Positions 1-64,000 of a stretch of DNA of 64,000 bases are shown one piece after another. The notes under the pieces are model-generated. The model was not told the origin of the DNA. It saw only the letters and a list, made by a program, of their open reading frames with translations, and did no database searches. The position numbers and the translations under genes are program-made. The stretch's first letter is position 1. Every line of letters begins with the position of its first letter. Origin of the DNA: Haloterrigena alkaliphila (GTDB taxonomy: Archaea > Halobacteriota > Halobacteria > Halobacteriales > Natrialbaceae); contig NZ_CP071462.1 of assembly GCF_017352155.2 (NCBI RefSeq), positions 2,356,001 to 2,420,000 on the forward strand, written 5' to 3'.

Positions 1-1
1 C

Positions 2-319
2 CTCGGATTCAACGTCAGGAATTCGCCGTTCAGCAATTTCCACTTCCGCCGGATCGTCGCGCGGTTGATCGACAGGGAGTCGACCGTCGAAGACGTGTTC
101 AACGGGCTGGCGACGCCGACCGTCGCCCCGGTTTCCACCGAGTGGATCCCCGACGAACTCGAGTGGGACGGAGAAGCACCATACGCGCCCTTTTTCCGCG
201 ACGAGACGCATAGTGATGATACGGGAGAACTCGACGTGGAACGGGCGAAGCGAGCATTCGAGCAGCACGGTTTCCAGTACGACAAAAACGGAGAATACAT
301 CGTAGATAATGCTCATTGA
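2..319 (+). CDS. C-terminal part of a peptide/nickel-type ABC transporter substrate-binding protein (SBP_bac_5), truncated by the window edge
   Basis: The frame is open from base 2, so the gene begins upstream of the window. The visible 105 residues contain the 'LGFN..R.SPF' and 'RRIVARLIDRE' stretch that in SBP family 5 precedes the second half of the fold, then 'A.PTVAPVS.EW.PD' and 'LDVERAKRAFEQHGF'. These proteins capture peptides or metal complexes for an ABC importer outside the membrane. In a normally ordered member about 200 more residues should follow this helix. Here the protein stops about 10 residues later, as the binding protein at 6286-7935 does a little earlier, which suggests a permuted domain order. 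The PAP2 gene starts inside its last codons. I cannot tell which transporter it belongs to. Confidence 0.75.
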   Translation, partial: LGFNVRNSPFSNFHFRRIVARLIDRESTVEDVFNGLATPTVAPVSTEWIPDELEWDGEAPYAPFFRDETHSDDTGELDVERAKRAFEQHGFQYDKNGEYIVDNAH

Positions 320-1259
320 ACTGCTCACGCAGGTGGCAGTAGTTACCGTGCTCCTGTTCGCCGTGTTCGTTCCCGTCTGTATCGGCCGCCGCCGGCTCCG
401 AGCGACGCGACTCGAGTGGCGACGTCGGGTCCGACAGGCCGCGCCCGTCTCGAGCGTCGTGGTCGTCGTGTTACTCGTGAACCGGATAACCCGCCAACGC
501 CTCCCCGAACTCTCCTGGGCGCTCGATTGGAATCTGACGCCGACGTTTTACGCCATCGAAGGGGAGGCGGTCCTCTGGTTCCAGACGTTCGCGAGTCAGA
601 CGCTGACGCAGTTCTTTTCGTTCGTCTACATCTTCGGCTACGTCTTCATCCTGATCTTTCCCGTGATCGCGTACTTCGCGCTGTCGGACACGCGCCCGCT
701 CAGGGAACTGCTGTCCGCGTACGCGCTCAACTACCTGATCGGACTGCTCCTCTACCTGCTGGTGATCGCCTACGGGCCGCGAAACGTCATGCCCACCGCC
801 ATCGATACGATGCTGTACGATTTCCGCCCGCAGTATCAGTATCTCACGCGCCAGGTCAATCACAACACCAACGTCTTTCCGTCGTTGCACACCTCGCTGT
901 CGGCGACGATCGCGATATTCGCCTATCGAACCCGGCGGGAGTATCCGATCTGGTTCGTCGTCGCGGTGCCGCTGGCGGCGAGCATCGCCGTCTCGACGAT
1001 GTATCTCGGCATCCACTGGGCGATCGACGTCGTCGCGGGCGTCGGGCTGGCGGCCGTCACGGTGGTCGCCGCAGAGCGACTCGTCGGCCGGTGGTCGCTC
1101 GCCGAGGATTTCGGTATCGAAATCGACGAGTACGCGGCTCGAACCCGACGGCTCGTCGAGACGATCGTCCCGATCGACGCGTCTTCGGCCACCGGAACCG
1201 ACGACTACGACGAGGACGACGAGACTTGCGTCGAGAGCGCCGATTCGCGGACGGACTGA
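309..1259 (+). CDS. PAP2-superfamily integral membrane phosphatase
   Basis: 316 residues with about six hydrophobic segments. The PAP2 (type 2 phosphatidic acid phosphatase) signature is clear: 'FPSLHTS' near residue 191 and 'STMYLGIHWAIDVVAG' near residue 229, giving the conserved Ser-His and His...Asp residues of the phosphotransfer site. The family removes phosphate from lipid or isoprenoid pyrophosphates, or works in inositol-lipid synthesis (PAP2_3 branch); the substrate cannot be chosen from sequence. The acidic tail after residue 270 is probably cytoplasmic. The ATG overlaps the end of the upstream binding-protein gene by 11 bases, so the two are probably translated from one mRNA, but I see no functional link. 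Confidence 0.85.
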   Translation: MLIELLTQVAVVTVLLFAVFVPVCIGRRRLRATRLEWRRRVRQAAPVSSVVVVVLLVNRITRQRLPELSWALDWNLTPTFYAIEGEAVLWFQTFASQTLTQFFSFVYIFGYVFILIFPVIAYFALSDTRPLRELLSAYALNYLIGLLLYLLVIAYGPRNVMPTAIDTMLYDFRPQYQYLTRQVNHNTNVFPSLHTSLSATIAIFAYRTRREYPIWFVVAVPLAASIAVSTMYLGIHWAIDVVAGVGLAAVTVVAAERLVGRWSLAEDFGIEIDEYAARTRRLVETIVPIDASSATGTDDYDEDDETCVESADSRTD

Positions 1260-1331
1260 TGACCGCGACGAACTCCCCTCGGCTGGCCGTCCGGCGGTGA
1301 TCGCGTCGAGAGCGCGACGTCACCGGTCGCC

Positions 1332-1859
1332 TCACTCCCGAATTTCGATCCCCGTAGCGGCGACCAGCCCGCGGTCGGCGGCGTCGGCGCGATTGATCCG
1401 GACCGCGATCGTGTAGCGGCCGGGGTCGACGGGGTTCCACTCGGACTCGCTGACGCGGATGCGCTGGGCCCACTCGCGGCTGAATCGCTTGCGCTCGCTT
1501 CGGGCGAAGGAGAAGGCGGCGGATCGGTCGGGAACGGCCCGCGGGACTCGAGTCGCCGCCTCGATCCCGTCGACGGCCCACGTCCAGCGCTCGGGGGAGT
1601 CGGTTCGCAGTCGGATCGGGAACGGGAGTCGGTTGCGGAACTCGATCCCGATGGCGACCGACTGCCCCGGGCGGTAGACGTCGCGGTCCGTGGTCACGGT
1701 GACGTCGATCGCCCGGGTGCGAAGCGCGACCGGCGCGAACGCGTGGCTGAACGCGTCCCAGTCGATCGCGCGCCGGGCGTTCTCGTCGTCGCTCGCCGCT
1801 GGGGCGAACGGATCGTCCGCGTCGCGCTCGAGCGCGCGCGAGTCGTAGATTCGTTTCAT
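1332..1859 (-). CDS. Haloarchaeal protein of unknown function, beta-sandwich-like, last gene of a peptide ABC transporter operon
   Basis: 175 residues starting at the ATG in 'MKRIYDSRALER', 22 nt after the stop of the F-type ATPase and on the same strand. It has no signal peptide and no membrane helix. The middle ('TVTTDRDVYRPGQSVAIGI', 'RNRLPFPIRLRT') and the end ('PVDPGRYTIAVRIN') alternate polar and hydrophobic residues, as in Ig-like or BsuPI-type (intracellular proteinase inhibitor) beta sandwiches. That resemblance is from reading alone. Position in the operon suggests a role alongside the importer, or simply co-transcription. I do not recognise the family. Confidence 0.6.
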   Translation of the reverse strand: MKRIYDSRALERDADDPFAPAASDDENARRAIDWDAFSHAFAPVALRTRAIDVTVTTDRDVYRPGQSVAIGIEFRNRLPFPIRLRTDSPERWTWAVDGIEAATRVPRAVPDRSAAFSFARSERKRFSREWAQRIRVSESEWNPVDPGRYTIAVRINRADAADRGLVAATGIEIRE

Positions 1860-1881
1860 CGCGGTCTGGATTCGAGTAGCG

Positions 1882-3234
1882 TCATCGCTGTCTCGGTTCG
1901 GATCGGTCCGGCAGATGCTCGGCGTACGCGTCGTCGAAGCGGTGGCAGGCGATCGGATGGCCGTCACCGTCAGCGTCCTCGTCACCATTCTTATCACCGT
2001 CACCGTGGGTCTCGAGGTCCGGTCGGTCGGTCTCGCAGGGCGTCGAGAACGCGGCCGCGAGTCGCTCCCGTGCGGCGTCGACGTCGCCGGCGGCCGCCGC
2101 CTCGAGCGCGTTCGAGAGCGCGTCGTCGGCGGCTTCGTCGCGGAGTTCCGCCGGGATGTCGAACGCCTCGCGGATCGCTGCGGGGCGGTCCTCGGCGGCC
2201 GCCGGATCGGGCGACACCGACTCGAGCCCCGCGAGAACGTCGGTATCGCCATCGGCGTCGGCGAGTCGCTGCCGCAGGGAGAGCACGCCCCGAAACGTCT
2301 CGGGATCGAGGTCGTACTCCGCGGGCGGGACGGGGATCGGACAGCGAGTGTGGAACCGACAGCCCGAGGGGGGATCGGCCGGCGAGGGGACGTCCCCCTC
2401 GAGGACGATCCGATCGCCGTCCCACAGCGGATCGGGTTCTGGAATCGCCGAGCGCAGGGCGGCCGTGTAGGGGTGGACGTCGCCGGCGAACAGGTCCTCG
2501 GTCGGCCCGATTTCGACGATATCGCCGAGGTACATCACCGCGACGCGGTCGGCGACGTGCTCGATGACCGAGAGATCGTGGGCGATGAGGAGGTAGGTCA
2601 ATCCGAACTCCGCCTGCAGGTCCTCGAGCAGGTTGAGCAACTGAGCTTGGACCGAGACGTCCAGCGCGGAGACCGGCTCGTCGAGCACGATGAACTCCGG
2701 TTCGACGGCCAGCGCGCGGGCCAGACCGATGCGCTGGCGCTGGCCGCCGGAGAACTCGTGGGGGTACCGGGTCGCGTGGCTCGCCCGCAGCCCGACGGTC
2801 TCGAGCAGTTCGGCGACCCGCTCCTCGCGGTCCTCGGGGGGGACGATCTCGTGGACCGCGAGGGGTTCGCCGACGATGTCGGCGACCGGAAGCTGCGGGT
2901 TCAGGCTCTCCAGCGGGTCCTGAAAGACGTACTGGACGTCAGTCCGCAGTGACCGGAGGTCGGCCCTCGAGCGGTCGGTCACCTCGGTCCCGCGGTAGGT
3001 AACCGAGCCGGCGGTCGGTTCCGTGAGCCGCAGCAGCGAGCGGGCGAGGGAACTCTTCCCGCAGCCGCTCTCGCCGACCAGTCCGAGCGTCTCGCCCTCG
3101 TCGATCTCGAGGTCGACGCCGTCGACGGCCGTGACCTCCTGGACGGTGCCCAGCAGTCGGTCGAGGAAGCCGTCGGCGGTCGTATACCGCTTCTCGAGCC
3201 CCTCGATCCGGAGAAGGGGGTCGCGATCGCTCAC
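1882..3234 (-). CDS. Oligopeptide/dipeptide ABC transporter ATP-binding protein, F-type (OppF/DppF), with extended C-terminus
   Basis: 450 residues from a GTG that overlaps the stop of the upstream ATPase (GTGA). Walker A GESGCGKS is at 54-61, Q-loop 'VFQDPLESLNP' near 103, signature '[10 protein letters not shown]' at 161-170, Walker B 'FIVLDEP' at 181 and H-loop 'IAHDLSV'. It hydrolyses ATP at the inner membrane face to drive import through the two permeases. The C-terminal Oligo_HPY cysteines are C292 and C298, but the next two (C400, C430) lie about 100 residues further on. In a typical family member the second and third are about seven apart. The extra segment is acidic and alanine-rich. 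Confidence 0.93.
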   Translation of the reverse strand: MSDRDPLLRIEGLEKRYTTADGFLDRLLGTVQEVTAVDGVDLEIDEGETLGLVGESGCGKSSLARSLLRLTEPTAGSVTYRGTEVTDRSRADLRSLRTDVQYVFQDPLESLNPQLPVADIVGEPLAVHEIVPPEDREERVAELLETVGLRASHATRYPHEFSGGQRQRIGLARALAVEPEFIVLDEPVSALDVSVQAQLLNLLEDLQAEFGLTYLLIAHDLSVIEHVADRVAVMYLGDIVEIGPTEDLFAGDVHPYTAALRSAIPEPDPLWDGDRIVLEGDVPSPADPPSGCRFHTRCPIPVPPAEYDLDPETFRGVLSLRQRLADADGDTDVLAGLESVSPDPAAAEDRPAAIREAFDIPAELRDEAADDALSNALEAAAAGDVDAARERLAAAFSTPCETDRPDLETHGDGDKNGDEDADGDGHPIACHRFDDAYAEHLPDRSEPRQR

Positions 3235-4274
3235 TCGTCGTCACCCCTGACGGTGACCGCGTAGTCGAGGCCCGCCTCGAGGTCGCCGGTGTACTCGTGG
3301 CAGGCCGCGAGGTGGGCGTCCGGGTCGGCGTCCGCCGCGTCGACGCCCGTTTCGGCGTCGAGCAGCGCCGGGTCGCGCAGCGTGCAGACCTCCTCGGCGT
3401 ACGGACACCGCGGGTGGAATCGACAGCCGGTCGGCACCTGGACGAGGTCGGGCATCGTCCCCGGAATCGCCGGGAGGCGGTCGCGGTCGTCGCCGATCCG
3501 CGGAATCGAGGCCATGAGCCCGACCGTGTAGGGGTGTTTGGGATCGTAGTACAGCTCTTCGACCGTCGCCCGTTCGACGGCCCGCCCGGCGTACATGACC
3601 AGCACGCGGTCGCACCGCTCGGCGACGACGCCCAGGTCGTGGGTGACCAACTGGATCGCCGTCTCGAACTCCGCGGCGAGGTCCTCGAGCAACTCGAGGA
3701 TCTGGGCTTCGATGGTGACGTCCAGCCCCGTCGTCGGTTCGTCGCAGACGAGCAAGTCGGGGTCGCAGGACAGCGCCATCGCGATCACGGCCCGCTGTTG
3801 CATCCCGCCGGAGAACTCGTGGGGGTAGTCAGAATAGCGGCGCTCCGCGTCGGGGATGCCCACGCGCTCGAGGAGGTCGATCGCCCGCTCGCGGGCCGCG
3901 GCGTCGGTGACGTCCCGGTGGGCCCGGACCGCCTCGGCGATCTGCTCGCCGACGGTGTAGACGGGGTTGAGCGCCGCGCCGGCGTCCTGAAACACCATCG
4001 CGATCTCGTTGCCCCGGAGGTCGCGGAGGGCTTCGTCGGTGCACTCGAGTACGTTCCGGCCCTTGAACCGGATCTCGCCCTCGACGATCTCGCCCGGACC
4101 GTCGATCAACCGCAGTAACGAGAGACTCGCGACGCTCTTGCCGGCGCCGCTCTCGCCGACGATGCCGAGCGTCTCCCCGCGTTCGATCTCGTAGCTGAGG
4201 CCGTCGACCGCGCGGACGACGCCGTCCTCGGCGTAAAACTGGACGACGAGATCCTCGACCTCGAGCAGCGCCAC
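3231..4274 (-). CDS. Oligopeptide/dipeptide ABC transporter ATP-binding protein, D-type (OppD/DppD)
   Basis: 347 residues from a GTG two bases after the stop of the DppC-like permease gene. Earlier in-frame starts would lie inside that permease and give arginine-rich non-protein sequence, so this start is preferred. Walker A is 'GESGAGKS', the Q-loop 'MVFQDAGAALNPV', the signature 'EFSGGMQQRA', Walker B 'LLVCDEPT' and the H-loop 'VTHDLGV'. The C-terminal Oligo_HPY motif is standard: 'CRFHPRC', a third Cys seven residues on ('EEVCT') and a final 'ACH'. It pairs with the F-type ATPase to energise peptide uptake. Confidence 0.93.
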   Translation of the reverse strand: MALLEVEDLVVQFYAEDGVVRAVDGLSYEIERGETLGIVGESGAGKSVASLSLLRLIDGPGEIVEGEIRFKGRNVLECTDEALRDLRGNEIAMVFQDAGAALNPVYTVGEQIAEAVRAHRDVTDAAARERAIDLLERVGIPDAERRYSDYPHEFSGGMQQRAVIAMALSCDPDLLVCDEPTTGLDVTIEAQILELLEDLAAEFETAIQLVTHDLGVVAERCDRVLVMYAGRAVERATVEELYYDPKHPYTVGLMASIPRIGDDRDRLPAIPGTMPDLVQVPTGCRFHPRCPYAEEVCTLRDPALLDAETGVDAADADPDAHLAACHEYTGDLEAGLDYAVTVRGDDE

Positions 4275-4276
4275 GG

Positions 4277-5305
4277 TTATCGCACCCTCCGGGTTGCCGT
4301 CTCGCCGTGGGGATCGATCGCGTCGGCGATGCCGTCGCCGACGAGGTTGACCGCCATCACGAACAGGAAGATCGCGAGGCCGGGAAACGCCGTCGCGTGC
4401 CAGTGGCCGTTGGCGATCGCCGTGCGACTCCCCGAGAGCATCGCGCCCCACTCGGCCGTGCTGGGATCGAGTCCGAGGCCGAGGAAACCCAGCGCCGCGG
4501 CCGCGAGCACGACCGTACCGACGTTGAGGGTCGCCTGCACGATGACGGGCGCGATCGCGTTGGGGACGACGTGTCTGGCGATGACGATCCGATCGGGCGA
4601 CCCCAGCGCCTTCGCGGCCGTGACGTACTCGCGTTCCCTGACCGAGAGAATCTCGCCGCGCAGCAGGCGGGCGTAGCCGATCCAGCCGGTGAGCACGAGC
4701 GCGGCGACGATGTTCCAGTAGCCCCGCCCGAGCACGGAGACGATCCCGATCGCGAGCACGAGAAACGGGAACGCGTAGAGCGTATCGACGGTTCGCATGA
4801 CGAGTTCGTCGATCCAGCCGCCGAAGTAGCCGGCGATCGCCCCCAGCGGGACGCCGACGAGCACGGCGAGCGCGACGGCGACGACGCCGATACTGAGGCT
4901 GAATCGGCCGCCGACGAGGACGCGCGAGAACAGATCGCGCCCCGCCCAGTCGGTCCCGAACGGGTGGGAAAGCGACGGCCCGGCGTTTGCGGGACCGACG
5001 TAGACCGCGCTCGGATCGTACGGCGCCAGCGCGAACGGCTGGAGGGTGATCGTGTACCCCATCGTCGACACCTCGATCGGTCGCGCGAAAATCGCCACGA
5101 CCGCGAGCACCGCGACGATCCCGAGGCCGAGCACGGCCGTTCGGTTCGACCGGAACCGGCGCCAGGCGTCCTCGAGGCGGCTCCGGGTCGGTGGCTCCCG
5201 CTCGTCCGCCCAGACGTCGACGGTGCGGTCGGCGGCGACGGCCTCGCCGAACCCTTCGATTCGAATGCGGCCCCGTTCCGGCGTCGATCGATCGTCTCCC
5301 GTCAT
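4277..5305 (-). CDS. Oligopeptide/dipeptide ABC transporter permease, C-type (OppC/DppC)
   Basis: 342 residues. The ATG overlaps the stop of the B-type permease gene (ATGA), which fixes the start despite a longer open frame upstream. A cytoplasmic N-terminus of about 70 residues is followed by one membrane segment, then the BPD_transp_1 domain with five more. The family landmark 'HPFGTDWAGRDLFSRVL' sits before the permease core, and the ATPase-contacting loop reads 'YVTAAKALGSPDRIVIARHVVPN'. It forms half of the transmembrane channel with the neighbouring B-type permease. Confidence 0.93.
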   Translation of the reverse strand: MTGDDRSTPERGRIRIEGFGEAVAADRTVDVWADEREPPTRSRLEDAWRRFRSNRTAVLGLGIVAVLAVVAIFARPIEVSTMGYTITLQPFALAPYDPSAVYVGPANAGPSLSHPFGTDWAGRDLFSRVLVGGRFSLSIGVVAVALAVLVGVPLGAIAGYFGGWIDELVMRTVDTLYAFPFLVLAIGIVSVLGRGYWNIVAALVLTGWIGYARLLRGEILSVREREYVTAAKALGSPDRIVIARHVVPNAIAPVIVQATLNVGTVVLAAAALGFLGLGLDPSTAEWGAMLSGSRTAIANGHWHATAFPGLAIFLFVMAVNLVGDGIADAIDPHGETATRRVR

Positions 5306-6258
5306 GAGTGTCTGATTCGCGGATCGAGGTAGGAGTAGGCGATATCGACGAGCAGGTTCGCGAGGACCACCGAAACGGCGATCACGAGGACGCCCGCTTG
5401 TACGACCGGGACGTCCCGCCGATTGATCGCGTCGACCAGCAGTCGGCCCATGCCGGGCCAGGAGAACACCTGTTCGACGACGACCGCACCGTCGACGAGC
5501 ACGGCGATCTGGAGTCCCGCGACGGTCACGACGGCGATCAGGGAGTTCCGGAGGACGTGTTTCCAGATGACCGTCCGCTCGCGGAGCCCCTTCGCGCGTG
5601 CGGTGCGGACGTACTCGGCGTTCAGTTCCCGGAGCATCGACGAGCGCAACAGGCGCGCGACGAGCGCGGCGGTGGCCGTGCCCAGCGTGATCGTCGGCAA
5701 CACCAGAAACCACAGCGTGTCCGCACTGAGAAGGGGTGCGTCCGGAGGAATGACCGGGACCCACTCGAGGTGGACGCCGAAGACGAACAGGAGGAGCAAG
5801 CCGAGCCAGAAGTTCGGCGTCGCGATGCCGGCGAGGGCCGCGACGCGACTGACCTCGTCGGCGGTGTCGCCCCGGTTGACGGCCGCGACGACCCCCGCCG
5901 GAATCCCGATCGCCAGCGAGAGCACCCACGCCGCGCCGCCCAGCAAGAGCGTGTAGGGGAGCCGATCCGTGATCGTCGCCCCGACGTCGCGGCCGGTGAC
6001 CGGCGATTCCCCGAACTCGAGGGTGATCGCGTCGGCCAGCCACAGCAGATACTGTTCCCAGAGCGGACGATCGAGGTTGTACTCGGCGCGCAACGACTCC
6101 CTGACCGCCGGATCGACCCGCTGGAATCCGGTGACGACGTCGATCGGATCGCCCGGCGAGACGTGGAGCAACGAGAAGGTGAGCGCCGTCACACCCACCA
6201 GTACCGGGACCGTCACCAGCACCCGCTTGCCGACGTCGTTCGCGAGGGACATGGGCAC
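5302..6258 (-). CDS. Oligopeptide/dipeptide ABC transporter permease, B-type (OppB/DppB)
   Basis: 318 residues with six membrane segments. The N-terminal 'LLHVSPGDPIDV' and 'LREEYNLDRPLWEQYLLWL'-like stretch are hallmarks of OppB/DppB. The coupling loop for the ATPase is 'YVRTARAKGLRERTVIWKHV', and the C-terminus 'LVDIAYSYLDPRIR' is typical. Start is 'MPMSLAND'; the second Met two codons later is equally possible. The gene lies 27 nt after the binding-protein gene and overlaps the next permease by four bases, so it belongs to the five-gene minus-strand importer operon. Confidence 0.94.
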   Translation of the reverse strand: MPMSLANDVGKRVLVTVPVLVGVTALTFSLLHVSPGDPIDVVTGFQRVDPAVRESLRAEYNLDRPLWEQYLLWLADAITLEFGESPVTGRDVGATITDRLPYTLLLGGAAWVLSLAIGIPAGVVAAVNRGDTADEVSRVAALAGIATPNFWLGLLLLFVFGVHLEWVPVIPPDAPLLSADTLWFLVLPTITLGTATAALVARLLRSSMLRELNAEYVRTARAKGLRERTVIWKHVLRNSLIAVVTVAGLQIAVLVDGAVVVEQVFSWPGMGRLLVDAINRRDVPVVQAGVLVIAVSVVLANLLVDIAYSYLDPRIRHS

Positions 6259-6285
6259 CGAACGTACTCGCAGATAGTCGTCGCC

Positions 6286-7935
6286 TTAATTGAGATACTC
6301 GTCGACAATGTGCGCTTCGAATTCCGGATCGACGAACTGCTCGAGGAGCGGGGGAATCGGCGTGTAGGCCGGGCTACCGGCGCCGTGGAACACGTCCTCG
6401 ACGATCCGGTCGCGCGGGACGAGCATCCCGATTCCGCGGCGGACCTTTCGGTTGGTGAACGGCTCGAGGTAGCACGGAAATCCGAGGAAGTCGACGCCCC
6501 CGCTGAGCGTTCGATCGACGACGTACTCGTCGTCCGCCTCGTAGGCCTCGAGCGATCCGTTCGGGAGGCCGATAGTCAGGTGCGTCTCGCCGGTCTCGAG
6601 CGCCGCGCGGCGCGAGGATCCTTCGGGAATGATTCGTAGAGTGATCGTCTCGATCGGCGGCGTTTCGGGGACGTCGCCGCTGCCGTCGTACCAGTGGGAG
6701 TCGTTGGCTTCCATCCGCCAGAGTCGGCCCTCCTGGTGTTCGACGAACCGGTACGGGCCGGTCCCGACCGGCCGCTGGGAGAGATCGACGCTCCCGTCGG
6801 CGACGGCGCTCGGAACGATCGGCACCCCCGAGAGTATCGTTTCCAGGGGTCCGTACGGTCGGGTGAGACTGACCTCGATCCGGTAGTCGTCGAGGATCTC
6901 CATTCCGTCGTACCAGTCGTAGACGTCGTGTTCTCGGGGCGTTTCCTCGTACCGTTCGAACGTCGTCCGGACGTCTTCGGCGGTGAACTCGTCGCCGGTG
7001 TGAAAGGTGACGCCCTCGCGCAGGTCGAAGCGGTAGGTCGTCTCGTCGATCCGGCGCCAGTCGGTCGCGAGGGACGGCCGAACGCTCCCGTCGAAGTCGA
7101 CCTCGAGGAGCGATTCGTAGATCAGTCCGGTGACCATGCCCGAGGTGTCGTCGTTGATCGTGGTCGGGTCGTAGCTGCTGATCCCCGTTCCGACGTCGCC
7201 GATAAGTTCGTCCTCGCCGGTGGTGAGTTCCGTGTAGACGCCGAGCGTCGGCGCGTAGATCGACGTGTACTCGTCGCCGGTTATCGGATACGTTCGGAAG
7301 CCGTCGATAGCGTCGGCCCGGTAGACGACGATCTCCTCGTGTGAGCGGACGAACGAGAACGGCGACGCTTCGACGAGCAGTTCCTGGAGTTCCTCGTAGA
7401 TTTCGACGCGCTCGTCGGTGTCGGATTCCCTGACGCCGTCCTCGATGAGCCGGTCGACGGCTTCGTTTTCGAAGTGACTGATATTGAGTCCGTTCGGGGC
7501 GAAATTGTCGGAGTGAAAGGCGGGATAGACGTAGGAGTGGGGGTCCCAGCCGCCGACGAGTCCCAGACAGATCAGGGCGTTCTCCTCCTCGGCGGCCATA
7601 CTGTTGACCAGATCGAGATACTCGGTGAACGCGATCTGCCTGAACGATACGTCGAACAGGTCGGTCGAGTCCAGTTCGTTCTGCACCAGCTGCGCCCACC
7701 TGACGCGCGCCTCCGTCTCGGAATTCGCGTAGATCGTCGTCTCGACCGGCGGCTCGACGCCCTCCTCTTTGAATCCCTCGTAGATGAGTTCCTCGGCCTC
7801 GCCGTCAACGTCGACGTCGCCGCCGGTACTGATACAGCCGGCGAGTCCAGCGATCCCGAGGGCGCCGACTCCCTCGAGAACTGGTCGACGAGGTAGTTGC
7901 GTAGAGTCGCTATCGCCAGTACCTGGCATTGCCAT
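6286..7935 (-). CDS. Peptide/nickel-type ABC transporter substrate-binding lipoprotein with apparently circularly permuted domain order
   Basis: 549 residues, first gene of the minus-strand importer. An arginine pair (16-17) before a hydrophobic stretch and lipobox 'LAGC' (Cys34) mark a membrane-anchored lipoprotein, probably Tat-exported. After the anchor, residues about 45-230 match the part that normally ends an SBP_bac_5 protein: 'WDPHSYVYPAFHSD', 'YEELQELLVEASPF', 'AIDGFRTYPI'. Residues about 241-549 match the part that normally begins it: 'YDPTTINDDTSGMV..LIYE', 'LREGVTFHTGDEFTAEDV', 'PVGTGPYRF', 'VRRGIGMLVPRDRIVEDVF'. The protein stops where the missing half would follow. The binding protein at 8406 has the usual order. 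The start may instead be the third codon (MPGTG). Confidence 0.9.
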   Translation of the reverse strand: MAMPGTGDSDSTQLPRRPVLEGVGALGIAGLAGCISTGGDVDVDGEAEELIYEGFKEEGVEPPVETTIYANSETEARVRWAQLVQNELDSTDLFDVSFRQIAFTEYLDLVNSMAAEEENALICLGLVGGWDPHSYVYPAFHSDNFAPNGLNISHFENEAVDRLIEDGVRESDTDERVEIYEELQELLVEASPFSFVRSHEEIVVYRADAIDGFRTYPITGDEYTSIYAPTLGVYTELTTGEDELIGDVGTGISSYDPTTINDDTSGMVTGLIYESLLEVDFDGSVRPSLATDWRRIDETTYRFDLREGVTFHTGDEFTAEDVRTTFERYEETPREHDVYDWYDGMEILDDYRIEVSLTRPYGPLETILSGVPIVPSAVADGSVDLSQRPVGTGPYRFVEHQEGRLWRMEANDSHWYDGSGDVPETPPIETITLRIIPEGSSRRAALETGETHLTIGLPNGSLEAYEADDEYVVDRTLSGGVDFLGFPCYLEPFTNRKVRRGIGMLVPRDRIVEDVFHGAGSPAYTPIPPLLEQFVDPEFEAHIVDEYLN

Positions 7936-8405
7936 CTGGTTGTTATCCCGGTGGCATATTCCTTGTGACTGGGTTATTTTATCACTTCGTCGGAGTAATT
8001 CTGTACCGATACTCGTGGAACGAGTGATGACAGGGACGCGGTCGCGCCATCTAGCCGGCTATCTGCCGATGCGCGACAGTCTCAAACGGTTACCCGTTGA
8101 AACGAGTGCAGAACTCTCGTTAGCAGCGACCCTGCTGTTCGTCCTGGGGAGCACTCGCGCTTGGCGTCGCCCTCAAACTCGGATTCGCATCTTCCCGCTC
8201 CTTCTCTCTTCACGATCGGAATATCAATTCCACCCATATAGTTATCAACCGGTTGTTGGAGTGCTTATTTAATACCTCTACGCGTACAATGAGAGAGATA
8301 TGCAATGTAAGATTGGATAGTGTAAGCAGTATGGGTACAACGTCTGACACTAGATCCAAAACAAAACAAAAATTTATATAATTCCCGTCACTCATGCCAC
8401 TCGGT
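7936..8405. promoter_or_regulatory. Divergent AT-rich promoter region between two peptide ABC transporter operons
   Basis: This 470-base gap separates two head-to-head transporter operons. No convincing gene lies in it. The part from about 8200 to 8400 is far richer in A and T than the coding DNA around it. For the minus-strand operon, an AT-rich stretch (TTATTTTAT, 7974-7982) could serve as TATA box. The plus-strand box is listed separately. The long shared region could hold sites that regulate both operons; I see no perfect palindrome in it. Confidence 0.6.
8373..8380 (+). promoter_or_regulatory. TATA box of the plus-strand peptide transporter operon
   Basis: TTTATATA lies in an A-rich stretch, centred about 30 nt before the ATG at 8406. 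Archaeal transcription starts 25-30 nt downstream of the box, so the transcript would begin almost at that ATG. This favours 8406 over the in-frame ATG at 8394 as the true start. Confidence 0.7.
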
Positions 8406-10178
8406 ATGTCAAGAGAAACCGACCTCTCGCGACGGACGTTTCTGAAAGCCACTGGCTCCGGTGCCGCGGTGGCGACGGTAGCGGGCTGTCTCACCGGTGA
8501 TCCGGACGAAGGTAGCGACAACGAACTGAACCTGATTAACTCGACGGTCACGACGCTCGATCCGATCCAGTCGACGGACACGGCGTCCGGCCAGATCGTC
8601 AAGCAAGTGTACGAAGCGCTCACGTACTATCCGAACGGCGAAAGCAGCGTGGAGAACCTGCTCGCCGAGGACGTCGAGATTTCGGACGACCTGCTGACGT
8701 ACACGTTCACGCTCGCGGACGCCGAGTTCCACAACGGTGACCCGCTCACGGCCGACGACTTCGTCTACTCGCTGCGTCGACTGGCCGAATCGCCGAACAG
8801 CGAGCGAGCGAACTTCGTCCTCGAAGATACCTTCCTCTCCGTCGAACACGAGGTAGAGGGCGAGGAACTCGTTCCGGACTCGCTCGGCGTCGAAGCGGTC
8901 GACGACCAGACGCTGGAGATCCGACTCGAGACGCCCCACCCGAACGCGCTCGAACTGCTCGCCTACGACTCGTTCTCGGCGGTCCCCGAGGGGCTCGTCG
9001 GCGATATCGAAGGGTACGACGGCGAGATCGAGCACGACGAGTTCTCGACCGAGACCATGATCGGTACCGGACCGTTCGAGTTCGACACGTGGGAGCCCGA
9101 CGCGGAGGCCCGCGTCACTCGGTTCGACGACTACCACGGCAGCACCGCCAACGTCGAGGCCGTCCACTGGCAGATCATCGAGGACGACGACGCCGGGTAC
9201 ACGTACGCGATGGAGCGCAACGCCGACATCTTCGGCCCCGGCGGCGGGATGCCGACGGCCCAGTACGACCCGAACAAGGTCGACGCCGAGACGGACGACC
9301 TCGGCCGTTCGGTCGGTAGCTACGGTCCGATCGAGAACGGCGATACGGTCGAGTACGTCGGCGTTCCCCAGCTCTCGACGTACTACGTCGCGTTCAACGC
9401 GCCGTCCGTACCGCGACCCGTCCGACGCGCGATCGCGTACGTGACTGACCACGAGGAACTCATCGCCGAGGTCTTCAAGGAGCGCGGCGAGGAGGCGTGG
9501 ACGTTCACGCCGCCGGGCGCGTTCCCCGGCGGACAGGAACAGTACGAGAGCTTCATCGAGGACTACCCGTACGGCGCCAACGAGACGGACCGTGACGCCG
9601 CCCGCCAGGTGCTCGAGGACGCCGGCTACACGTCGGACGATCCGTACGAACTGACGCTGACGACCTACGAGTCCGAGGTCTTCCAGGAGTTCGGCCGCCT
9701 CACCCGGGACAAACTCTCCGGGCTCGGCGTCGACCTCTCGCTCGAGCAGTCACCGTTCGCGACGCTCATCGAGCGCGGTGAGAACGGCGAGCTCGACTTC
9801 TACTCGCTCGGCTGGACGTGGAGCTGGCCGGCGGCCGACTACGGGATGTTCGGCTTCGAGCCGGAGAACACGGACACCTCGCGCATGCCCGAGGAGACGA
9901 ACGGCTACTACCTCGACTGGCACCGCGAGGACTCCGACGCCTCGGCGCAGGCCCAGGGGGCCTGGGAGCGCGTCGAAGCCAATCCGGACCCCGACGCGCA
10001 GGACGTCCGTGACGAAGCCTACCTCGAGATGGAGCGAGCGGTCTGGGACGACGCCGTCATGATTCCGCTGCTCCACGACCTCGAAGAACGGTTCATCTAC
10101 GACTACGTCGACGTCGAACCGTTCGGTGCGATGGGTGCCTACCAGCAGCGGTTCAACAACGTCTCGCTGGACGAGTAG
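8406..10178 (+). CDS. Peptide/nickel-type ABC transporter substrate-binding lipoprotein (SBP_bac_5), canonical order
   Basis: 590 residues. The N-terminus has a textbook Tat motif 'SRRTFLKATG' (RR at 9-10) and lipobox 'VAGC' (Cys28). The SBP_bac_5 fold runs in the usual order: 'STVTTLDPIQSTD..SGQIVKQVYE', 'FHNGDPLTADDFVYSLRRL', 'MIGTGPFEF', 'PVRRAIAYVTDHEELIAEVF', and finally 'WSWPAADYGMFGF' and 'EMERAVWDDAVMIPLLHD'. It captures the ligand, probably peptides, outside the cell and feeds the permeases encoded next. An earlier in-frame ATG at 8394 is disfavoured by the promoter position. Confidence 0.95.
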   Translation: MSRETDLSRRTFLKATGSGAAVATVAGCLTGDPDEGSDNELNLINSTVTTLDPIQSTDTASGQIVKQVYEALTYYPNGESSVENLLAEDVEISDDLLTYTFTLADAEFHNGDPLTADDFVYSLRRLAESPNSERANFVLEDTFLSVEHEVEGEELVPDSLGVEAVDDQTLEIRLETPHPNALELLAYDSFSAVPEGLVGDIEGYDGEIEHDEFSTETMIGTGPFEFDTWEPDAEARVTRFDDYHGSTANVEAVHWQIIEDDDAGYTYAMERNADIFGPGGGMPTAQYDPNKVDAETDDLGRSVGSYGPIENGDTVEYVGVPQLSTYYVAFNAPSVPRPVRRAIAYVTDHEELIAEVFKERGEEAWTFTPPGAFPGGQEQYESFIEDYPYGANETDRDAARQVLEDAGYTSDDPYELTLTTYESEVFQEFGRLTRDKLSGLGVDLSLEQSPFATLIERGENGELDFYSLGWTWSWPAADYGMFGFEPENTDTSRMPEETNGYYLDWHREDSDASAQAQGAWERVEANPDPDAQDVRDEAYLEMERAVWDDAVMIPLLHDLEERFIYDYVDVEPFGAMGAYQQRFNNVSLDE

Positions 10179-10312
10179 TGCCGCTCATCGAACGTCGTCG
10201 ATCGTGACGACTATTTAACCATTTCAGGCAATAATAGAGACGCTTATAGTACTCGAATGATCCAATATTTGCTAGTAAGAGATATGAAACGATTATGGGC
10301 GGGTGATGCGTC

Positions 10313-11371
10313 GTGAGCCGATCGCGATACTTCCTTCGGCGGCTACTGCTGTCGATTCCCGTCGTGCTGTTCGGACTCACGATCACGTTCGTCATCGTTC
10401 GAATGGGGCCGATCGATCCGGTCGCGGCGATCGTCGGCGAACAGGGGGGTGCCGTCAGTCGGGCGAATATCGAGGCGCGGCTCGGTGTCAACCAGCCGCT
10501 TTGGCAACAGTACACCGACTACATGACCGACATGCTCACGTTCAACCTCGGTCAGTCCTGGGTCATCCAGCCGGGGCGGAGCGTCTACAGCCTCATCGGG
10601 ACGTACGCGCCGCGGACGCTCTGGCTCGGCTTCTGGTCCGTGTCGATCGCGCTGTTCGTCGGTATTCCGCTCGGCTTCTACGCGGGACTGAACCCCAACA
10701 CCGGCGGCGACTACTTCGCCTCCTTCGGCGGGATCGTCTGGCGCGCGATGCCGAACTTCTGGCTGGCCGTGATCATGCTCGCGCTCCTGCGACGGTCGTA
10801 CTTCGGCTTCGACTGGCGGAGTTTCGGGATCGATATCGGGAGTCTCGTCGGGCAGCCGCCGCTGGACTTCTTCCTGATCACCGAGTGGACCACGATCGGG
10901 GTGCTGAGCGTTCCGGTCGGCTTCTACGTCTCGGGGACGACGTTTCTGCAGGCGATCAAACAGGTGCTTCCCGCCGCGGTCGTGCTGGGATCGGCGGCGA
11001 TGGGTAACGAGATGCGGATCGGTCGGACCGCGGTCCTCGAGACGATCAACTCCAACTACGTCGAGACCGCGAAGGCGAAGGGGCTATCCGACCGGGTGAT
11101 CGTCTGGAAACACGTCTTCCGTAACGCGTTGATTCCGCTGGTTCCGGTCATCACGAACGAGGCGTTCCTCCTGATCGGCGGCTCGGTGATCGTCGAGGTC
11201 ATCTTCGGCATCAACGGTCTGGGCTACCTGTTCTATCAGGCGTCCATCCAGGCCGATCTGCCGCTCGTGGGATCGCTGATGTTCGTCTTCATCGTCCTGA
11301 TCGTTTCGATCAACATCCTGCAGGACCTGCTGTACACGATTCTCGATCCACGCGTGGGGTACGACCGATGA
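10313..11371 (+). CDS. Oligopeptide/dipeptide ABC transporter permease, B-type (OppB/DppB)
   Basis: 352 residues from a GTG preceded by GGGTGAT at 10301-10307, a good match to the haloarchaeal Shine-Dalgarno sequence. The AT-rich 134-base gap after the binding-protein gene may hold a second promoter. Six membrane segments, the family's 'RLGVNQPLWQQYTDYM' element, the ATPase-contact loop 'YVETAKAKGLSDRVIVWKHVF' and the C-terminus 'LLYTILDPRVGYDR' identify it. The region around residues 155-200 is longer than in the B-type permease at 5302. It overlaps the next permease gene by four bases. Confidence 0.94.
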   Translation: MSRSRYFLRRLLLSIPVVLFGLTITFVIVRMGPIDPVAAIVGEQGGAVSRANIEARLGVNQPLWQQYTDYMTDMLTFNLGQSWVIQPGRSVYSLIGTYAPRTLWLGFWSVSIALFVGIPLGFYAGLNPNTGGDYFASFGGIVWRAMPNFWLAVIMLALLRRSYFGFDWRSFGIDIGSLVGQPPLDFFLITEWTTIGVLSVPVGFYVSGTTFLQAIKQVLPAAVVLGSAAMGNEMRIGRTAVLETINSNYVETAKAKGLSDRVIVWKHVFRNALIPLVPVITNEAFLLIGGSVIVEVIFGINGLGYLFYQASIQADLPLVGSLMFVFIVLIVSINILQDLLYTILDPRVGYDR

Positions 11372-13107
11372 GCATGAACGAGTTCGACGATACGACGCTC
11401 CGTGAACGGATCGCCGACAACCCGCGACCGGCGCTGCTCTGGTTGGGCGGCGTGGTCGCCCTGATCGCACTCGAGTTCGGCCGGTTCGCGGGCGGACTCC
11501 TCCGGCTCGGCGAAGTGAGTCGATTCACGATCGAGGGCCTGGCGGCGACGCCGCGCTGGGTCGCCGGCGCGGTCGGCGGGGGGCTCGCGTCGGCCGGCGA
11601 CGCGGTCTCGCTGGTCGGCAGCGCGCTCGCGTTCCTGCTGACGGCGTTTCTGCTGCTGCTGGTCGCCGCCGCGATCGTCAAGTCGCTGTTCGTCCCGTGG
11701 TCGCTCGCCGATCGGCTCGGCGTCGAGCGGGGAACGGGTATCGACGACCTCCTCGAGCGCGGTCTGATCGCCCTCGTACTCGGGCTGGCAGTCGCGCTCG
11801 TCGCGCTGACGCCGGTCGGCGGCATCCTTGAGGCTGCGTTCGGGCTATTCGCCCGCGGTCTGGAGGCGCTGAGTTCGATCCCGACGATAACAAGTCGGGA
11901 AGTGATTCCGAACCAGGGCCACCAGACGGTCGACGGCGGCTGGGAGGGGACGTTCCTCGGACTCTCGCCGGCGTGGGCCTGGGCGGTTCGCGTATTCGTC
12001 GTCTTCGTTTACGCGTTCGTCTGGCTCGGCTGGTTCTGGAAGGGATACGAGATCTTCCGCGAGCACTACCGGGAAGCCGACTGGACGCCCCGCGACGACA
12101 GCGTCAATCGGCTTCGAACCCACTACTGGGGACTGTTCGGGTTGTTCACCGTGTTCGCGTTCGTCGTGCTGGCGCTGTGGGCGCCGGCAGTCAGTCCGGT
12201 GACCGCCGAGGCGAACATCTACAGCCCGTACGAACACGAGATACAGTATCTCGGCGACGGCTCTGTCGAGACGACCACCCACGGCGAAGCGAACATGGAC
12301 TCTCGTTCCCAGGGCGGTGATACCAACGTCGGGATGATGAGCTACGACCAGTACGACCGGTTCCACCCGCTCGGCACGAATCAGGACGGGAAGGACCTGT
12401 TCACGATGCTGATGTACGGAGCGCAGGTCTCGCTGGTGATCGGCCTGCTCGCGACGGTGCTTCAGGCGGTCGCGGCGACCGTAATCGCGCTGATAACCGC
12501 CTACTACAAGGGGCTGACCGACCTGCTGACGATCATCGTCAGCGACTCTATCATGTCGCTGCCGCGGTTGCTGGTCGTCCTCCTGCTGTCCGTGCTGTTC
12601 ATGGAGGCGAATCATCCGATCGCGGGAATCTACGACGGAGGCTTACTCTTGGCACTGATATTCGCAGCGACGGGCTGGCCGTTCCTCTGGCGAGCGGTCC
12701 GCGGTCCGGCGCTACAGGTAGCGGAACAGGAGTGGATCGACGCGGCGAAGAGTTACGGCCAGACGCCGGCGGCGACGATGCGGAAACACATGTCGCCGTA
12801 CATCGCGGGCTACATGCTCATCTACGCGTCGCTGTCGCTCGGCGGCGTCATCATCGGGGTCGCCGCCCTCTCGTTCCTCGGGTTCGGCGTTCAGGCGCCG
12901 ACCCCCGAGTGGGGGCGGATCGTCTACGAGGGGCGTCCGTACGTCTCGACGTCCTCGTGGCACATCGCGACGTTCCCCGGACTGATGGTCGTGTTGCTGG
13001 TGACCGGGTTCAACGCCCTCGGTGACGGGATCCGCGACGCCATCGATCCGCAGAGCGAAGGCGGCGACGAGGGTGCGAGTGCCGCCGCAACCGGAGGTGG
13101 TGGCTGA
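11368..13107 (+). CDS. Oligopeptide/dipeptide ABC transporter permease, C-type (OppC/DppC), with long membrane N-terminal extension
   Basis: 579 residues, against about 300-340 for a usual DppC. The ordinary permease begins near residue 245 ('LRTHYWGLFGLFTVFAF'), with 'HPLGTNQDGKDLFTMLMYG' and coupling loop 'WIDAAKSYGQTPAATMRKHM'. Residues 1-245 form an extra module with hydrophobic stretches at about 22-38, 80-104, 133-160 and 202-225, so three or four added membrane helices. The start overlaps the upstream stop (ATGA), and codon use is continuous, so the extension is real coding sequence rather than a misread start. Its role is unknown. Confidence 0.92.
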   Translation: MSMNEFDDTTLRERIADNPRPALLWLGGVVALIALEFGRFAGGLLRLGEVSRFTIEGLAATPRWVAGAVGGGLASAGDAVSLVGSALAFLLTAFLLLLVAAAIVKSLFVPWSLADRLGVERGTGIDDLLERGLIALVLGLAVALVALTPVGGILEAAFGLFARGLEALSSIPTITSREVIPNQGHQTVDGGWEGTFLGLSPAWAWAVRVFVVFVYAFVWLGWFWKGYEIFREHYREADWTPRDDSVNRLRTHYWGLFGLFTVFAFVVLALWAPAVSPVTAEANIYSPYEHEIQYLGDGSVETTTHGEANMDSRSQGGDTNVGMMSYDQYDRFHPLGTNQDGKDLFTMLMYGAQVSLVIGLLATVLQAVAATVIALITAYYKGLTDLLTIIVSDSIMSLPRLLVVLLLSVLFMEANHPIAGIYDGGLLLALIFAATGWPFLWRAVRGPALQVAEQEWIDAAKSYGQTPAATMRKHMSPYIAGYMLIYASLSLGGVIIGVAALSFLGFGVQAPTPEWGRIVYEGRPYVSTSSWHIATFPGLMVVLLVTGFNALGDGIRDAIDPQSEGGDEGASAAATGGGG

Positions 13108-14456
13108 TGGCGGCGAACGACCGTTCCGGCCTCGACGCCCCCATCCTCACCGTTCGGAACCTGCAGACGGCGTTCTTCACGGACAAGGAAACGATCCGGG
13201 CCGTCGACGGAGTCAACTTCGAGATCACGTCCGGTGAGACGACCGGCATCGTCGGCGAGAGCGGCTCGGGGAAGAGCGTCACCGCTCGTTCGATCATGGG
13301 ACTGGTCGAATCCCCCGGCCACGTCCTCGAGGGTAGCAGCATCCGGTTCAACGACATAGAGACGGTCCGCGACTTCGCCGAGCGGTTCCCCGACCGGACC
13401 GTCGACCTGACGCGGATCGCTGACACCCACAACGCGTCGTCGCTGTTCGAGCGCGATGGCGTCAACGCGTCGCCGTCGGCGTTCGAATACGAGTCGGTCG
13501 CGGACGCGAGGTTCGAAGATGTTATCGGCGGGTACGGCGCAAAACTCGGCCTCGTCGACGACGACGACTGCATCTTCGTCACCGAGGGCAACCCCGACGA
13601 TCCGGAGTCGATCGTCGACGGCTTCGTCGAGATCACCCGCTGCTCCGGCGAGGTGCAGCGAGCGATGCGCGGCGGACGGATCGCGATGGTCTTTCAGGAT
13701 CCGCTCACGAGCCTCAACCCCGTCTACACGGTCGGCAATCAGATCGAAGAGGCACTCGAGCTCCATCAGGGGCTGAACGGCGCCGAGGCGACGCAGGAGG
13801 CGATCGAACTGCTCGAGGCGGTCGGGATCCCGGACGCGCGTCGGCGCGTGGGCGAGTACCCCCACCAGTTCTCTGGCGGCATGCGCCAGCGTGCCGTTAT
13901 CGCGATGGCGCTGGCCTGCGATCCGGAGGTGCTGATCTGCGACGAGCCGACGACCGCGCTCGACGTCACCATCCAGGCCCAGATCCTGGACCTGCTCGCC
14001 GAACTGCAGGAGGAGCGTGATCTGGGCGTCATGTTCATCACCCACGACATGGGCGTCATCGCCGAGATCTCCGATCGCGTCAACGTCATGTACGCCGGCG
14101 AAGTCGTCGAGACGGCCGACGTCGAGCGACTGTTCGCCGAGCCGAAACACCCCTACACGCAGGGGCTGTTGCGGTCGATCCCCGGTCGACAGGCCGGCGA
14201 GAAACTCGAGACGATCGAGGGGACCGTACCGACGCCGAACGAGCCGGCGACCGCCTGCCGGTTCGCACCGCGGTGTCCGAAGGCGTTCGGAGACTGCGAA
14301 CGGGTCCACCCCGACCAACTCCCCGTCGACGAGGGGGCGCCCGATCACACGGCCGCCTGCTTGCTGTACGACGAGCGCTACGAGAGTCAGTCGAGCGCGG
14401 ACCCAGCGGAACCGCGATCGGATCGAGACACGCGATCGACACGAGGTGACGACTGA
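13107..14456 (+). CDS. Oligopeptide/dipeptide ABC transporter ATP-binding protein, D-type, with an insertion of about 97 residues
   Basis: 449 residues. Walker A GESGSGKS is at 50-57, Q-loop '[17 protein letters not shown]' near 194-210, signature 'FSGGMRQRA', Walker B '[13 protein letters not shown]' and H-loop 'ITHDMGV'. The C-terminus has the standard Oligo_HPY cysteines. Between Walker A and the Q-loop, residues about 86-182 have no counterpart in ordinary OppD/DppD proteins. They form an acidic segment with '[18 protein letters not shown]' and '[15 protein letters not shown]'. It shares one base with each neighbouring gene. The insertion lies in the ATPase lobe that faces the permease, so it could tune coupling; that is inference. 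Confidence 0.93.
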
Positions 14457-15832
14457 TGAGCCAGGACGCCCTGCAGACGAACGCAGTCGAATCGACCCCC
14501 GACGAGGACGTGATGGTCTCGGTTCGAGACCTCCGGACCTACTACGAAGACGGCGGCATCTTCGGCGGCACGCCGGTCAAGGCCGTCGACGGCGTCAGCT
14601 TCGATATCAAACGCGGCGAGACGCTCGGACTGGTCGGCGAGTCGGGCTGCGGGAAGACCACGCTGGGACGAACGCTCCTGCAACTCGAGTCCGCGACCGG
14701 CGGCGAGATCCGATTCGACGACGTAGACATTACCGAACTGTCGGGCAGCGATCTCAAGGAGTGGCGTCGGAACGCCCAGATGGTGTTTCAGGACCCCGAC
14801 TCGAGTCTCAACGATCGAATGACGATCGGCGAGATCGTGCGCGAACCGCTGGACGTCCACGACTGGAAGACCCCGCGCGAGCGGCGTCAGCGGGTCAAGG
14901 AACTGCTCGATACCGTCGGCCTCCAGCGCGAACACTACTACCGGTATCCCCACCAGTTCTCCGGCGGTCAGCGCCAGCGAATCGGTATCGCGCGGACGCT
15001 CACGCTCGAGCCGGACTTCATCGTCCTCGACGAGCCGGTGTCCGCGCTGGACGTTTCGGTTCAGGCCGAGGTGATCAACCTCCTCGAGGAGCTTCAGGAC
15101 GAGTTCGACCTCACCTACCTCTTCATCGCCCACGACCTCTCCGTCGTGCGCCACATCTGCGATCGCGTCGCGGTAATGTATCTCGGAAACATCATGGAAA
15201 TCGGTCCGACGGAGGAGCTGTTCGCAGACCCCGCGAACCCGTACACGCAATCGCTGCTCTCGGCGATTCCGGAACCCGACCCGACGGCCGAGAAGGAGCG
15301 GATCACTCTGCAGGGGACGCCACCGAGTCCCCGGTATCCGCCCGCGGGCTGTCCGTTCTCGACGCGGTGTCCGGCCCGGATCCGGCCACCGGAGTACCAG
15401 GACCTCGACAAGGAGCTCTGGACGAAACTCGACACCCTTCGCGAGGTGCTCCGCGAGCGCGAGCGGGCCGAACGGTCGATCACCGACCGAATCCGGGAAC
15501 TGCTCGGGAAGGAATCGCAGATCGGGACAATCGACGAGGTCTACGACGAACTCTTCGGCGAGTACTCCGTCCCGTCTGACGTGCAGTCGATTCTGGAGGA
15601 GGCCGCTGAACACGCTCGACAGGACCGAGAGGGAGAGGCCCTTGAGGTCCTCCGAGCGGAGTTCGGTAGTATCTGTGAGGGGGTCGACAGGAACCGCGAC
15701 GAGGCGGACGACGCCGAACCCGTCCAGCCGGAGTACCACGTCGTCAGCAGCTCCGACCGTCGGAGCCTCTGTCACCGGCACGAGTCGGAGTATCGGGATC
15801 CCGGGCAGGTACTCGACGACCGCCACCGCTGA
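14456..15832 (+). CDS. Oligopeptide/dipeptide ABC transporter ATP-binding protein, F-type, with extended C-terminus
   Basis: 458 residues. Walker A 'GESGCGKT', Q-loop '[14 protein letters not shown]', signature '[10 protein letters not shown]', Walker B '[13 protein letters not shown]' and H-loop 'IAHDLSVV' are all present. The C-terminal cysteines C299 and C305 ('CPFSTRC') are followed only at C407 and C439 by the other two. The roughly 100-residue spacer is helical and charged. The spacing is almost the same as in the F-type ATPase at 1882, which suggests a shared haloarchaeal design. It is the last ATPase gene of the plus-strand operon. Confidence 0.93.
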
Positions 15833-15835
15833 TCA

Positions 15836-16279
15836 ATGTTCCCCAACCGCCCGTCGAACGACCAACTGAGAACGTGGGCGCTCGTCTGGCTCGACGCGCT
15901 CACGTACGCGGTCGCGCTCGCCTTTGTGGTGGCCGTGGGGGCCATCGTGCTGGGCGTCGCGACCGGCGGCGGACTCGTCCGCGCGAAGTACGCGCTGTTC
16001 TTCGCGGGGTTTCTCCTGATGGGCTACGCGTCGGTTCGACTCTGGCCACGTTCGCCCGCCGACTTGGAGCGGACCACCGCCAGGGGCGTTGCGGGGGGTT
16101 CGATTCCGGAAACGGCCGACGAAACGCGCTTCCAGCGGCTCGTCCGGGCGACCCCACCGATCCGCTGGGTCGACGGACCGGATCCCGAAAAGCGGATGAC
16201 GCCGCCGGGAAAACTCTTCCTTGGAAGCCTCCTCGTCCTGCTGGTCTCGTATCTCATGGAGAGCTTCTTCGGGATCTGA
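15836..16279 (+). CDS. Small three-helix membrane protein of unknown function, tail of the peptide transporter operon
   Basis: 147 residues, starting three bases after the F-type ATPase stop. Hydrophobic segments lie at about 20-42, 50-66 and 126-143. Between the second and third is a soluble stretch with 'RATPPIRWVDGPDPEKRMTPPGK'. I recognise no enzymatic motif. Tight spacing shows co-transcription with the importer, so an accessory role at the membrane is possible but not shown. Confidence 0.7.
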   Translation: MFPNRPSNDQLRTWALVWLDALTYAVALAFVVAVGAIVLGVATGGGLVRAKYALFFAGFLLMGYASVRLWPRSPADLERTTARGVAGGSIPETADETRFQRLVRATPPIRWVDGPDPEKRMTPPGKLFLGSLLVLLVSYLMESFFGI

Positions 16280-16393
16280 GACGGCGCAGCGGACGCACGC
16301 TCCCCGTCGCGTCCCGGCGAGTAGCGACCGGCGAGCTGCGATCCGTCGCTCGTCGTGAAAAGAGTTATCCCACTCGTGTACCCATGGATCCCT

Positions 16394-16903
16394 ATGTCAC
16401 GTATCGGAGACGACGGTACCGTCGAACCGGGCACCACCTCGGCGACGAAACAGGCCTGGGTTCAGACGAACGAAGACATGACGGCACTCGCCGAGCAGCG
16501 ACGCGACGAAGGGTGGGAGACGGTCGCGATCCCGGCGGCCCACACGGCACCGCTGAGCCGAGACGCCGGGAGGGACGATCGGTTCGGTATCGTTCACGTG
16601 ATCCCCGGCAACCACGCCGACGCGTTCGCCGACGCCTTCGAGAACCGCGAGTTCCCGCGGTACGAAGCCTACCGGAACGAGGTCGGGCAGGCGGTCTTCT
16701 TCGTTACCGAACTGTTAGACCCCGAGACGTCGACTGCGATCCTGCTGGCCGGCCAGTACGAATTCCAGAACGCGCCCGGCATGGTGAACGCAGCCGAAGC
16801 GGAGGGATGTCTCTACACCCACGTCGAGACGCTAGACGGGACGATTCTCGGTTCCTTCCGACACGACGAGTACAAGCCGCTGATTCCGGACCGGATCCGG
16901 TAG
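16394..16903 (+). CDS. Conserved-looking haloarchaeal protein of unknown function
   Basis: 169 residues from the ATG of 'MSRIGDDGTVEPG'; the open frame extends 13 codons further upstream but the shorter start gives a normal acidic N-terminus. The protein is soluble and mixed alpha/beta, with 'DEGWETVAIPAAHTAPL', 'FGIVHVIPGNHADAFADAF' and 'VFFVTELLDPETSTAILLAGQY'. I see no catalytic or metal-binding motif. It follows the transporter operon after about 115 bases and converges on hpt. I do not recognise the family. Confidence 0.65.
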   Translation: MSRIGDDGTVEPGTTSATKQAWVQTNEDMTALAEQRRDEGWETVAIPAAHTAPLSRDAGRDDRFGIVHVIPGNHADAFADAFENREFPRYEAYRNEVGQAVFFVTELLDPETSTAILLAGQYEFQNAPGMVNAAEAEGCLYTHVETLDGTILGSFRHDEYKPLIPDRIR

Positions 16904-16919
16904 CGTAGCGCCGCGACGC

Positions 16920-17489
16920 CTACGAGTCCCCGTCCTCGTCGACGATGACGACCTCGCCGTCGACCACGTCGACGTTGATCAGCGTCTTGACGTCGTAGCC
17001 GGCGTCGTCGACCTTGTTCTCGCCGCCGACCTTCTTGATGACCGCGACCGTGTCGACGACCTCGGCGCCGATCTCGTCGAGGGCCTCGAGGACCGCCGCG
17101 AGCGTGCCGCCCGTCGAGAGGACGTCGTCGAGCACGAGCACGCGCTCGCCCTCGCGGACGTCGTTGATGTACATCTCGTTCTCCGAGTAGCCGGTCTTCT
17201 GGGAGATGGCGACTTCGTCCTCGAGACCGTACTCGCGCTTCCGGATGACGGTCAGCGGGATGTCGGTCATCAGCGAGACGGCCGTCGAGATGTGGATGCC
17301 CATCGCGGCGGGCGTGACGATCCGATCGACCTCCTCGAGTTTCGCCTTCCGGATGATGCGGATGACGATCTCCCGGAGCAGCGTGGGGTCGAGTTTCGGG
17401 ACGCCGTCGCTGATCGGGTGGACGAAGTAGTGATAGCCGTTTTTCTCGATGATCGGGGCCTCGAGAAGCGACCGCTTCAACTGATCCAT
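16920..17489 (-). CDS. hpt: HGPRTase-like purine phosphoribosyltransferase
   Basis: 189 residues. The PRPP-binding loop '[17 protein letters not shown]' (about 117-133) is diagnostic of type I phosphoribosyltransferases. The N-terminus '[26 protein letters not shown]' is typical of the archaeal HGPRTase-like branch. The enzyme joins a free purine base to PRPP to make the nucleotide. Haloarchaeal members are reported or predicted to favour adenine, hypoxanthine or guanine, and sequence alone does not decide which. A TATA-like box 27 nt before the ATG indicates a leaderless mRNA. Confidence 0.93.
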
Positions 17490-17510
17490 GTCGTGGGTCT
17501 GGTCGACGCG

Positions 17511-17518
17511 GAGTAAAA
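17511..17518 (-). promoter_or_regulatory. TATA-like box of hpt (leaderless promoter)
   Basis: Read on the minus strand the element is TTTTACTC, centred about 26 nt upstream of the hpt ATG (17489). Transcription would start at or next to the start codon, so no ribosome-binding site is expected or seen. Confidence 0.5.
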
Positions 17519-17566
17519 GTTGACGATCACGGGCGACCGGCGTGGGGCTCGCTCACACGGGCCGGG

Positions 17567-18193
17567 TCACTTGTCGGCGTAGCTGAGTTCGGGCGGCTGA
17601 TCGCCGTGTCCGAGTCGCATGTTTCGCTCGTGGTAGATGTGCAACGCCGCCGTCAGGGTGAACGTCACGGCGATGACGGCGGTCCACGTCAGGTCCGACA
17701 GCACCGTCAGGGGATAGATATCGAGCCACAGCGCGGCGACCAGCGCCGAACTGATCGCGCCCAGCGAGAGGTATAGCTCCCGCCAGGCGAACTCGTGGCC
17801 GGGGACGATCTCGAGGTAAACGCTGATGTCGCGCGCGCGGTCGGTTCCCCTGATGACCCCCGCGTCGGAGTCGAACTCGAGGATTCCGGCGGTGTCCATC
17901 TTCGGGAGGTGGGTCTGCTGGAGCGTCGTGTAGACGCGCTTTCGCTGTTCGGGCGTGACCTCCTCGAGGGTCGTCTCGTACTCCCAGGCGGCGACCTGCT
18001 GAGCGAGGTCGCCGAGTTCGACCGGCCGGCTATCCTGTTTCAGATACTGGAGCACGTACCGCCGGCGTTGGTTGCGCAACACCTCGAAGATCTCGCCCTT
18101 CGAGAGCGCGGTGTCAACTTCGCCGTCGCCATCGTCGCTGCCGTCGCTACTGTCGCCACCGTCTGACCGCTGTCGCTGTTGTTGCTGAGCCAC
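17567..18193 (-). CDS. Winged-helix-like membrane-anchored regulator (haloarchaeal DUF7344-type)
   Basis: 208 residues from a GTG preceded by GAGGTGATT, a strong Shine-Dalgarno site; the longer open frame upstream is therefore rejected. After a low-complexity Gln/Ser/Asp N-terminus comes an HTH-like domain (about 30-110) with 'FEVLRNQRRRYVLQYLKQ' and 'LQQTHLPKMDTAGILEFD'. This pattern is common in small haloarchaeal transcription regulators. Two membrane helices follow at about 140-190. A DNA-binding domain tied to the membrane suggests signal-dependent regulation of nearby genes, but the target and signal are unknown. Confidence 0.8.
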   Translation of the reverse strand: MAQQQQRQRSDGGDSSDGSDDGDGEVDTALSKGEIFEVLRNQRRRYVLQYLKQDSRPVELGDLAQQVAAWEYETTLEEVTPEQRKRVYTTLQQTHLPKMDTAGILEFDSDAGVIRGTDRARDISVYLEIVPGHEFAWRELYLSLGAISSALVAALWLDIYPLTVLSDLTWTAVIAVTFTLTAALHIYHERNMRLGHGDQPPELSYADK

Positions 18194-18303
18194 CTGAATC
18201 ACCTCGAATCGCTCGCCGAAAACGAGTGAGAGCTGTCGGTGGCCGTGGGGAGGACCGAAACCAGAATCGAAACTGAAACTGAAACTGTTCGCATACCTAT
18301 TAA

Positions 18304-18316
18304 TTCGTGGCACGAA
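18304..18316. promoter_or_regulatory. Perfect palindrome between TATA box and predicted start site (candidate operator)
   Basis: TTCGTGGCACGAA is a 13-base palindrome with 6-base arms around a central G. It lies just downstream, on the minus strand, of the TATA-like box at 18324-18330 and upstream of the expected start site near 18300. A bound protein there would block transcription of the gene at 17567, perhaps its own product. The function is inferred from position only. Confidence 0.4.
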
Positions 18317-18323
18317 CGCCACC

Positions 18324-18330
18324 TATATAA
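18324..18330 (-). promoter_or_regulatory. TATA-like box of the winged-helix membrane regulator gene
   Basis: On the minus strand the sequence reads TTATATA. Initiation about 27 nt downstream falls near 18300, leaving a leader of about 105 nt before the GTG. That agrees with the strong Shine-Dalgarno sequence seen at this gene, unlike its leaderless neighbours. Confidence 0.5.
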
Positions 18331-18366
18331 TTCTCTTGACGCGGGGTCGGCAATTTGGGTCGCGGG

Positions 18367-19587
18367 CTACCCGTTCGCGTCGCCGCCGATCGCCGCGATC
18401 GAGTCGGCGATTTCGCCGGCCAGCCCCGCCTTCGTCCCCTCGTAGCGGGCGGCGTCCTCGGCGTGAACGAGCAGCGCCGTCGTCCGATCGGCACCCATCA
18501 CGCTCGCGTCGTTGGCGACGACGAAGGCCAGCCCCGCGCGCTCGAGCGCGGTCCGGGCCTGCTCGATCATCGCCCGCTCGTCGCCCGAGGTCTCGGTCTT
18601 GAAGCCGACGATCGGCAGCTCCGGTCGCTCCTCGCGGATCGTATCGATGAGTTTCGGCGTCGGCTCGAGCGCCAGCGAGAGCTCCTGACCCGAGCGGATC
18701 TTCTCGTCGCTGCCCTCGACGGTGTAGTCGCCGATGGCGGCCGCCGAGACCAGCGCGTCGGCGTCGGCGCAGGCCTCGCGGGTCGCCTCGAGCATCTCGC
18801 TCGCGCTCTCGACGTTCCGAACGGTCGCGTAGGGGAGGTTGCCGTCGCCGTCGATCTCGAGCGAATCTCCGGTCCCGGTTATCGGTCGCGGGCCGACGAC
18901 GCCGTGGACCAGCGTGACGTCGGCGCCCCGGACGTAGCAGGCCCGCGCGACGGCCCGCCCCATTTTCCCCGACGACCGGTTAGTGATCACACGGACCGGG
19001 TCGATCGCCTCGGCCGTCGCGCCGCTGGTGACGACCACGCGCTCGCCCTCGAGCGACCGGTCGCCGGCCGCGCGAGCGACGTCGCAGACGATCGCCTCCT
19101 CGCTCGCGATCTTAGCCTTCCCCTCCTCGAGACGCGGGTCGACGAAGTCGACACCCCACTCCGAGACGGTGTCGATGGCCTCGAGGACGCCGGGGTGGTC
19201 GTACATCGGCTCGTGCATCGCGGGCGCGATCACGACGGGCGTGTCGGCCCCGAGCGCGGTCGTTGCACAGGTCGTTACGGGCGTGTCGTCGACCGCGCCG
19301 GCGATCTTGCCGACCGTGTTCGCCGTGGCGGGCGCGATCAGGAAGACGTCGGCCCACCCGTCGTACCCACAGAGGTCGACGTGCTCGACGCTCCCCGTGA
19401 TCTCGGTGACGACGTCGTCGTCGGTCGCGAACTCGACGGCCCAGGGGTGGATGATTCCCTGCGCGCTGTCGGTCATCACTCCGCGCACGTCGGCGCCCTG
19501 GCGCCGCAACTCGTGGGCCAGTTCGACCGTCTTCACGGCCGCGATCGACCCCGTCACCCCGAGCGCGACGTTGACTCCCTCGAGCAT
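18367..19587 (-). CDS. coaBC: Bifunctional phosphopantothenoylcysteine decarboxylase / phosphopantothenate-cysteine ligase
   Basis: 406 residues. The N-terminal flavoprotein half (CoaC, about 1-180) shows 'VALGVTGSIAAVKTVELAHEL', the catalytic-His region 'SVEHVDLCGYDGWADVFLIAPATANTVGK' in pieces, and the 'PAMHEPMYDHP' loop. The CoaB half has 'VVVTSGATAEAIDPVRVITNRSSGKMG', 'AAIGDYTV' and 'KTETS'. The enzyme makes 4'-phosphopantetheine from phosphopantothenate, cysteine and a nucleotide triphosphate, two steps of coenzyme A synthesis. A TATA-like box 27 nt upstream implies a leaderless message. Confidence 0.95.
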   Translation of the reverse strand: MLEGVNVALGVTGSIAAVKTVELAHELRRQGADVRGVMTDSAQGIIHPWAVEFATDDDVVTEITGSVEHVDLCGYDGWADVFLIAPATANTVGKIAGAVDDTPVTTCATTALGADTPVVIAPAMHEPMYDHPGVLEAIDTVSEWGVDFVDPRLEEGKAKIASEEAIVCDVARAAGDRSLEGERVVVTSGATAEAIDPVRVITNRSSGKMGRAVARACYVRGADVTLVHGVVGPRPITGTGDSLEIDGDGNLPYATVRNVESASEMLEATREACADADALVSAAAIGDYTVEGSDEKIRSGQELSLALEPTPKLIDTIREERPELPIVGFKTETSGDERAMIEQARTALERAGLAFVVANDASVMGADRTTALLVHAEDAARYEGTKAGLAGEIADSIAAIGGDANG

Positions 19588-19610
19588 CGTCTGCTATTCT
19601 CTCTCGGAGT

Positions 19611-19618
19611 ATGTTAAG
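19611..19618 (-). promoter_or_regulatory. TATA-like box of coaBC (leaderless promoter)
   Basis: On the minus strand it reads CTTAACAT, centred 27 nt before the coaBC ATG at 19587. The predicted transcription start coincides with the start codon. Confidence 0.5.
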
Positions 19619-19720
19619 CGTAGCGAGGCGTCGTCGGCCGCCGTCTCGATCGAAGCGCACGATCGCGCACCGGCTCCGCGTGGGCCACCGTGTTGGGGTG
19701 GCACACTGTGCCGGGGACCG

Positions 19721-20455
19721 CTATTCGTCTGCACCCAGTTCGACCCGTTCGGAGAGCCACTCGAGGGCCGCGTCGACGGTCTCGGGATCGGTCCCGGTCA
19801 CCTTCAGCCGGTTTCGCCGTTCCGTATCCGGATAGCTGCCGATCGTCACGTCGAAGCGTTCGCGAGCGCCGGCGATCGCGTCGACCACCGACGCCTCCGG
19901 CTGGGGCGTGTAGACCGTCCTCGAGACGGCGTCGCCGCTGAACTCCCCGGCGACCTGCTCGAACAGCGCCTTCAGCTCCGCGGGCACGCCCGGGAACGCG
20001 TACGCGTTCTCGATGACGCACCCGGGACAGAGCCCTTCCGGATTGAGCAGCGGTCGACTCCCGGCGGGCAGCGCCGCCCAGGCGTCGACGTCGAAGTCGA
20101 GTTCCGCGGCCGCGACCGAGTCTGGGTCGATATCCCGGTAGTCGGCGACGGTTTCGAGGACGTCCCGACGGACGGCGTCGTCGACGACGAGTTCCCGTTC
20201 GAACGCGTCCGCGAGGGCGTCGACCGTGACGTCGTCGTGCGTCCCGCCGAGGCCGCCGGTCACGATCACGACGTCGAGGGCGGCCGTCCACTCCCCGATC
20301 GTCGCCGCGATCCGGTCACGGTCGTCCGGGAGCGTGAGGATTCGATCGACGGTCGCGCCGCTGTCGGTCAGGCGCGTCGCGAGCCACCGGGCGTTCGTGT
20401 TCGCGATATCACCGGCGAGCACTTCGTCACCGACGGTGAGAATGCCGACTTCCAT
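19721..20455 (-). CDS. CinA/MoaB-fold molybdopterin-binding-domain protein
   Basis: 244 residues. The domain begins 'MEVGILTVGDEVLAGDIANTNA' and includes 'VVIVTGGLGGTHDDVTVDALA', the signature of the MoaB/MogA/CinA-N fold (MoCF_biosynth). The middle 'NPEGLCPGCVIENAYAFPGVP' is characteristic of the stand-alone archaeal CinA-like branch. The fold binds molybdopterin or acts on damaged nucleotide cofactors. The C-terminal nicotinamide-nucleotide amidase domain of full-length CinA is absent, so the reaction stays open. The next gene upstream on the same strand is a flavoprotein 53 nt away. Confidence 0.85.
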   Translation of the reverse strand: MEVGILTVGDEVLAGDIANTNARWLATRLTDSGATVDRILTLPDDRDRIAATIGEWTAALDVVIVTGGLGGTHDDVTVDALADAFERELVVDDAVRRDVLETVADYRDIDPDSVAAAELDFDVDAWAALPAGSRPLLNPEGLCPGCVIENAYAFPGVPAELKALFEQVAGEFSGDAVSRTVYTPQPEASVVDAIAGARERFDVTIGSYPDTERRNRLKVTGTDPETVDAALEWLSERVELGADE

Positions 20456-20508
20456 CGGCCGAACCGACGCGCGCAGTCGTCAAAAGGGTGCGGGCGCCGC
20501 CGGTCGGC

Positions 20509-21252
20509 TCAGTCCTCGTTGCGCTCGACGCTCGGGTGCATCGTCGGCCGCTCGTCCAGCGGTTCGGCGAACGCCTCGAGCATACGCTCCCGTGCCCGCT
20601 CGTCGCGCTCGCGGCGTTCCGCGTCGTCGATCTCCTCGCAGCCCGGCGGCACCTCGCGGCCACGGCCGGTGAAGTAGCCCTCGGGCGCGACCCAGTCGTG
20701 GTAGAAGTTCGCGTCCGAATCGTGGATTACCGCGAGGCCGACCTTCGCGCCGTGACCGGCCGCGACGATCGCCTGGTGGGGCTCCTCGGCGAGTCGGCCG
20801 GCAGCGTAGACGCCGTCGACCGCCGTGCGGCCGCCCTCGTCGGTATCGACGAAGTGCTTGCTCCCGCGCTTGATTCGGCCCACGTCGAGCGGAACGAGGT
20901 ACTCGCTGTCGGACCACGAGGCGGCGATCACTCGCCGCGCCTCGAGCGGCTCGCCGCCCTCGGTCTCGAGGACGAACCCCTGCTCCAGGTCCGTTTCGTC
21001 TACCGGTTCGACGTGAGTCACGCGCCCGAGTTCGAACTCGGCGCCGGCGTTGCTGGCCTGTTCGCGGGTCAGTTGCAGGTAGCGCCGGGCGTCGACGCCG
21101 TCCGGGAAGCCGGGATAGTTCTCGAGGCTGGCGTTGCGAGCGAGGATCGACTCCCCGCCGTCAATGACGATGGTATCCAGACCCGCGCGGGCGGTGAAGA
21201 TCGAAGCGGCGAGGCCGGCGACACCCCCGCCGACGACGCAGACGTTTCTCAT
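20509..21252 (-). CDS. NAD(P)/FAD-dependent oxidoreductase, thioredoxin-reductase-like
   Basis: 247 residues from the ATG of 'MRNVCVVGGGVAGLAASIFTARAG', which gives a proper N-terminal FAD Rossmann motif (GGGVAG). 'ENYPGFPDGVDARRYLQLTREQA' resembles thioredoxin reductase, and 'VDGVYAAGRLAEEPHQAIVAAGHGAKVG' is the C-terminal FAD-binding signature. The CxxC redox pair and separate NADPH domain of true thioredoxin reductases are not evident, and at 247 residues it is short. The electron donor and acceptor are therefore unknown. Confidence 0.88.
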   Translation of the reverse strand: MRNVCVVGGGVAGLAASIFTARAGLDTIVIDGGESILARNASLENYPGFPDGVDARRYLQLTREQASNAGAEFELGRVTHVEPVDETDLEQGFVLETEGGEPLEARRVIAASWSDSEYLVPLDVGRIKRGSKHFVDTDEGGRTAVDGVYAAGRLAEEPHQAIVAAGHGAKVGLAVIHDSDANFYHDWVAPEGYFTGRGREVPPGCEEIDDAERRERDERARERMLEAFAEPLDERPTMHPSVERNED

Positions 21253-21360
21253 GCGGCGTCCGTTGCCCGCCGCGAGTATAGAAGGTAACCCCGGCGTCAC
21301 ACCGACCGATTGAACGACGAGAATGCCAATCCTTACTTTCGGATCCGTCGTACGGCCGCC

Positions 21361-21885
21361 GTGGACAGAATTCTCCTCAGTACGCTCGCCCACCGCCCGC
21401 CCGAGGAGGTCTTTCCGTACGTGCGGTCGTTCACGGACTACCCGCGGTACACGGAGCACCTCACGGAGGTCCGCGTTCACGGCGACGGCGACGTCGGCTC
21501 CGTCTACGACCTGCAACTGGCGTGGTGGAAGCTCAACTACACCGCCCGCTCGGAGGTGGTCGCCATCGACGCCCCGGAATCGCTCGAGTGGCGACTGGTC
21601 AACGACATCGACGCCCGCGGCCAGTGGCGCGTCGAACCGGAGCCGGAATCGGCGCCCGAGGGCGTCGAGACGGCGAGTCGGATCTACTTCGAGGCGGTCT
21701 ACGACCCCTACTCGGCCGACGAGAACGCCATCTCGTTACCGCGATTCGTCTCGCTGGACTGGGTCGTCGACAAGGTCGAGCCGAAACTGCTGGGAGAGGC
21801 CGAGACCGTCGTCCAGCGACTCGTCGCGGACATCGAGGGTGAACAGCGTCGAGACGTCGAGTTGACGGTCCACGAGATGCCCTAG
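21361..21885 (+). CDS. SRPBCC (COQ10/START-like) polyketide cyclase-type protein
   Basis: 174 residues from a GTG ('VDRILLSTLAHRPPEEVFPYV'); an alternative upstream start at 21310 would add 17 unlikely residues. The 'EEVFPYVRSFTDYPRYTEHLTEVRV' opening and 'YDLQLAWWKLNYTARSEVVAIDAPESLEWRLV' pattern (read in pieces) are typical of the SRPBCC fold, which encloses a hydrophobic ligand such as a quinone or lipid. The ligand is not predictable. Its last four bases overlap the convergent M42 peptidase gene. Confidence 0.85.
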   Translation: MDRILLSTLAHRPPEEVFPYVRSFTDYPRYTEHLTEVRVHGDGDVGSVYDLQLAWWKLNYTARSEVVAIDAPESLEWRLVNDIDARGQWRVEPEPESAPEGVETASRIYFEAVYDPYSADENAISLPRFVSLDWVVDKVEPKLLGEAETVVQRLVADIEGEQRRDVELTVHEMP

Positions 21886-22949
21886 AGCGTGTAATCGTAC
21901 TCGCCGTCCTCGCTCTCGAGGAACGCCTCGAGCAGGTCGATCGTCGCGGCGACGTCGTCGACGTGGGCGGTCTCGGTCGGGGTGTGGAGGTATCGCGTCG
22001 GGATCGAGATCGCACCGACGGGTTTCGCGCCGGCCGACCCCTGGAAGCCGGCGGTATCGGTGCCGCCGGCCGGGAGGATCTCGTGCTGGTAGTCGATCGC
22101 TTCGTCCTCGGCGACGGCCTGTAGCCGTCGGTGGACCTTCGGGGACGTGATGACGCTGCCGTCTTTGAGCTTGATCGCCGCGCCCTCGCCGAGGTCGGTG
22201 ACGTGATCGCCGGCGTCGAAGCCCGGGACGTCGTTGGCGACGGTGACGTCCAGCGCGAGCGCGAGGTCGGGGTCGACGTCGACGCCCAGCGCGTGGGCGC
22301 CGCGCAGGCCGACCTCCTCCTGGACCGTCGCGCAGAGGTGGATCGTCACGTCGGGACCGGTGAGTCGGTCGGCCGCCTCGAGCATCGCGAACAGGCAGAT
22401 CCGGTCGTCGAGGGCCTTGCCGGTGATCGTCTCCCCGACCAGTTCGGTCGTCTGGTCCATCGTCACGAGGTCGCCTGGCGAAACCCGCTCCTCGAGTTCC
22501 TCGGAGGGGAGGCCGACGTCCACGACAACGTCCTCCACTTTCGGGGTCTTCTCGCGTTCCTCCTCGCTGAGGGTGTGGGGCGGCGGCGAGCCGATGACGC
22601 CCGGCAGGTCCCCGTCGTCGGTGTGGATCGTCACGCGCTGGGCCTTGAGGATGCGGGCGTCCCAGCCGCCCAGCGCCTCGAGTTCGACGAAGCCGAACCC
22701 GTCCTCGTCGCCCGTCACGTGGCGGACCATGAAGCCGATCTCGTCCATGTGAGCGGCGACGGCTACGGAAAATTCCGAGTCGCCCTCGAGCGTCCCAACG
22801 ACGTTTCCCATCGCGTCCGTCCGAACGCGGTCGACGCTGTCCTCGAACGCGTCGATCACGAGTTCGCGAACGCGGTCCTCGTAGCCGGGGACGCCGCTCG
22901 TCTCCGTCAGTTCGGTGAGAAACTCCAGATCGAACGGGGCGGATGTCAT
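21882..22949 (-). CDS. M42-family metallopeptidase (glutamyl aminopeptidase/endoglucanase-like)
   Basis: 355 residues from the ATG of 'MTSAPFDLEFLTELTETSGVPGYE'. Metal and catalytic elements are visible: 'VAAHMDEIGFMV' (metal His and Asp), 'ALDDRICLFAMLEA', 'CATVQEEVGLRGA' (catalytic Glu-Glu), 'ALDVTVANDVPG' and the last metal His in 'IPTRYLHTPTE'. M42 enzymes form dodecameric tetrahedral aminopeptidases with two metal ions and finish intracellular peptide breakdown. That fits a cell with several peptide importers, though the gene is not in their operons. Confidence 0.94.
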   Translation of the reverse strand: MTSAPFDLEFLTELTETSGVPGYEDRVRELVIDAFEDSVDRVRTDAMGNVVGTLEGDSEFSVAVAAHMDEIGFMVRHVTGDEDGFGFVELEALGGWDARILKAQRVTIHTDDGDLPGVIGSPPPHTLSEEEREKTPKVEDVVVDVGLPSEELEERVSPGDLVTMDQTTELVGETITGKALDDRICLFAMLEAADRLTGPDVTIHLCATVQEEVGLRGAHALGVDVDPDLALALDVTVANDVPGFDAGDHVTDLGEGAAIKLKDGSVITSPKVHRRLQAVAEDEAIDYQHEILPAGGTDTAGFQGSAGAKPVGAISIPTRYLHTPTETAHVDDVAATIDLLEAFLESEDGEYDYTL

Positions 22950-23062
22950 ACTCGTCCTTGTGGACGGTTTCGTTATAAACTCGCGGGTAGCGGCGCCGTC
23001 CCCGGTACGTCGGCGCGATTCCACCCGGCCTGCCCTGATCCGTTGCCATATTAACCGCGGAG

Positions 23063-23068
23063 TATTAA
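23063..23068 (+). promoter_or_regulatory. TATA-like box of the thiolase/DUF35 operon
   Basis: TATTAA is centred about 29 nt before the thiolase ATG at 23095, predicting a leaderless or nearly leaderless transcript. A second TATTAA lies at 23048-23053. Confidence 0.5.
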
Positions 23069-23094
23069 CGGGCTGAGGCGCTAGACCTGTCTAC

Positions 23095-24267
23095 ATGAGT
23101 AACGTACGTGTCGCAGGCGTCGGCCTGACCCCGTTCGGGAACGCGCCCGAGCGGACCAGCCGGGACCTCTTCGCGGAAGCGAGTATCTCGGCGTTCGAGG
23201 ACAGCGGTGTCTCTCGAGACGACGTCGACGCCCTCCTCTACGGCAACTTCATGGGCGAACTGTCCGAACACCAGGGCCACCACGGACCGCTGATGGCCGA
23301 AGCCGCGGGCGTGCGGGCGCCCGCGACCCGCTACGAGTCCGCCTGCGCCTCGAGCGGAACGGCCGTCCGCGACGCGGTTATGCGCATCCGCAACGGGGAG
23401 GACGACGTCATCCTCGTCGGCGGCGCCGAGCGGATGACCAACCTCGGCACCGCGGGCGCGACGGAAGCCCTCGCCATCGCCGCGGACGACCTCTGGGAGG
23501 TCCGCGCGGGGATGACCTTCCCCGGCGCCTACGCGCTGATGGCCCAGGCCTACTTCGACGAGTACGGCGGCGAACACGAGGATCTGGCCCACATCGCCGT
23601 CAAGAACCACGAGAACGCCCTGAACAACGAGAAGGCCCAGTACCAGAGCGCGATCGAGGTCAGCGACGTCCTCGAGGCGCCGCAGGTCTCCTCGCCGCTG
23701 GGGCTGTACGACTCCTGTCCGATCTCGGACGGCGCCGCCGCCATCGTCCTGACGAGCGAGGAGTACGCCGCCGAGAACGACGTCGACGCCCCCGTCGCGA
23801 TCACGGGTACCGGCCAGGGCGGCGACCGCATGGCCCTGCACGACCGCGAGTACCTCGCGCGCTCGCCCGCCGCCCGCGAGGCCGGCTCGGAGGCCTACGC
23901 CGACGCCGGGGTCGACGCCGCGGACGTCGACTTCGCGGAGGTCCACGACTGCTTCACCATCGCCGAGGTGCTCGCGATCGAATCGCTGGACCTCTTCCCC
24001 GTCGGCGAGGGTATCTCGGCGGCCCGCGACGGGCGGACGACCGCCGACGGCGAGACGCCGATCAACCTCTCGGGCGGCCTGAAGGCGAAGGGCCACCCGG
24101 TCGGCGCGACCGGCGCGTCCCAGATCGCCGAGGTCGCCACGCTGCTCTCCGGCGACCACCCGAACAGCGCGTTCGTCGAGGACGCGTCGACCGCGGTCGC
24201 CCACAACGCCGGTGGTACCGTCGCCAGTGCGACCGTCCACGTCTTAGAGGAGGTGAGCGACCGATGA
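23095..24267 (+). CDS. Thiolase-family protein (acetyl-CoA C-acetyltransferase / SCP2-type thiolase)
   Basis: 390 residues. The nucleophile region is 'YESACASSGTAVRDA' (Cys near 83). The C-terminal half has 'FAEVHDCFTIAEVLAIE' and 'NLSGGLKAKGHPVGATGASQ', carrying the catalytic His. The pattern is that of SCP-x/archaeal thiolases rather than FadA. The next gene, overlapping by four bases, encodes a DUF35 zinc-ribbon/OB-fold protein. In archaea this pair is known to work with HMG-CoA synthase in the mevalonate route. It could equally serve as the last step of beta-oxidation, whose other enzymes lie at 41-49 kb. Confidence 0.92.
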   Translation: MSNVRVAGVGLTPFGNAPERTSRDLFAEASISAFEDSGVSRDDVDALLYGNFMGELSEHQGHHGPLMAEAAGVRAPATRYESACASSGTAVRDAVMRIRNGEDDVILVGGAERMTNLGTAGATEALAIAADDLWEVRAGMTFPGAYALMAQAYFDEYGGEHEDLAHIAVKNHENALNNEKAQYQSAIEVSDVLEAPQVSSPLGLYDSCPISDGAAAIVLTSEEYAAENDVDAPVAITGTGQGGDRMALHDREYLARSPAAREAGSEAYADAGVDAADVDFAEVHDCFTIAEVLAIESLDLFPVGEGISAARDGRTTADGETPINLSGGLKAKGHPVGATGASQIAEVATLLSGDHPNSAFVEDASTAVAHNAGGTVASATVHVLEEVSDR

Positions 24268-24659
24268 GCGAGAACGAATCCGAGACGCGAGACGCCGGCT
24301 TCGACGAGTGGCTCGACGCCGCCGAGGAGGACGCGGCGTACTACCTCGAGTGCCCGAACGGCCACGGTTCCCTGCCGCCGCGTCGCGTCTGTCCGGACTG
24401 CGGCGCGACCCATCTCGAGGAGGCCCAGTTGCCGGAGACGGGCGAAATCCAGACGTTCACCGTCACGCACGTTCCGACGCCGGCGTTCGAGGAGGACGCG
24501 CCGTACGCGACGGCCGTCGCCGACTTCGGCCCCGTTCGAATCACGGGGCAGGTCGTCGGCATCGAACTCGAAACGATCGAGAACGGCCTCGAGGTCGAAC
24601 TCGAGGTCACCGTCTCGGAGACGACGGGCGAACGCGTGCTCGGGTTCAGTTCGGTTTAG
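24264..24659 (+). CDS. DUF35 zinc-ribbon/OB-fold protein, thiolase partner
   Basis: 131 residues. The N-terminal ribbon has 'ECPNGH' and 'CPDCGATHLEE', four possible zinc ligands (three Cys plus His). The rest is an OB fold with 'ADFGPVRITGQVVG'. Known archaeal DUF35 proteins bridge thiolase and HMG-CoA synthase and channel acetoacetyl-CoA. The ATGA overlap with the thiolase stop supports equal expression and complex formation. Confidence 0.92.
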   Translation: MSENESETRDAGFDEWLDAAEEDAAYYLECPNGHGSLPPRRVCPDCGATHLEEAQLPETGEIQTFTVTHVPTPAFEEDAPYATAVADFGPVRITGQVVGIELETIENGLEVELEVTVSETTGERVLGFSSV

Positions 24660-24777
24660 GCGGTTCCGTCGTTCCGGCAATTCTGACGAATCTAGCGGCT
24701 CCGGTATTCTGACGTTTCCGCCAGTCCCGGTGCTGGCGGCCACCGGTCGGCACCTTACGGGACGGTGGTCGAACGAA

Positions 24778-25068
24778 CTACGGGCTGCCGTCGTGGTGAA
24801 TCACGATGCGGCCGTCGTCGCAGATATCGACTGCGTACGTCTTCTCGGTGACGATCTCGAAGGAAACGACCGTGGTCCCGTCTCCGGTTCCGTCGCCGAC
24901 GAGCGAGTCGAGCGCGGTCGGATCGACGTAATCGTGCAAGACGAACCCGCCTTCGGTGGGTAACTCGGTCGGATCGACGTTCTCGATCGCACAGATCGAT
25001 TCGACGAGGGCGATGCTCGCCGGATTCTCGCGCCCGTACTCGCGCTCGAGGACGTGTGATAATTGCAT
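24778..25068 (-). CDS. HalOD1-domain protein
   Basis: 96 residues matching the haloarchaeal output domain HalOD1: 'ESICAIENVDPTEL', 'LHDYVDPTALDSLV' and 'VSFEIVTEKTYAVDICDDGRIVI' read as its usual blocks. The domain occurs alone or on receiver proteins in haloarchaea, and its biochemical output is unknown. The gene stands alone, with 118 bases to the DUF35 gene. Confidence 0.85.
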   Translation of the reverse strand: MQLSHVLEREYGRENPASIALVESICAIENVDPTELPTEGGFVLHDYVDPTALDSLVGDGTGDGTTVVSFEIVTEKTYAVDICDDGRIVIHHDGSP

Positions 25069-25230
25069 TGGTAGGCTGGAAGTGTCGTTTGTTACCGTTG
25101 AACACGGTACAGGGTTGATACGTTACTCGCGGATCTGACGGAAGATGCCTCTGCACGCACTAGCAAAGGCCAACTGTGTAGGAAGAACAACTATAACAGA
25201 CCGCCGTCACCGCCCTCGTTGCTGTTGGCA

Positions 25231-25266
25231 CACCGACACGATCGCGACCACCGACACGATCGCGAC
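25231..25266. repeat. Perfect 18-bp tandem duplication
   Basis: CACCGACACGATCGCGAC occurs twice head to tail (25231-25248, 25249-25266) in the gap between the hydrolase stop and the HalOD1 gene. Nothing suggests a function; it may be replication slippage. Confidence 0.8.
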
Positions 25267-25303
25267 GGTGGAATCGCGCGCCAGTTCCGGCCGGTGAGCT
25301 GCG

Positions 25304-26248
25304 TCAGTCCCCGACGTTCGCGTCGGCGTGTAACAGCTCCGCGGTCAGGTACTCGAGGAACTTCTCGGGGTGTTCGGCGTGGGGAAGCTGGGTCGCGTAG
25401 TCGATGACGACCAGATCCAGGTCGGCCGTCTCCGCGAGCTCTCGGCCCTCGCGCAGCGGGACGAGTTCGGCGTCGCGACCCCAGACGAGCGTGGTCGGCG
25501 TCTCGAGGGCCGTCAGTTCTGTCTGTAGATCGAAGTCCGGATCGAGCGTGCCGCTGCTGAACGAGGCGGGCGCGTAGCGGGCCCCCGGCTGGTGGGCGCT
25601 TCGCCAGGCGTAGTCGACCGCCTCGTCGTCGATCCGCGAGGACTCGTAGTAGCCGTCGCGGTCGTAGAAGTAGCGGATCGACGGCTTGCTCGCCAGCAGG
25701 TTGAACAGCGTCGTGCCGACGATCGGCGTCCGAAGGAGGGTCCGTACCCACGGCCGTTCGTCGATCGTCTGGTCGGTCGGACAGATCAACACGAGTTGCT
25801 CGAAGTCGCCCTCGGCGGCGGCTTCGACGGCGAACGAGCCGGTCAGGGAGGAGGCGACGACGATCGGGTCGTCGGTGACGTCGGCCGCGAAATCGCGAAC
25901 GAACTCGGCGTAGAGGGTCGCCGAGTAGACCAGCGGCGGTCGCTCGGAGCGACCGAAGCCGGGGAGATCGACCGCGAACACGCGGTACTCTTCGGCGAGG
26001 CGCTCGACGAGCGATTCGAACTCGTGGCTGCTCGCACCGGCGTGAATCCCGTGCAGCAAGAGCATGTCGGGATCGTTCGGATCCCCCGCGACCGTGTAGG
26101 CCGTCTCGATGCCGCGCCAGCGGTAGGTCCGCTCGATTCCGACGAGCGGGTTCTCGAGGTCGCCCGCGCGCTTTTTGAGGAGGCGATTGCCGAGCACGGC
26201 TGCACCGACGGTTCCGACCGCTGCACCGAGGACTGTTCGGGCTTTCAT
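25304..26248 (-). CDS. Alpha/beta-hydrolase fold protein with unusual nucleophile elbow
   Basis: 314 residues. A short hydrophobic N-terminus ('VLGAAVGTVGAAVLGNRLL') may anchor it to the membrane. The oxyanion-hole 'LLLHGIHAG', 'VFAVDLPGFGRSERP', acid-loop 'LVWGRDAELVPL' and catalytic-His 'LPHAEHPEKFLEYL' are standard. The nucleophile elbow reads A-S-S-L-T instead of G-x-S-x-G. The central Ser is kept, so activity is plausible. The substrate is unknown. Confidence 0.88.
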   Translation of the reverse strand: MKARTVLGAAVGTVGAAVLGNRLLKKRAGDLENPLVGIERTYRWRGIETAYTVAGDPNDPDMLLLHGIHAGASSHEFESLVERLAEEYRVFAVDLPGFGRSERPPLVYSATLYAEFVRDFAADVTDDPIVVASSLTGSFAVEAAAEGDFEQLVLICPTDQTIDERPWVRTLLRTPIVGTTLFNLLASKPSIRYFYDRDGYYESSRIDDEAVDYAWRSAHQPGARYAPASFSSGTLDPDFDLQTELTALETPTTLVWGRDAELVPLREGRELAETADLDLVVIDYATQLPHAEHPEKFLEYLTAELLHADANVGD

Positions 26249-26347
26249 GGACGGGCGTACGGTGGCGACGGCCTTAGGCGTGCGGTTGCCGTTCAGGATC
26301 TGCCCGCAGCGCAGCGACCCGCGTTCGCCGCCCCGGTCTCGAGACTG

Positions 26348-35372: not shown

Positions 35373-35915
35373 GTGGCTCAGGAACCGACTGGCTTCGAAC
35401 CGGACCGCCGCGGACGTGCGTCGTCAGCCGTCGACACGCGTCGGCCCGTCCGATCGACGGACGAGCGCGGACGGCCCGTTCCGACCGATCACGGAGGGGA
35501 ATCCGTGCAGTTCGTGAAACGACTCTGGAAACGACACGTACAGGACCAGCCCGACGGCTATCAGGCGTACGTCTCCCTGCCGACGGACGACGCCGAACCG
35601 TCGGTCGGAGACGTACACGACTGTATCGACCGGCTGGAACACGCCTTCGAGGGCCGCCTCGACGTGTACGCGCGGGTGAGTCGGATCGCCGTGGTCTCCG
35701 ATCCTGTCTCCGCCGATCAGTTCGACGACGACGCGTTCGAGGCCGCCCTCGAGCGACTCGAGGCGTGTTACGAGGCGCACTCGCTGGCCCGGCTGGAAAA
35801 GTGGCGGTCGGCCGACGATCGGCTCGTCAAATCCTACGTCGTCGTCCCGGTCAAGCCGCTGTTTCCCCGCGACCGAACCGACGACGCGCCGCGGGTTCGG
35901 TCGGTCGTCGAGTGA
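35373..35915 (+). CDS. Hypothetical soluble protein
   Basis: 180 residues from a GTG. A TATTAC about 30 nt upstream supports this start, but a second GTG at 35505 ('VQFVKRLWKRHVQDQPDGY') would drop a disordered, arginine-rich leader and is also credible. The body (about 45-170) is mixed alpha/beta with 'YQAYVSLPTDDAEPSVGDVHD', 'ARVSRIAVVSDP' and 'AALERLEACYEAHSLARLEKW'. I do not recognise it. It converges on the MscS-like gene. Confidence 0.6.
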   Translation: MAQEPTGFEPDRRGRASSAVDTRRPVRSTDERGRPVPTDHGGESVQFVKRLWKRHVQDQPDGYQAYVSLPTDDAEPSVGDVHDCIDRLEHAFEGRLDVYARVSRIAVVSDPVSADQFDDDAFEAALERLEACYEAHSLARLEKWRSADDRLVKSYVVVPVKPLFPRDRTDDAPRVRSVVE

Positions 35916-35973
35916 CGGGGACGGATGCGGTGGTCAGTCGTCGACGCGCGCCGACCAGTCCAACGCGCGCCGA

Positions 35974-36789
35974 TCAGTCGTCGTCGGTCGGACCGGGCTC
36001 GGACCCGGGGTCCCGGTCGGAGCGCGGGGACTGACTGCCGGCTGATCGGTCGCTTCCGGTCGATCGACCGCTGCTCGATCCGTCATCGTCGGGTGCAACG
36101 TTGGCGGTGCGTCCCATCCAGCCGCCGATGTTCTCGGAGACGTAGTCTTTCCCGCCCCAGCCGAAGGCGACGCCGGCGCCGATGGCGACCGCCGCGGCGA
36201 GGCCCCACGCGAGCGCTCGCGCGAAGACGTAGAGGATGCTGACGTCGATCCCCATCGTGTCGAGGCCGATGACGATCGCGGTGAAGTAGAGGAACATGCG
36301 GGCGCCGTTGGCGAACCAGTTCCCGTAGACCGTCTCGGCGGCGGCGCGCGTCCGCTCGATGATGTCACCGACGAAGTCGGCGACGACGAAGCCGATGACG
36401 ATGACGAGCAGCCCGGCGATAAAGGCCGGCAGATACGAGACGGCCGTCGCGATCCACTCGGATAGTAACTGGATCGCGAGCGCGTTGGCGGCCGCGAGGA
36501 TCGCCAGGGAGTAGACGAACCACTTCGCGAGCGAGCCGAACGCGCTCGAGACGGCCCGTTCCGTCCCGCCGAGGATGCGTCCCAGCGGCGTCTCGAGGAC
36601 CATTCTATCGAGTTCGATACCGTCGGCGAGGCTCCGCACGGCTTTGGCGGCGATACGGCCGACGATCCAGCCGATGAAGAGGATCACCAGCGCGCCGACA
36701 AGTCGCGGGAGGAACGTGACGAGTTCCGCGATCGGATCCTGCAACCAGTCCGGAATCGGTCCTTGCTGTGCGAGTTGGGGTTGTACCAT
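35974..36789 (-). CDS. Membrane protein with small-conductance mechanosensitive channel-like (TM_helix/MscS N-terminal) repeats
   Basis: 271 residues from the ATG of 'MVQPQLAQQGPIPDW'. Repeated hydrophobic blocks such as 'LPRLVGALVILFIGWIVGRI' and 'LPAFIAGLLVIVIGFVVADFVG', plus a third near 190-225, are the conserved TM_helix units found in front of MscS channel domains. The beta domain of full MscS is missing, replaced by a disordered Ser/Asp-rich tail. It may form or regulate a pore for osmotic release; that is inference. Confidence 0.82.
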   Translation of the reverse strand: MVQPQLAQQGPIPDWLQDPIAELVTFLPRLVGALVILFIGWIVGRIAAKAVRSLADGIELDRMVLETPLGRILGGTERAVSSAFGSLAKWFVYSLAILAAANALAIQLLSEWIATAVSYLPAFIAGLLVIVIGFVVADFVGDIIERTRAAAETVYGNWFANGARMFLYFTAIVIGLDTMGIDVSILYVFARALAWGLAAAVAIGAGVAFGWGGKDYVSENIGGWMGRTANVAPDDDGSSSGRSTGSDRSAGSQSPRSDRDPGSEPGPTDDD

Positions 36790-37413
36790 ACACCGAATCG
36801 TGGGCCTCACGGCGTTTCGTAATTGCGTGCCTATCGAACTGTCGTGAAACCAACCGTTCGTCGTCGGAGACGGCGCGCCGATTGAAGTGTCCGTTGACCG
36901 GAATTGCGCGCCGAACGGACCGTGACGGATCGAGGTCGGTTCCGAGCTTCGTCGTCGCATCCATCGCCGGCGACGGCGCACCGACCGTCGCGCAGTCGGG
37001 CGATAATCGAGGTTTGGCCGTACTGTCGCCGATCGGCCGACAGATCAACCGGTGACACCGTCGGATTCGGAGAACGGTCGCAGACGGTAAGTACCGAGTT
37101 TCATGCATGACTGTGATCGGCGGCGTCCGGACGTCGAGGGCCGGTCACGAGGTCGCGTCGAGCCGCGAATCGGTGCGATTCGCTCGTTCGTCGGGTCGGC
37201 CCTGACGGCTGCGCCGCAAGACTCGATTTCGGCGTTCGGATCCGCCGATTCGCGTAATCGCGGATTAGCACAGCGAGGGAACAGGCCCGTTCTCGAAGGT
37301 CGGCAGCGAGCGAGAATCACGGCGTCTCTCGAGCGGCGAGATACCTCGAGACAGCAGGGCACCGCCGGTGAGCCGGCGACGCCGGTGGGGGCGAACCGTC
37401 TCAGCGAGGCGCC
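36790..37413. other. Noncoding gap of 624 bases
   Basis: The gap lies between the start of the MscS-like gene (minus) and the end of the creatininase-family gene (minus). Short open frames on both strands have arginine-rich, non-protein composition. I see no repeat copy, tRNA-like sequence or clear promoter element apart from an AATTAC near 36820 that could serve the MscS-like gene. Confidence 0.5.
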
Positions 37414-38223
37414 TCACCTCGAGTCGCCGCTCTCGGGACCGTCCCCGGAACGCGGCTCGAGGTACGGTTCGGGCATGAGGTCCTCGATGGGCTGGGCGTC
37501 GAGCCACTCGAGCAGCGCGACGAGTTGGTCGGTCGCGGCCTCGAACAGTTCCGCGCCGATTTCGGGGGTCGCGTCGGTCTGATCGCCGAAGACGCCGTTG
37601 GGGCTGTTCTCGATGCAGTCGTAGAAGGTGGTCGCGCCGTGGACCCGCTCGGCGTCGTAATCGAAGACCGCGCCGCCATCGCGGGCCGCCTCGAGGCGGT
37701 TCTCGTGAACGAGTTCGTTCGCGATGTGCATGATCATCGCCGTCTCCTTCGGGCCGCCGTGGGGGCCGGGCGTCTCGAAGACCTCGTCGATCAGGTCCGG
37801 GATGGACTCGTCCCACATCCACTCGATGGCGTAGGCGGTGCCGTCCTCGTGGAGCCGTCGACCGACCTCCCGGAGGTGGGCGACGTTGCCCCCGTGGGCG
37901 TTGACGTAGACGATGCGGTCGATGCCGTGGGCCGTGAGATTTCTCGAGAGGCTTTCGACGTAGTCCCGAAAGACCGGCGCCTCGACCCACATCGTGCCGG
38001 GGAACTGCCGGTGGTGAGAGCTCACGCCGATCGGGACCGGCGGCGTACAGAGGTGGCCCGTCCGGTCGGTCGCCTCGCGGGCCAGCGCCTCCGCGATCAT
38101 GTGGTCCGTCCCCTCGGGGAGGTGGGGGCCGTGCTGTTCGGTCGAGCCCAGCGGGACGACCGCGAGCGATTCCGCCGCCGCGTAGTCGCCGAGTTCCGGC
38201 CAGGACTGGTGGGCGAGGTACAT
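37414..38223 (-). CDS. Creatininase-family amidohydrolase
   Basis: 269 residues from the ATG of 'MYLAHQSWPELGDYAAAESL'. The metal-binding signature 'PLGSTEQHGPHLPEGTD' (Glu, His, Asp ligands), 'HRQFPGTM', 'YVNAHGGNV' (third metal His) and 'GPKETAMIMHIA' (metal Glu) are all present. The family includes creatininase, MftE and the archaeal ArfB formamide hydrolase of flavin and F420 synthesis. An ArfB-like role is attractive in an archaeon that makes F420 but cannot be settled here. Confidence 0.92.
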   Translation of the reverse strand: MYLAHQSWPELGDYAAAESLAVVPLGSTEQHGPHLPEGTDHMIAEALAREATDRTGHLCTPPVPIGVSSHHRQFPGTMWVEAPVFRDYVESLSRNLTAHGIDRIVYVNAHGGNVAHLREVGRRLHEDGTAYAIEWMWDESIPDLIDEVFETPGPHGGPKETAMIMHIANELVHENRLEAARDGGAVFDYDAERVHGATTFYDCIENSPNGVFGDQTDATPEIGAELFEAATDQLVALLEWLDAQPIEDLMPEPYLEPRSGDGPESGDSR

Positions 38224-38459
38224 AGTCGACGCATTCGGCGAAGTCGGAAAACAGTGCGTGCTGCGGAACCGGTCGCCGCCGTCGTCTCGTCCCATCCGTC
38301 CTCGGTTCGACTCGAGTTGGTTCGGGTCGGATCGATTCGACCCAGACGGGTTCAACTCGAGTCGGTCATCTCCGATTCGACCGCTGCCGTCGGTCTGCGC
38401 CGCCGTGCGCCGGTCCAGTTGTTACTCGAACTCCCTCGAGACGGCAGTTTATGATAACT

Positions 38460-38467
38460 CTTAATAG
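38460..38467 (+). promoter_or_regulatory. TATA-like box of nikR (leaderless promoter)
   Basis: CTTAATAG is centred 27 nt before the nikR ATG at 38490, so the message should start at the ATG. Around it lie AACT and AGTT, imperfect inverted arms six bases apart, which might be part of an autoregulatory site; this is weak. Confidence 0.5.
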
Positions 38468-38489
38468 TTCACACCCGACGGATTATTAC

Positions 38490-38918
38490 ATGGCAGTCGT
38501 CAGCGTCTCGATGCCGGACGAACTCCTCGAGCGACTCGACCAGTTCGCGGACGAACACGGCTACACCGGGCGTAGCGAAGTCGTCCGAGAGGCCTCGCGG
38601 AACCTGCTCGGCGAGTTCGAGAACACCCGTCTCGAGGAACGGGATCTGATGGGCATCGTCACCGTCCTCTTCGACTACGAGACGACCAGCGTCGAGGAGC
38701 GGATGATGCACCTGCGCCACGAACACGAGGATCTCGTCGCCTCGAACTTCCACAGCCACGTCGGCGACCACTACTGCATGGAACTGTTCGTGCTGGAAGG
38801 GCGACTCGAGGACATCTCGACGTTCGTCGGGAAGATTCGCGCGACGAAGGACGCGCTCACCGTCGACTACTCGGTGATCCCGGTCGACGACTTCGATCCG
38901 ATCGCGCAGGGCGACTGA
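38490..38918 (+). CDS. nikR: NikR-family nickel-responsive transcriptional regulator
   Basis: 142 residues. Residues 1-45 are a ribbon-helix-helix domain ('[22 protein letters not shown]'). The ACT-like C-terminal domain keeps the nickel site of E. coli NikR: His77, His88, His90 and Cys96 ('[19 protein letters not shown]'). NikR tetramers bind DNA when nickel is loaded and usually repress nickel uptake. The promoter position favours 38490 over the in-frame start 13 codons earlier. No nickel transporter or enzyme gene lies next to it, so its targets are elsewhere. Confidence 0.94.
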
Positions 38919-39005
38919 CTCGGGTCGCGTTCGACCGCCCGTCCGTTCGGGCGCCCGTCGTGTTCGAACGCCTAGTTTTACTGTGCGCCCGTCGAACGTG
39001 CGTGC

Positions 39006-39383
39006 ATGACCTACCGGAAGGTGAACTACGAGGACGTCGAGCAGGTCTCGAGCGCGATGCACTTCCTCTCGGACCCGCTCGAGACCGAGCAGGTGGGGGT
39101 GACGGTGGCACGTTGCGATCCCGGCTGGAACAGCAAGCCACACGATCACACGGACAACGGCCACGAGGAGGTCTACGTGCTGATCGAGGGGGAGGCGACG
39201 GTCGTGATCGACGACGAACCGGTCGCGATGGAGGCCGGCGACGCGCTGTGGATTCCCCCGGCGTCGACCCGGCAGATCCGCAACGGCGACGCGGAGAGCG
39301 CGTTCGTCCTCGTCAGCGCGCCGAGCATCGGCGAAGAGGACGGCGACGAGGGGGAGTGGCTGCTCTCGGGCTTCGCCGGCTGA
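39006..39383 (+). CDS. Cupin-domain protein
   Basis: 125 residues, one cupin barrel. Motif 1 reads 'KPHDHTDNGHEEVYVLIEGEATVVID' in pieces, with His-His-Glu metal ligands. Motif 2 is degraded ('AGDALWIPPASTRQIRN'), having no His in the usual place. It may bind a metal through the first motif or act as a small-molecule-binding protein. It lies 87 bases after nikR on the same strand, but a link to nickel is not shown. Confidence 0.85.
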   Translation: MTYRKVNYEDVEQVSSAMHFLSDPLETEQVGVTVARCDPGWNSKPHDHTDNGHEEVYVLIEGEATVVIDDEPVAMEAGDALWIPPASTRQIRNGDAESAFVLVSAPSIGEEDGDEGEWLLSGFAG

Positions 39384-39440
39384 GTTCGACGCTGTGACGT
39401 TGCGGATCGGCGCCGTGACGCGAGGCGACCGTCGACGGCG

Positions 39441-39540
39441 CTCGAGGAAAATCGGTGTTCGGCGAGACTGCTCGAGGGACGGTCGGTGTTCGTCCAGACC
39501 GCTCGAGCGCCAGTCGGTATTCGTCCAGACCGCTCGAGGG
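39441..39540. repeat. Tandem repeat of about 31 bp, three copies
   Basis: Units begin CTCGAG at 39441, 39471, 39502 and (partial) 39533. The second and third are nearly identical ('GTCGGT.TTCGTCCAGACCG'). The array lies between the cupin and the next membrane-protein gene. No protein or promoter role is evident. Confidence 0.75.
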
Positions 39541-39619
39541 ATCGAGACGCGACCACCGATCGAAAGACGGCGGGACGGTTTTGTGTGCCGCCGTGGTCGT
39601 CACGGCCGGGTGACCGCCG

Positions 39620-40090
39620 ATCTACTCGAAACACCACGCCGCCATCTCGCTCGTCGTCGCCGGCGTCCTCGCCGCCGTCCTGTCGCCGATCACCGTTTTC
39701 GGAACCGAGATTCCCGCCGTCGCGGTCGTCGCTTACGGCACCGCCGTCGGCGTGTTCATCGACGTCGACCACTTGCTCATCGCCCGCGTCAAGACCGGGT
39801 CGTGGGATGCCCTCCGATTCTGTCTCTCCAACCCGCTCGCGGCCGTCGCCGATCAGGGACGCATCTTCGGTCACGGCGACGTCGGCGTCCTTTCGCGACT
39901 GCTCAGTCACCTGCTCATCATCGGCGTCGTCGTCCCGACGCTGGCGCTGGCGAGTCCGTCCCTCGCCGTCCTGACCGGCGTCGTCCTCTACGTTCACCTC
40001 GTCTGCGACGTTGCGTGGGACCGCTGGCGACTCGAGCGCACCGCGAGCGAGTTCGACTCGATCGACGAACTCGTGCGGGGGCTTCGATAA
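39620..40090 (+). CDS. Small membrane protein of unknown function; start codon uncertain
   Basis: The first usual start in this frame is GTG 39752, giving 112 residues ('VFIDVDHLLIARVKTGSWDALRF'). The same frame stays open back to a TGA at 39611 and encodes a convincing hydrophobic helix ('AAISLVVAGVLAAVLSPI'), with haloarchaeal codon use. No ATG, GTG or TTG occurs there, but ATC at 39620 stands exactly where an ATG would fit, before 'YSKHHAA'. Two more helices lie near the centre and end. 'DVDHLLIAR' is typical of small membrane proteins with conserved Asp and His, function unknown. Either the start is unusual, or the gene is shortened or damaged. Confidence 0.6.
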   Translation: MYSKHHAAISLVVAGVLAAVLSPITVFGTEIPAVAVVAYGTAVGVFIDVDHLLIARVKTGSWDALRFCLSNPLAAVADQGRIFGHGDVGVLSRLLSHLLIIGVVVPTLALASPSLAVLTGVVLYVHLVCDVAWDRWRLERTASEFDSIDELVRGLR

Positions 40091-40440
40091 ATTCGACTTA
40101 CGAATTGAGCAGTGGGTTCGGGATGAGAGGCGGGGAACTGACGCGAAGCGTCCTGCTATCGTGGCAACAGGGAATTGCCACGCCCTCCCCAGCCGATTCG
40201 CTCACTCCCTTCGGTCGTTCGCTCATCCCTCGCGTGAGTTCGTGCCGCGGTTCGCTGTGCTCATGGGTCGCTTCGCTCCCCATTCGCTTTCCGAGGTGCT
40301 CACTCCGTTCGCACCTCGCTTTCGCTCACCCCGGCACAGCACGCGCCACCGCATGCCAGTTAACCGTCTGAGCAGTATGTAGATCGCCTGTACTGGTGAC
40401 CCGTGTGGATACCCTCGGTTGGACGGCCGCCGTTGGACCT
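40091..40440. other. Intergenic gap with a dispersed repeat copy
   Basis: The 350 bases lie between two converging genes. Copy 2 of the dispersed repeat (40151-40356) fills most of the gap. No gene is supported. Confidence 0.7.
40151..40356 (-). repeat. Dispersed structured repeat, copy 2
   Basis: On the minus strand it starts TGCGGTGGCGCGTGCTGTG and ends with CGTGGCAATTCCCTGTTGCCACG, an 8-base-pair hairpin. The variable middle has a separate stem (GAGGTGC / GCACCTC). It matches the copies at 30376 and 50771 at both ends and in GAGGGATGAG...GAGCGAATCGG. Confidence 0.75.
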
Positions 40441-41466
40441 CTACGCGTTCGCGTCGCTCTCGTTGGCGTCGCCGGCGTCGGCGTCGGAGTCGCCGTCCGC
40501 ATCGCCACCGTCACTATCGTCTTCTGGCCCGTTCTCCTCGGATCCGTCCTCACCGTCTTCGGACTCGTCGTCGGCGCCGACCTCTTCGACGTCGACGTCT
40601 TTCCCCGCGACGCCGCTCTCCGAGATGACCGGTTTCAGGATGTAGCCGTTGTTCGGCCCGCGCTTGACCACGTTGATGTCGAACACGAACTCGAGGGGCT
40701 CGTCCGCGGACACCTCGAAGGAGTGGGTGATCTGGAGCTTCTCGCTGGGGACCTTCACGTCCACGACCTCGCCGTCGACGACGCCCTCGACGTCAGCGAC
40801 GTGGAGTTCGATCTTCTGGTAGGTGCCCTCCGAGAGCCCGCCATCGAAGACCGAGATCGCTTTCTTGCCGACGACCTTGGTCAGGTCGACCGTCGCGCCC
40901 TCGAGGTCGAGCCAGTAGAATCCGCGGCGTCGCTCGACGCCCTCGCCGCCTGACCCGTCCGAGTCGTCTCCGTCGCTGTCGTCGGGTTCGTCACCGTCTT
41001 CCGTTTCGGTTCCGTCCTCGGTCGCGGTCTCCTCGTCCTCGGACGTCGAATTGCCGCCGTCCTCGCCCCCTTCGGGAGCCGATTCGTCGCCGTTCTCGGT
41101 TTCCCCGTCGGATCCGTCCTCGCCGTCTCCCTCCCCGTCCTCGTCGTCGCCCGACTCCTCACCGCCGCCGTCGAAGATGCGCGCCTCATCGAACGAGACG
41201 TCGAGGCGGTCGAAATCGCCGATGTCGGCCGGCTGGTCGCTGATGAGTAGCCGGAAGTTCGCCCCGGCGGTCGCTTCCTCGGTCGTCTCATCGTCGTCCG
41301 ACGGCTCGTCGCCCGAGTCGCCGGTCGGGGAGCCGTCCGACGCACAGCCGGCCAGCATCGTCGCGCCGACGGTCCCGCCGGCGGCGATGAACGTGCGGCG
41401 GTCGATGTCCGTCTCGGGACGGTCCGGCATTCGATCGCGATCGTGAGTCGACTGGTCGTTCGTCAT
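40441..41466 (-). CDS. DUF4382-domain lipoprotein with acidic insertion
   Basis: 341 residues. A Tat motif 'DRRTFIAAGG' (RR at 23-24) and lipobox 'LAGC' (Cys41) indicate an exported, lipid-anchored protein. DUF4382 begins near residue 69 ('ANFRLLISDQPADIGDFDRLDVSF'), is broken by an Asp/Glu/Gly/Ser run from about 100 to 177, and resumes with 'RRGFYWLDLEGATVDLTKVVG' to about 300. A second acidic tail follows. The function of DUF4382 is unknown. Start at 41466; Met13 is an alternative. Confidence 0.88.
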   Translation of the reverse strand: MTNDQSTHDRDRMPDRPETDIDRRTFIAAGGTVGATMLAGCASDGSPTGDSGDEPSDDDETTEEATAGANFRLLISDQPADIGDFDRLDVSFDEARIFDGGGEESGDDEDGEGDGEDGSDGETENGDESAPEGGEDGGNSTSEDEETATEDGTETEDGDEPDDSDGDDSDGSGGEGVERRRGFYWLDLEGATVDLTKVVGKKAISVFDGGLSEGTYQKIELHVADVEGVVDGEVVDVKVPSEKLQITHSFEVSADEPLEFVFDINVVKRGPNNGYILKPVISESGVAGKDVDVEEVGADDESEDGEDGSEENGPEDDSDGGDADGDSDADAGDANESDANA

Positions 41467-41718
41467 ACGTCGGTCGTCGAACCCTCATCGCAAAAAGGAG
41501 GTCACTCGTTCCGAACCTTCAGAACCGTTTATAACCGTTTCGAACGGCCAATTTCGGGTTCGAACTGATCACCGGAGGGACCGTCGACCGCCGGACGGGA
41601 CGACGGACGAACCGCCCCCGCAATCGCTTCTCGAGTGGTGGGTCCGGACCGGCGATCGTTTTCAACGCTTGCAACGGACCCCCGCGGCTATTTCCTCCGG
41701 GCTGTGGTTGACTCGGGC

Positions 41719-42870
41719 ATGGATCTACTCGAGGAGACCATCGTCCCGGAGCACGCGCGCGACGTCAAGGCCGAGGCCCGCGAGTTCGCCAGCGAACACA
41801 TCGAACCCAACGCGCAGGAGTACTTCCAGTCGGGGGAGTACCCCGAGGAGATCCTCGAGGCGGGGCGGGAGGCGAACCTCGTCGCGCAGGACATCCCGGA
41901 GGAGTTGGGCGGTCGGGGGTTCGACCTCCCGCAGTTACTCGCGATCACCGAGGAGTTCTACCGGGCCGACGCGGGCATCGCGCTGACGCTCCAGCTGGCG
42001 AGTTTCGGCTGCGAGATCACCTACAGCCACGGCACCGACGAGCAGTGCGAGGAGTACATCCGCCCGGTCGCGGAGGGCGAGCAGCGCTCGGGGCTGGCGG
42101 TCTCCGAACCCGACACCGGGAGCGACCTCGCGGGGATGGAGACGACCGCCGAGAAGGAGGGCGACGAGTACGTGATCAACGGCGAGAAGTACTGGATCGG
42201 CAACGGCGTCGAGGCCGACTGGATCACGCTCTACGCTCGCACCGGCGACGACGAGGACAACCCGTACGGAAACTACTCGCTCTTTATCGTGCCGACCGAC
42301 ACCGACGGCTACGAGGCCGAACACATCCCCGAGAAGATGGCGATGCGGGCCTCGAAGCAGGCCCACATCGAACTCGAGAACTGCCGCGTTCCGGAAGCGA
42401 ACCTGATCGGCGAGGAGGGCGACGGATTCTGGCTGCTCGCGGACTTCTTCAACCACGGTCGGATCGCCGTCTCCGGGCACGGACTGGGCCTCGCGGCGGC
42501 GGCCATCGAGGAGGCCTGGGAGTTCGTCCACGACCGGGAGCAGTTCGGCCGGCGGATCGGCGACTTCCAGGCGGTCCAGCACGGCCTGGCGGACATGCTG
42601 ATGGCCTTCGAGCGCGCTCGAGCGCTCACCTGGCGGGCCTGCGAGAAGGTCGAGAACGGCGAGAACCAGGGGTACTGGGCGGCGCTGTCGAAGACCAACG
42701 CGACGGAGACGGCCGTCGAGGTCGCCGAACGGGGGATGCAGTTCCACGGCGGCCGCTCGATCTTCGACGAGCGCCGGATCGCCCGCGTCTACCGCGACGT
42801 GAGGATTCCGGTCATCTACGAGGGGGCGAACGAGATTCAGCGCAACCTGATCTACGGGCAAGCCCCGTGA
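41719..42870 (+). CDS. Acyl-CoA dehydrogenase
   Basis: 383 residues from the ATG of 'MDLLEETIVPEHARDV'. FAD-binding elements '[15 protein letters not shown]' and 'KYWIGNGVEADW', the 'DFQAVQHGLADM' helix and the catalytic-Glu loop 'VIYEGANEIQRN' place it in the ACAD family. It oxidises acyl-CoA to enoyl-CoA, passing electrons to an electron-transfer flavoprotein. Chain-length preference is not readable. It is one of two such genes in the window. Confidence 0.94.
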   Translation: MDLLEETIVPEHARDVKAEAREFASEHIEPNAQEYFQSGEYPEEILEAGREANLVAQDIPEELGGRGFDLPQLLAITEEFYRADAGIALTLQLASFGCEITYSHGTDEQCEEYIRPVAEGEQRSGLAVSEPDTGSDLAGMETTAEKEGDEYVINGEKYWIGNGVEADWITLYARTGDDEDNPYGNYSLFIVPTDTDGYEAEHIPEKMAMRASKQAHIELENCRVPEANLIGEEGDGFWLLADFFNHGRIAVSGHGLGLAAAAIEEAWEFVHDREQFGRRIGDFQAVQHGLADMLMAFERARALTWRACEKVENGENQGYWAALSKTNATETAVEVAERGMQFHGGRSIFDERRIARVYRDVRIPVIYEGANEIQRNLIYGQAP

Positions 42871-43008
42871 CGGACGACCCTGTTGCCATTTTCGCCCTCA
42901 CTCCGCGGCGTCGATCGCAGCATTCGCTCGAGACGGTCGCGGATCGTTCCGTGCCGAAAGAGCAAACCGTTCCGCCGCCAATGAGTTGCCCAATGGCGAT
43001 CCGGCGCG

Positions 43009-45039
43009 ATGTCTGCGGATCCCGAACGGAGTCGAACTGACATGACCCGGCCACGAATTCTCTGTGTGAGCAGCGACCGATCGACGCGAGCGTCCGTGAC
43101 GCTCGCGCTGACCGACGCGCCGGTCAACGTCGTCATCGCCCAGCGCAGTACGGAGGCCGTCGAACGCCTCGATCGGGAGTCGATCGACGCCATCCTCATC
43201 GACGCGAGCACGGTCGCGAACGTGCCGCGACTCGTCGATGCCGTCGAGGCCGAGGCGCCGGCGACGCCGACGTTCGTCCACTGGGGAAACGCCGAGGCCG
43301 GGGACGATTCGGTCGCCGTCCTCAGCGAGGTCGTCGCGCGCACCGACGAAACCGAGTCGGCGGCCCGACTGGCCGACGCGGTGACGAACCGGATCGGGAG
43401 CGGTCCGACCGACGGGTCGACCGACCTCGAGTCGCTAGCCGCCGAACTGACCGACGACACCGACCGGAACGAAGGCGACGCCACGCCCGCGGACCTCCCC
43501 GACGACCTCGCGGCGATCGTCTCCGCGGTCAGGCGGCGGCTGGTCGACGTCACCTCCCCCGTCGCCCTCGAGCGGATTCTCCGCGAGGAGGTGACGAGAA
43601 ACGATCGGTTCGCGTTCGCCTGGGTCGGCGAGTACGATCAGGGCGAGGGGGAGATCGTCCCGTGGTTGACCGACCCGGACAGCACGGAGTGGCCGATGCA
43701 ACGGACCTTCGGCATCGGCGGCGGCGAGCAACCGCTGCTCGAGCGCGCGATCCGGACCGGAGACCTCCAGACTCAGCAGCACGTCGGAGACGACCGCGAC
43801 GCGGTCCCGTTCGGCGATCACGCGTTCGAACGGGACGTCAGCGCCGTCGCCGTCGCCCCGCTCTCCGCCAGCGGCCAGCGCTACGGCGTCGTGGTCGTCT
43901 ACGCGCTCGAGGCCGTCACCGAGGCCGAGCGACGGGCAATCCGCTCGGTCGCCGACGCGGCCTCGCACGTCCTCGAGACGATCGCGATCCGGGGCCAACT
44001 CGAGCAACAGGGGCGGGCCCTCCACCGGTACGAACGGCTCGTCGAGACGGCCGGCGACGGGATGTACGTCCTCGACGGGCACGGCCACTTCATGACCGTC
44101 AACGACGCGCTCACGGCAACGACCGGCTACAGCCGCGAGGGCCTCCTCGGCGAACACGCGTCGATCGTCTTCGACGAGGAGGACATCGAGGCGGGCGAGG
44201 AGATCATCCGCTCGCTGCTCTCGGGCGGAGAGCGGACGGACACGCTCGAGTTGACTATCGAATCGAAGCGCGGCGAGCGAATCCCCTGCGAGGCCCAGAT
44301 CGCCGTGCTCGTCCGCGACGGCGAGTTCACGGGTTCGGTCGGGGTCCTTCGAGACATCACCGAGCGCAAGCGCAGCGAGCGCAAACTCCGCGAACAGAAC
44401 GAGCGACTGGACGCCTTCGCGGGCATCGTCAGTCACGACCTCCGAAACCCGCTGGGCGTCGCGCAGGGGTATCTCGACCTGCTCGCGGAGACCGAATCGC
44501 TCGAATACGTCGATAACGTCCGCGACGGTCTCGATCGCATGGAGACGATCGTCGAAGACGTTCTGGCGATCGCCCGCGACGGCGAGTGGGTGGCCGACGT
44601 CGAACCCGTCGATCTCGACGTCGTCGCCCGCGACGCCTGGGAGTACGTCTCGACGGCCGACGCGTCGCTGTCGGTCGCGGAGACGGCGACGATCGAGGGC
44701 GACCGGGCGCGCCTCCTGCGCCTGCTCGAGAATCTGTTCCGCAACGCCGTCGAACACGGCGACGCGTCCGTCATCCGCGTCGGCGTCCTGGGCGACCGAA
44801 CGGACGCCCAGGCGCGGGGGTTCTACGTCGAGGACGACGGGTCGGGGCTGCCCGCCGACATCCGTGACGAGGTGTTCGAGGAGTCGGTCTCGTCATCGTC
44901 GTCGGGGCTCGGCATCGGGCTCTGGATCGTGAGAGAAGTCGCTACTGGACACGGCTGGTCGGTTACCGCGACCGAGGGCGAGGACGGTGGGGCACGGTTC
45001 GAATTCGCGTTCGACGCCGATTCGGACGATCGAGACTAG
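43009..45039 (+). CDS. Hybrid sensor histidine kinase: degenerate receiver, GAF, PAS, HisKA, HATPase
   Basis: 676 residues; Met12 (MTRPRIL) is an alternative start. The N-terminus (about 14-130) looks like a response-receiver fold with 'AILIDAS' keeping the Asp, but the acidic pair near the start is only 'SSDRS', so phosphorylation is doubtful. A GAF domain (about 185-325) and PAS domain (about 340-460) follow. HisKA has 'SHDLRNPLGVA' (His476). The ATPase has 'LFRNAVEHG', 'EDDGSGLP' and 'GLGIGLWIVREV'. It is probably cytoplasmic. Its last four bases overlap the response regulator gene coming the other way. Confidence 0.93.
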   Translation: MSADPERSRTDMTRPRILCVSSDRSTRASVTLALTDAPVNVVIAQRSTEAVERLDRESIDAILIDASTVANVPRLVDAVEAEAPATPTFVHWGNAEAGDDSVAVLSEVVARTDETESAARLADAVTNRIGSGPTDGSTDLESLAAELTDDTDRNEGDATPADLPDDLAAIVSAVRRRLVDVTSPVALERILREEVTRNDRFAFAWVGEYDQGEGEIVPWLTDPDSTEWPMQRTFGIGGGEQPLLERAIRTGDLQTQQHVGDDRDAVPFGDHAFERDVSAVAVAPLSASGQRYGVVVVYALEAVTEAERRAIRSVADAASHVLETIAIRGQLEQQGRALHRYERLVETAGDGMYVLDGHGHFMTVNDALTATTGYSREGLLGEHASIVFDEEDIEAGEEIIRSLLSGGERTDTLELTIESKRGERIPCEAQIAVLVRDGEFTGSVGVLRDITERKRSERKLREQNERLDAFAGIVSHDLRNPLGVAQGYLDLLAETESLEYVDNVRDGLDRMETIVEDVLAIARDGEWVADVEPVDLDVVARDAWEYVSTADASLSVAETATIEGDRARLLRLLENLFRNAVEHGDASVIRVGVLGDRTDAQARGFYVEDDGSGLPADIRDEVFEESVSSSSSGLGIGLWIVREVATGHGWSVTATEGEDGGARFEFAFDADSDDRD

Positions 45040-45608
45040 TTTTCCGACTGCAAGTCCTGAAAGGCGCCGACGAAGTCGTCGTGAGAGGACATCCCGGAGA
45101 CCGTTTCGTCGACGCGGTCCTCGAGTTCCGCGACGCGGTCGCAGAGGTCCTGGTACTCCTCGTTGTCCGCGAGCGCGCGGTCGGCCTTCTCGGACTCCAG
45201 CAGCGCCTTCTTCGAGACGAGCGCGTAGTACTCCTGGATGTCCGACTCGTACTCCGAGCGATCGGCGACGTCGTCGACCATCTGGACGAGTTCGTCCTTC
45301 GAGACCGGCTTGACGAGGTAATCGTCGAAGCCCATCTCGATGATGTCGAAGTCCGGGTCGACGGCGGTCACCATCACGACCCGCGACTCGTAGCCGGCGT
45401 CTCTGATCCGTTCGAGGACCTCGTCGCCGGAGAGGCCCGGCATACGCCGGTCGAGCAGGACGACTTCGACGGCGTCGCTCATCTTCTCGAGGGCCTCTTC
45501 GCCGTCGTAGGCCGTGTCGACGGTCCACTCGTTCTGGAGCCACGCGGCGAAGAGATCCGCGAGACGCGCCTCGTCGTCGACGACGAGGATCTCGAGTTCG
45601 TCACTCAT
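45036..45608 (-). CDS. HalX-domain response regulator
   Basis: 190 residues. The receiver has the acidic pair 'VVDDEARLADLF' (11-12), phosphoacceptor Asp53 in 'VVLLDRRMPGLSG', and Lys100 in 'DDYLVKPVSK'. The C-terminal HalX domain (about 115-185) is helical, with 'YYALVSKKALLESEKAD' and 'LCDRVAELEDRVDETV'. Haloarchaeal HalX regulators have no DNA-binding domain, and their output is unknown. It converges with the histidine kinase at 43009, an obvious candidate partner. Confidence 0.93.
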   Translation of the reverse strand: MSDELEILVVDDEARLADLFAAWLQNEWTVDTAYDGEEALEKMSDAVEVVLLDRRMPGLSGDEVLERIRDAGYESRVVMVTAVDPDFDIIEMGFDDYLVKPVSKDELVQMVDDVADRSEYESDIQEYYALVSKKALLESEKADRALADNEEYQDLCDRVAELEDRVDETVSGMSSHDDFVGAFQDLQSEN

Positions 45609-45886
45609 TGATTGCCCCCTCCGTTCTCTGCATCGTTACAGCCACGGGTCACTCATGGTACCTCTTCGTGATAAATCTCGCGACCAGCTATCAGAATTCG
45701 TACCATTCTGGCGACCGAGTCCACTACTCCTTTCGGCTGCGGTGAGAATCTGCCTCGCCGTTCGATCGGGCTCGAAAAGATAGCGAATCCGATACTGCGT
45801 CGGGACGCCGTGGCACTCGACGACGGGAGTCTCCGTAGCGGATCGGTGCGAGCGGGTTGCCGGCCGTCTCGCCGGATCTCCTCCCG

Positions 45887-47860
45887 TTACTTCCCTTCGA
45901 ACTCCGGCTCCTCGTCTCCCATGAAGGCCGTGATCCCCTCCATGAGGTCGTCGGTCGCCATCAGGTGGCCGAAGGCGGAGGCCTCGTACTCGAGGCCGGC
46001 CTCGGTGTCGTCGCGACCGGTGAGCATCGCGCGCTTGGTGAACTTCTGGGCGATCGGCGGCCCGCCCGCGAGGTCGGTCGCGAGTTCGAGCGCGCGCTCG
46101 GCGAGGTCGTCGTCGTCGACGACCTCGTTGACGAAGCCGTAGTCGGCCATCGTCTCCGCGTCGAAGCGCTCGGCGGTGAGGATGATCTCCTTCGCGTGAC
46201 CTTCGCCGACGATGTGCTTGAGCCGCTGGGTGCCGCCCCAGCCCGGAATGAGGCCGAGGTTCAGTTCCGGCTGGCCGAACTCGGAGCGCTCGCTGGCGAC
46301 CCGGAGGTCGGCGCAGGTGGCCAGTTCCATCCCGCCGCCGAGACAGAAGCCGTCGATGCCGGCGACGACGGGCAGGTCGCAGGACTCGAGTTCGCCGAAC
46401 GTCCGCTGGCCCAGTCGCGAGAGTTCCTGGCCCTCGAGGGGGTCGGCGCCGCTGCCGGCCATGCTCTGGACGTCCGCGCCCGCGGAGAAGGCCTGCTCGC
46501 CCTCGCCGATGATGCAGATCGCGCGGACCTCGTCGTCGTCCTCGAGCAGGTCGATCGCTTCGGAGAGTTCCTCGAGCAGTTCGTCGCTGATCGTGTTCAT
46601 CCGGTGGGGCCGGTCGAGGACGACGTGGCCGACCATGTCGCCGGGGTACTCGACGCGGATCGTCTCGAACTCGGTCGTCCCCTCGTCTCCCCCCTGCTCG
46701 TAGAAGCCGCCTTCTTCGGCGCGCTCCTCGAGGTAGTCGGCGGGTTCGTACCGCGCGTGGCCGGTCTTCTCGTGGGCCTCCTCGAGCGCCTCGAGGGCGT
46801 TCTCGATCCCGAACTCGTCGACCATCTTGACGGGACCGTCCGGGAAGCCGGCGCCGAGTTTGGTCGCCTCGTCGATCGATTCGGGCGGCGCGACGTCGCC
46901 GCCGATCAGCTTGGCGCACTCGTTGGCCAGCGTCGCGACCAGCCGCTTCTCGACGAGGTCGGACTGCTCGTCGGTGGGGATCTGGGCTCCCTCGCCGTCC
47001 TCGTAGTCGTAGAAGCCCTTGCCGGTCTTCTTGCCGAGTTCTTCGCTCTCGACTTTCTGCTCGAACAGCGGACTCGGCTCGTAGGCCTCGCCCAGTACTT
47101 CGTTCATGTAGTCGAGCACGTGGTACCCCACGTCGATGCCGGTGAGGTCGGCGAGTTCGAAGCTCCCCATCGGTAGCCCCATCCCGTACTTGGTCGTCGA
47201 GTCGACCTCGGCGATGGTCGCCTCGTCGTCGTGAACCAGCCAGCAGGCCTCGTTCATCAGCGGCACGAGGACGCGGTTGACGATGAAGCCGGGCGAGTCC
47301 TTGTGAACGCGCACGGGCGTCTTCCCGATATCCTCGGCCAGCGCCTCGACGGTCTCGAGGGTCTCGTCGCTGCTCTCCGCGCCTGAAATGACCTCCACGA
47401 GGTCCATCCGCACCGGCGGGTTGAAGAAGTGCATCCCGCAGAACCGCTCCGGCCGTTCGGTGAACTCCGCGAGGTCCGTGATCGAGAGGCTCGAGGTGTT
47501 GGTCGCGAAGATCGCCCGGTCGGGGGCGACCTCCTCGAGTTCCTCGTAGACGTCTTTCTTGATCTCCATCTGTTCCGGCACGGCCTCGATGACGACGTCT
47601 GCGTCGCCGCAGGCCTCGCTCATGTCGACCAGCGGCGTCACCCGCTCGAGGGCGGCGTCGGCCTCCTCCTCGGAGAGCTGGTCGTTCTCCGCGAGCTTGT
47701 TCAGCGACCACTCGATCTGCTCGTACCCGTTCTGGACGAACTCGTCTTTGATGTCGCGCATGGTGACATCGTAGCCGGCCATCGCGACGACCTCCGCGAT
47801 GCCGTGGCCCATGTTGCCCGCCCCGAGAACTGCGACAGTGTTGATATCTTCCAGCTCCAT
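45887..47860 (-). CDS. Fused 3-hydroxyacyl-CoA dehydrogenase / enoyl-CoA hydratase
   Basis: 657 residues. The N-terminal dehydrogenase (about 1-380) has the NAD motif 'VLGAGNMGHGIA', catalytic-His 'GMHFFNPPVRMDLVEVI' and 'DSPGFIVNRVLVPLMNEA'. The C-terminal hydratase (about 405-655) has 'AFSAGADVQSM' and 'GFCLGGGMELATCADLRVA' and Glu-bearing 'LIPGWGGTQRL'. The order is the reverse of bacterial FadB, which begins with the hydratase, and is usual in archaea. It performs the middle two steps of beta-oxidation. It is divergent from the acyl-CoA dehydrogenase at 47976, with 115 bases between. Confidence 0.95.
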   Translation of the reverse strand: MELEDINTVAVLGAGNMGHGIAEVVAMAGYDVTMRDIKDEFVQNGYEQIEWSLNKLAENDQLSEEEADAALERVTPLVDMSEACGDADVVIEAVPEQMEIKKDVYEELEEVAPDRAIFATNTSSLSITDLAEFTERPERFCGMHFFNPPVRMDLVEVISGAESSDETLETVEALAEDIGKTPVRVHKDSPGFIVNRVLVPLMNEACWLVHDDEATIAEVDSTTKYGMGLPMGSFELADLTGIDVGYHVLDYMNEVLGEAYEPSPLFEQKVESEELGKKTGKGFYDYEDGEGAQIPTDEQSDLVEKRLVATLANECAKLIGGDVAPPESIDEATKLGAGFPDGPVKMVDEFGIENALEALEEAHEKTGHARYEPADYLEERAEEGGFYEQGGDEGTTEFETIRVEYPGDMVGHVVLDRPHRMNTISDELLEELSEAIDLLEDDDEVRAICIIGEGEQAFSAGADVQSMAGSGADPLEGQELSRLGQRTFGELESCDLPVVAGIDGFCLGGGMELATCADLRVASERSEFGQPELNLGLIPGWGGTQRLKHIVGEGHAKEIILTAERFDAETMADYGFVNEVVDDDDLAERALELATDLAGGPPIAQKFTKRAMLTGRDDTEAGLEYEASAFGHLMATDDLMEGITAFMGDEEPEFEGK

Positions 47861-47946
47861 GGACGTACGTGCGATGGGGACCTGTTTGAACGTTTCCCCA
47901 TTCTATCGAGGAAACTGTTGTTGAGTTCACTGTCGGTTACAAACTT

Positions 47947-47953
47947 CTTTATC
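47947..47953 (+). promoter_or_regulatory. TATA-like box of the acyl-CoA dehydrogenase gene (leaderless)
   Basis: CTTTATC is centred about 26 nt before the ATG at 47976. It favours that ATG over the in-frame one at 47961. The 115-base region is shared with the divergent dehydrogenase/hydratase gene, so both may respond to one fatty-acid signal. Confidence 0.5.
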
Positions 47954-47975
47954 TCTGGGATTGGAATGCACACCC

Positions 47976-49127
47976 ATGGAATTTGGTCTCAGCGAAGAAC
48001 AGGAACAGATCCGCGAAGAAGTCGCTCGGTTCGCCGAGAACGAAATCGTCCCGGAGGCCGAGACGTACGATCAGGAGGAGAAGTTCCCCCACGAGATCGT
48101 CGACAAGGCCGCCGAGATGGGGCTCGTCGGCTCCTCGATCCCGATCGAGTACGGCGGCGCCGGCTACTCGACGGTCGAGTCGGTGCTCATCGCCGAGGAA
48201 CTGTTCTCCTACGACCCCGGCATCGCGCTCTCGATTCTCGCCTGTTCGTTCGGTACCGAGGCCATCCGCGAGTTCGGCACCGAAGACCAGAAGGAGCGCT
48301 TCTTAGAGCCCGTCGCGATGGGCGAGAAGATCTCCGGCGCGGCGATCTCGGAGCCCGACACCGGCTCGGACGTCTCCTCGGTCTCGACGCAGGCCGAGAA
48401 GGACGGCGACGAGTGGGTGATCAACGGCAACAAGATGTGGATCACCAACGGCACCGTCGGCGACTTCTTCGTCGTCCTCTGTAAGACCGACCCCGACGCC
48501 GAGGGCCGGTACGACGGCTTCAGCCAGATCGTCGTCGAGTCCGACCGCGACGGATTCAGTTCCGACAAGATCACCGGCAAACTCGGTATTCGGGCCTCCG
48601 ATACCGCCGAACTCATCCTCGACGACGTCCGCGTCCCCGAGGAGAACCTCATCGGCGACGAGGGCGCCGCGTTCCTCCAGCAGATGCAGTTCTTCGACGC
48701 CACCCGAACCGGCGTCGCCGCACAGGGCGTCGGGATCGCGAAAGGGGCGCTTCGAGCCGCCCTCGAGTACGCCCAGGACCGCGAACAGTTCGGCCAGCCG
48801 ATCAGCGAGTTCCAGGCCATCCAGCACAAACTCGCCGACATGGCGACGAAGACCGAGGCCGCGCGCAACCTGACCTACAAGGCCGCCTGGAACGTCGACC
48901 AGGGCAACGACATCACCAAACTCGCCTCGATGGCCAAGGAGTACTCCTCGCGCGTCGCCGTCGACGTCGCCAACGAGGCCGTCCAGATCCACGGCGGCTC
49001 CGGCTACGTCAACGACTTCCCCGTCGAGCGCTTCTACCGCGACTCGAAGATCACCCAGATCTACGAGGGGACCAGCGAGATTCAGAAGAACGTCATCGCC
49101 CGCGAACTGCTCAGCGACGGGCTGTAA
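47976..49127 (+). CDS. Acyl-CoA dehydrogenase
   Basis: 383 residues from '[19 protein letters not shown]'. '[15 protein letters not shown]' and '[14 protein letters not shown]' bind FAD and substrate, '[15 protein letters not shown]' is the conserved helix, and '[19 protein letters not shown]' is the C-terminal catalytic-Glu signature. It matches short/medium-chain or branched-chain ACADs. Its position back to back with the dehydrogenase/hydratase fusion supports a beta-oxidation role. Confidence 0.95.
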
Positions 49128-49345
49128 AACGAAGTTTTGCGCTGCGGGTGCGCCGAAGGCGCACCCTCGGCAAAAATTCGATTAAAAGCACTCCTCCTTC
49201 CCCTTCACCCGCGTAAACGCGGGTTCCGGGTCAGTCGTCGGCCCGCGAGCGCCATCGGCGCTCGCGGTGAACGGCGTCGCTCACGGGTCACTACGTTCCC
49301 CGTTCGTTGTCTCGCAGTTCTCGCCCCTGCGGGGCTCCGAACCGT
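49126..49345. repeat. Cluster of hairpins between converging genes
   Basis: Five perfect or near-perfect inverted repeats follow each other: AAAAC-GAA-GTTTT (49126-49138), GGGTGCGCC-GAA-GGCGCACCC (49146-49166), CCCGCG-TAAA-CGCGGG (49208-49223), CCGCGAGCGCC-ATC-GGCGCTCGCGG (49243-49267), and CCCC-TGC-GGGG near 49328. They lie between two gene 3' ends. They may act in termination or be remnants of a palindromic element. Confidence 0.7.
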
Positions 49346-49375
49346 TCGTTCGCCGATTCGAGACGGAATCTCGAG

Positions 49376-49891
49376 TCAGCCGTCGCTGTCCGAATCGGTG
49401 TCGGTTCCGTCGTTGTCCGAGTCGGTGTCGGTCCCGTCGCTGTCGGAGTCGGTATCGGTCCCGTCGCTGTCCGAATCGGTATCGGTATCGCCGTCATCGC
49501 TATCGCTGTCGGTGTCGCCGTTACCGACGACCGTGTGCGGGTTCGCCCTCGTGTCGCGCCCGTCGGTCGCGCGCGGTGAGCCGCCGGTCGATCGCCGCCG
49601 CGTCGAGTCGATGGTTCGCGCGGTGTGGTCCGACGGACGGCCCTGCTGTGGGGACCCGTCGTCCGCGCCGGGGGCACGGTCGTCCGAGAGCGTATACAGC
49701 ACGACGGGCGGGAGGACGTACGAGCCGATGGCCAGCACGGCGAACCACGGATCGAGGAAGATCAGCAGCCCGAAGATCGTCAGTCCCGCGGTCGCGGCCG
49801 TGTGGACGGTCGTGTCCGTATAGCGGCGGTAGTACGCCCAGAACTCGCTGCCGTGTTTCGTCACGGTCGAAATCACCACCGGCGATGCCAT
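49376..49891 (-). CDS. Small membrane protein with Asp/Ser/Thr repeat tail
   Basis: 171 residues. Two hydrophobic segments (about 30-48 and 49-68: 'AGLTIFGLLIFLDPWFAVLAIG', 'SYVLPPVVLYTL') are followed by a disordered region. The last 45 residues repeat 'DGTDTDSDS' about four times, encoded by 27-bp tandem DNA repeats at about 49379-49510. Acidic repeat tails are common on haloarchaeal surface or membrane proteins. No enzymatic motif is visible. Repeat number may vary by slippage. Confidence 0.7.
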   Translation of the reverse strand: MASPVVISTVTKHGSEFWAYYRRYTDTTVHTAATAGLTIFGLLIFLDPWFAVLAIGSYVLPPVVLYTLSDDRAPGADDGSPQQGRPSDHTARTIDSTRRRSTGGSPRATDGRDTRANPHTVVGNGDTDSDSDDGDTDTDSDSDGTDTDSDSDGTDTDSDNDGTDTDSDSDG

Positions 49892-49952
49892 TAGCGATCG
49901 TACGTGCTCGAGCGAGAAACCCCTTTGTCGTGTGGGACCCTACGAACGCGCA

Positions 49953-50699
49953 ATGAGAGAGTTCGTCTTCGCCCTCGAGTACGAACCGGGCACCAACCCG
50001 GTCGCCGACGTCCTCGCCGAGTATCCCGACACCTCGATCCGTTCGCTGTCGTGTCACGTCACCCGGGACAGCCTCTGGCGGGTCGACCACGCGGAGGGCT
50101 CGCCCGAGGCGCTCGAGGCTCTCGAGGACGCCTACAAGAACGCGGCCTTCTTCGCGGACTGTCTGGTCAAGGACGACTGCGGCGCCGACTGCGAAGTGCA
50201 GGTACTGGATCGCTCGAACGATACGCTGGTCGTCTACACCTACTGGGACCGCACGGACGTCTGCACGTCGGTTCCCCACGTCGCCCTCGAGTACCTCGGC
50301 AAGGGGCTGCTGTTCGAGACCTACCGCGAGGGCCGGCGCTACCGCTGGCGGATCGTGCTGGGCAGCGACGCGCCGATCCACGAGTTCTTCGACGCGCTGG
50401 GCGACGAGGTCGGCGAGTGTACCGGCATCGAGATGCTGCGGCTGACGGAACTCGATCCCGATCGCGCCCCGCTCGAGCCCGAGCAGGACCTCCCGGACGA
50501 ACAGCGCGAGGCGCTGCGGGCGGCCGTCGAGCACGGCTACTACGAGACGCCGCGCCGGATCGAACTCGGCGAGTTGGCGGAGCGACTCGAGATTCCGCGA
50601 TCGACGCTCTCCTACCGGCTTCGGCGGGCCGAGTCCAGCCTCGCGACGACGTTCGTGGACGAAGACGAGTCGCTCGAGACGTTGGCGGCTGGACTCTGA
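49953..50699 (+). CDS. HTH_10 (bacterio-opsin-activator type) transcriptional regulator, cysteine-rich
   Basis: 248 residues from the ATG of 'MREFVFALEYEPGTNP'. The C-terminal HTH_10 domain (about 185-240) reads 'QREALRAAVEHGYYETPR' and 'LGELAERLEIPRSTLSYRLRRAE'. The N-terminal sensor half is unusually rich in Cys: C34-H35, C70, C76, C80 ('CLVKDDCGADC'), C104 and C156. The neighbouring heavy-metal ATPase gene suggests a metal-responsive activator or repressor. That function is inferred from cysteines and position only. Confidence 0.88.
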   Translation: MREFVFALEYEPGTNPVADVLAEYPDTSIRSLSCHVTRDSLWRVDHAEGSPEALEALEDAYKNAAFFADCLVKDDCGADCEVQVLDRSNDTLVVYTYWDRTDVCTSVPHVALEYLGKGLLFETYREGRRYRWRIVLGSDAPIHEFFDALGDEVGECTGIEMLRLTELDPDRAPLEPEQDLPDEQREALRAAVEHGYYETPRRIELGELAERLEIPRSTLSYRLRRAESSLATTFVDEDESLETLAAGL

Positions 50700-50770
50700 A
50701 TGAGAACCGGTGCCCCGCTATAGACGGAGAAACCGAACGGTCGACTCGCGAACTCGTTCCGGAACGAGTG

Positions 50771-50917
50771 TGCTGCTCTCGTGGCAACAGGGAATAGCCA
50801 CACCCTCCCCAACCGATTCGCTCGCTCCTTCCAGTCGCTCACTCATCCCTCGCACGGCATAGGCGCCCGCCCTCGCGGTCGCTCGGGCGGGCGACAGCGC
50901 GCGCCACCGCACGCTGG
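50771..50917 (-). repeat. Dispersed structured repeat, copy 3
   Basis: On the minus strand it runs from GCGTGCGGTGGCGCGCGCTG to TGTGGCTATTCCCTGTTGCC followed by ACGAGAGCAG. It is the shortest copy. Its middle has a GC-rich stem (CGCCCG...CGGGCG). It follows the HTH_10 gene's stop and precedes the ATPase promoter. Confidence 0.75.
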
Positions 50918-50986
50918 CTGGTCGAGTCTACGCGATGGGCCGAAGCCGACCTCGAAGGACGACCGATTAGCTCGAGCCGACACCTG

Positions 50987-51004
50987 ATTTGGCGCACGCC
51001 AAAT
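50987..51004. promoter_or_regulatory. Perfect 18-base palindrome upstream of the metal ATPase TATA box (candidate operator)
   Basis: ATTTGGCGCACGCCAAAT has 8-base arms around CA. It ends six bases before the TATA-like element and covers about -53 to -36 from the predicted start. Dimeric regulators bind such sites. The upstream HTH_10 protein is the obvious candidate, but another metal sensor could bind. Confidence 0.55.
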
Positions 51005-51010
51005 AACCCG

Positions 51011-51018
51011 TATAGTAG
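51011..51018 (+). promoter_or_regulatory. TATA-like box of the heavy-metal ATPase gene (leaderless)
   Basis: TATAGTAG is centred 26-27 nt before the ATG at 51040. The transcript should start at the ATG. Confidence 0.55.
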
Positions 51019-51039
51019 CGGGACGACTACTGACCAGTA

Positions 51040-53655
<2,616 letters not shown>

Positions 53656-53723
53656 CTGAATCGGCTTTCGATCGGTTCTACGCGACGACTCGACCGGACA
53701 CGCCGTCTGGAACGCGCGATCGG

Positions 53724-53882
53724 TCAGACGGCGTCGCCGAGTTCCTCCGCTTCCCACTCCGCGACGAGTTCTTTGGCCAACTCGCGCGGTCGGTGATCGT
53801 AGACGAGATGGTGTTCGAGATCCTCGTCGAGAACCATCCCTTCGTTGCACAGCGGACAGAAGACCGATGACCGGGTAGTCAT
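53724..53882 (-). CDS. Very small zinc-finger protein
   Basis: 52 residues from the ATG of 'MTTRSSVFCPLCNEG'. It has C-P-L-C, then 12 residues, then H and a second H four or five residues later ('LEHHLVYDH'), a C2H2-like zinc site. A helical acidic tail follows. Haloarchaea encode many one-domain zinc-finger proteins of this size, some regulatory. It sits 68 bases after the metal ATPase, converging on it. Its function is unknown. Confidence 0.75.
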   Translation of the reverse strand: MTTRSSVFCPLCNEGMVLDEDLEHHLVYDHRPRELAKELVAEWEAEELGDAV

Positions 53883-54090
53883 ACCGACGGTAGACCGTCC
53901 GACGCGAAAACCTCCTCGCCGAATCACGTCGGTGCGAAGAGCGGCGGATTCGTCTCGACGGGCGGGCCGAAAAGGGCAGGCGTAGGCCGTGCCTCGGGGT
54001 GTGACCGTCCTCGAGCGGTCTCCCCACGAGTCGGCGGCGATTCGCAACCGGGACGCCTATCCGCTCCCGGTCCCTTACGCTCGTATCCGA

Positions 54091-54681
54091 ATGCTGGACG
54101 AGGCACACTCCGTACTGCGACGCGACCCCGTGATGGCCGACCTCATCGAGCGACACGATCCGTACGTCGAACGGGACTGGGACGAGTACGAGCGGCTCTG
54201 TATCACGATCATCAATCAACAGCTGTCGACGGCCAGCGCGGCCGCCGTTCGCGAGCGCGTCTTCGAGTCGCTCAGCGGCGAGGTGACCCCCGAGAACGTC
54301 CTGAACGCGGAGGACGAGGCGCTGCGCGCGGCCGGCCTCTCCGAGAGCAAGGTCGAGTACATGCGCAACGCCGCGCGTGCCTTCCGAGCGAACGATTACA
54401 CGCGGGAGGGGATGGCCGAGTACTCGAACGACGAGGTCGTCGACAGACTGACCGAGATCAAGGGCGTCGGCGAGTGGACGGCGCGCATGTACCTCCTGTT
54501 CGTCCTGGAACGCGAAGACGTGTTGCCGCTGGGTGACCTCGCCATTCGCCGCGCGATCGAGGACCTCTACGGGAACGGTGGGGAGCTCTCCCGCGCCGAG
54601 ATGCGCGACATCGCCGACCAGTGGCGACCGTACCGGAGCGTCGCGACGCGGTACCTGTGGGCGGAGTACGAATCGGACTGA
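54091..54681 (+). CDS. DNA-3-methyladenine glycosylase-like protein (AlkA/HhH-GPD family)
   Basis: 196 residues from the ATG of 'MLDEAHSVLRRDPVMADLI'. The core is the HhH-GPD fold: 'CITIINQQLSTASAAAVRERV', 'GLSESKVEYMRNAARAF', the hairpin 'LTEIKGVGEWTARMYLLFVL' and catalytic Asp in 'PLGDLAIRRAIEDLYG'. It removes alkylated bases as the first step of base-excision repair. The longer open frame from 53989 is rejected because the family begins near this Met. Confidence 0.93.
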   Translation: MLDEAHSVLRRDPVMADLIERHDPYVERDWDEYERLCITIINQQLSTASAAAVRERVFESLSGEVTPENVLNAEDEALRAAGLSESKVEYMRNAARAFRANDYTREGMAEYSNDEVVDRLTEIKGVGEWTARMYLLFVLEREDVLPLGDLAIRRAIEDLYGNGGELSRAEMRDIADQWRPYRSVATRYLWAEYESD

Positions 54682-54977
54682 CCACCCCGACGACAGGCTC
54701 GGTATCGTCCCCTCGAGCGACGGGGCCTCGGGCGATCAAACGAACGTTGCTCGAGACGGAACCCACTGAAACGGTCGGCAGAGTGACTCGAGTCGAGGGT
54801 CGACACCGGTAATCCGGTGCTGCTGGCGCCCCGACGACCGGGAGTCGCCCTGACCGGCGCCGTAAACCGCGATTACCGACCCGATAATTCATGCCGCGTT
54901 CGGGGGCCGGAGAAACGAGATACTGACCGGCGAGAGGGCCCCGCCGACTCAAGTGTGATTCGCCCGCGATTGGGGAT

Positions 54978-56348
54978 ATGGCAAACGATATGCCCTCGGA
55001 CGAGCAGTCGACAGACACCCCGTCGGAGCGGCGAATGACCACCGACCCCGAGCGGATCAAGGAGTGGGCGGAAGCCCGCGATGCGGTCCCCGTAACGGTT
55101 CGCGACAGCGAGGACCACGGACACTCCTTCGCTCGCCGGGACGACCTCACCGACGACCACGAGGAGTACACCTGGGACGAGTTCATCGACGCGTTTCAGG
55201 ACGACGACCTGGTGTTCATCTACCACGAGGACGAGTCCACGGCGGAGGGACTGGGCCACTTCGAACTCGTCGAGCGCGAGCGGGCGTTCGAACGCGCCGA
55301 CCTCGGCCGAAACGAACTCGAGGATCAGCTTCGAGAGGGGAAGACGGTGACGACCGAAATCGTCGAAACCCAGGTCGTCGAGACGGAGGTCGTCGAGCGG
55401 GACACCATCGAGAGCGAGGTCGTCGACACCGAACTCGCCGAACGCCACGTCGTCGACTCGGAGCTGCTGAACCGGGAAATCGTCGACACCGAGTTCGTCA
55501 CCGCCGACGAGATCGAGGTAATCACGGAGGAGAGCCGCCTCGACACGATCGAGGAAGTCGAACGCTACACGATCGAGAGCAAGGTCGTCGACGTCGACGT
55601 CGACCAGCACGACGAACTCGAGAGCGAAAAGATCGAGACCGGCATCGAACTCGAGAGCGTCCAGCGGTCGATCCTCGAGAGCGACGTCGTACGGACGGAC
55701 GTGACCGCCGACGACGTCATCGAGCAGGGAGTCATCCGGAGCAATCGCGACGAGGGCGACGCGGTCCACAGCGAACTGATCGAGCGTCGCACGATCGAGG
55801 AGCAGATCGACGAACGGACGCGGATGATCTTCACCCTCGAGGAGACCGAACTGCTCGACTCGGAGGTCATCGGCACCGACGTCATCGAGGGCGAGATCAT
55901 CGACGTCGAGGAGTACGGCGAGATCGAGACGATCGCCGAGGCCGGCGGTGCAGGTGCCGGCGCTGGCATGGGTACCGGCACCGAGGCGACCGGCGAACCC
56001 GACGTTGAAGTCGAGTCCGGTACCGGGACGTCGACCGCCGACACGGGCGATATGGGCGGTGCAGGCCGAATCGAGCTCTCCGAGGACGATCAGGGGAAGG
56101 ACGTCGTCGACGAGACCGGCGAACAGATCGGCATCGTCGCGGAGGTCGAGGGGCAGACGGCCTACGTCGATCCGGAGCCGGGGCTGACGGATCGTCTCAA
56201 AGCGCGGATGAACTGGGGCGGCGGCCACGACGACGAGGACTACCCCATCGAAGCCTCGGAGATCAACGAGATCAACAACGACGAAGTGATCGTCCAGCAC
56301 AGCGGGAACGAGGATCTCACCGACGACGAGGACACCACCGGCATCTAG
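54978..56348 (+). CDS. Haloarchaeal repeat protein with C-terminal PRC-barrel-like domain
   Basis: 456 residues, very acidic, with no signal peptide or membrane helix. Residues about 20-105 form an N-terminal domain ('RIKEWAEARDAVPVTVRDSEDH', 'YTWDEFIDAFQDDDLVFIYHEDES'). Residues about 118-330 repeat a short pattern such as 'ETEVVERDTIESEVVDTE', with Val/Ile pairs every five to seven residues, as in a beta-solenoid or stacked hairpins. A Gly/Ala/Thr linker follows. Residues about 375-445 resemble a PRC barrel ('GKDVVDETGEQIGIVAEVEG'). I do not know its function; a scaffold or stress role is a guess. Confidence 0.85.
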   Translation: MANDMPSDEQSTDTPSERRMTTDPERIKEWAEARDAVPVTVRDSEDHGHSFARRDDLTDDHEEYTWDEFIDAFQDDDLVFIYHEDESTAEGLGHFELVERERAFERADLGRNELEDQLREGKTVTTEIVETQVVETEVVERDTIESEVVDTELAERHVVDSELLNREIVDTEFVTADEIEVITEESRLDTIEEVERYTIESKVVDVDVDQHDELESEKIETGIELESVQRSILESDVVRTDVTADDVIEQGVIRSNRDEGDAVHSELIERRTIEEQIDERTRMIFTLEETELLDSEVIGTDVIEGEIIDVEEYGEIETIAEAGGAGAGAGMGTGTEATGEPDVEVESGTGTSTADTGDMGGAGRIELSEDDQGKDVVDETGEQIGIVAEVEGQTAYVDPEPGLTDRLKARMNWGGGHDDEDYPIEASEINEINNDEVIVQHSGNEDLTDDEDTTGI

Positions 56349-56423
56349 TAAGGGTAACCGATCGCAACGCGAACGGCGCGTCGAGCGAGAAGTGAGACGC
56401 GTCGGAGTCGACGTCTCGAGTCC

Positions 56424-59013
<2,590 letters not shown>

Positions 59014-60357
59014 TTATTCCTCTTCTTCGGGCGTGTCGGGCGCGTCGGCGTCGACGCGGCGACCCACGTCGACCTGGTAGTTCCCGAGGATGTCCCGGCC
59101 GAGGATGACGGGGTAGTCCATGTGGCTGCGGTCCTCGACGCTGGCGGTGACGGTGTGTTGGTTACCGCCGACGCCGACGACGACGTCGACGACGGGACGG
59201 CTCCTGGCGGTCTTGCTGCTGCCGGAGCGGATCTTCGTGATCGACTTGATCGGGCCGGCGCCGATGTCGGCCGCGAGCGCGGTGTCGATGCTGGTCCGCG
59301 TCGCACCCGTGTCGGACTTCGCGAGGACGGTCTTCGAGCCGCTCGTGCCCGAGAGCACGATCTTTTCGGTGTAGCCGATCACGCTCGGCTCCGCGTCCGG
59401 CGTCGTCGCCTTGATGGGCTGGGCGGTCGGCCGAGAGTCGTCCAGCACGCTCGAGAGGTCCTCGACGCGTTCCTGGTCGACGTCGCCGCCGGCGCGCTCG
59501 ATGGCGAGTTTCGCGATGTAGGGCGCCGGACTGACGTCGGTCGCCTCGTACAGCCCCTTGAACCCCGCGGTGGGATTGACCTCGAGGACGAACCAGCCCT
59601 CGTCGCCCTCGACGAGGTCGACGCCGGCGTAGTCGAGGCCGATGGCGTCGGCGGCGCGGCGGGCCATCTCGCGGGCCTCCTCGGGGAGGTCGTCGGTCGC
59701 GTCTTCGACGGAGCCCCCGAGCGCGACGTTGGTCCGCCAGTCGTTGTCGGGCGCGTACCGGTACATCGCGCTGATGACCTCGCCGCCGACGACGTAGACG
59801 CGGACGTCGCGGTGGCGGGCGTCGTCGCGGTCGATGAGTTCCTGCAGGAAGGCGTATCGGTTACCGACCTTGGCGTTGACCGGGTCGTTCGGGCCGACCT
59901 TCCAGGTTCCACCACCGTGGGTTCCGATCGCCGTCTTGTAGACGGCCTCCTCGCCGTATCGGTCGCGCGCCGCGTTGAGTTGCTCGCCGCTGAGCGCGAG
60001 GGTGACGTCGGGGGTCCGAACGTCGTTGGCGGCCAGCGTCGTCGCAGTTGCGAGTTTGTGGATCGCCGTCAGCACGGTCGACGGCTCGTTGAGCGTCGGC
60101 ACCAGCTGGGCGAACGTGTTCGCCAGCCCCAGTTCCTCGGCGGGCTGTTCGGTGTTCGACAGCAGCATCCGGTTGGCGATGACGTCGACCCCCGGCTCGA
60201 GGACGACGCTGCCGTCGGTGACGCTGATCGAGGTGTTCTCCGACCGGAGCCACTCGGTGTCGTGGCCGAGCGCCTCGACGGCGTTCAGGATCGCTTTCGT
60301 CTCCTTGCTCGTGTGTAGACTCAGCACCCCTACGGTGACGGGATCGGCGACTGCCAT
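59014..60357 (-). CDS. RimK-family ATP-grasp ligase fused to a RimB-like retropepsin-fold domain
   Basis: 447 residues from the ATG of 'MAVADPVTVGVLSLH'. Residues about 1-290 are a RimK-type ATP-grasp ligase: 'KLATATTLAANDVRTPDVTL', 'AIGTHGGGTWKV' and metal ligands in 'FVLEVNPTAGFKGLYEAT' (Glu259, Asn261). Residues about 325-430 form a second domain with the aspartic-protease-like motif 'KSDTGATRTSID' (DTGA 349-352) and 'YPVILGRDILG' near 416-424. That is the pattern of RimB/DUF785 proteins. RimK adds glutamates to a protein or cofactor, and RimB in bacteria trims them. A fused ligase and trimming domain in one chain is notable. Confidence 0.92.
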   Translation of the reverse strand: MAVADPVTVGVLSLHTSKETKAILNAVEALGHDTEWLRSENTSISVTDGSVVLEPGVDVIANRMLLSNTEQPAEELGLANTFAQLVPTLNEPSTVLTAIHKLATATTLAANDVRTPDVTLALSGEQLNAARDRYGEEAVYKTAIGTHGGGTWKVGPNDPVNAKVGNRYAFLQELIDRDDARHRDVRVYVVGGEVISAMYRYAPDNDWRTNVALGGSVEDATDDLPEEAREMARRAADAIGLDYAGVDLVEGDEGWFVLEVNPTAGFKGLYEATDVSPAPYIAKLAIERAGGDVDQERVEDLSSVLDDSRPTAQPIKATTPDAEPSVIGYTEKIVLSGTSGSKTVLAKSDTGATRTSIDTALAADIGAGPIKSITKIRSGSSKTARSRPVVDVVVGVGGNQHTVTASVEDRSHMDYPVILGRDILGNYQVDVGRRVDADAPDTPEEEE

Positions 60358-60432
60358 ACCGGAGTACACAGCGACGCACGGGAAAAGTATGCGGTAATCA
60401 ACCGCCGGAACGGCGGCCAACGGTTCGATTCG

Positions 60433-61902
60433 TTACGTGATCGCCGAGCGGACCTGCTGGGGGTCGACCAGTCCGCTCGCGACCACGAGAACGGCCCACG
60501 TCGCCGCGCCGAGTGCGATGGCGCCGCCGAGCATCAGGAAACTCGAGACCAGCGGCGTCACCAGCAGGACGGCGACGGCCATGACGCCGGTGATGGCACA
60601 GATCGCCCCCATCGACTTGGTCAGCCGGAGGAGGCGCAGATCGAGTTCCAGGTGGACGATGTAGAGGTTGACCGCCACGTACACCGAGTGCGTGGCGACC
60701 GTGGCGATCGCCGCGCCGACGACGCCGATCATCGGGATGAGGACGATGTTCAACCCGAAGTTGGCCGCCGCCGTCGCGCCCTTCGCGACCGCTCGGTGGC
60801 GGGCCCGACCCATGTAGTCCAAGGTGTCGCTGGTCAGGTTCGTGACGGCCTGGAGGACGATGAAGCCGGCCAGCACCTGGAGCACCGGGACCGCGCCCGC
60901 GTAACTCCCGCCGAACACCATGGTGACGAACGGTTCGGCGACGATCGCTAGCCCGGTGGCCGCCGGGACGTAGAACAGCATCGTGTGAGTCAGCGAGGTC
61001 TCGTAGATCCGACGGGCCTCCTCGAGTTGCCCGGCGGCCTTCTGCTCGCCGAAGTTCGGCGAGATCGTGAAGCCGAGCGACTCGGCGGGCGAGAGCACGA
61101 AATCGGTGATCTGTTTGCCGAGCGTGTAGAAGGCGACCGCGGTCGGGTTCAGGAGGATGCCGACGAGGACGGTGTCGACCTGTTTGTCGATGATGTTCGC
61201 GCTGCGCGTCGCCGTCAACGGAACGCTGTACTCGGCCAGCCGGCGAGCCAACCCTTCCTCGTAGCTCTCCGCGCGATCGTACGACGCGTAGAACTTGTAG
61301 TACAGCAGCGCCAACCCGACCGTGGCCGACAGCACGTAGCCGACGATGTAGCCGAAGAAGGCCCCGAGGGCGCCCAGCCCGAGCAGCGCGAACCCGACGG
61401 CGAAGACGAGCCGGGAGAAGCCGCTGATCGCCCTGACGACGGCGCTGTACGCGAGATTGTTGAACCCCTGGAACGAGATCTCCGCGAAGGTGCTGAACGA
61501 GAAGGCGGCGATGTAGAGGATCCCGGCCGCGAGAAACGCCGCGGCTTCCGGTTCGCCCAGCGCGACCGCCAGCTGTTCGTGAAACAGCAACAGGAGGTAG
61601 CCGACGAGCGCCATGAGGACGATCTTGAAGGTGATCGTCGACTCGATCAGGTAGGGAATCTGCTTCGGATCCCGCTCCCGGTACTCCGAGAAGTACCGGG
61701 CCGCGGACTTTCCGAGCCCCAGATCCGCGACGAGCTGAATCATCGCCAGAATGCCGATCACCCAGTACAGCGTCCCGTAGCCGTCGGGATCGAGGAGATA
61801 GCGCGCCAGTACGAGCATCAACAGCGCGCTCGAGACCATGTAGATCGCTCGAGCGACGAGCGTCGCTTTGAACCCGTCGACGATGTGTTCCTGTCTACTC
61901 AT
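60433..61902 (-). CDS. Flippase (polysaccharide biosynthesis/oligosaccharide flippase family)
   Basis: 489 residues with 12-14 membrane segments. 'VARAIYMVSSALLMLVLARYLLDPDGYGTLYWVIGILAM' in pieces, 'DLGLGKSAARYFSEYRERDP' and 'KQVDTVLVGILLNPTAVAFYTLGKQI' match the Wzx/MATE-like export flippases. These move lipid-linked sugars across the membrane, in archaea mainly for S-layer or archaellin N-glycosylation (AglR type). No glycosyltransferase lies next to it here, so the pathway is not fixed. Two imperfect 23-bp repeats precede the gene. Confidence 0.92.
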   Translation of the reverse strand: MSRQEHIVDGFKATLVARAIYMVSSALLMLVLARYLLDPDGYGTLYWVIGILAMIQLVADLGLGKSAARYFSEYRERDPKQIPYLIESTITFKIVLMALVGYLLLLFHEQLAVALGEPEAAAFLAAGILYIAAFSFSTFAEISFQGFNNLAYSAVVRAISGFSRLVFAVGFALLGLGALGAFFGYIVGYVLSATVGLALLYYKFYASYDRAESYEEGLARRLAEYSVPLTATRSANIIDKQVDTVLVGILLNPTAVAFYTLGKQITDFVLSPAESLGFTISPNFGEQKAAGQLEEARRIYETSLTHTMLFYVPAATGLAIVAEPFVTMVFGGSYAGAVPVLQVLAGFIVLQAVTNLTSDTLDYMGRARHRAVAKGATAAANFGLNIVLIPMIGVVGAAIATVATHSVYVAVNLYIVHLELDLRLLRLTKSMGAICAITGVMAVAVLLVTPLVSSFLMLGGAIALGAATWAVLVVASGLVDPQQVRSAIT

Positions 61903-62223
61903 TCGAGAGATACGTCAGTCTGTGTTCGTTCGACACGTCAGTATGCGCTCGTTCCACCTGTCGACTGTCCGAACGGAGGTCGGTCGACGACCCGAACGGA
62001 ACGAGGGCCGGCGCACTCGAGTCGTCGACCGAGTTGGCAATTGTAATGCGGTGACAACTGGAGTATCGTTCCCGTACCGGTCCCGAAATATCGGCTTACG
62101 CCGACGCCATCGGGACGACCGTCGTGACGCGACCGGCGGCCGCGCGTCGCGCGCGAACGCACTGGCAGACGACTCGGGGAGAGACGGTCCCGCGAACGCC
62201 CGGCCGACGGCGGGACGCTACCC
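61903..62223. other. Gap of 321 bases with a tandem repeat before the flippase gene
   Basis: Two 23-base units starting ACGTCAGT (61912-61934 and 61935-61957, 19 of 23 bases identical) lie just upstream of the flippase ATG. The rest contains no gene I can support. Confidence 0.6.
61912..61957. repeat. Two imperfect 23-bp tandem repeats upstream of the flippase start
   Basis: Unit 1 begins ACGTCAGTCTGTGTTCG and unit 2 ACGTCAGTATGCGCTCG. They occupy about -10 to -55 relative to the flippase ATG, where the core promoter should be. They may be binding sites in tandem or a duplication. Confidence 0.6.
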
Positions 62224-62973
62224 TTAGAGGTAGGACGCGTCCCACCGCGTCGCTTTCCGTCGGTTGCCACAGACGTTGCACTCGATTCGTCCCATCGTGT
62301 CCATGCTGTTCTCCAGCGAGTCGCAGTAGCCGCAGTACCAGGCGTACAGTTCCTCGCCGTCTGCGGTCTCGTAGGCGCCGTAGAACGGCGCCTTCGCCCC
62401 GCGGGAGGCCTCGCCGTAGTTCACGAACACCGTCTCGCCGTCGACCTCGAGTTCGTCGACGGCCTTCCAGCCCTCGTCGCCGATCTCGCCCTCGGCGTAG
62501 ACGTTCTCCGTGAAGGTCTCCTCGCCGATCTCGACATCGCGCTGGCCGGCCCGTTCGAAGCCGTTGTCACGGTAGAACTCGTTGCCGCCCTCGTTGTCCT
62601 CGAGGACGAGCGCCTGGACGTGGTCGGCGCCCTTGTCGAGCAGTTTCTCGCGGGTGCGCACGAGCAGCCGGACGCCGGTGCCGCCGCCCCGGTGGTCGGG
62701 ATCGATGTGCAACCAGAGGATGCGACCGGTGTCGTACTGCTGGCCGATCATGTCGCTCTGAGAGAAGCCGGCGACCTCCCCGTCTCGCTCGATGACGAGG
62801 ACCATCGAGTGATTGTCCTCGAGGTCGTCGGTAAAGGACTCGCCGTACCACTGTTCGATCGCGTCGTCGACGGTTTCCGTGCTGAGAAAGTCCGTGTACG
62901 TCGACTCGAGCGAGCGCTGGGCGATCGAACGAATGGCGTCGATGTCGTCTGCGGTCGCTTCGCGAATATCCAT
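62224..62973 (-). CDS. GNAT N-acetyltransferase fused to a C-terminal zinc ribbon
   Basis: 249 residues from the ATG of 'MDIREATADDIDAIRS'. Residues 1-150 are a GNAT fold; the acetyl-CoA loop is 'DPDHRGGGTGVRLL' (95-100 RGGGTG) and 'NEFYRDNGFER' the conserved C-terminal helix. After a beta-rich linker (about 150-205) four cysteines form a zinc ribbon: C214 and C217 ('WYCGYCDS'), C232 and C235 ('ECNVCGN'). The ribbon may recognise a protein or nucleic-acid target. The substrate is unknown. Confidence 0.9.
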   Translation of the reverse strand: MDIREATADDIDAIRSIAQRSLESTYTDFLSTETVDDAIEQWYGESFTDDLEDNHSMVLVIERDGEVAGFSQSDMIGQQYDTGRILWLHIDPDHRGGGTGVRLLVRTREKLLDKGADHVQALVLEDNEGGNEFYRDNGFERAGQRDVEIGEETFTENVYAEGEIGDEGWKAVDELEVDGETVFVNYGEASRGAKAPFYGAYETADGEELYAWYCGYCDSLENSMDTMGRIECNVCGNRRKATRWDASYL

Positions 62974-63149
62974 AGCCGGGGCTACCATGGCATCGTACAA
63001 AACGTATGCCCACGGGGAGAGATTTTCCCCGTCTTCGTTTCAGTGCAACGACCGGTTTCGCCGTAATATCCACACCGGCGGCCGCCGTTCTCGCTCCGAT
63101 TTCACGTCGAGGTGAGAAGATTCACATTGCTACCGGTCAAGCAACCGGT

Positions 63150-64000
63150 ATGAGCGACGTTATGGACGAACCGCCGGACGACGGTGCGTCCGACCGCGAC
63201 CCCGAGCCGTTCACCTACAACGGCGGCCGGGTCGACCCCGGCGAGTCGGCCAACATCCGGTACGGCATCAGCGAAACCTACCTCGGTGATCCCGTCCGCA
63301 TCCCGGTGACGGTCGTCAACGGCGAGCGACCGGGCCCGACGGTGTTCCTCTCGGCCGCCGCCCACGGCGACGAACTCAACGGCATCGAGGTCGTTCGCGA
63401 GGTGGCCCACGACTGGGACCACTCGGAACTCCACGGGACGCTGGTCTGTCTGCCCGTGATGAACGTCCCCGGCTTCCTCGCACAGGAGCGGTACCTGCCG
63501 ATCTACGATCGGGACCTGAACCGCTCGTTCCCCGGCCGCGAGGACTCGACGTCCGCCCGGCGGATGGCCTACCGAATCTTCACGAACTTCATCGAACCCT
63601 GCGACCTCGGGATCGACTTCCACACGTCCACGCGCGGACGAACGAACATGCTCCACGTCAGGGCGAACATGGACGATCCGAACGTCGGCCGCCTCGCCAA
63701 GGCGTTCAGTTCGAACGTCGTCATCGCCGGCGAGGGGCCCTCCGGGACGCTGCGCCGCGAGGCGACCCGCGCGGGCATTCCGGCGATCACCGTCGAGATG
63801 GGCGAAGCCCACCGGTTCCAGCGCCGACTGATCGACCGCGCGCTGACCGGCGTCGCGAGCGTGCTCGCCGAGTTCGGCTGCCACCCGGACTCGTCGGTCC
63901 ACTGGCCCGGCTGGCGGACCGTGATCGACGACGACAACGAGAAGACCTGGATCCGCGCCGACGCGGGCGGCATCGTCGACATGAAACGCGGCCGCGGCGA
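63150..64000 (+). CDS. Succinylglutamate desuccinylase/aspartoacylase-family protein (3' end outside window)
   Basis: The gene begins ATG 63150 ('MSDVMDEPPDDGASDR') and runs off the window after 283 residues. Zinc ligands are visible: 'SAAAHGDELNGIEVVREV' (His and Glu) and the second His in 'LGIDFHTSTRG'. 'YDRDLNRSFPGRE' carries the Asn-Arg pair, and 'AITVEMGEAHRF' the catalytic Glu. The family removes acyl groups from amino acids such as N-acetyl-aspartate or succinyl-glutamate. An 'ACCGGT' hexamer occurs twice in the 20 bases before the ATG. Confidence 0.9.
   Translation, partial: MSDVMDEPPDDGASDRDPEPFTYNGGRVDPGESANIRYGISETYLGDPVRIPVTVVNGERPGPTVFLSAAAHGDELNGIEVVREVAHDWDHSELHGTLVCLPVMNVPGFLAQERYLPIYDRDLNRSFPGREDSTSARRMAYRIFTNFIEPCDLGIDFHTSTRGRTNMLHVRANMDDPNVGRLAKAFSSNVVIAGEGPSGTLRREATRAGIPAITVEMGEAHRFQRRLIDRALTGVASVLAEFGCHPDSSVHWPGWRTVIDDDNEKTWIRADAGGIVDMKRGRG

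Follow-up and report, generated by a model that had tools for sequence, protein, structure and literature searches.

To our knowledge, natural circular permutation is mostly known from single events between distant relatives. Among the binding proteins of ABC importers, the CPSARST study reports circular permutation among glycine betaine-binding proteins, molybdate-binding proteins and CysB (PMC2395249). Permutation among other binding proteins is thus already published; the case of SBP_bac_5 is apparently unreported in the literature searched, in which we found no published permutation of this family, most subscription journals lying outside that search. Here we analyzed P0001, a 549-aa ORF at positions 6286-7935 on the minus strand of a 64,000-nucleotide stretch of Haloterrigena alkaliphila (NZ_CP071462.1), hereafter the window; the initial annotation had placed the gene correctly, without giving its strand. 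We consider it very likely that P0001 is a natural circular permutant of an SBP_bac_5 (OppA/DppA/NikA type) lipoprotein that acts as receptor for the Dpp/Opp-type importer directly downstream, although no binding or uptake data exist. The permutation itself had been proposed from the letters alone, and is now backed by sequence comparison, structure prediction and phylogeny.

We name the normal order of the family a-b-c, where a corresponds to P0001 residues 241-300, b to residues 301-538 and c to residues 45-230. The protein starts with a Tat signal peptide, whose RR motif is at 16-17, and with the lipobox LAGC, the cysteine of which is Cys34 (7834..7935; this and the following features are on the minus strand), identified from the translation and from aligned orthologues, among which R16 and R17 are invariant and Cys34 nearly so. 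The same orthologues indicate that the true start is probably Met3, at position 7929. Block c, the C-terminal part of a normal SBP_bac_5, then occupies residues 45-230 (7246..7803), as delimited by profile, PDB and sister alignments, and a linker of residues about 231-240 (7216..7245) leads from the old C-terminus to the old N-terminus. Block a, residues 241-300 (7036..7215), is the old N-terminal segment, and block b, residues 301-549 plus the stop codon (6286..7035), is the old middle part, which ends in the helix preceding the cut.

P0001 belongs to SBP_bac_5 (PF00496) with 203.3 bits against a curated cut-off of 32.4, this being its only Pfam match above cut-off, and it lacks a collinear match to that profile in the usual order. 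Aligning the two halves separately, as had been suggested, gave the swapped profile order: residues 285-537 match profile positions 2-257 (E 2e-56 for that half alone), and residues 55-145, in the front half, match positions 281-366, weakly on their own (E 0.017). The front half is also matched by the C-terminal ends of two NCBIfam models, GsiB (421-504, E 3e-6) and Opp4A (477-534, E 5e-5). A phmmer comparison with PDB entry 5u4o is likewise swapped, query residues 255-529 matching chain residues 57-331 and query residues 61-194 matching chain residues 360-487. Against L134, a normal-order haloarchaeal sister, the two blocks align in opposite order with 47.6% identity over 307 aa (E 1e-98) and 39.5% identity over 190 aa (E 7e-47), matches that are far beyond chance; both P0001 blocks are also matched, in opposite order, in the normal-order relatives. 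PF00496, NCBIfam, 5u4o and L134 therefore agree with the original assignment of residues 45-230 to the C-terminal part of the family and of residues 241-549 to its N-terminal part. The remark that P0001 stops at a helix holds as well: in the normal-order sister, the helix at its end (537-548) is followed by the one at its start (46-58).

The completeness of the fold was judged from the helix and strand lists of AlphaFold2 models of P0001 and L134, which are predicted and not solved structures. With a 50-row alignment, P0001 is predicted as a single fold (pLDDT 89.8, pTM 0.86) with low confidence solely at residues 1-39, and the L134 control reached pLDDT 85.3 and pTM 0.81. The two lists are circular shifts of one another, the cut falling at L134 residues 374-376, so that the structure prediction asked for in the initial annotation gives one confident fold with the expected order of elements. 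Solved OppA/DppA-type proteins in the PDB can be aligned with the L134 model along its whole length, over ~500-530 columns with a TMt of 0.82-0.88 in most top hits. The sequential Foldseek alignment of the P0001 model covers ~230-260 columns in most top hits, about half of it, with TM 0.37-0.44; this low score is uninformative alone, because Foldseek cannot align permuted chains end to end, and a half-length alignment is what would be expected of a permutant, without being direct proof of a full fold. No solved chain in the permuted c-a-b order was found among the best 60 PDB matches to the permuted-family profile, of which none is collinear with c-a-b and whose best stretch lies in the a-b part.

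In the model, P0001 is cut between two second-lobe helices, and a short linker connects the old termini. We interpret the long strands 193-206 and 471-485 as the two hinge crossings, and neither is broken; within the limits of the predicted models, the computation thus shows all structural elements to be present and both long hinge strands to be whole. A profile match to OppA (1b05) puts the cut near OppA residue 350, which falls inside domain III, taken by us to comprise residues 271-486; the new termini and the lipid anchor are therefore placed in lobe 2, and we infer that the anchor has shifted there from lobe 1. Of the changed hinge or anchor position suggested at first, the hinge part does not stand, since the cut is within lobe 2 and both hinge strands are whole, and the anchor part stands as an anatomical inference only. 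The computation shows a chain that starts in the loop between the two second-lobe helices, reaches the old C-terminus, crosses by the linker to the old N-terminus and ends at the pre-cut helix. Because the Tat signal and the lipid remain N-terminal, the protein would be tethered via lobe 2 and not via lobe 1. It may close on its ligand like other SBPs, an inference that includes binding itself, for which there are no data.

P0001 heads an intact operon in the order SBP, DppB, DppC, DppD, DppF. All on the minus strand, these are a DppB-type permease (5302..6258; Pfam BPD_transp_1, E 2e-45) starting 27 bp after the P0001 stop, a DppC-type permease (4277..5305; OppC_N, BPD_transp_1), a DppD-type ATPase (3231..4274; ABC_tran, oligo_HPY) and a DppF-type ATPase (1882..3234; ABC_tran, oligo_HPY), the last three genes overlapping by 4 bp each. 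With BPD_transp_1, OppC_N, ABC_tran and oligo_HPY genes directly downstream, P0001 has the partners of a Dpp/Opp-type SBP. Across the loci with enough flank, a DppB-like permease comes next after 107 of the 135 c-a-b genes and 93 of the 113 a-b-c genes, as it does after the single b-c-a gene. The permuted gene could nevertheless be a decaying or non-functional by-product, the importer being served by another SBP: the substrate, whether peptide, metal chelate or other, is unidentified, there are no binding or expression data, and one orthologue (L089, G103:C5:154990-156583) is present as two ORFs, split near the c-a linker by frameshift or fission. We regard this as very unlikely, given that P0001 stands at the head of a tightly packed permease-permease-ATPase-ATPase operon, that the gene is open and full-length in about 40 genomes at 42-69% identity, and that a normal-order relative precedes a related permease, 63% identical.

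Two further SBP genes lie close by in the window. The SBP_bac_5 gene of the neighbouring importer (8394..10178, plus strand) is in normal order a-b-c (as L044), with a single collinear PF00496 match at 2-360, as the initial annotation had held when using it for comparison. Its block c is only weakly recognized by the profile (E 8e-3), and its C-terminal part is thus diverged. Positions 1-319 cover the final part of another permuted SBP gene, L047 (plus strand), which belongs to an older c-a-b lineage; ~1.6 kb separates it from the gene with which the P0001 operon closes.

A rival reading is a chimera, in which the tail of one SBP was joined to the head of another with a different history. SBP genes can indeed fuse, as L124 (G228:C18) shows: in this single ORF of 1026 aa, one signal peptide is followed by two complete copies of a-b-c that are 68% identical to each other. 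A doubly trimmed tandem pair is the likely path to permutation as well. Across 53 members, the identity of a pair in one half tracks its identity in the other (Spearman 0.86; 0.83 when only pairs that differ in order are taken), so that both halves share one history. In addition, L270, which is c-a-b, and L279, which is a-b-c, are 72.7% identical in each of the swapped blocks; the two come from separate genera within a family. The chimera reading was rejected on the congruence of the half identities, and we give it almost no credence. In the L270/L279 pair, the signal peptides are 81% and the downstream permeases 86% identical, and in the DNA the upstream stretch, the gene start and the permease are collinear, only the two intragenic blocks trading places. 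The presence of the two genes at matching places before near-identical permeases suggests, without proving it, that both orders work. For P0001 as a circular permutant, we infer that the permutation may have arisen from a fused tandem duplication of which both ends were trimmed behind the retained signal peptide. L124 has the topology expected for permutation by duplication; for P0001 this route is an inference only, and it has been directly shown for no permuted gene.

To place P0001 among its relatives, fetched SBP genes were classified by profiles iterated from it, giving 124 c-a-b, 88 a-b-c, 1 b-c-a and 1 a-b-c-a-b-c genes and a further 15 in which a segment was truncated or missed. These counts are not natural frequencies, because the searches started from permuted queries and loci also overlap. 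The close relatives of P0001 (42-69% identity) reach the full permuted length in their roughly 40 genomes, all of the same family, and those whose order was read are c-a-b. In the H. alkaliphila genome, 6 SBP_bac_5 genes were found, 3 normal and 3 c-a-b. The older c-a-b lineage (L047, L048, L070, L140, L158 and others) comprises many haloarchaeal genes plus bacteria, namely Nitratireductor, Neorhizobium, Roseibium, Maritalea, Ketogulonicigenium and Halomonas socia, and occurs in MAGs labelled Spirochaetaceae and Micromonosporaceae. The initial guess that many haloarchaeal homologues share the form was right but understated, as the survey of homologues found permuted forms in several lineages, with several independent permutations, and also in bacteria.

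Several individual genes stand out in this set. The third order, b-c-a, is represented by a single haloarchaeal protein from an incomplete genome (L013:619-2520, minus strand, G038), which has a Tat signal and a lipobox; no second b-c-a gene was found in 2 genomes of the G038 family. The permuted SBP L120 (G318) has the C-terminus TPGFGVIAVIAGVMAATYLLRRRR, which resembles a PGF-CTERM anchor signal, and the protein may therefore be anchored C-terminally. Two bacterial permuted SBPs, L140 and L143, belong to complete ABC operons; hydantoinase/oxoprolinase and M28 peptidase genes lie nearby and give a hint of their substrates.

An alternative history traces every permuted SBP to one ancient permutation, which P0001 would have inherited, and takes the normal-order relatives to be reversions. 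Trees were built from concatenated alignments that are independent of part order. On these trees the permuted order is clustered, and a single clade of the genes with the P0001 cut site is not rejected (p 0.18), so one origin for these genes remains compatible with the data. Placing all c-a-b genes in a single clade is rejected (AU p 3e-61), as is, in a denser tree around the window clade, a single grouping of the c-a-b genes that the window clade contains (p 1e-49); at least 8 order changes are needed in the 128-row tree and at least 7 in the denser tree of 73 rows. These tests reject monophyly, not one gain followed by several reversions, and the argument against reversion is therefore carried by the cut sites, which differ among groups. 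The cut falls between two helices in the P0001 group, after the second of those helices in permuted group C, after a further short strand in most of the older lineage, and in the a/b insertion in L013, in agreement with separate origins. We thus hold a single ancient permutation to be unlikely.

Some groupings stay less certain. The older lineage and L120/L121 as a single clade are not rejected (p 0.13), and L120/L121 are for that reason not counted as an extra event; group C as a single clade is rejected (p 0.0035), so that repeated gain or reversion is not excluded there. All these p-values are guides only, since the groups were named with the tree already in view. A cautious reading is three c-a-b origins and one b-c-a origin, with further switches within group C. 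In the window clade, the normal order occurs along with two permuted versions that are cut differently and a single instance of a third order, and the computation shows that the order of P0001 arose independently of the older permuted lineage, within a haloarchaeal clade.

These results show permutation recurring within a single transporter family that is large and well studied, and a pair of 73% identity straddles the switch at matching loci. As a tentative proposal, which we find possible but doubtful, the part order of the receptor would be evolutionarily switchable in the window clade, where normal, two differently cut permuted and third-order forms precede related transporters; the tethered lobe would change with it, and usefulness would be at least part of why the switch is retained. 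With this recurrence and the L270/L279 pair, the mechanism of permutation and the choice between selection and neutrality become accessible to tests, and the importance of the lipid anchor position for importers is put in question. Domain matches bound to one order miss half of such permuted SBPs, which make up 3 of the 6 SBP_bac_5 genes found in this genome. Natural permutants are also useful comparisons for biosensor designs in which binding proteins are permuted.

Compared with known systems, P0001 shares with the proteins of the CPSARST study (PMC2395249) a natural permutation among ABC importer binding proteins. That study concerns other families, with <24% pairwise identity and detected by structure comparison, and is not known to describe a close pair at matching loci such as L270/L279; P0001, with its PF00496 match alone, is not a member by sequence of the permuted glycine betaine/molybdate family. 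The older permuted lineage (among others L047, L070, L140 and L158) resembles P0001 in being c-a-b, in belonging to SBP_bac_5 and in lying mostly beside ABC permeases, and differs in forming a separate clade, in being cut farther downstream and in including bacteria. The normal-order haloarchaeal sisters L134, L280, L272 and L011 are a-b-c and, unlike P0001, carry the lipid anchor beside the old N-terminus; L134 has the same set of helices and strands, next to the 63% identical permease. With SBP_bac_5, or cluster C (OppA, DppA, NikA, AppA; PF00496), P0001 shares homology over the whole fold and the same operon partners, and it differs from it by its swapped parts, with new termini in the second lobe.
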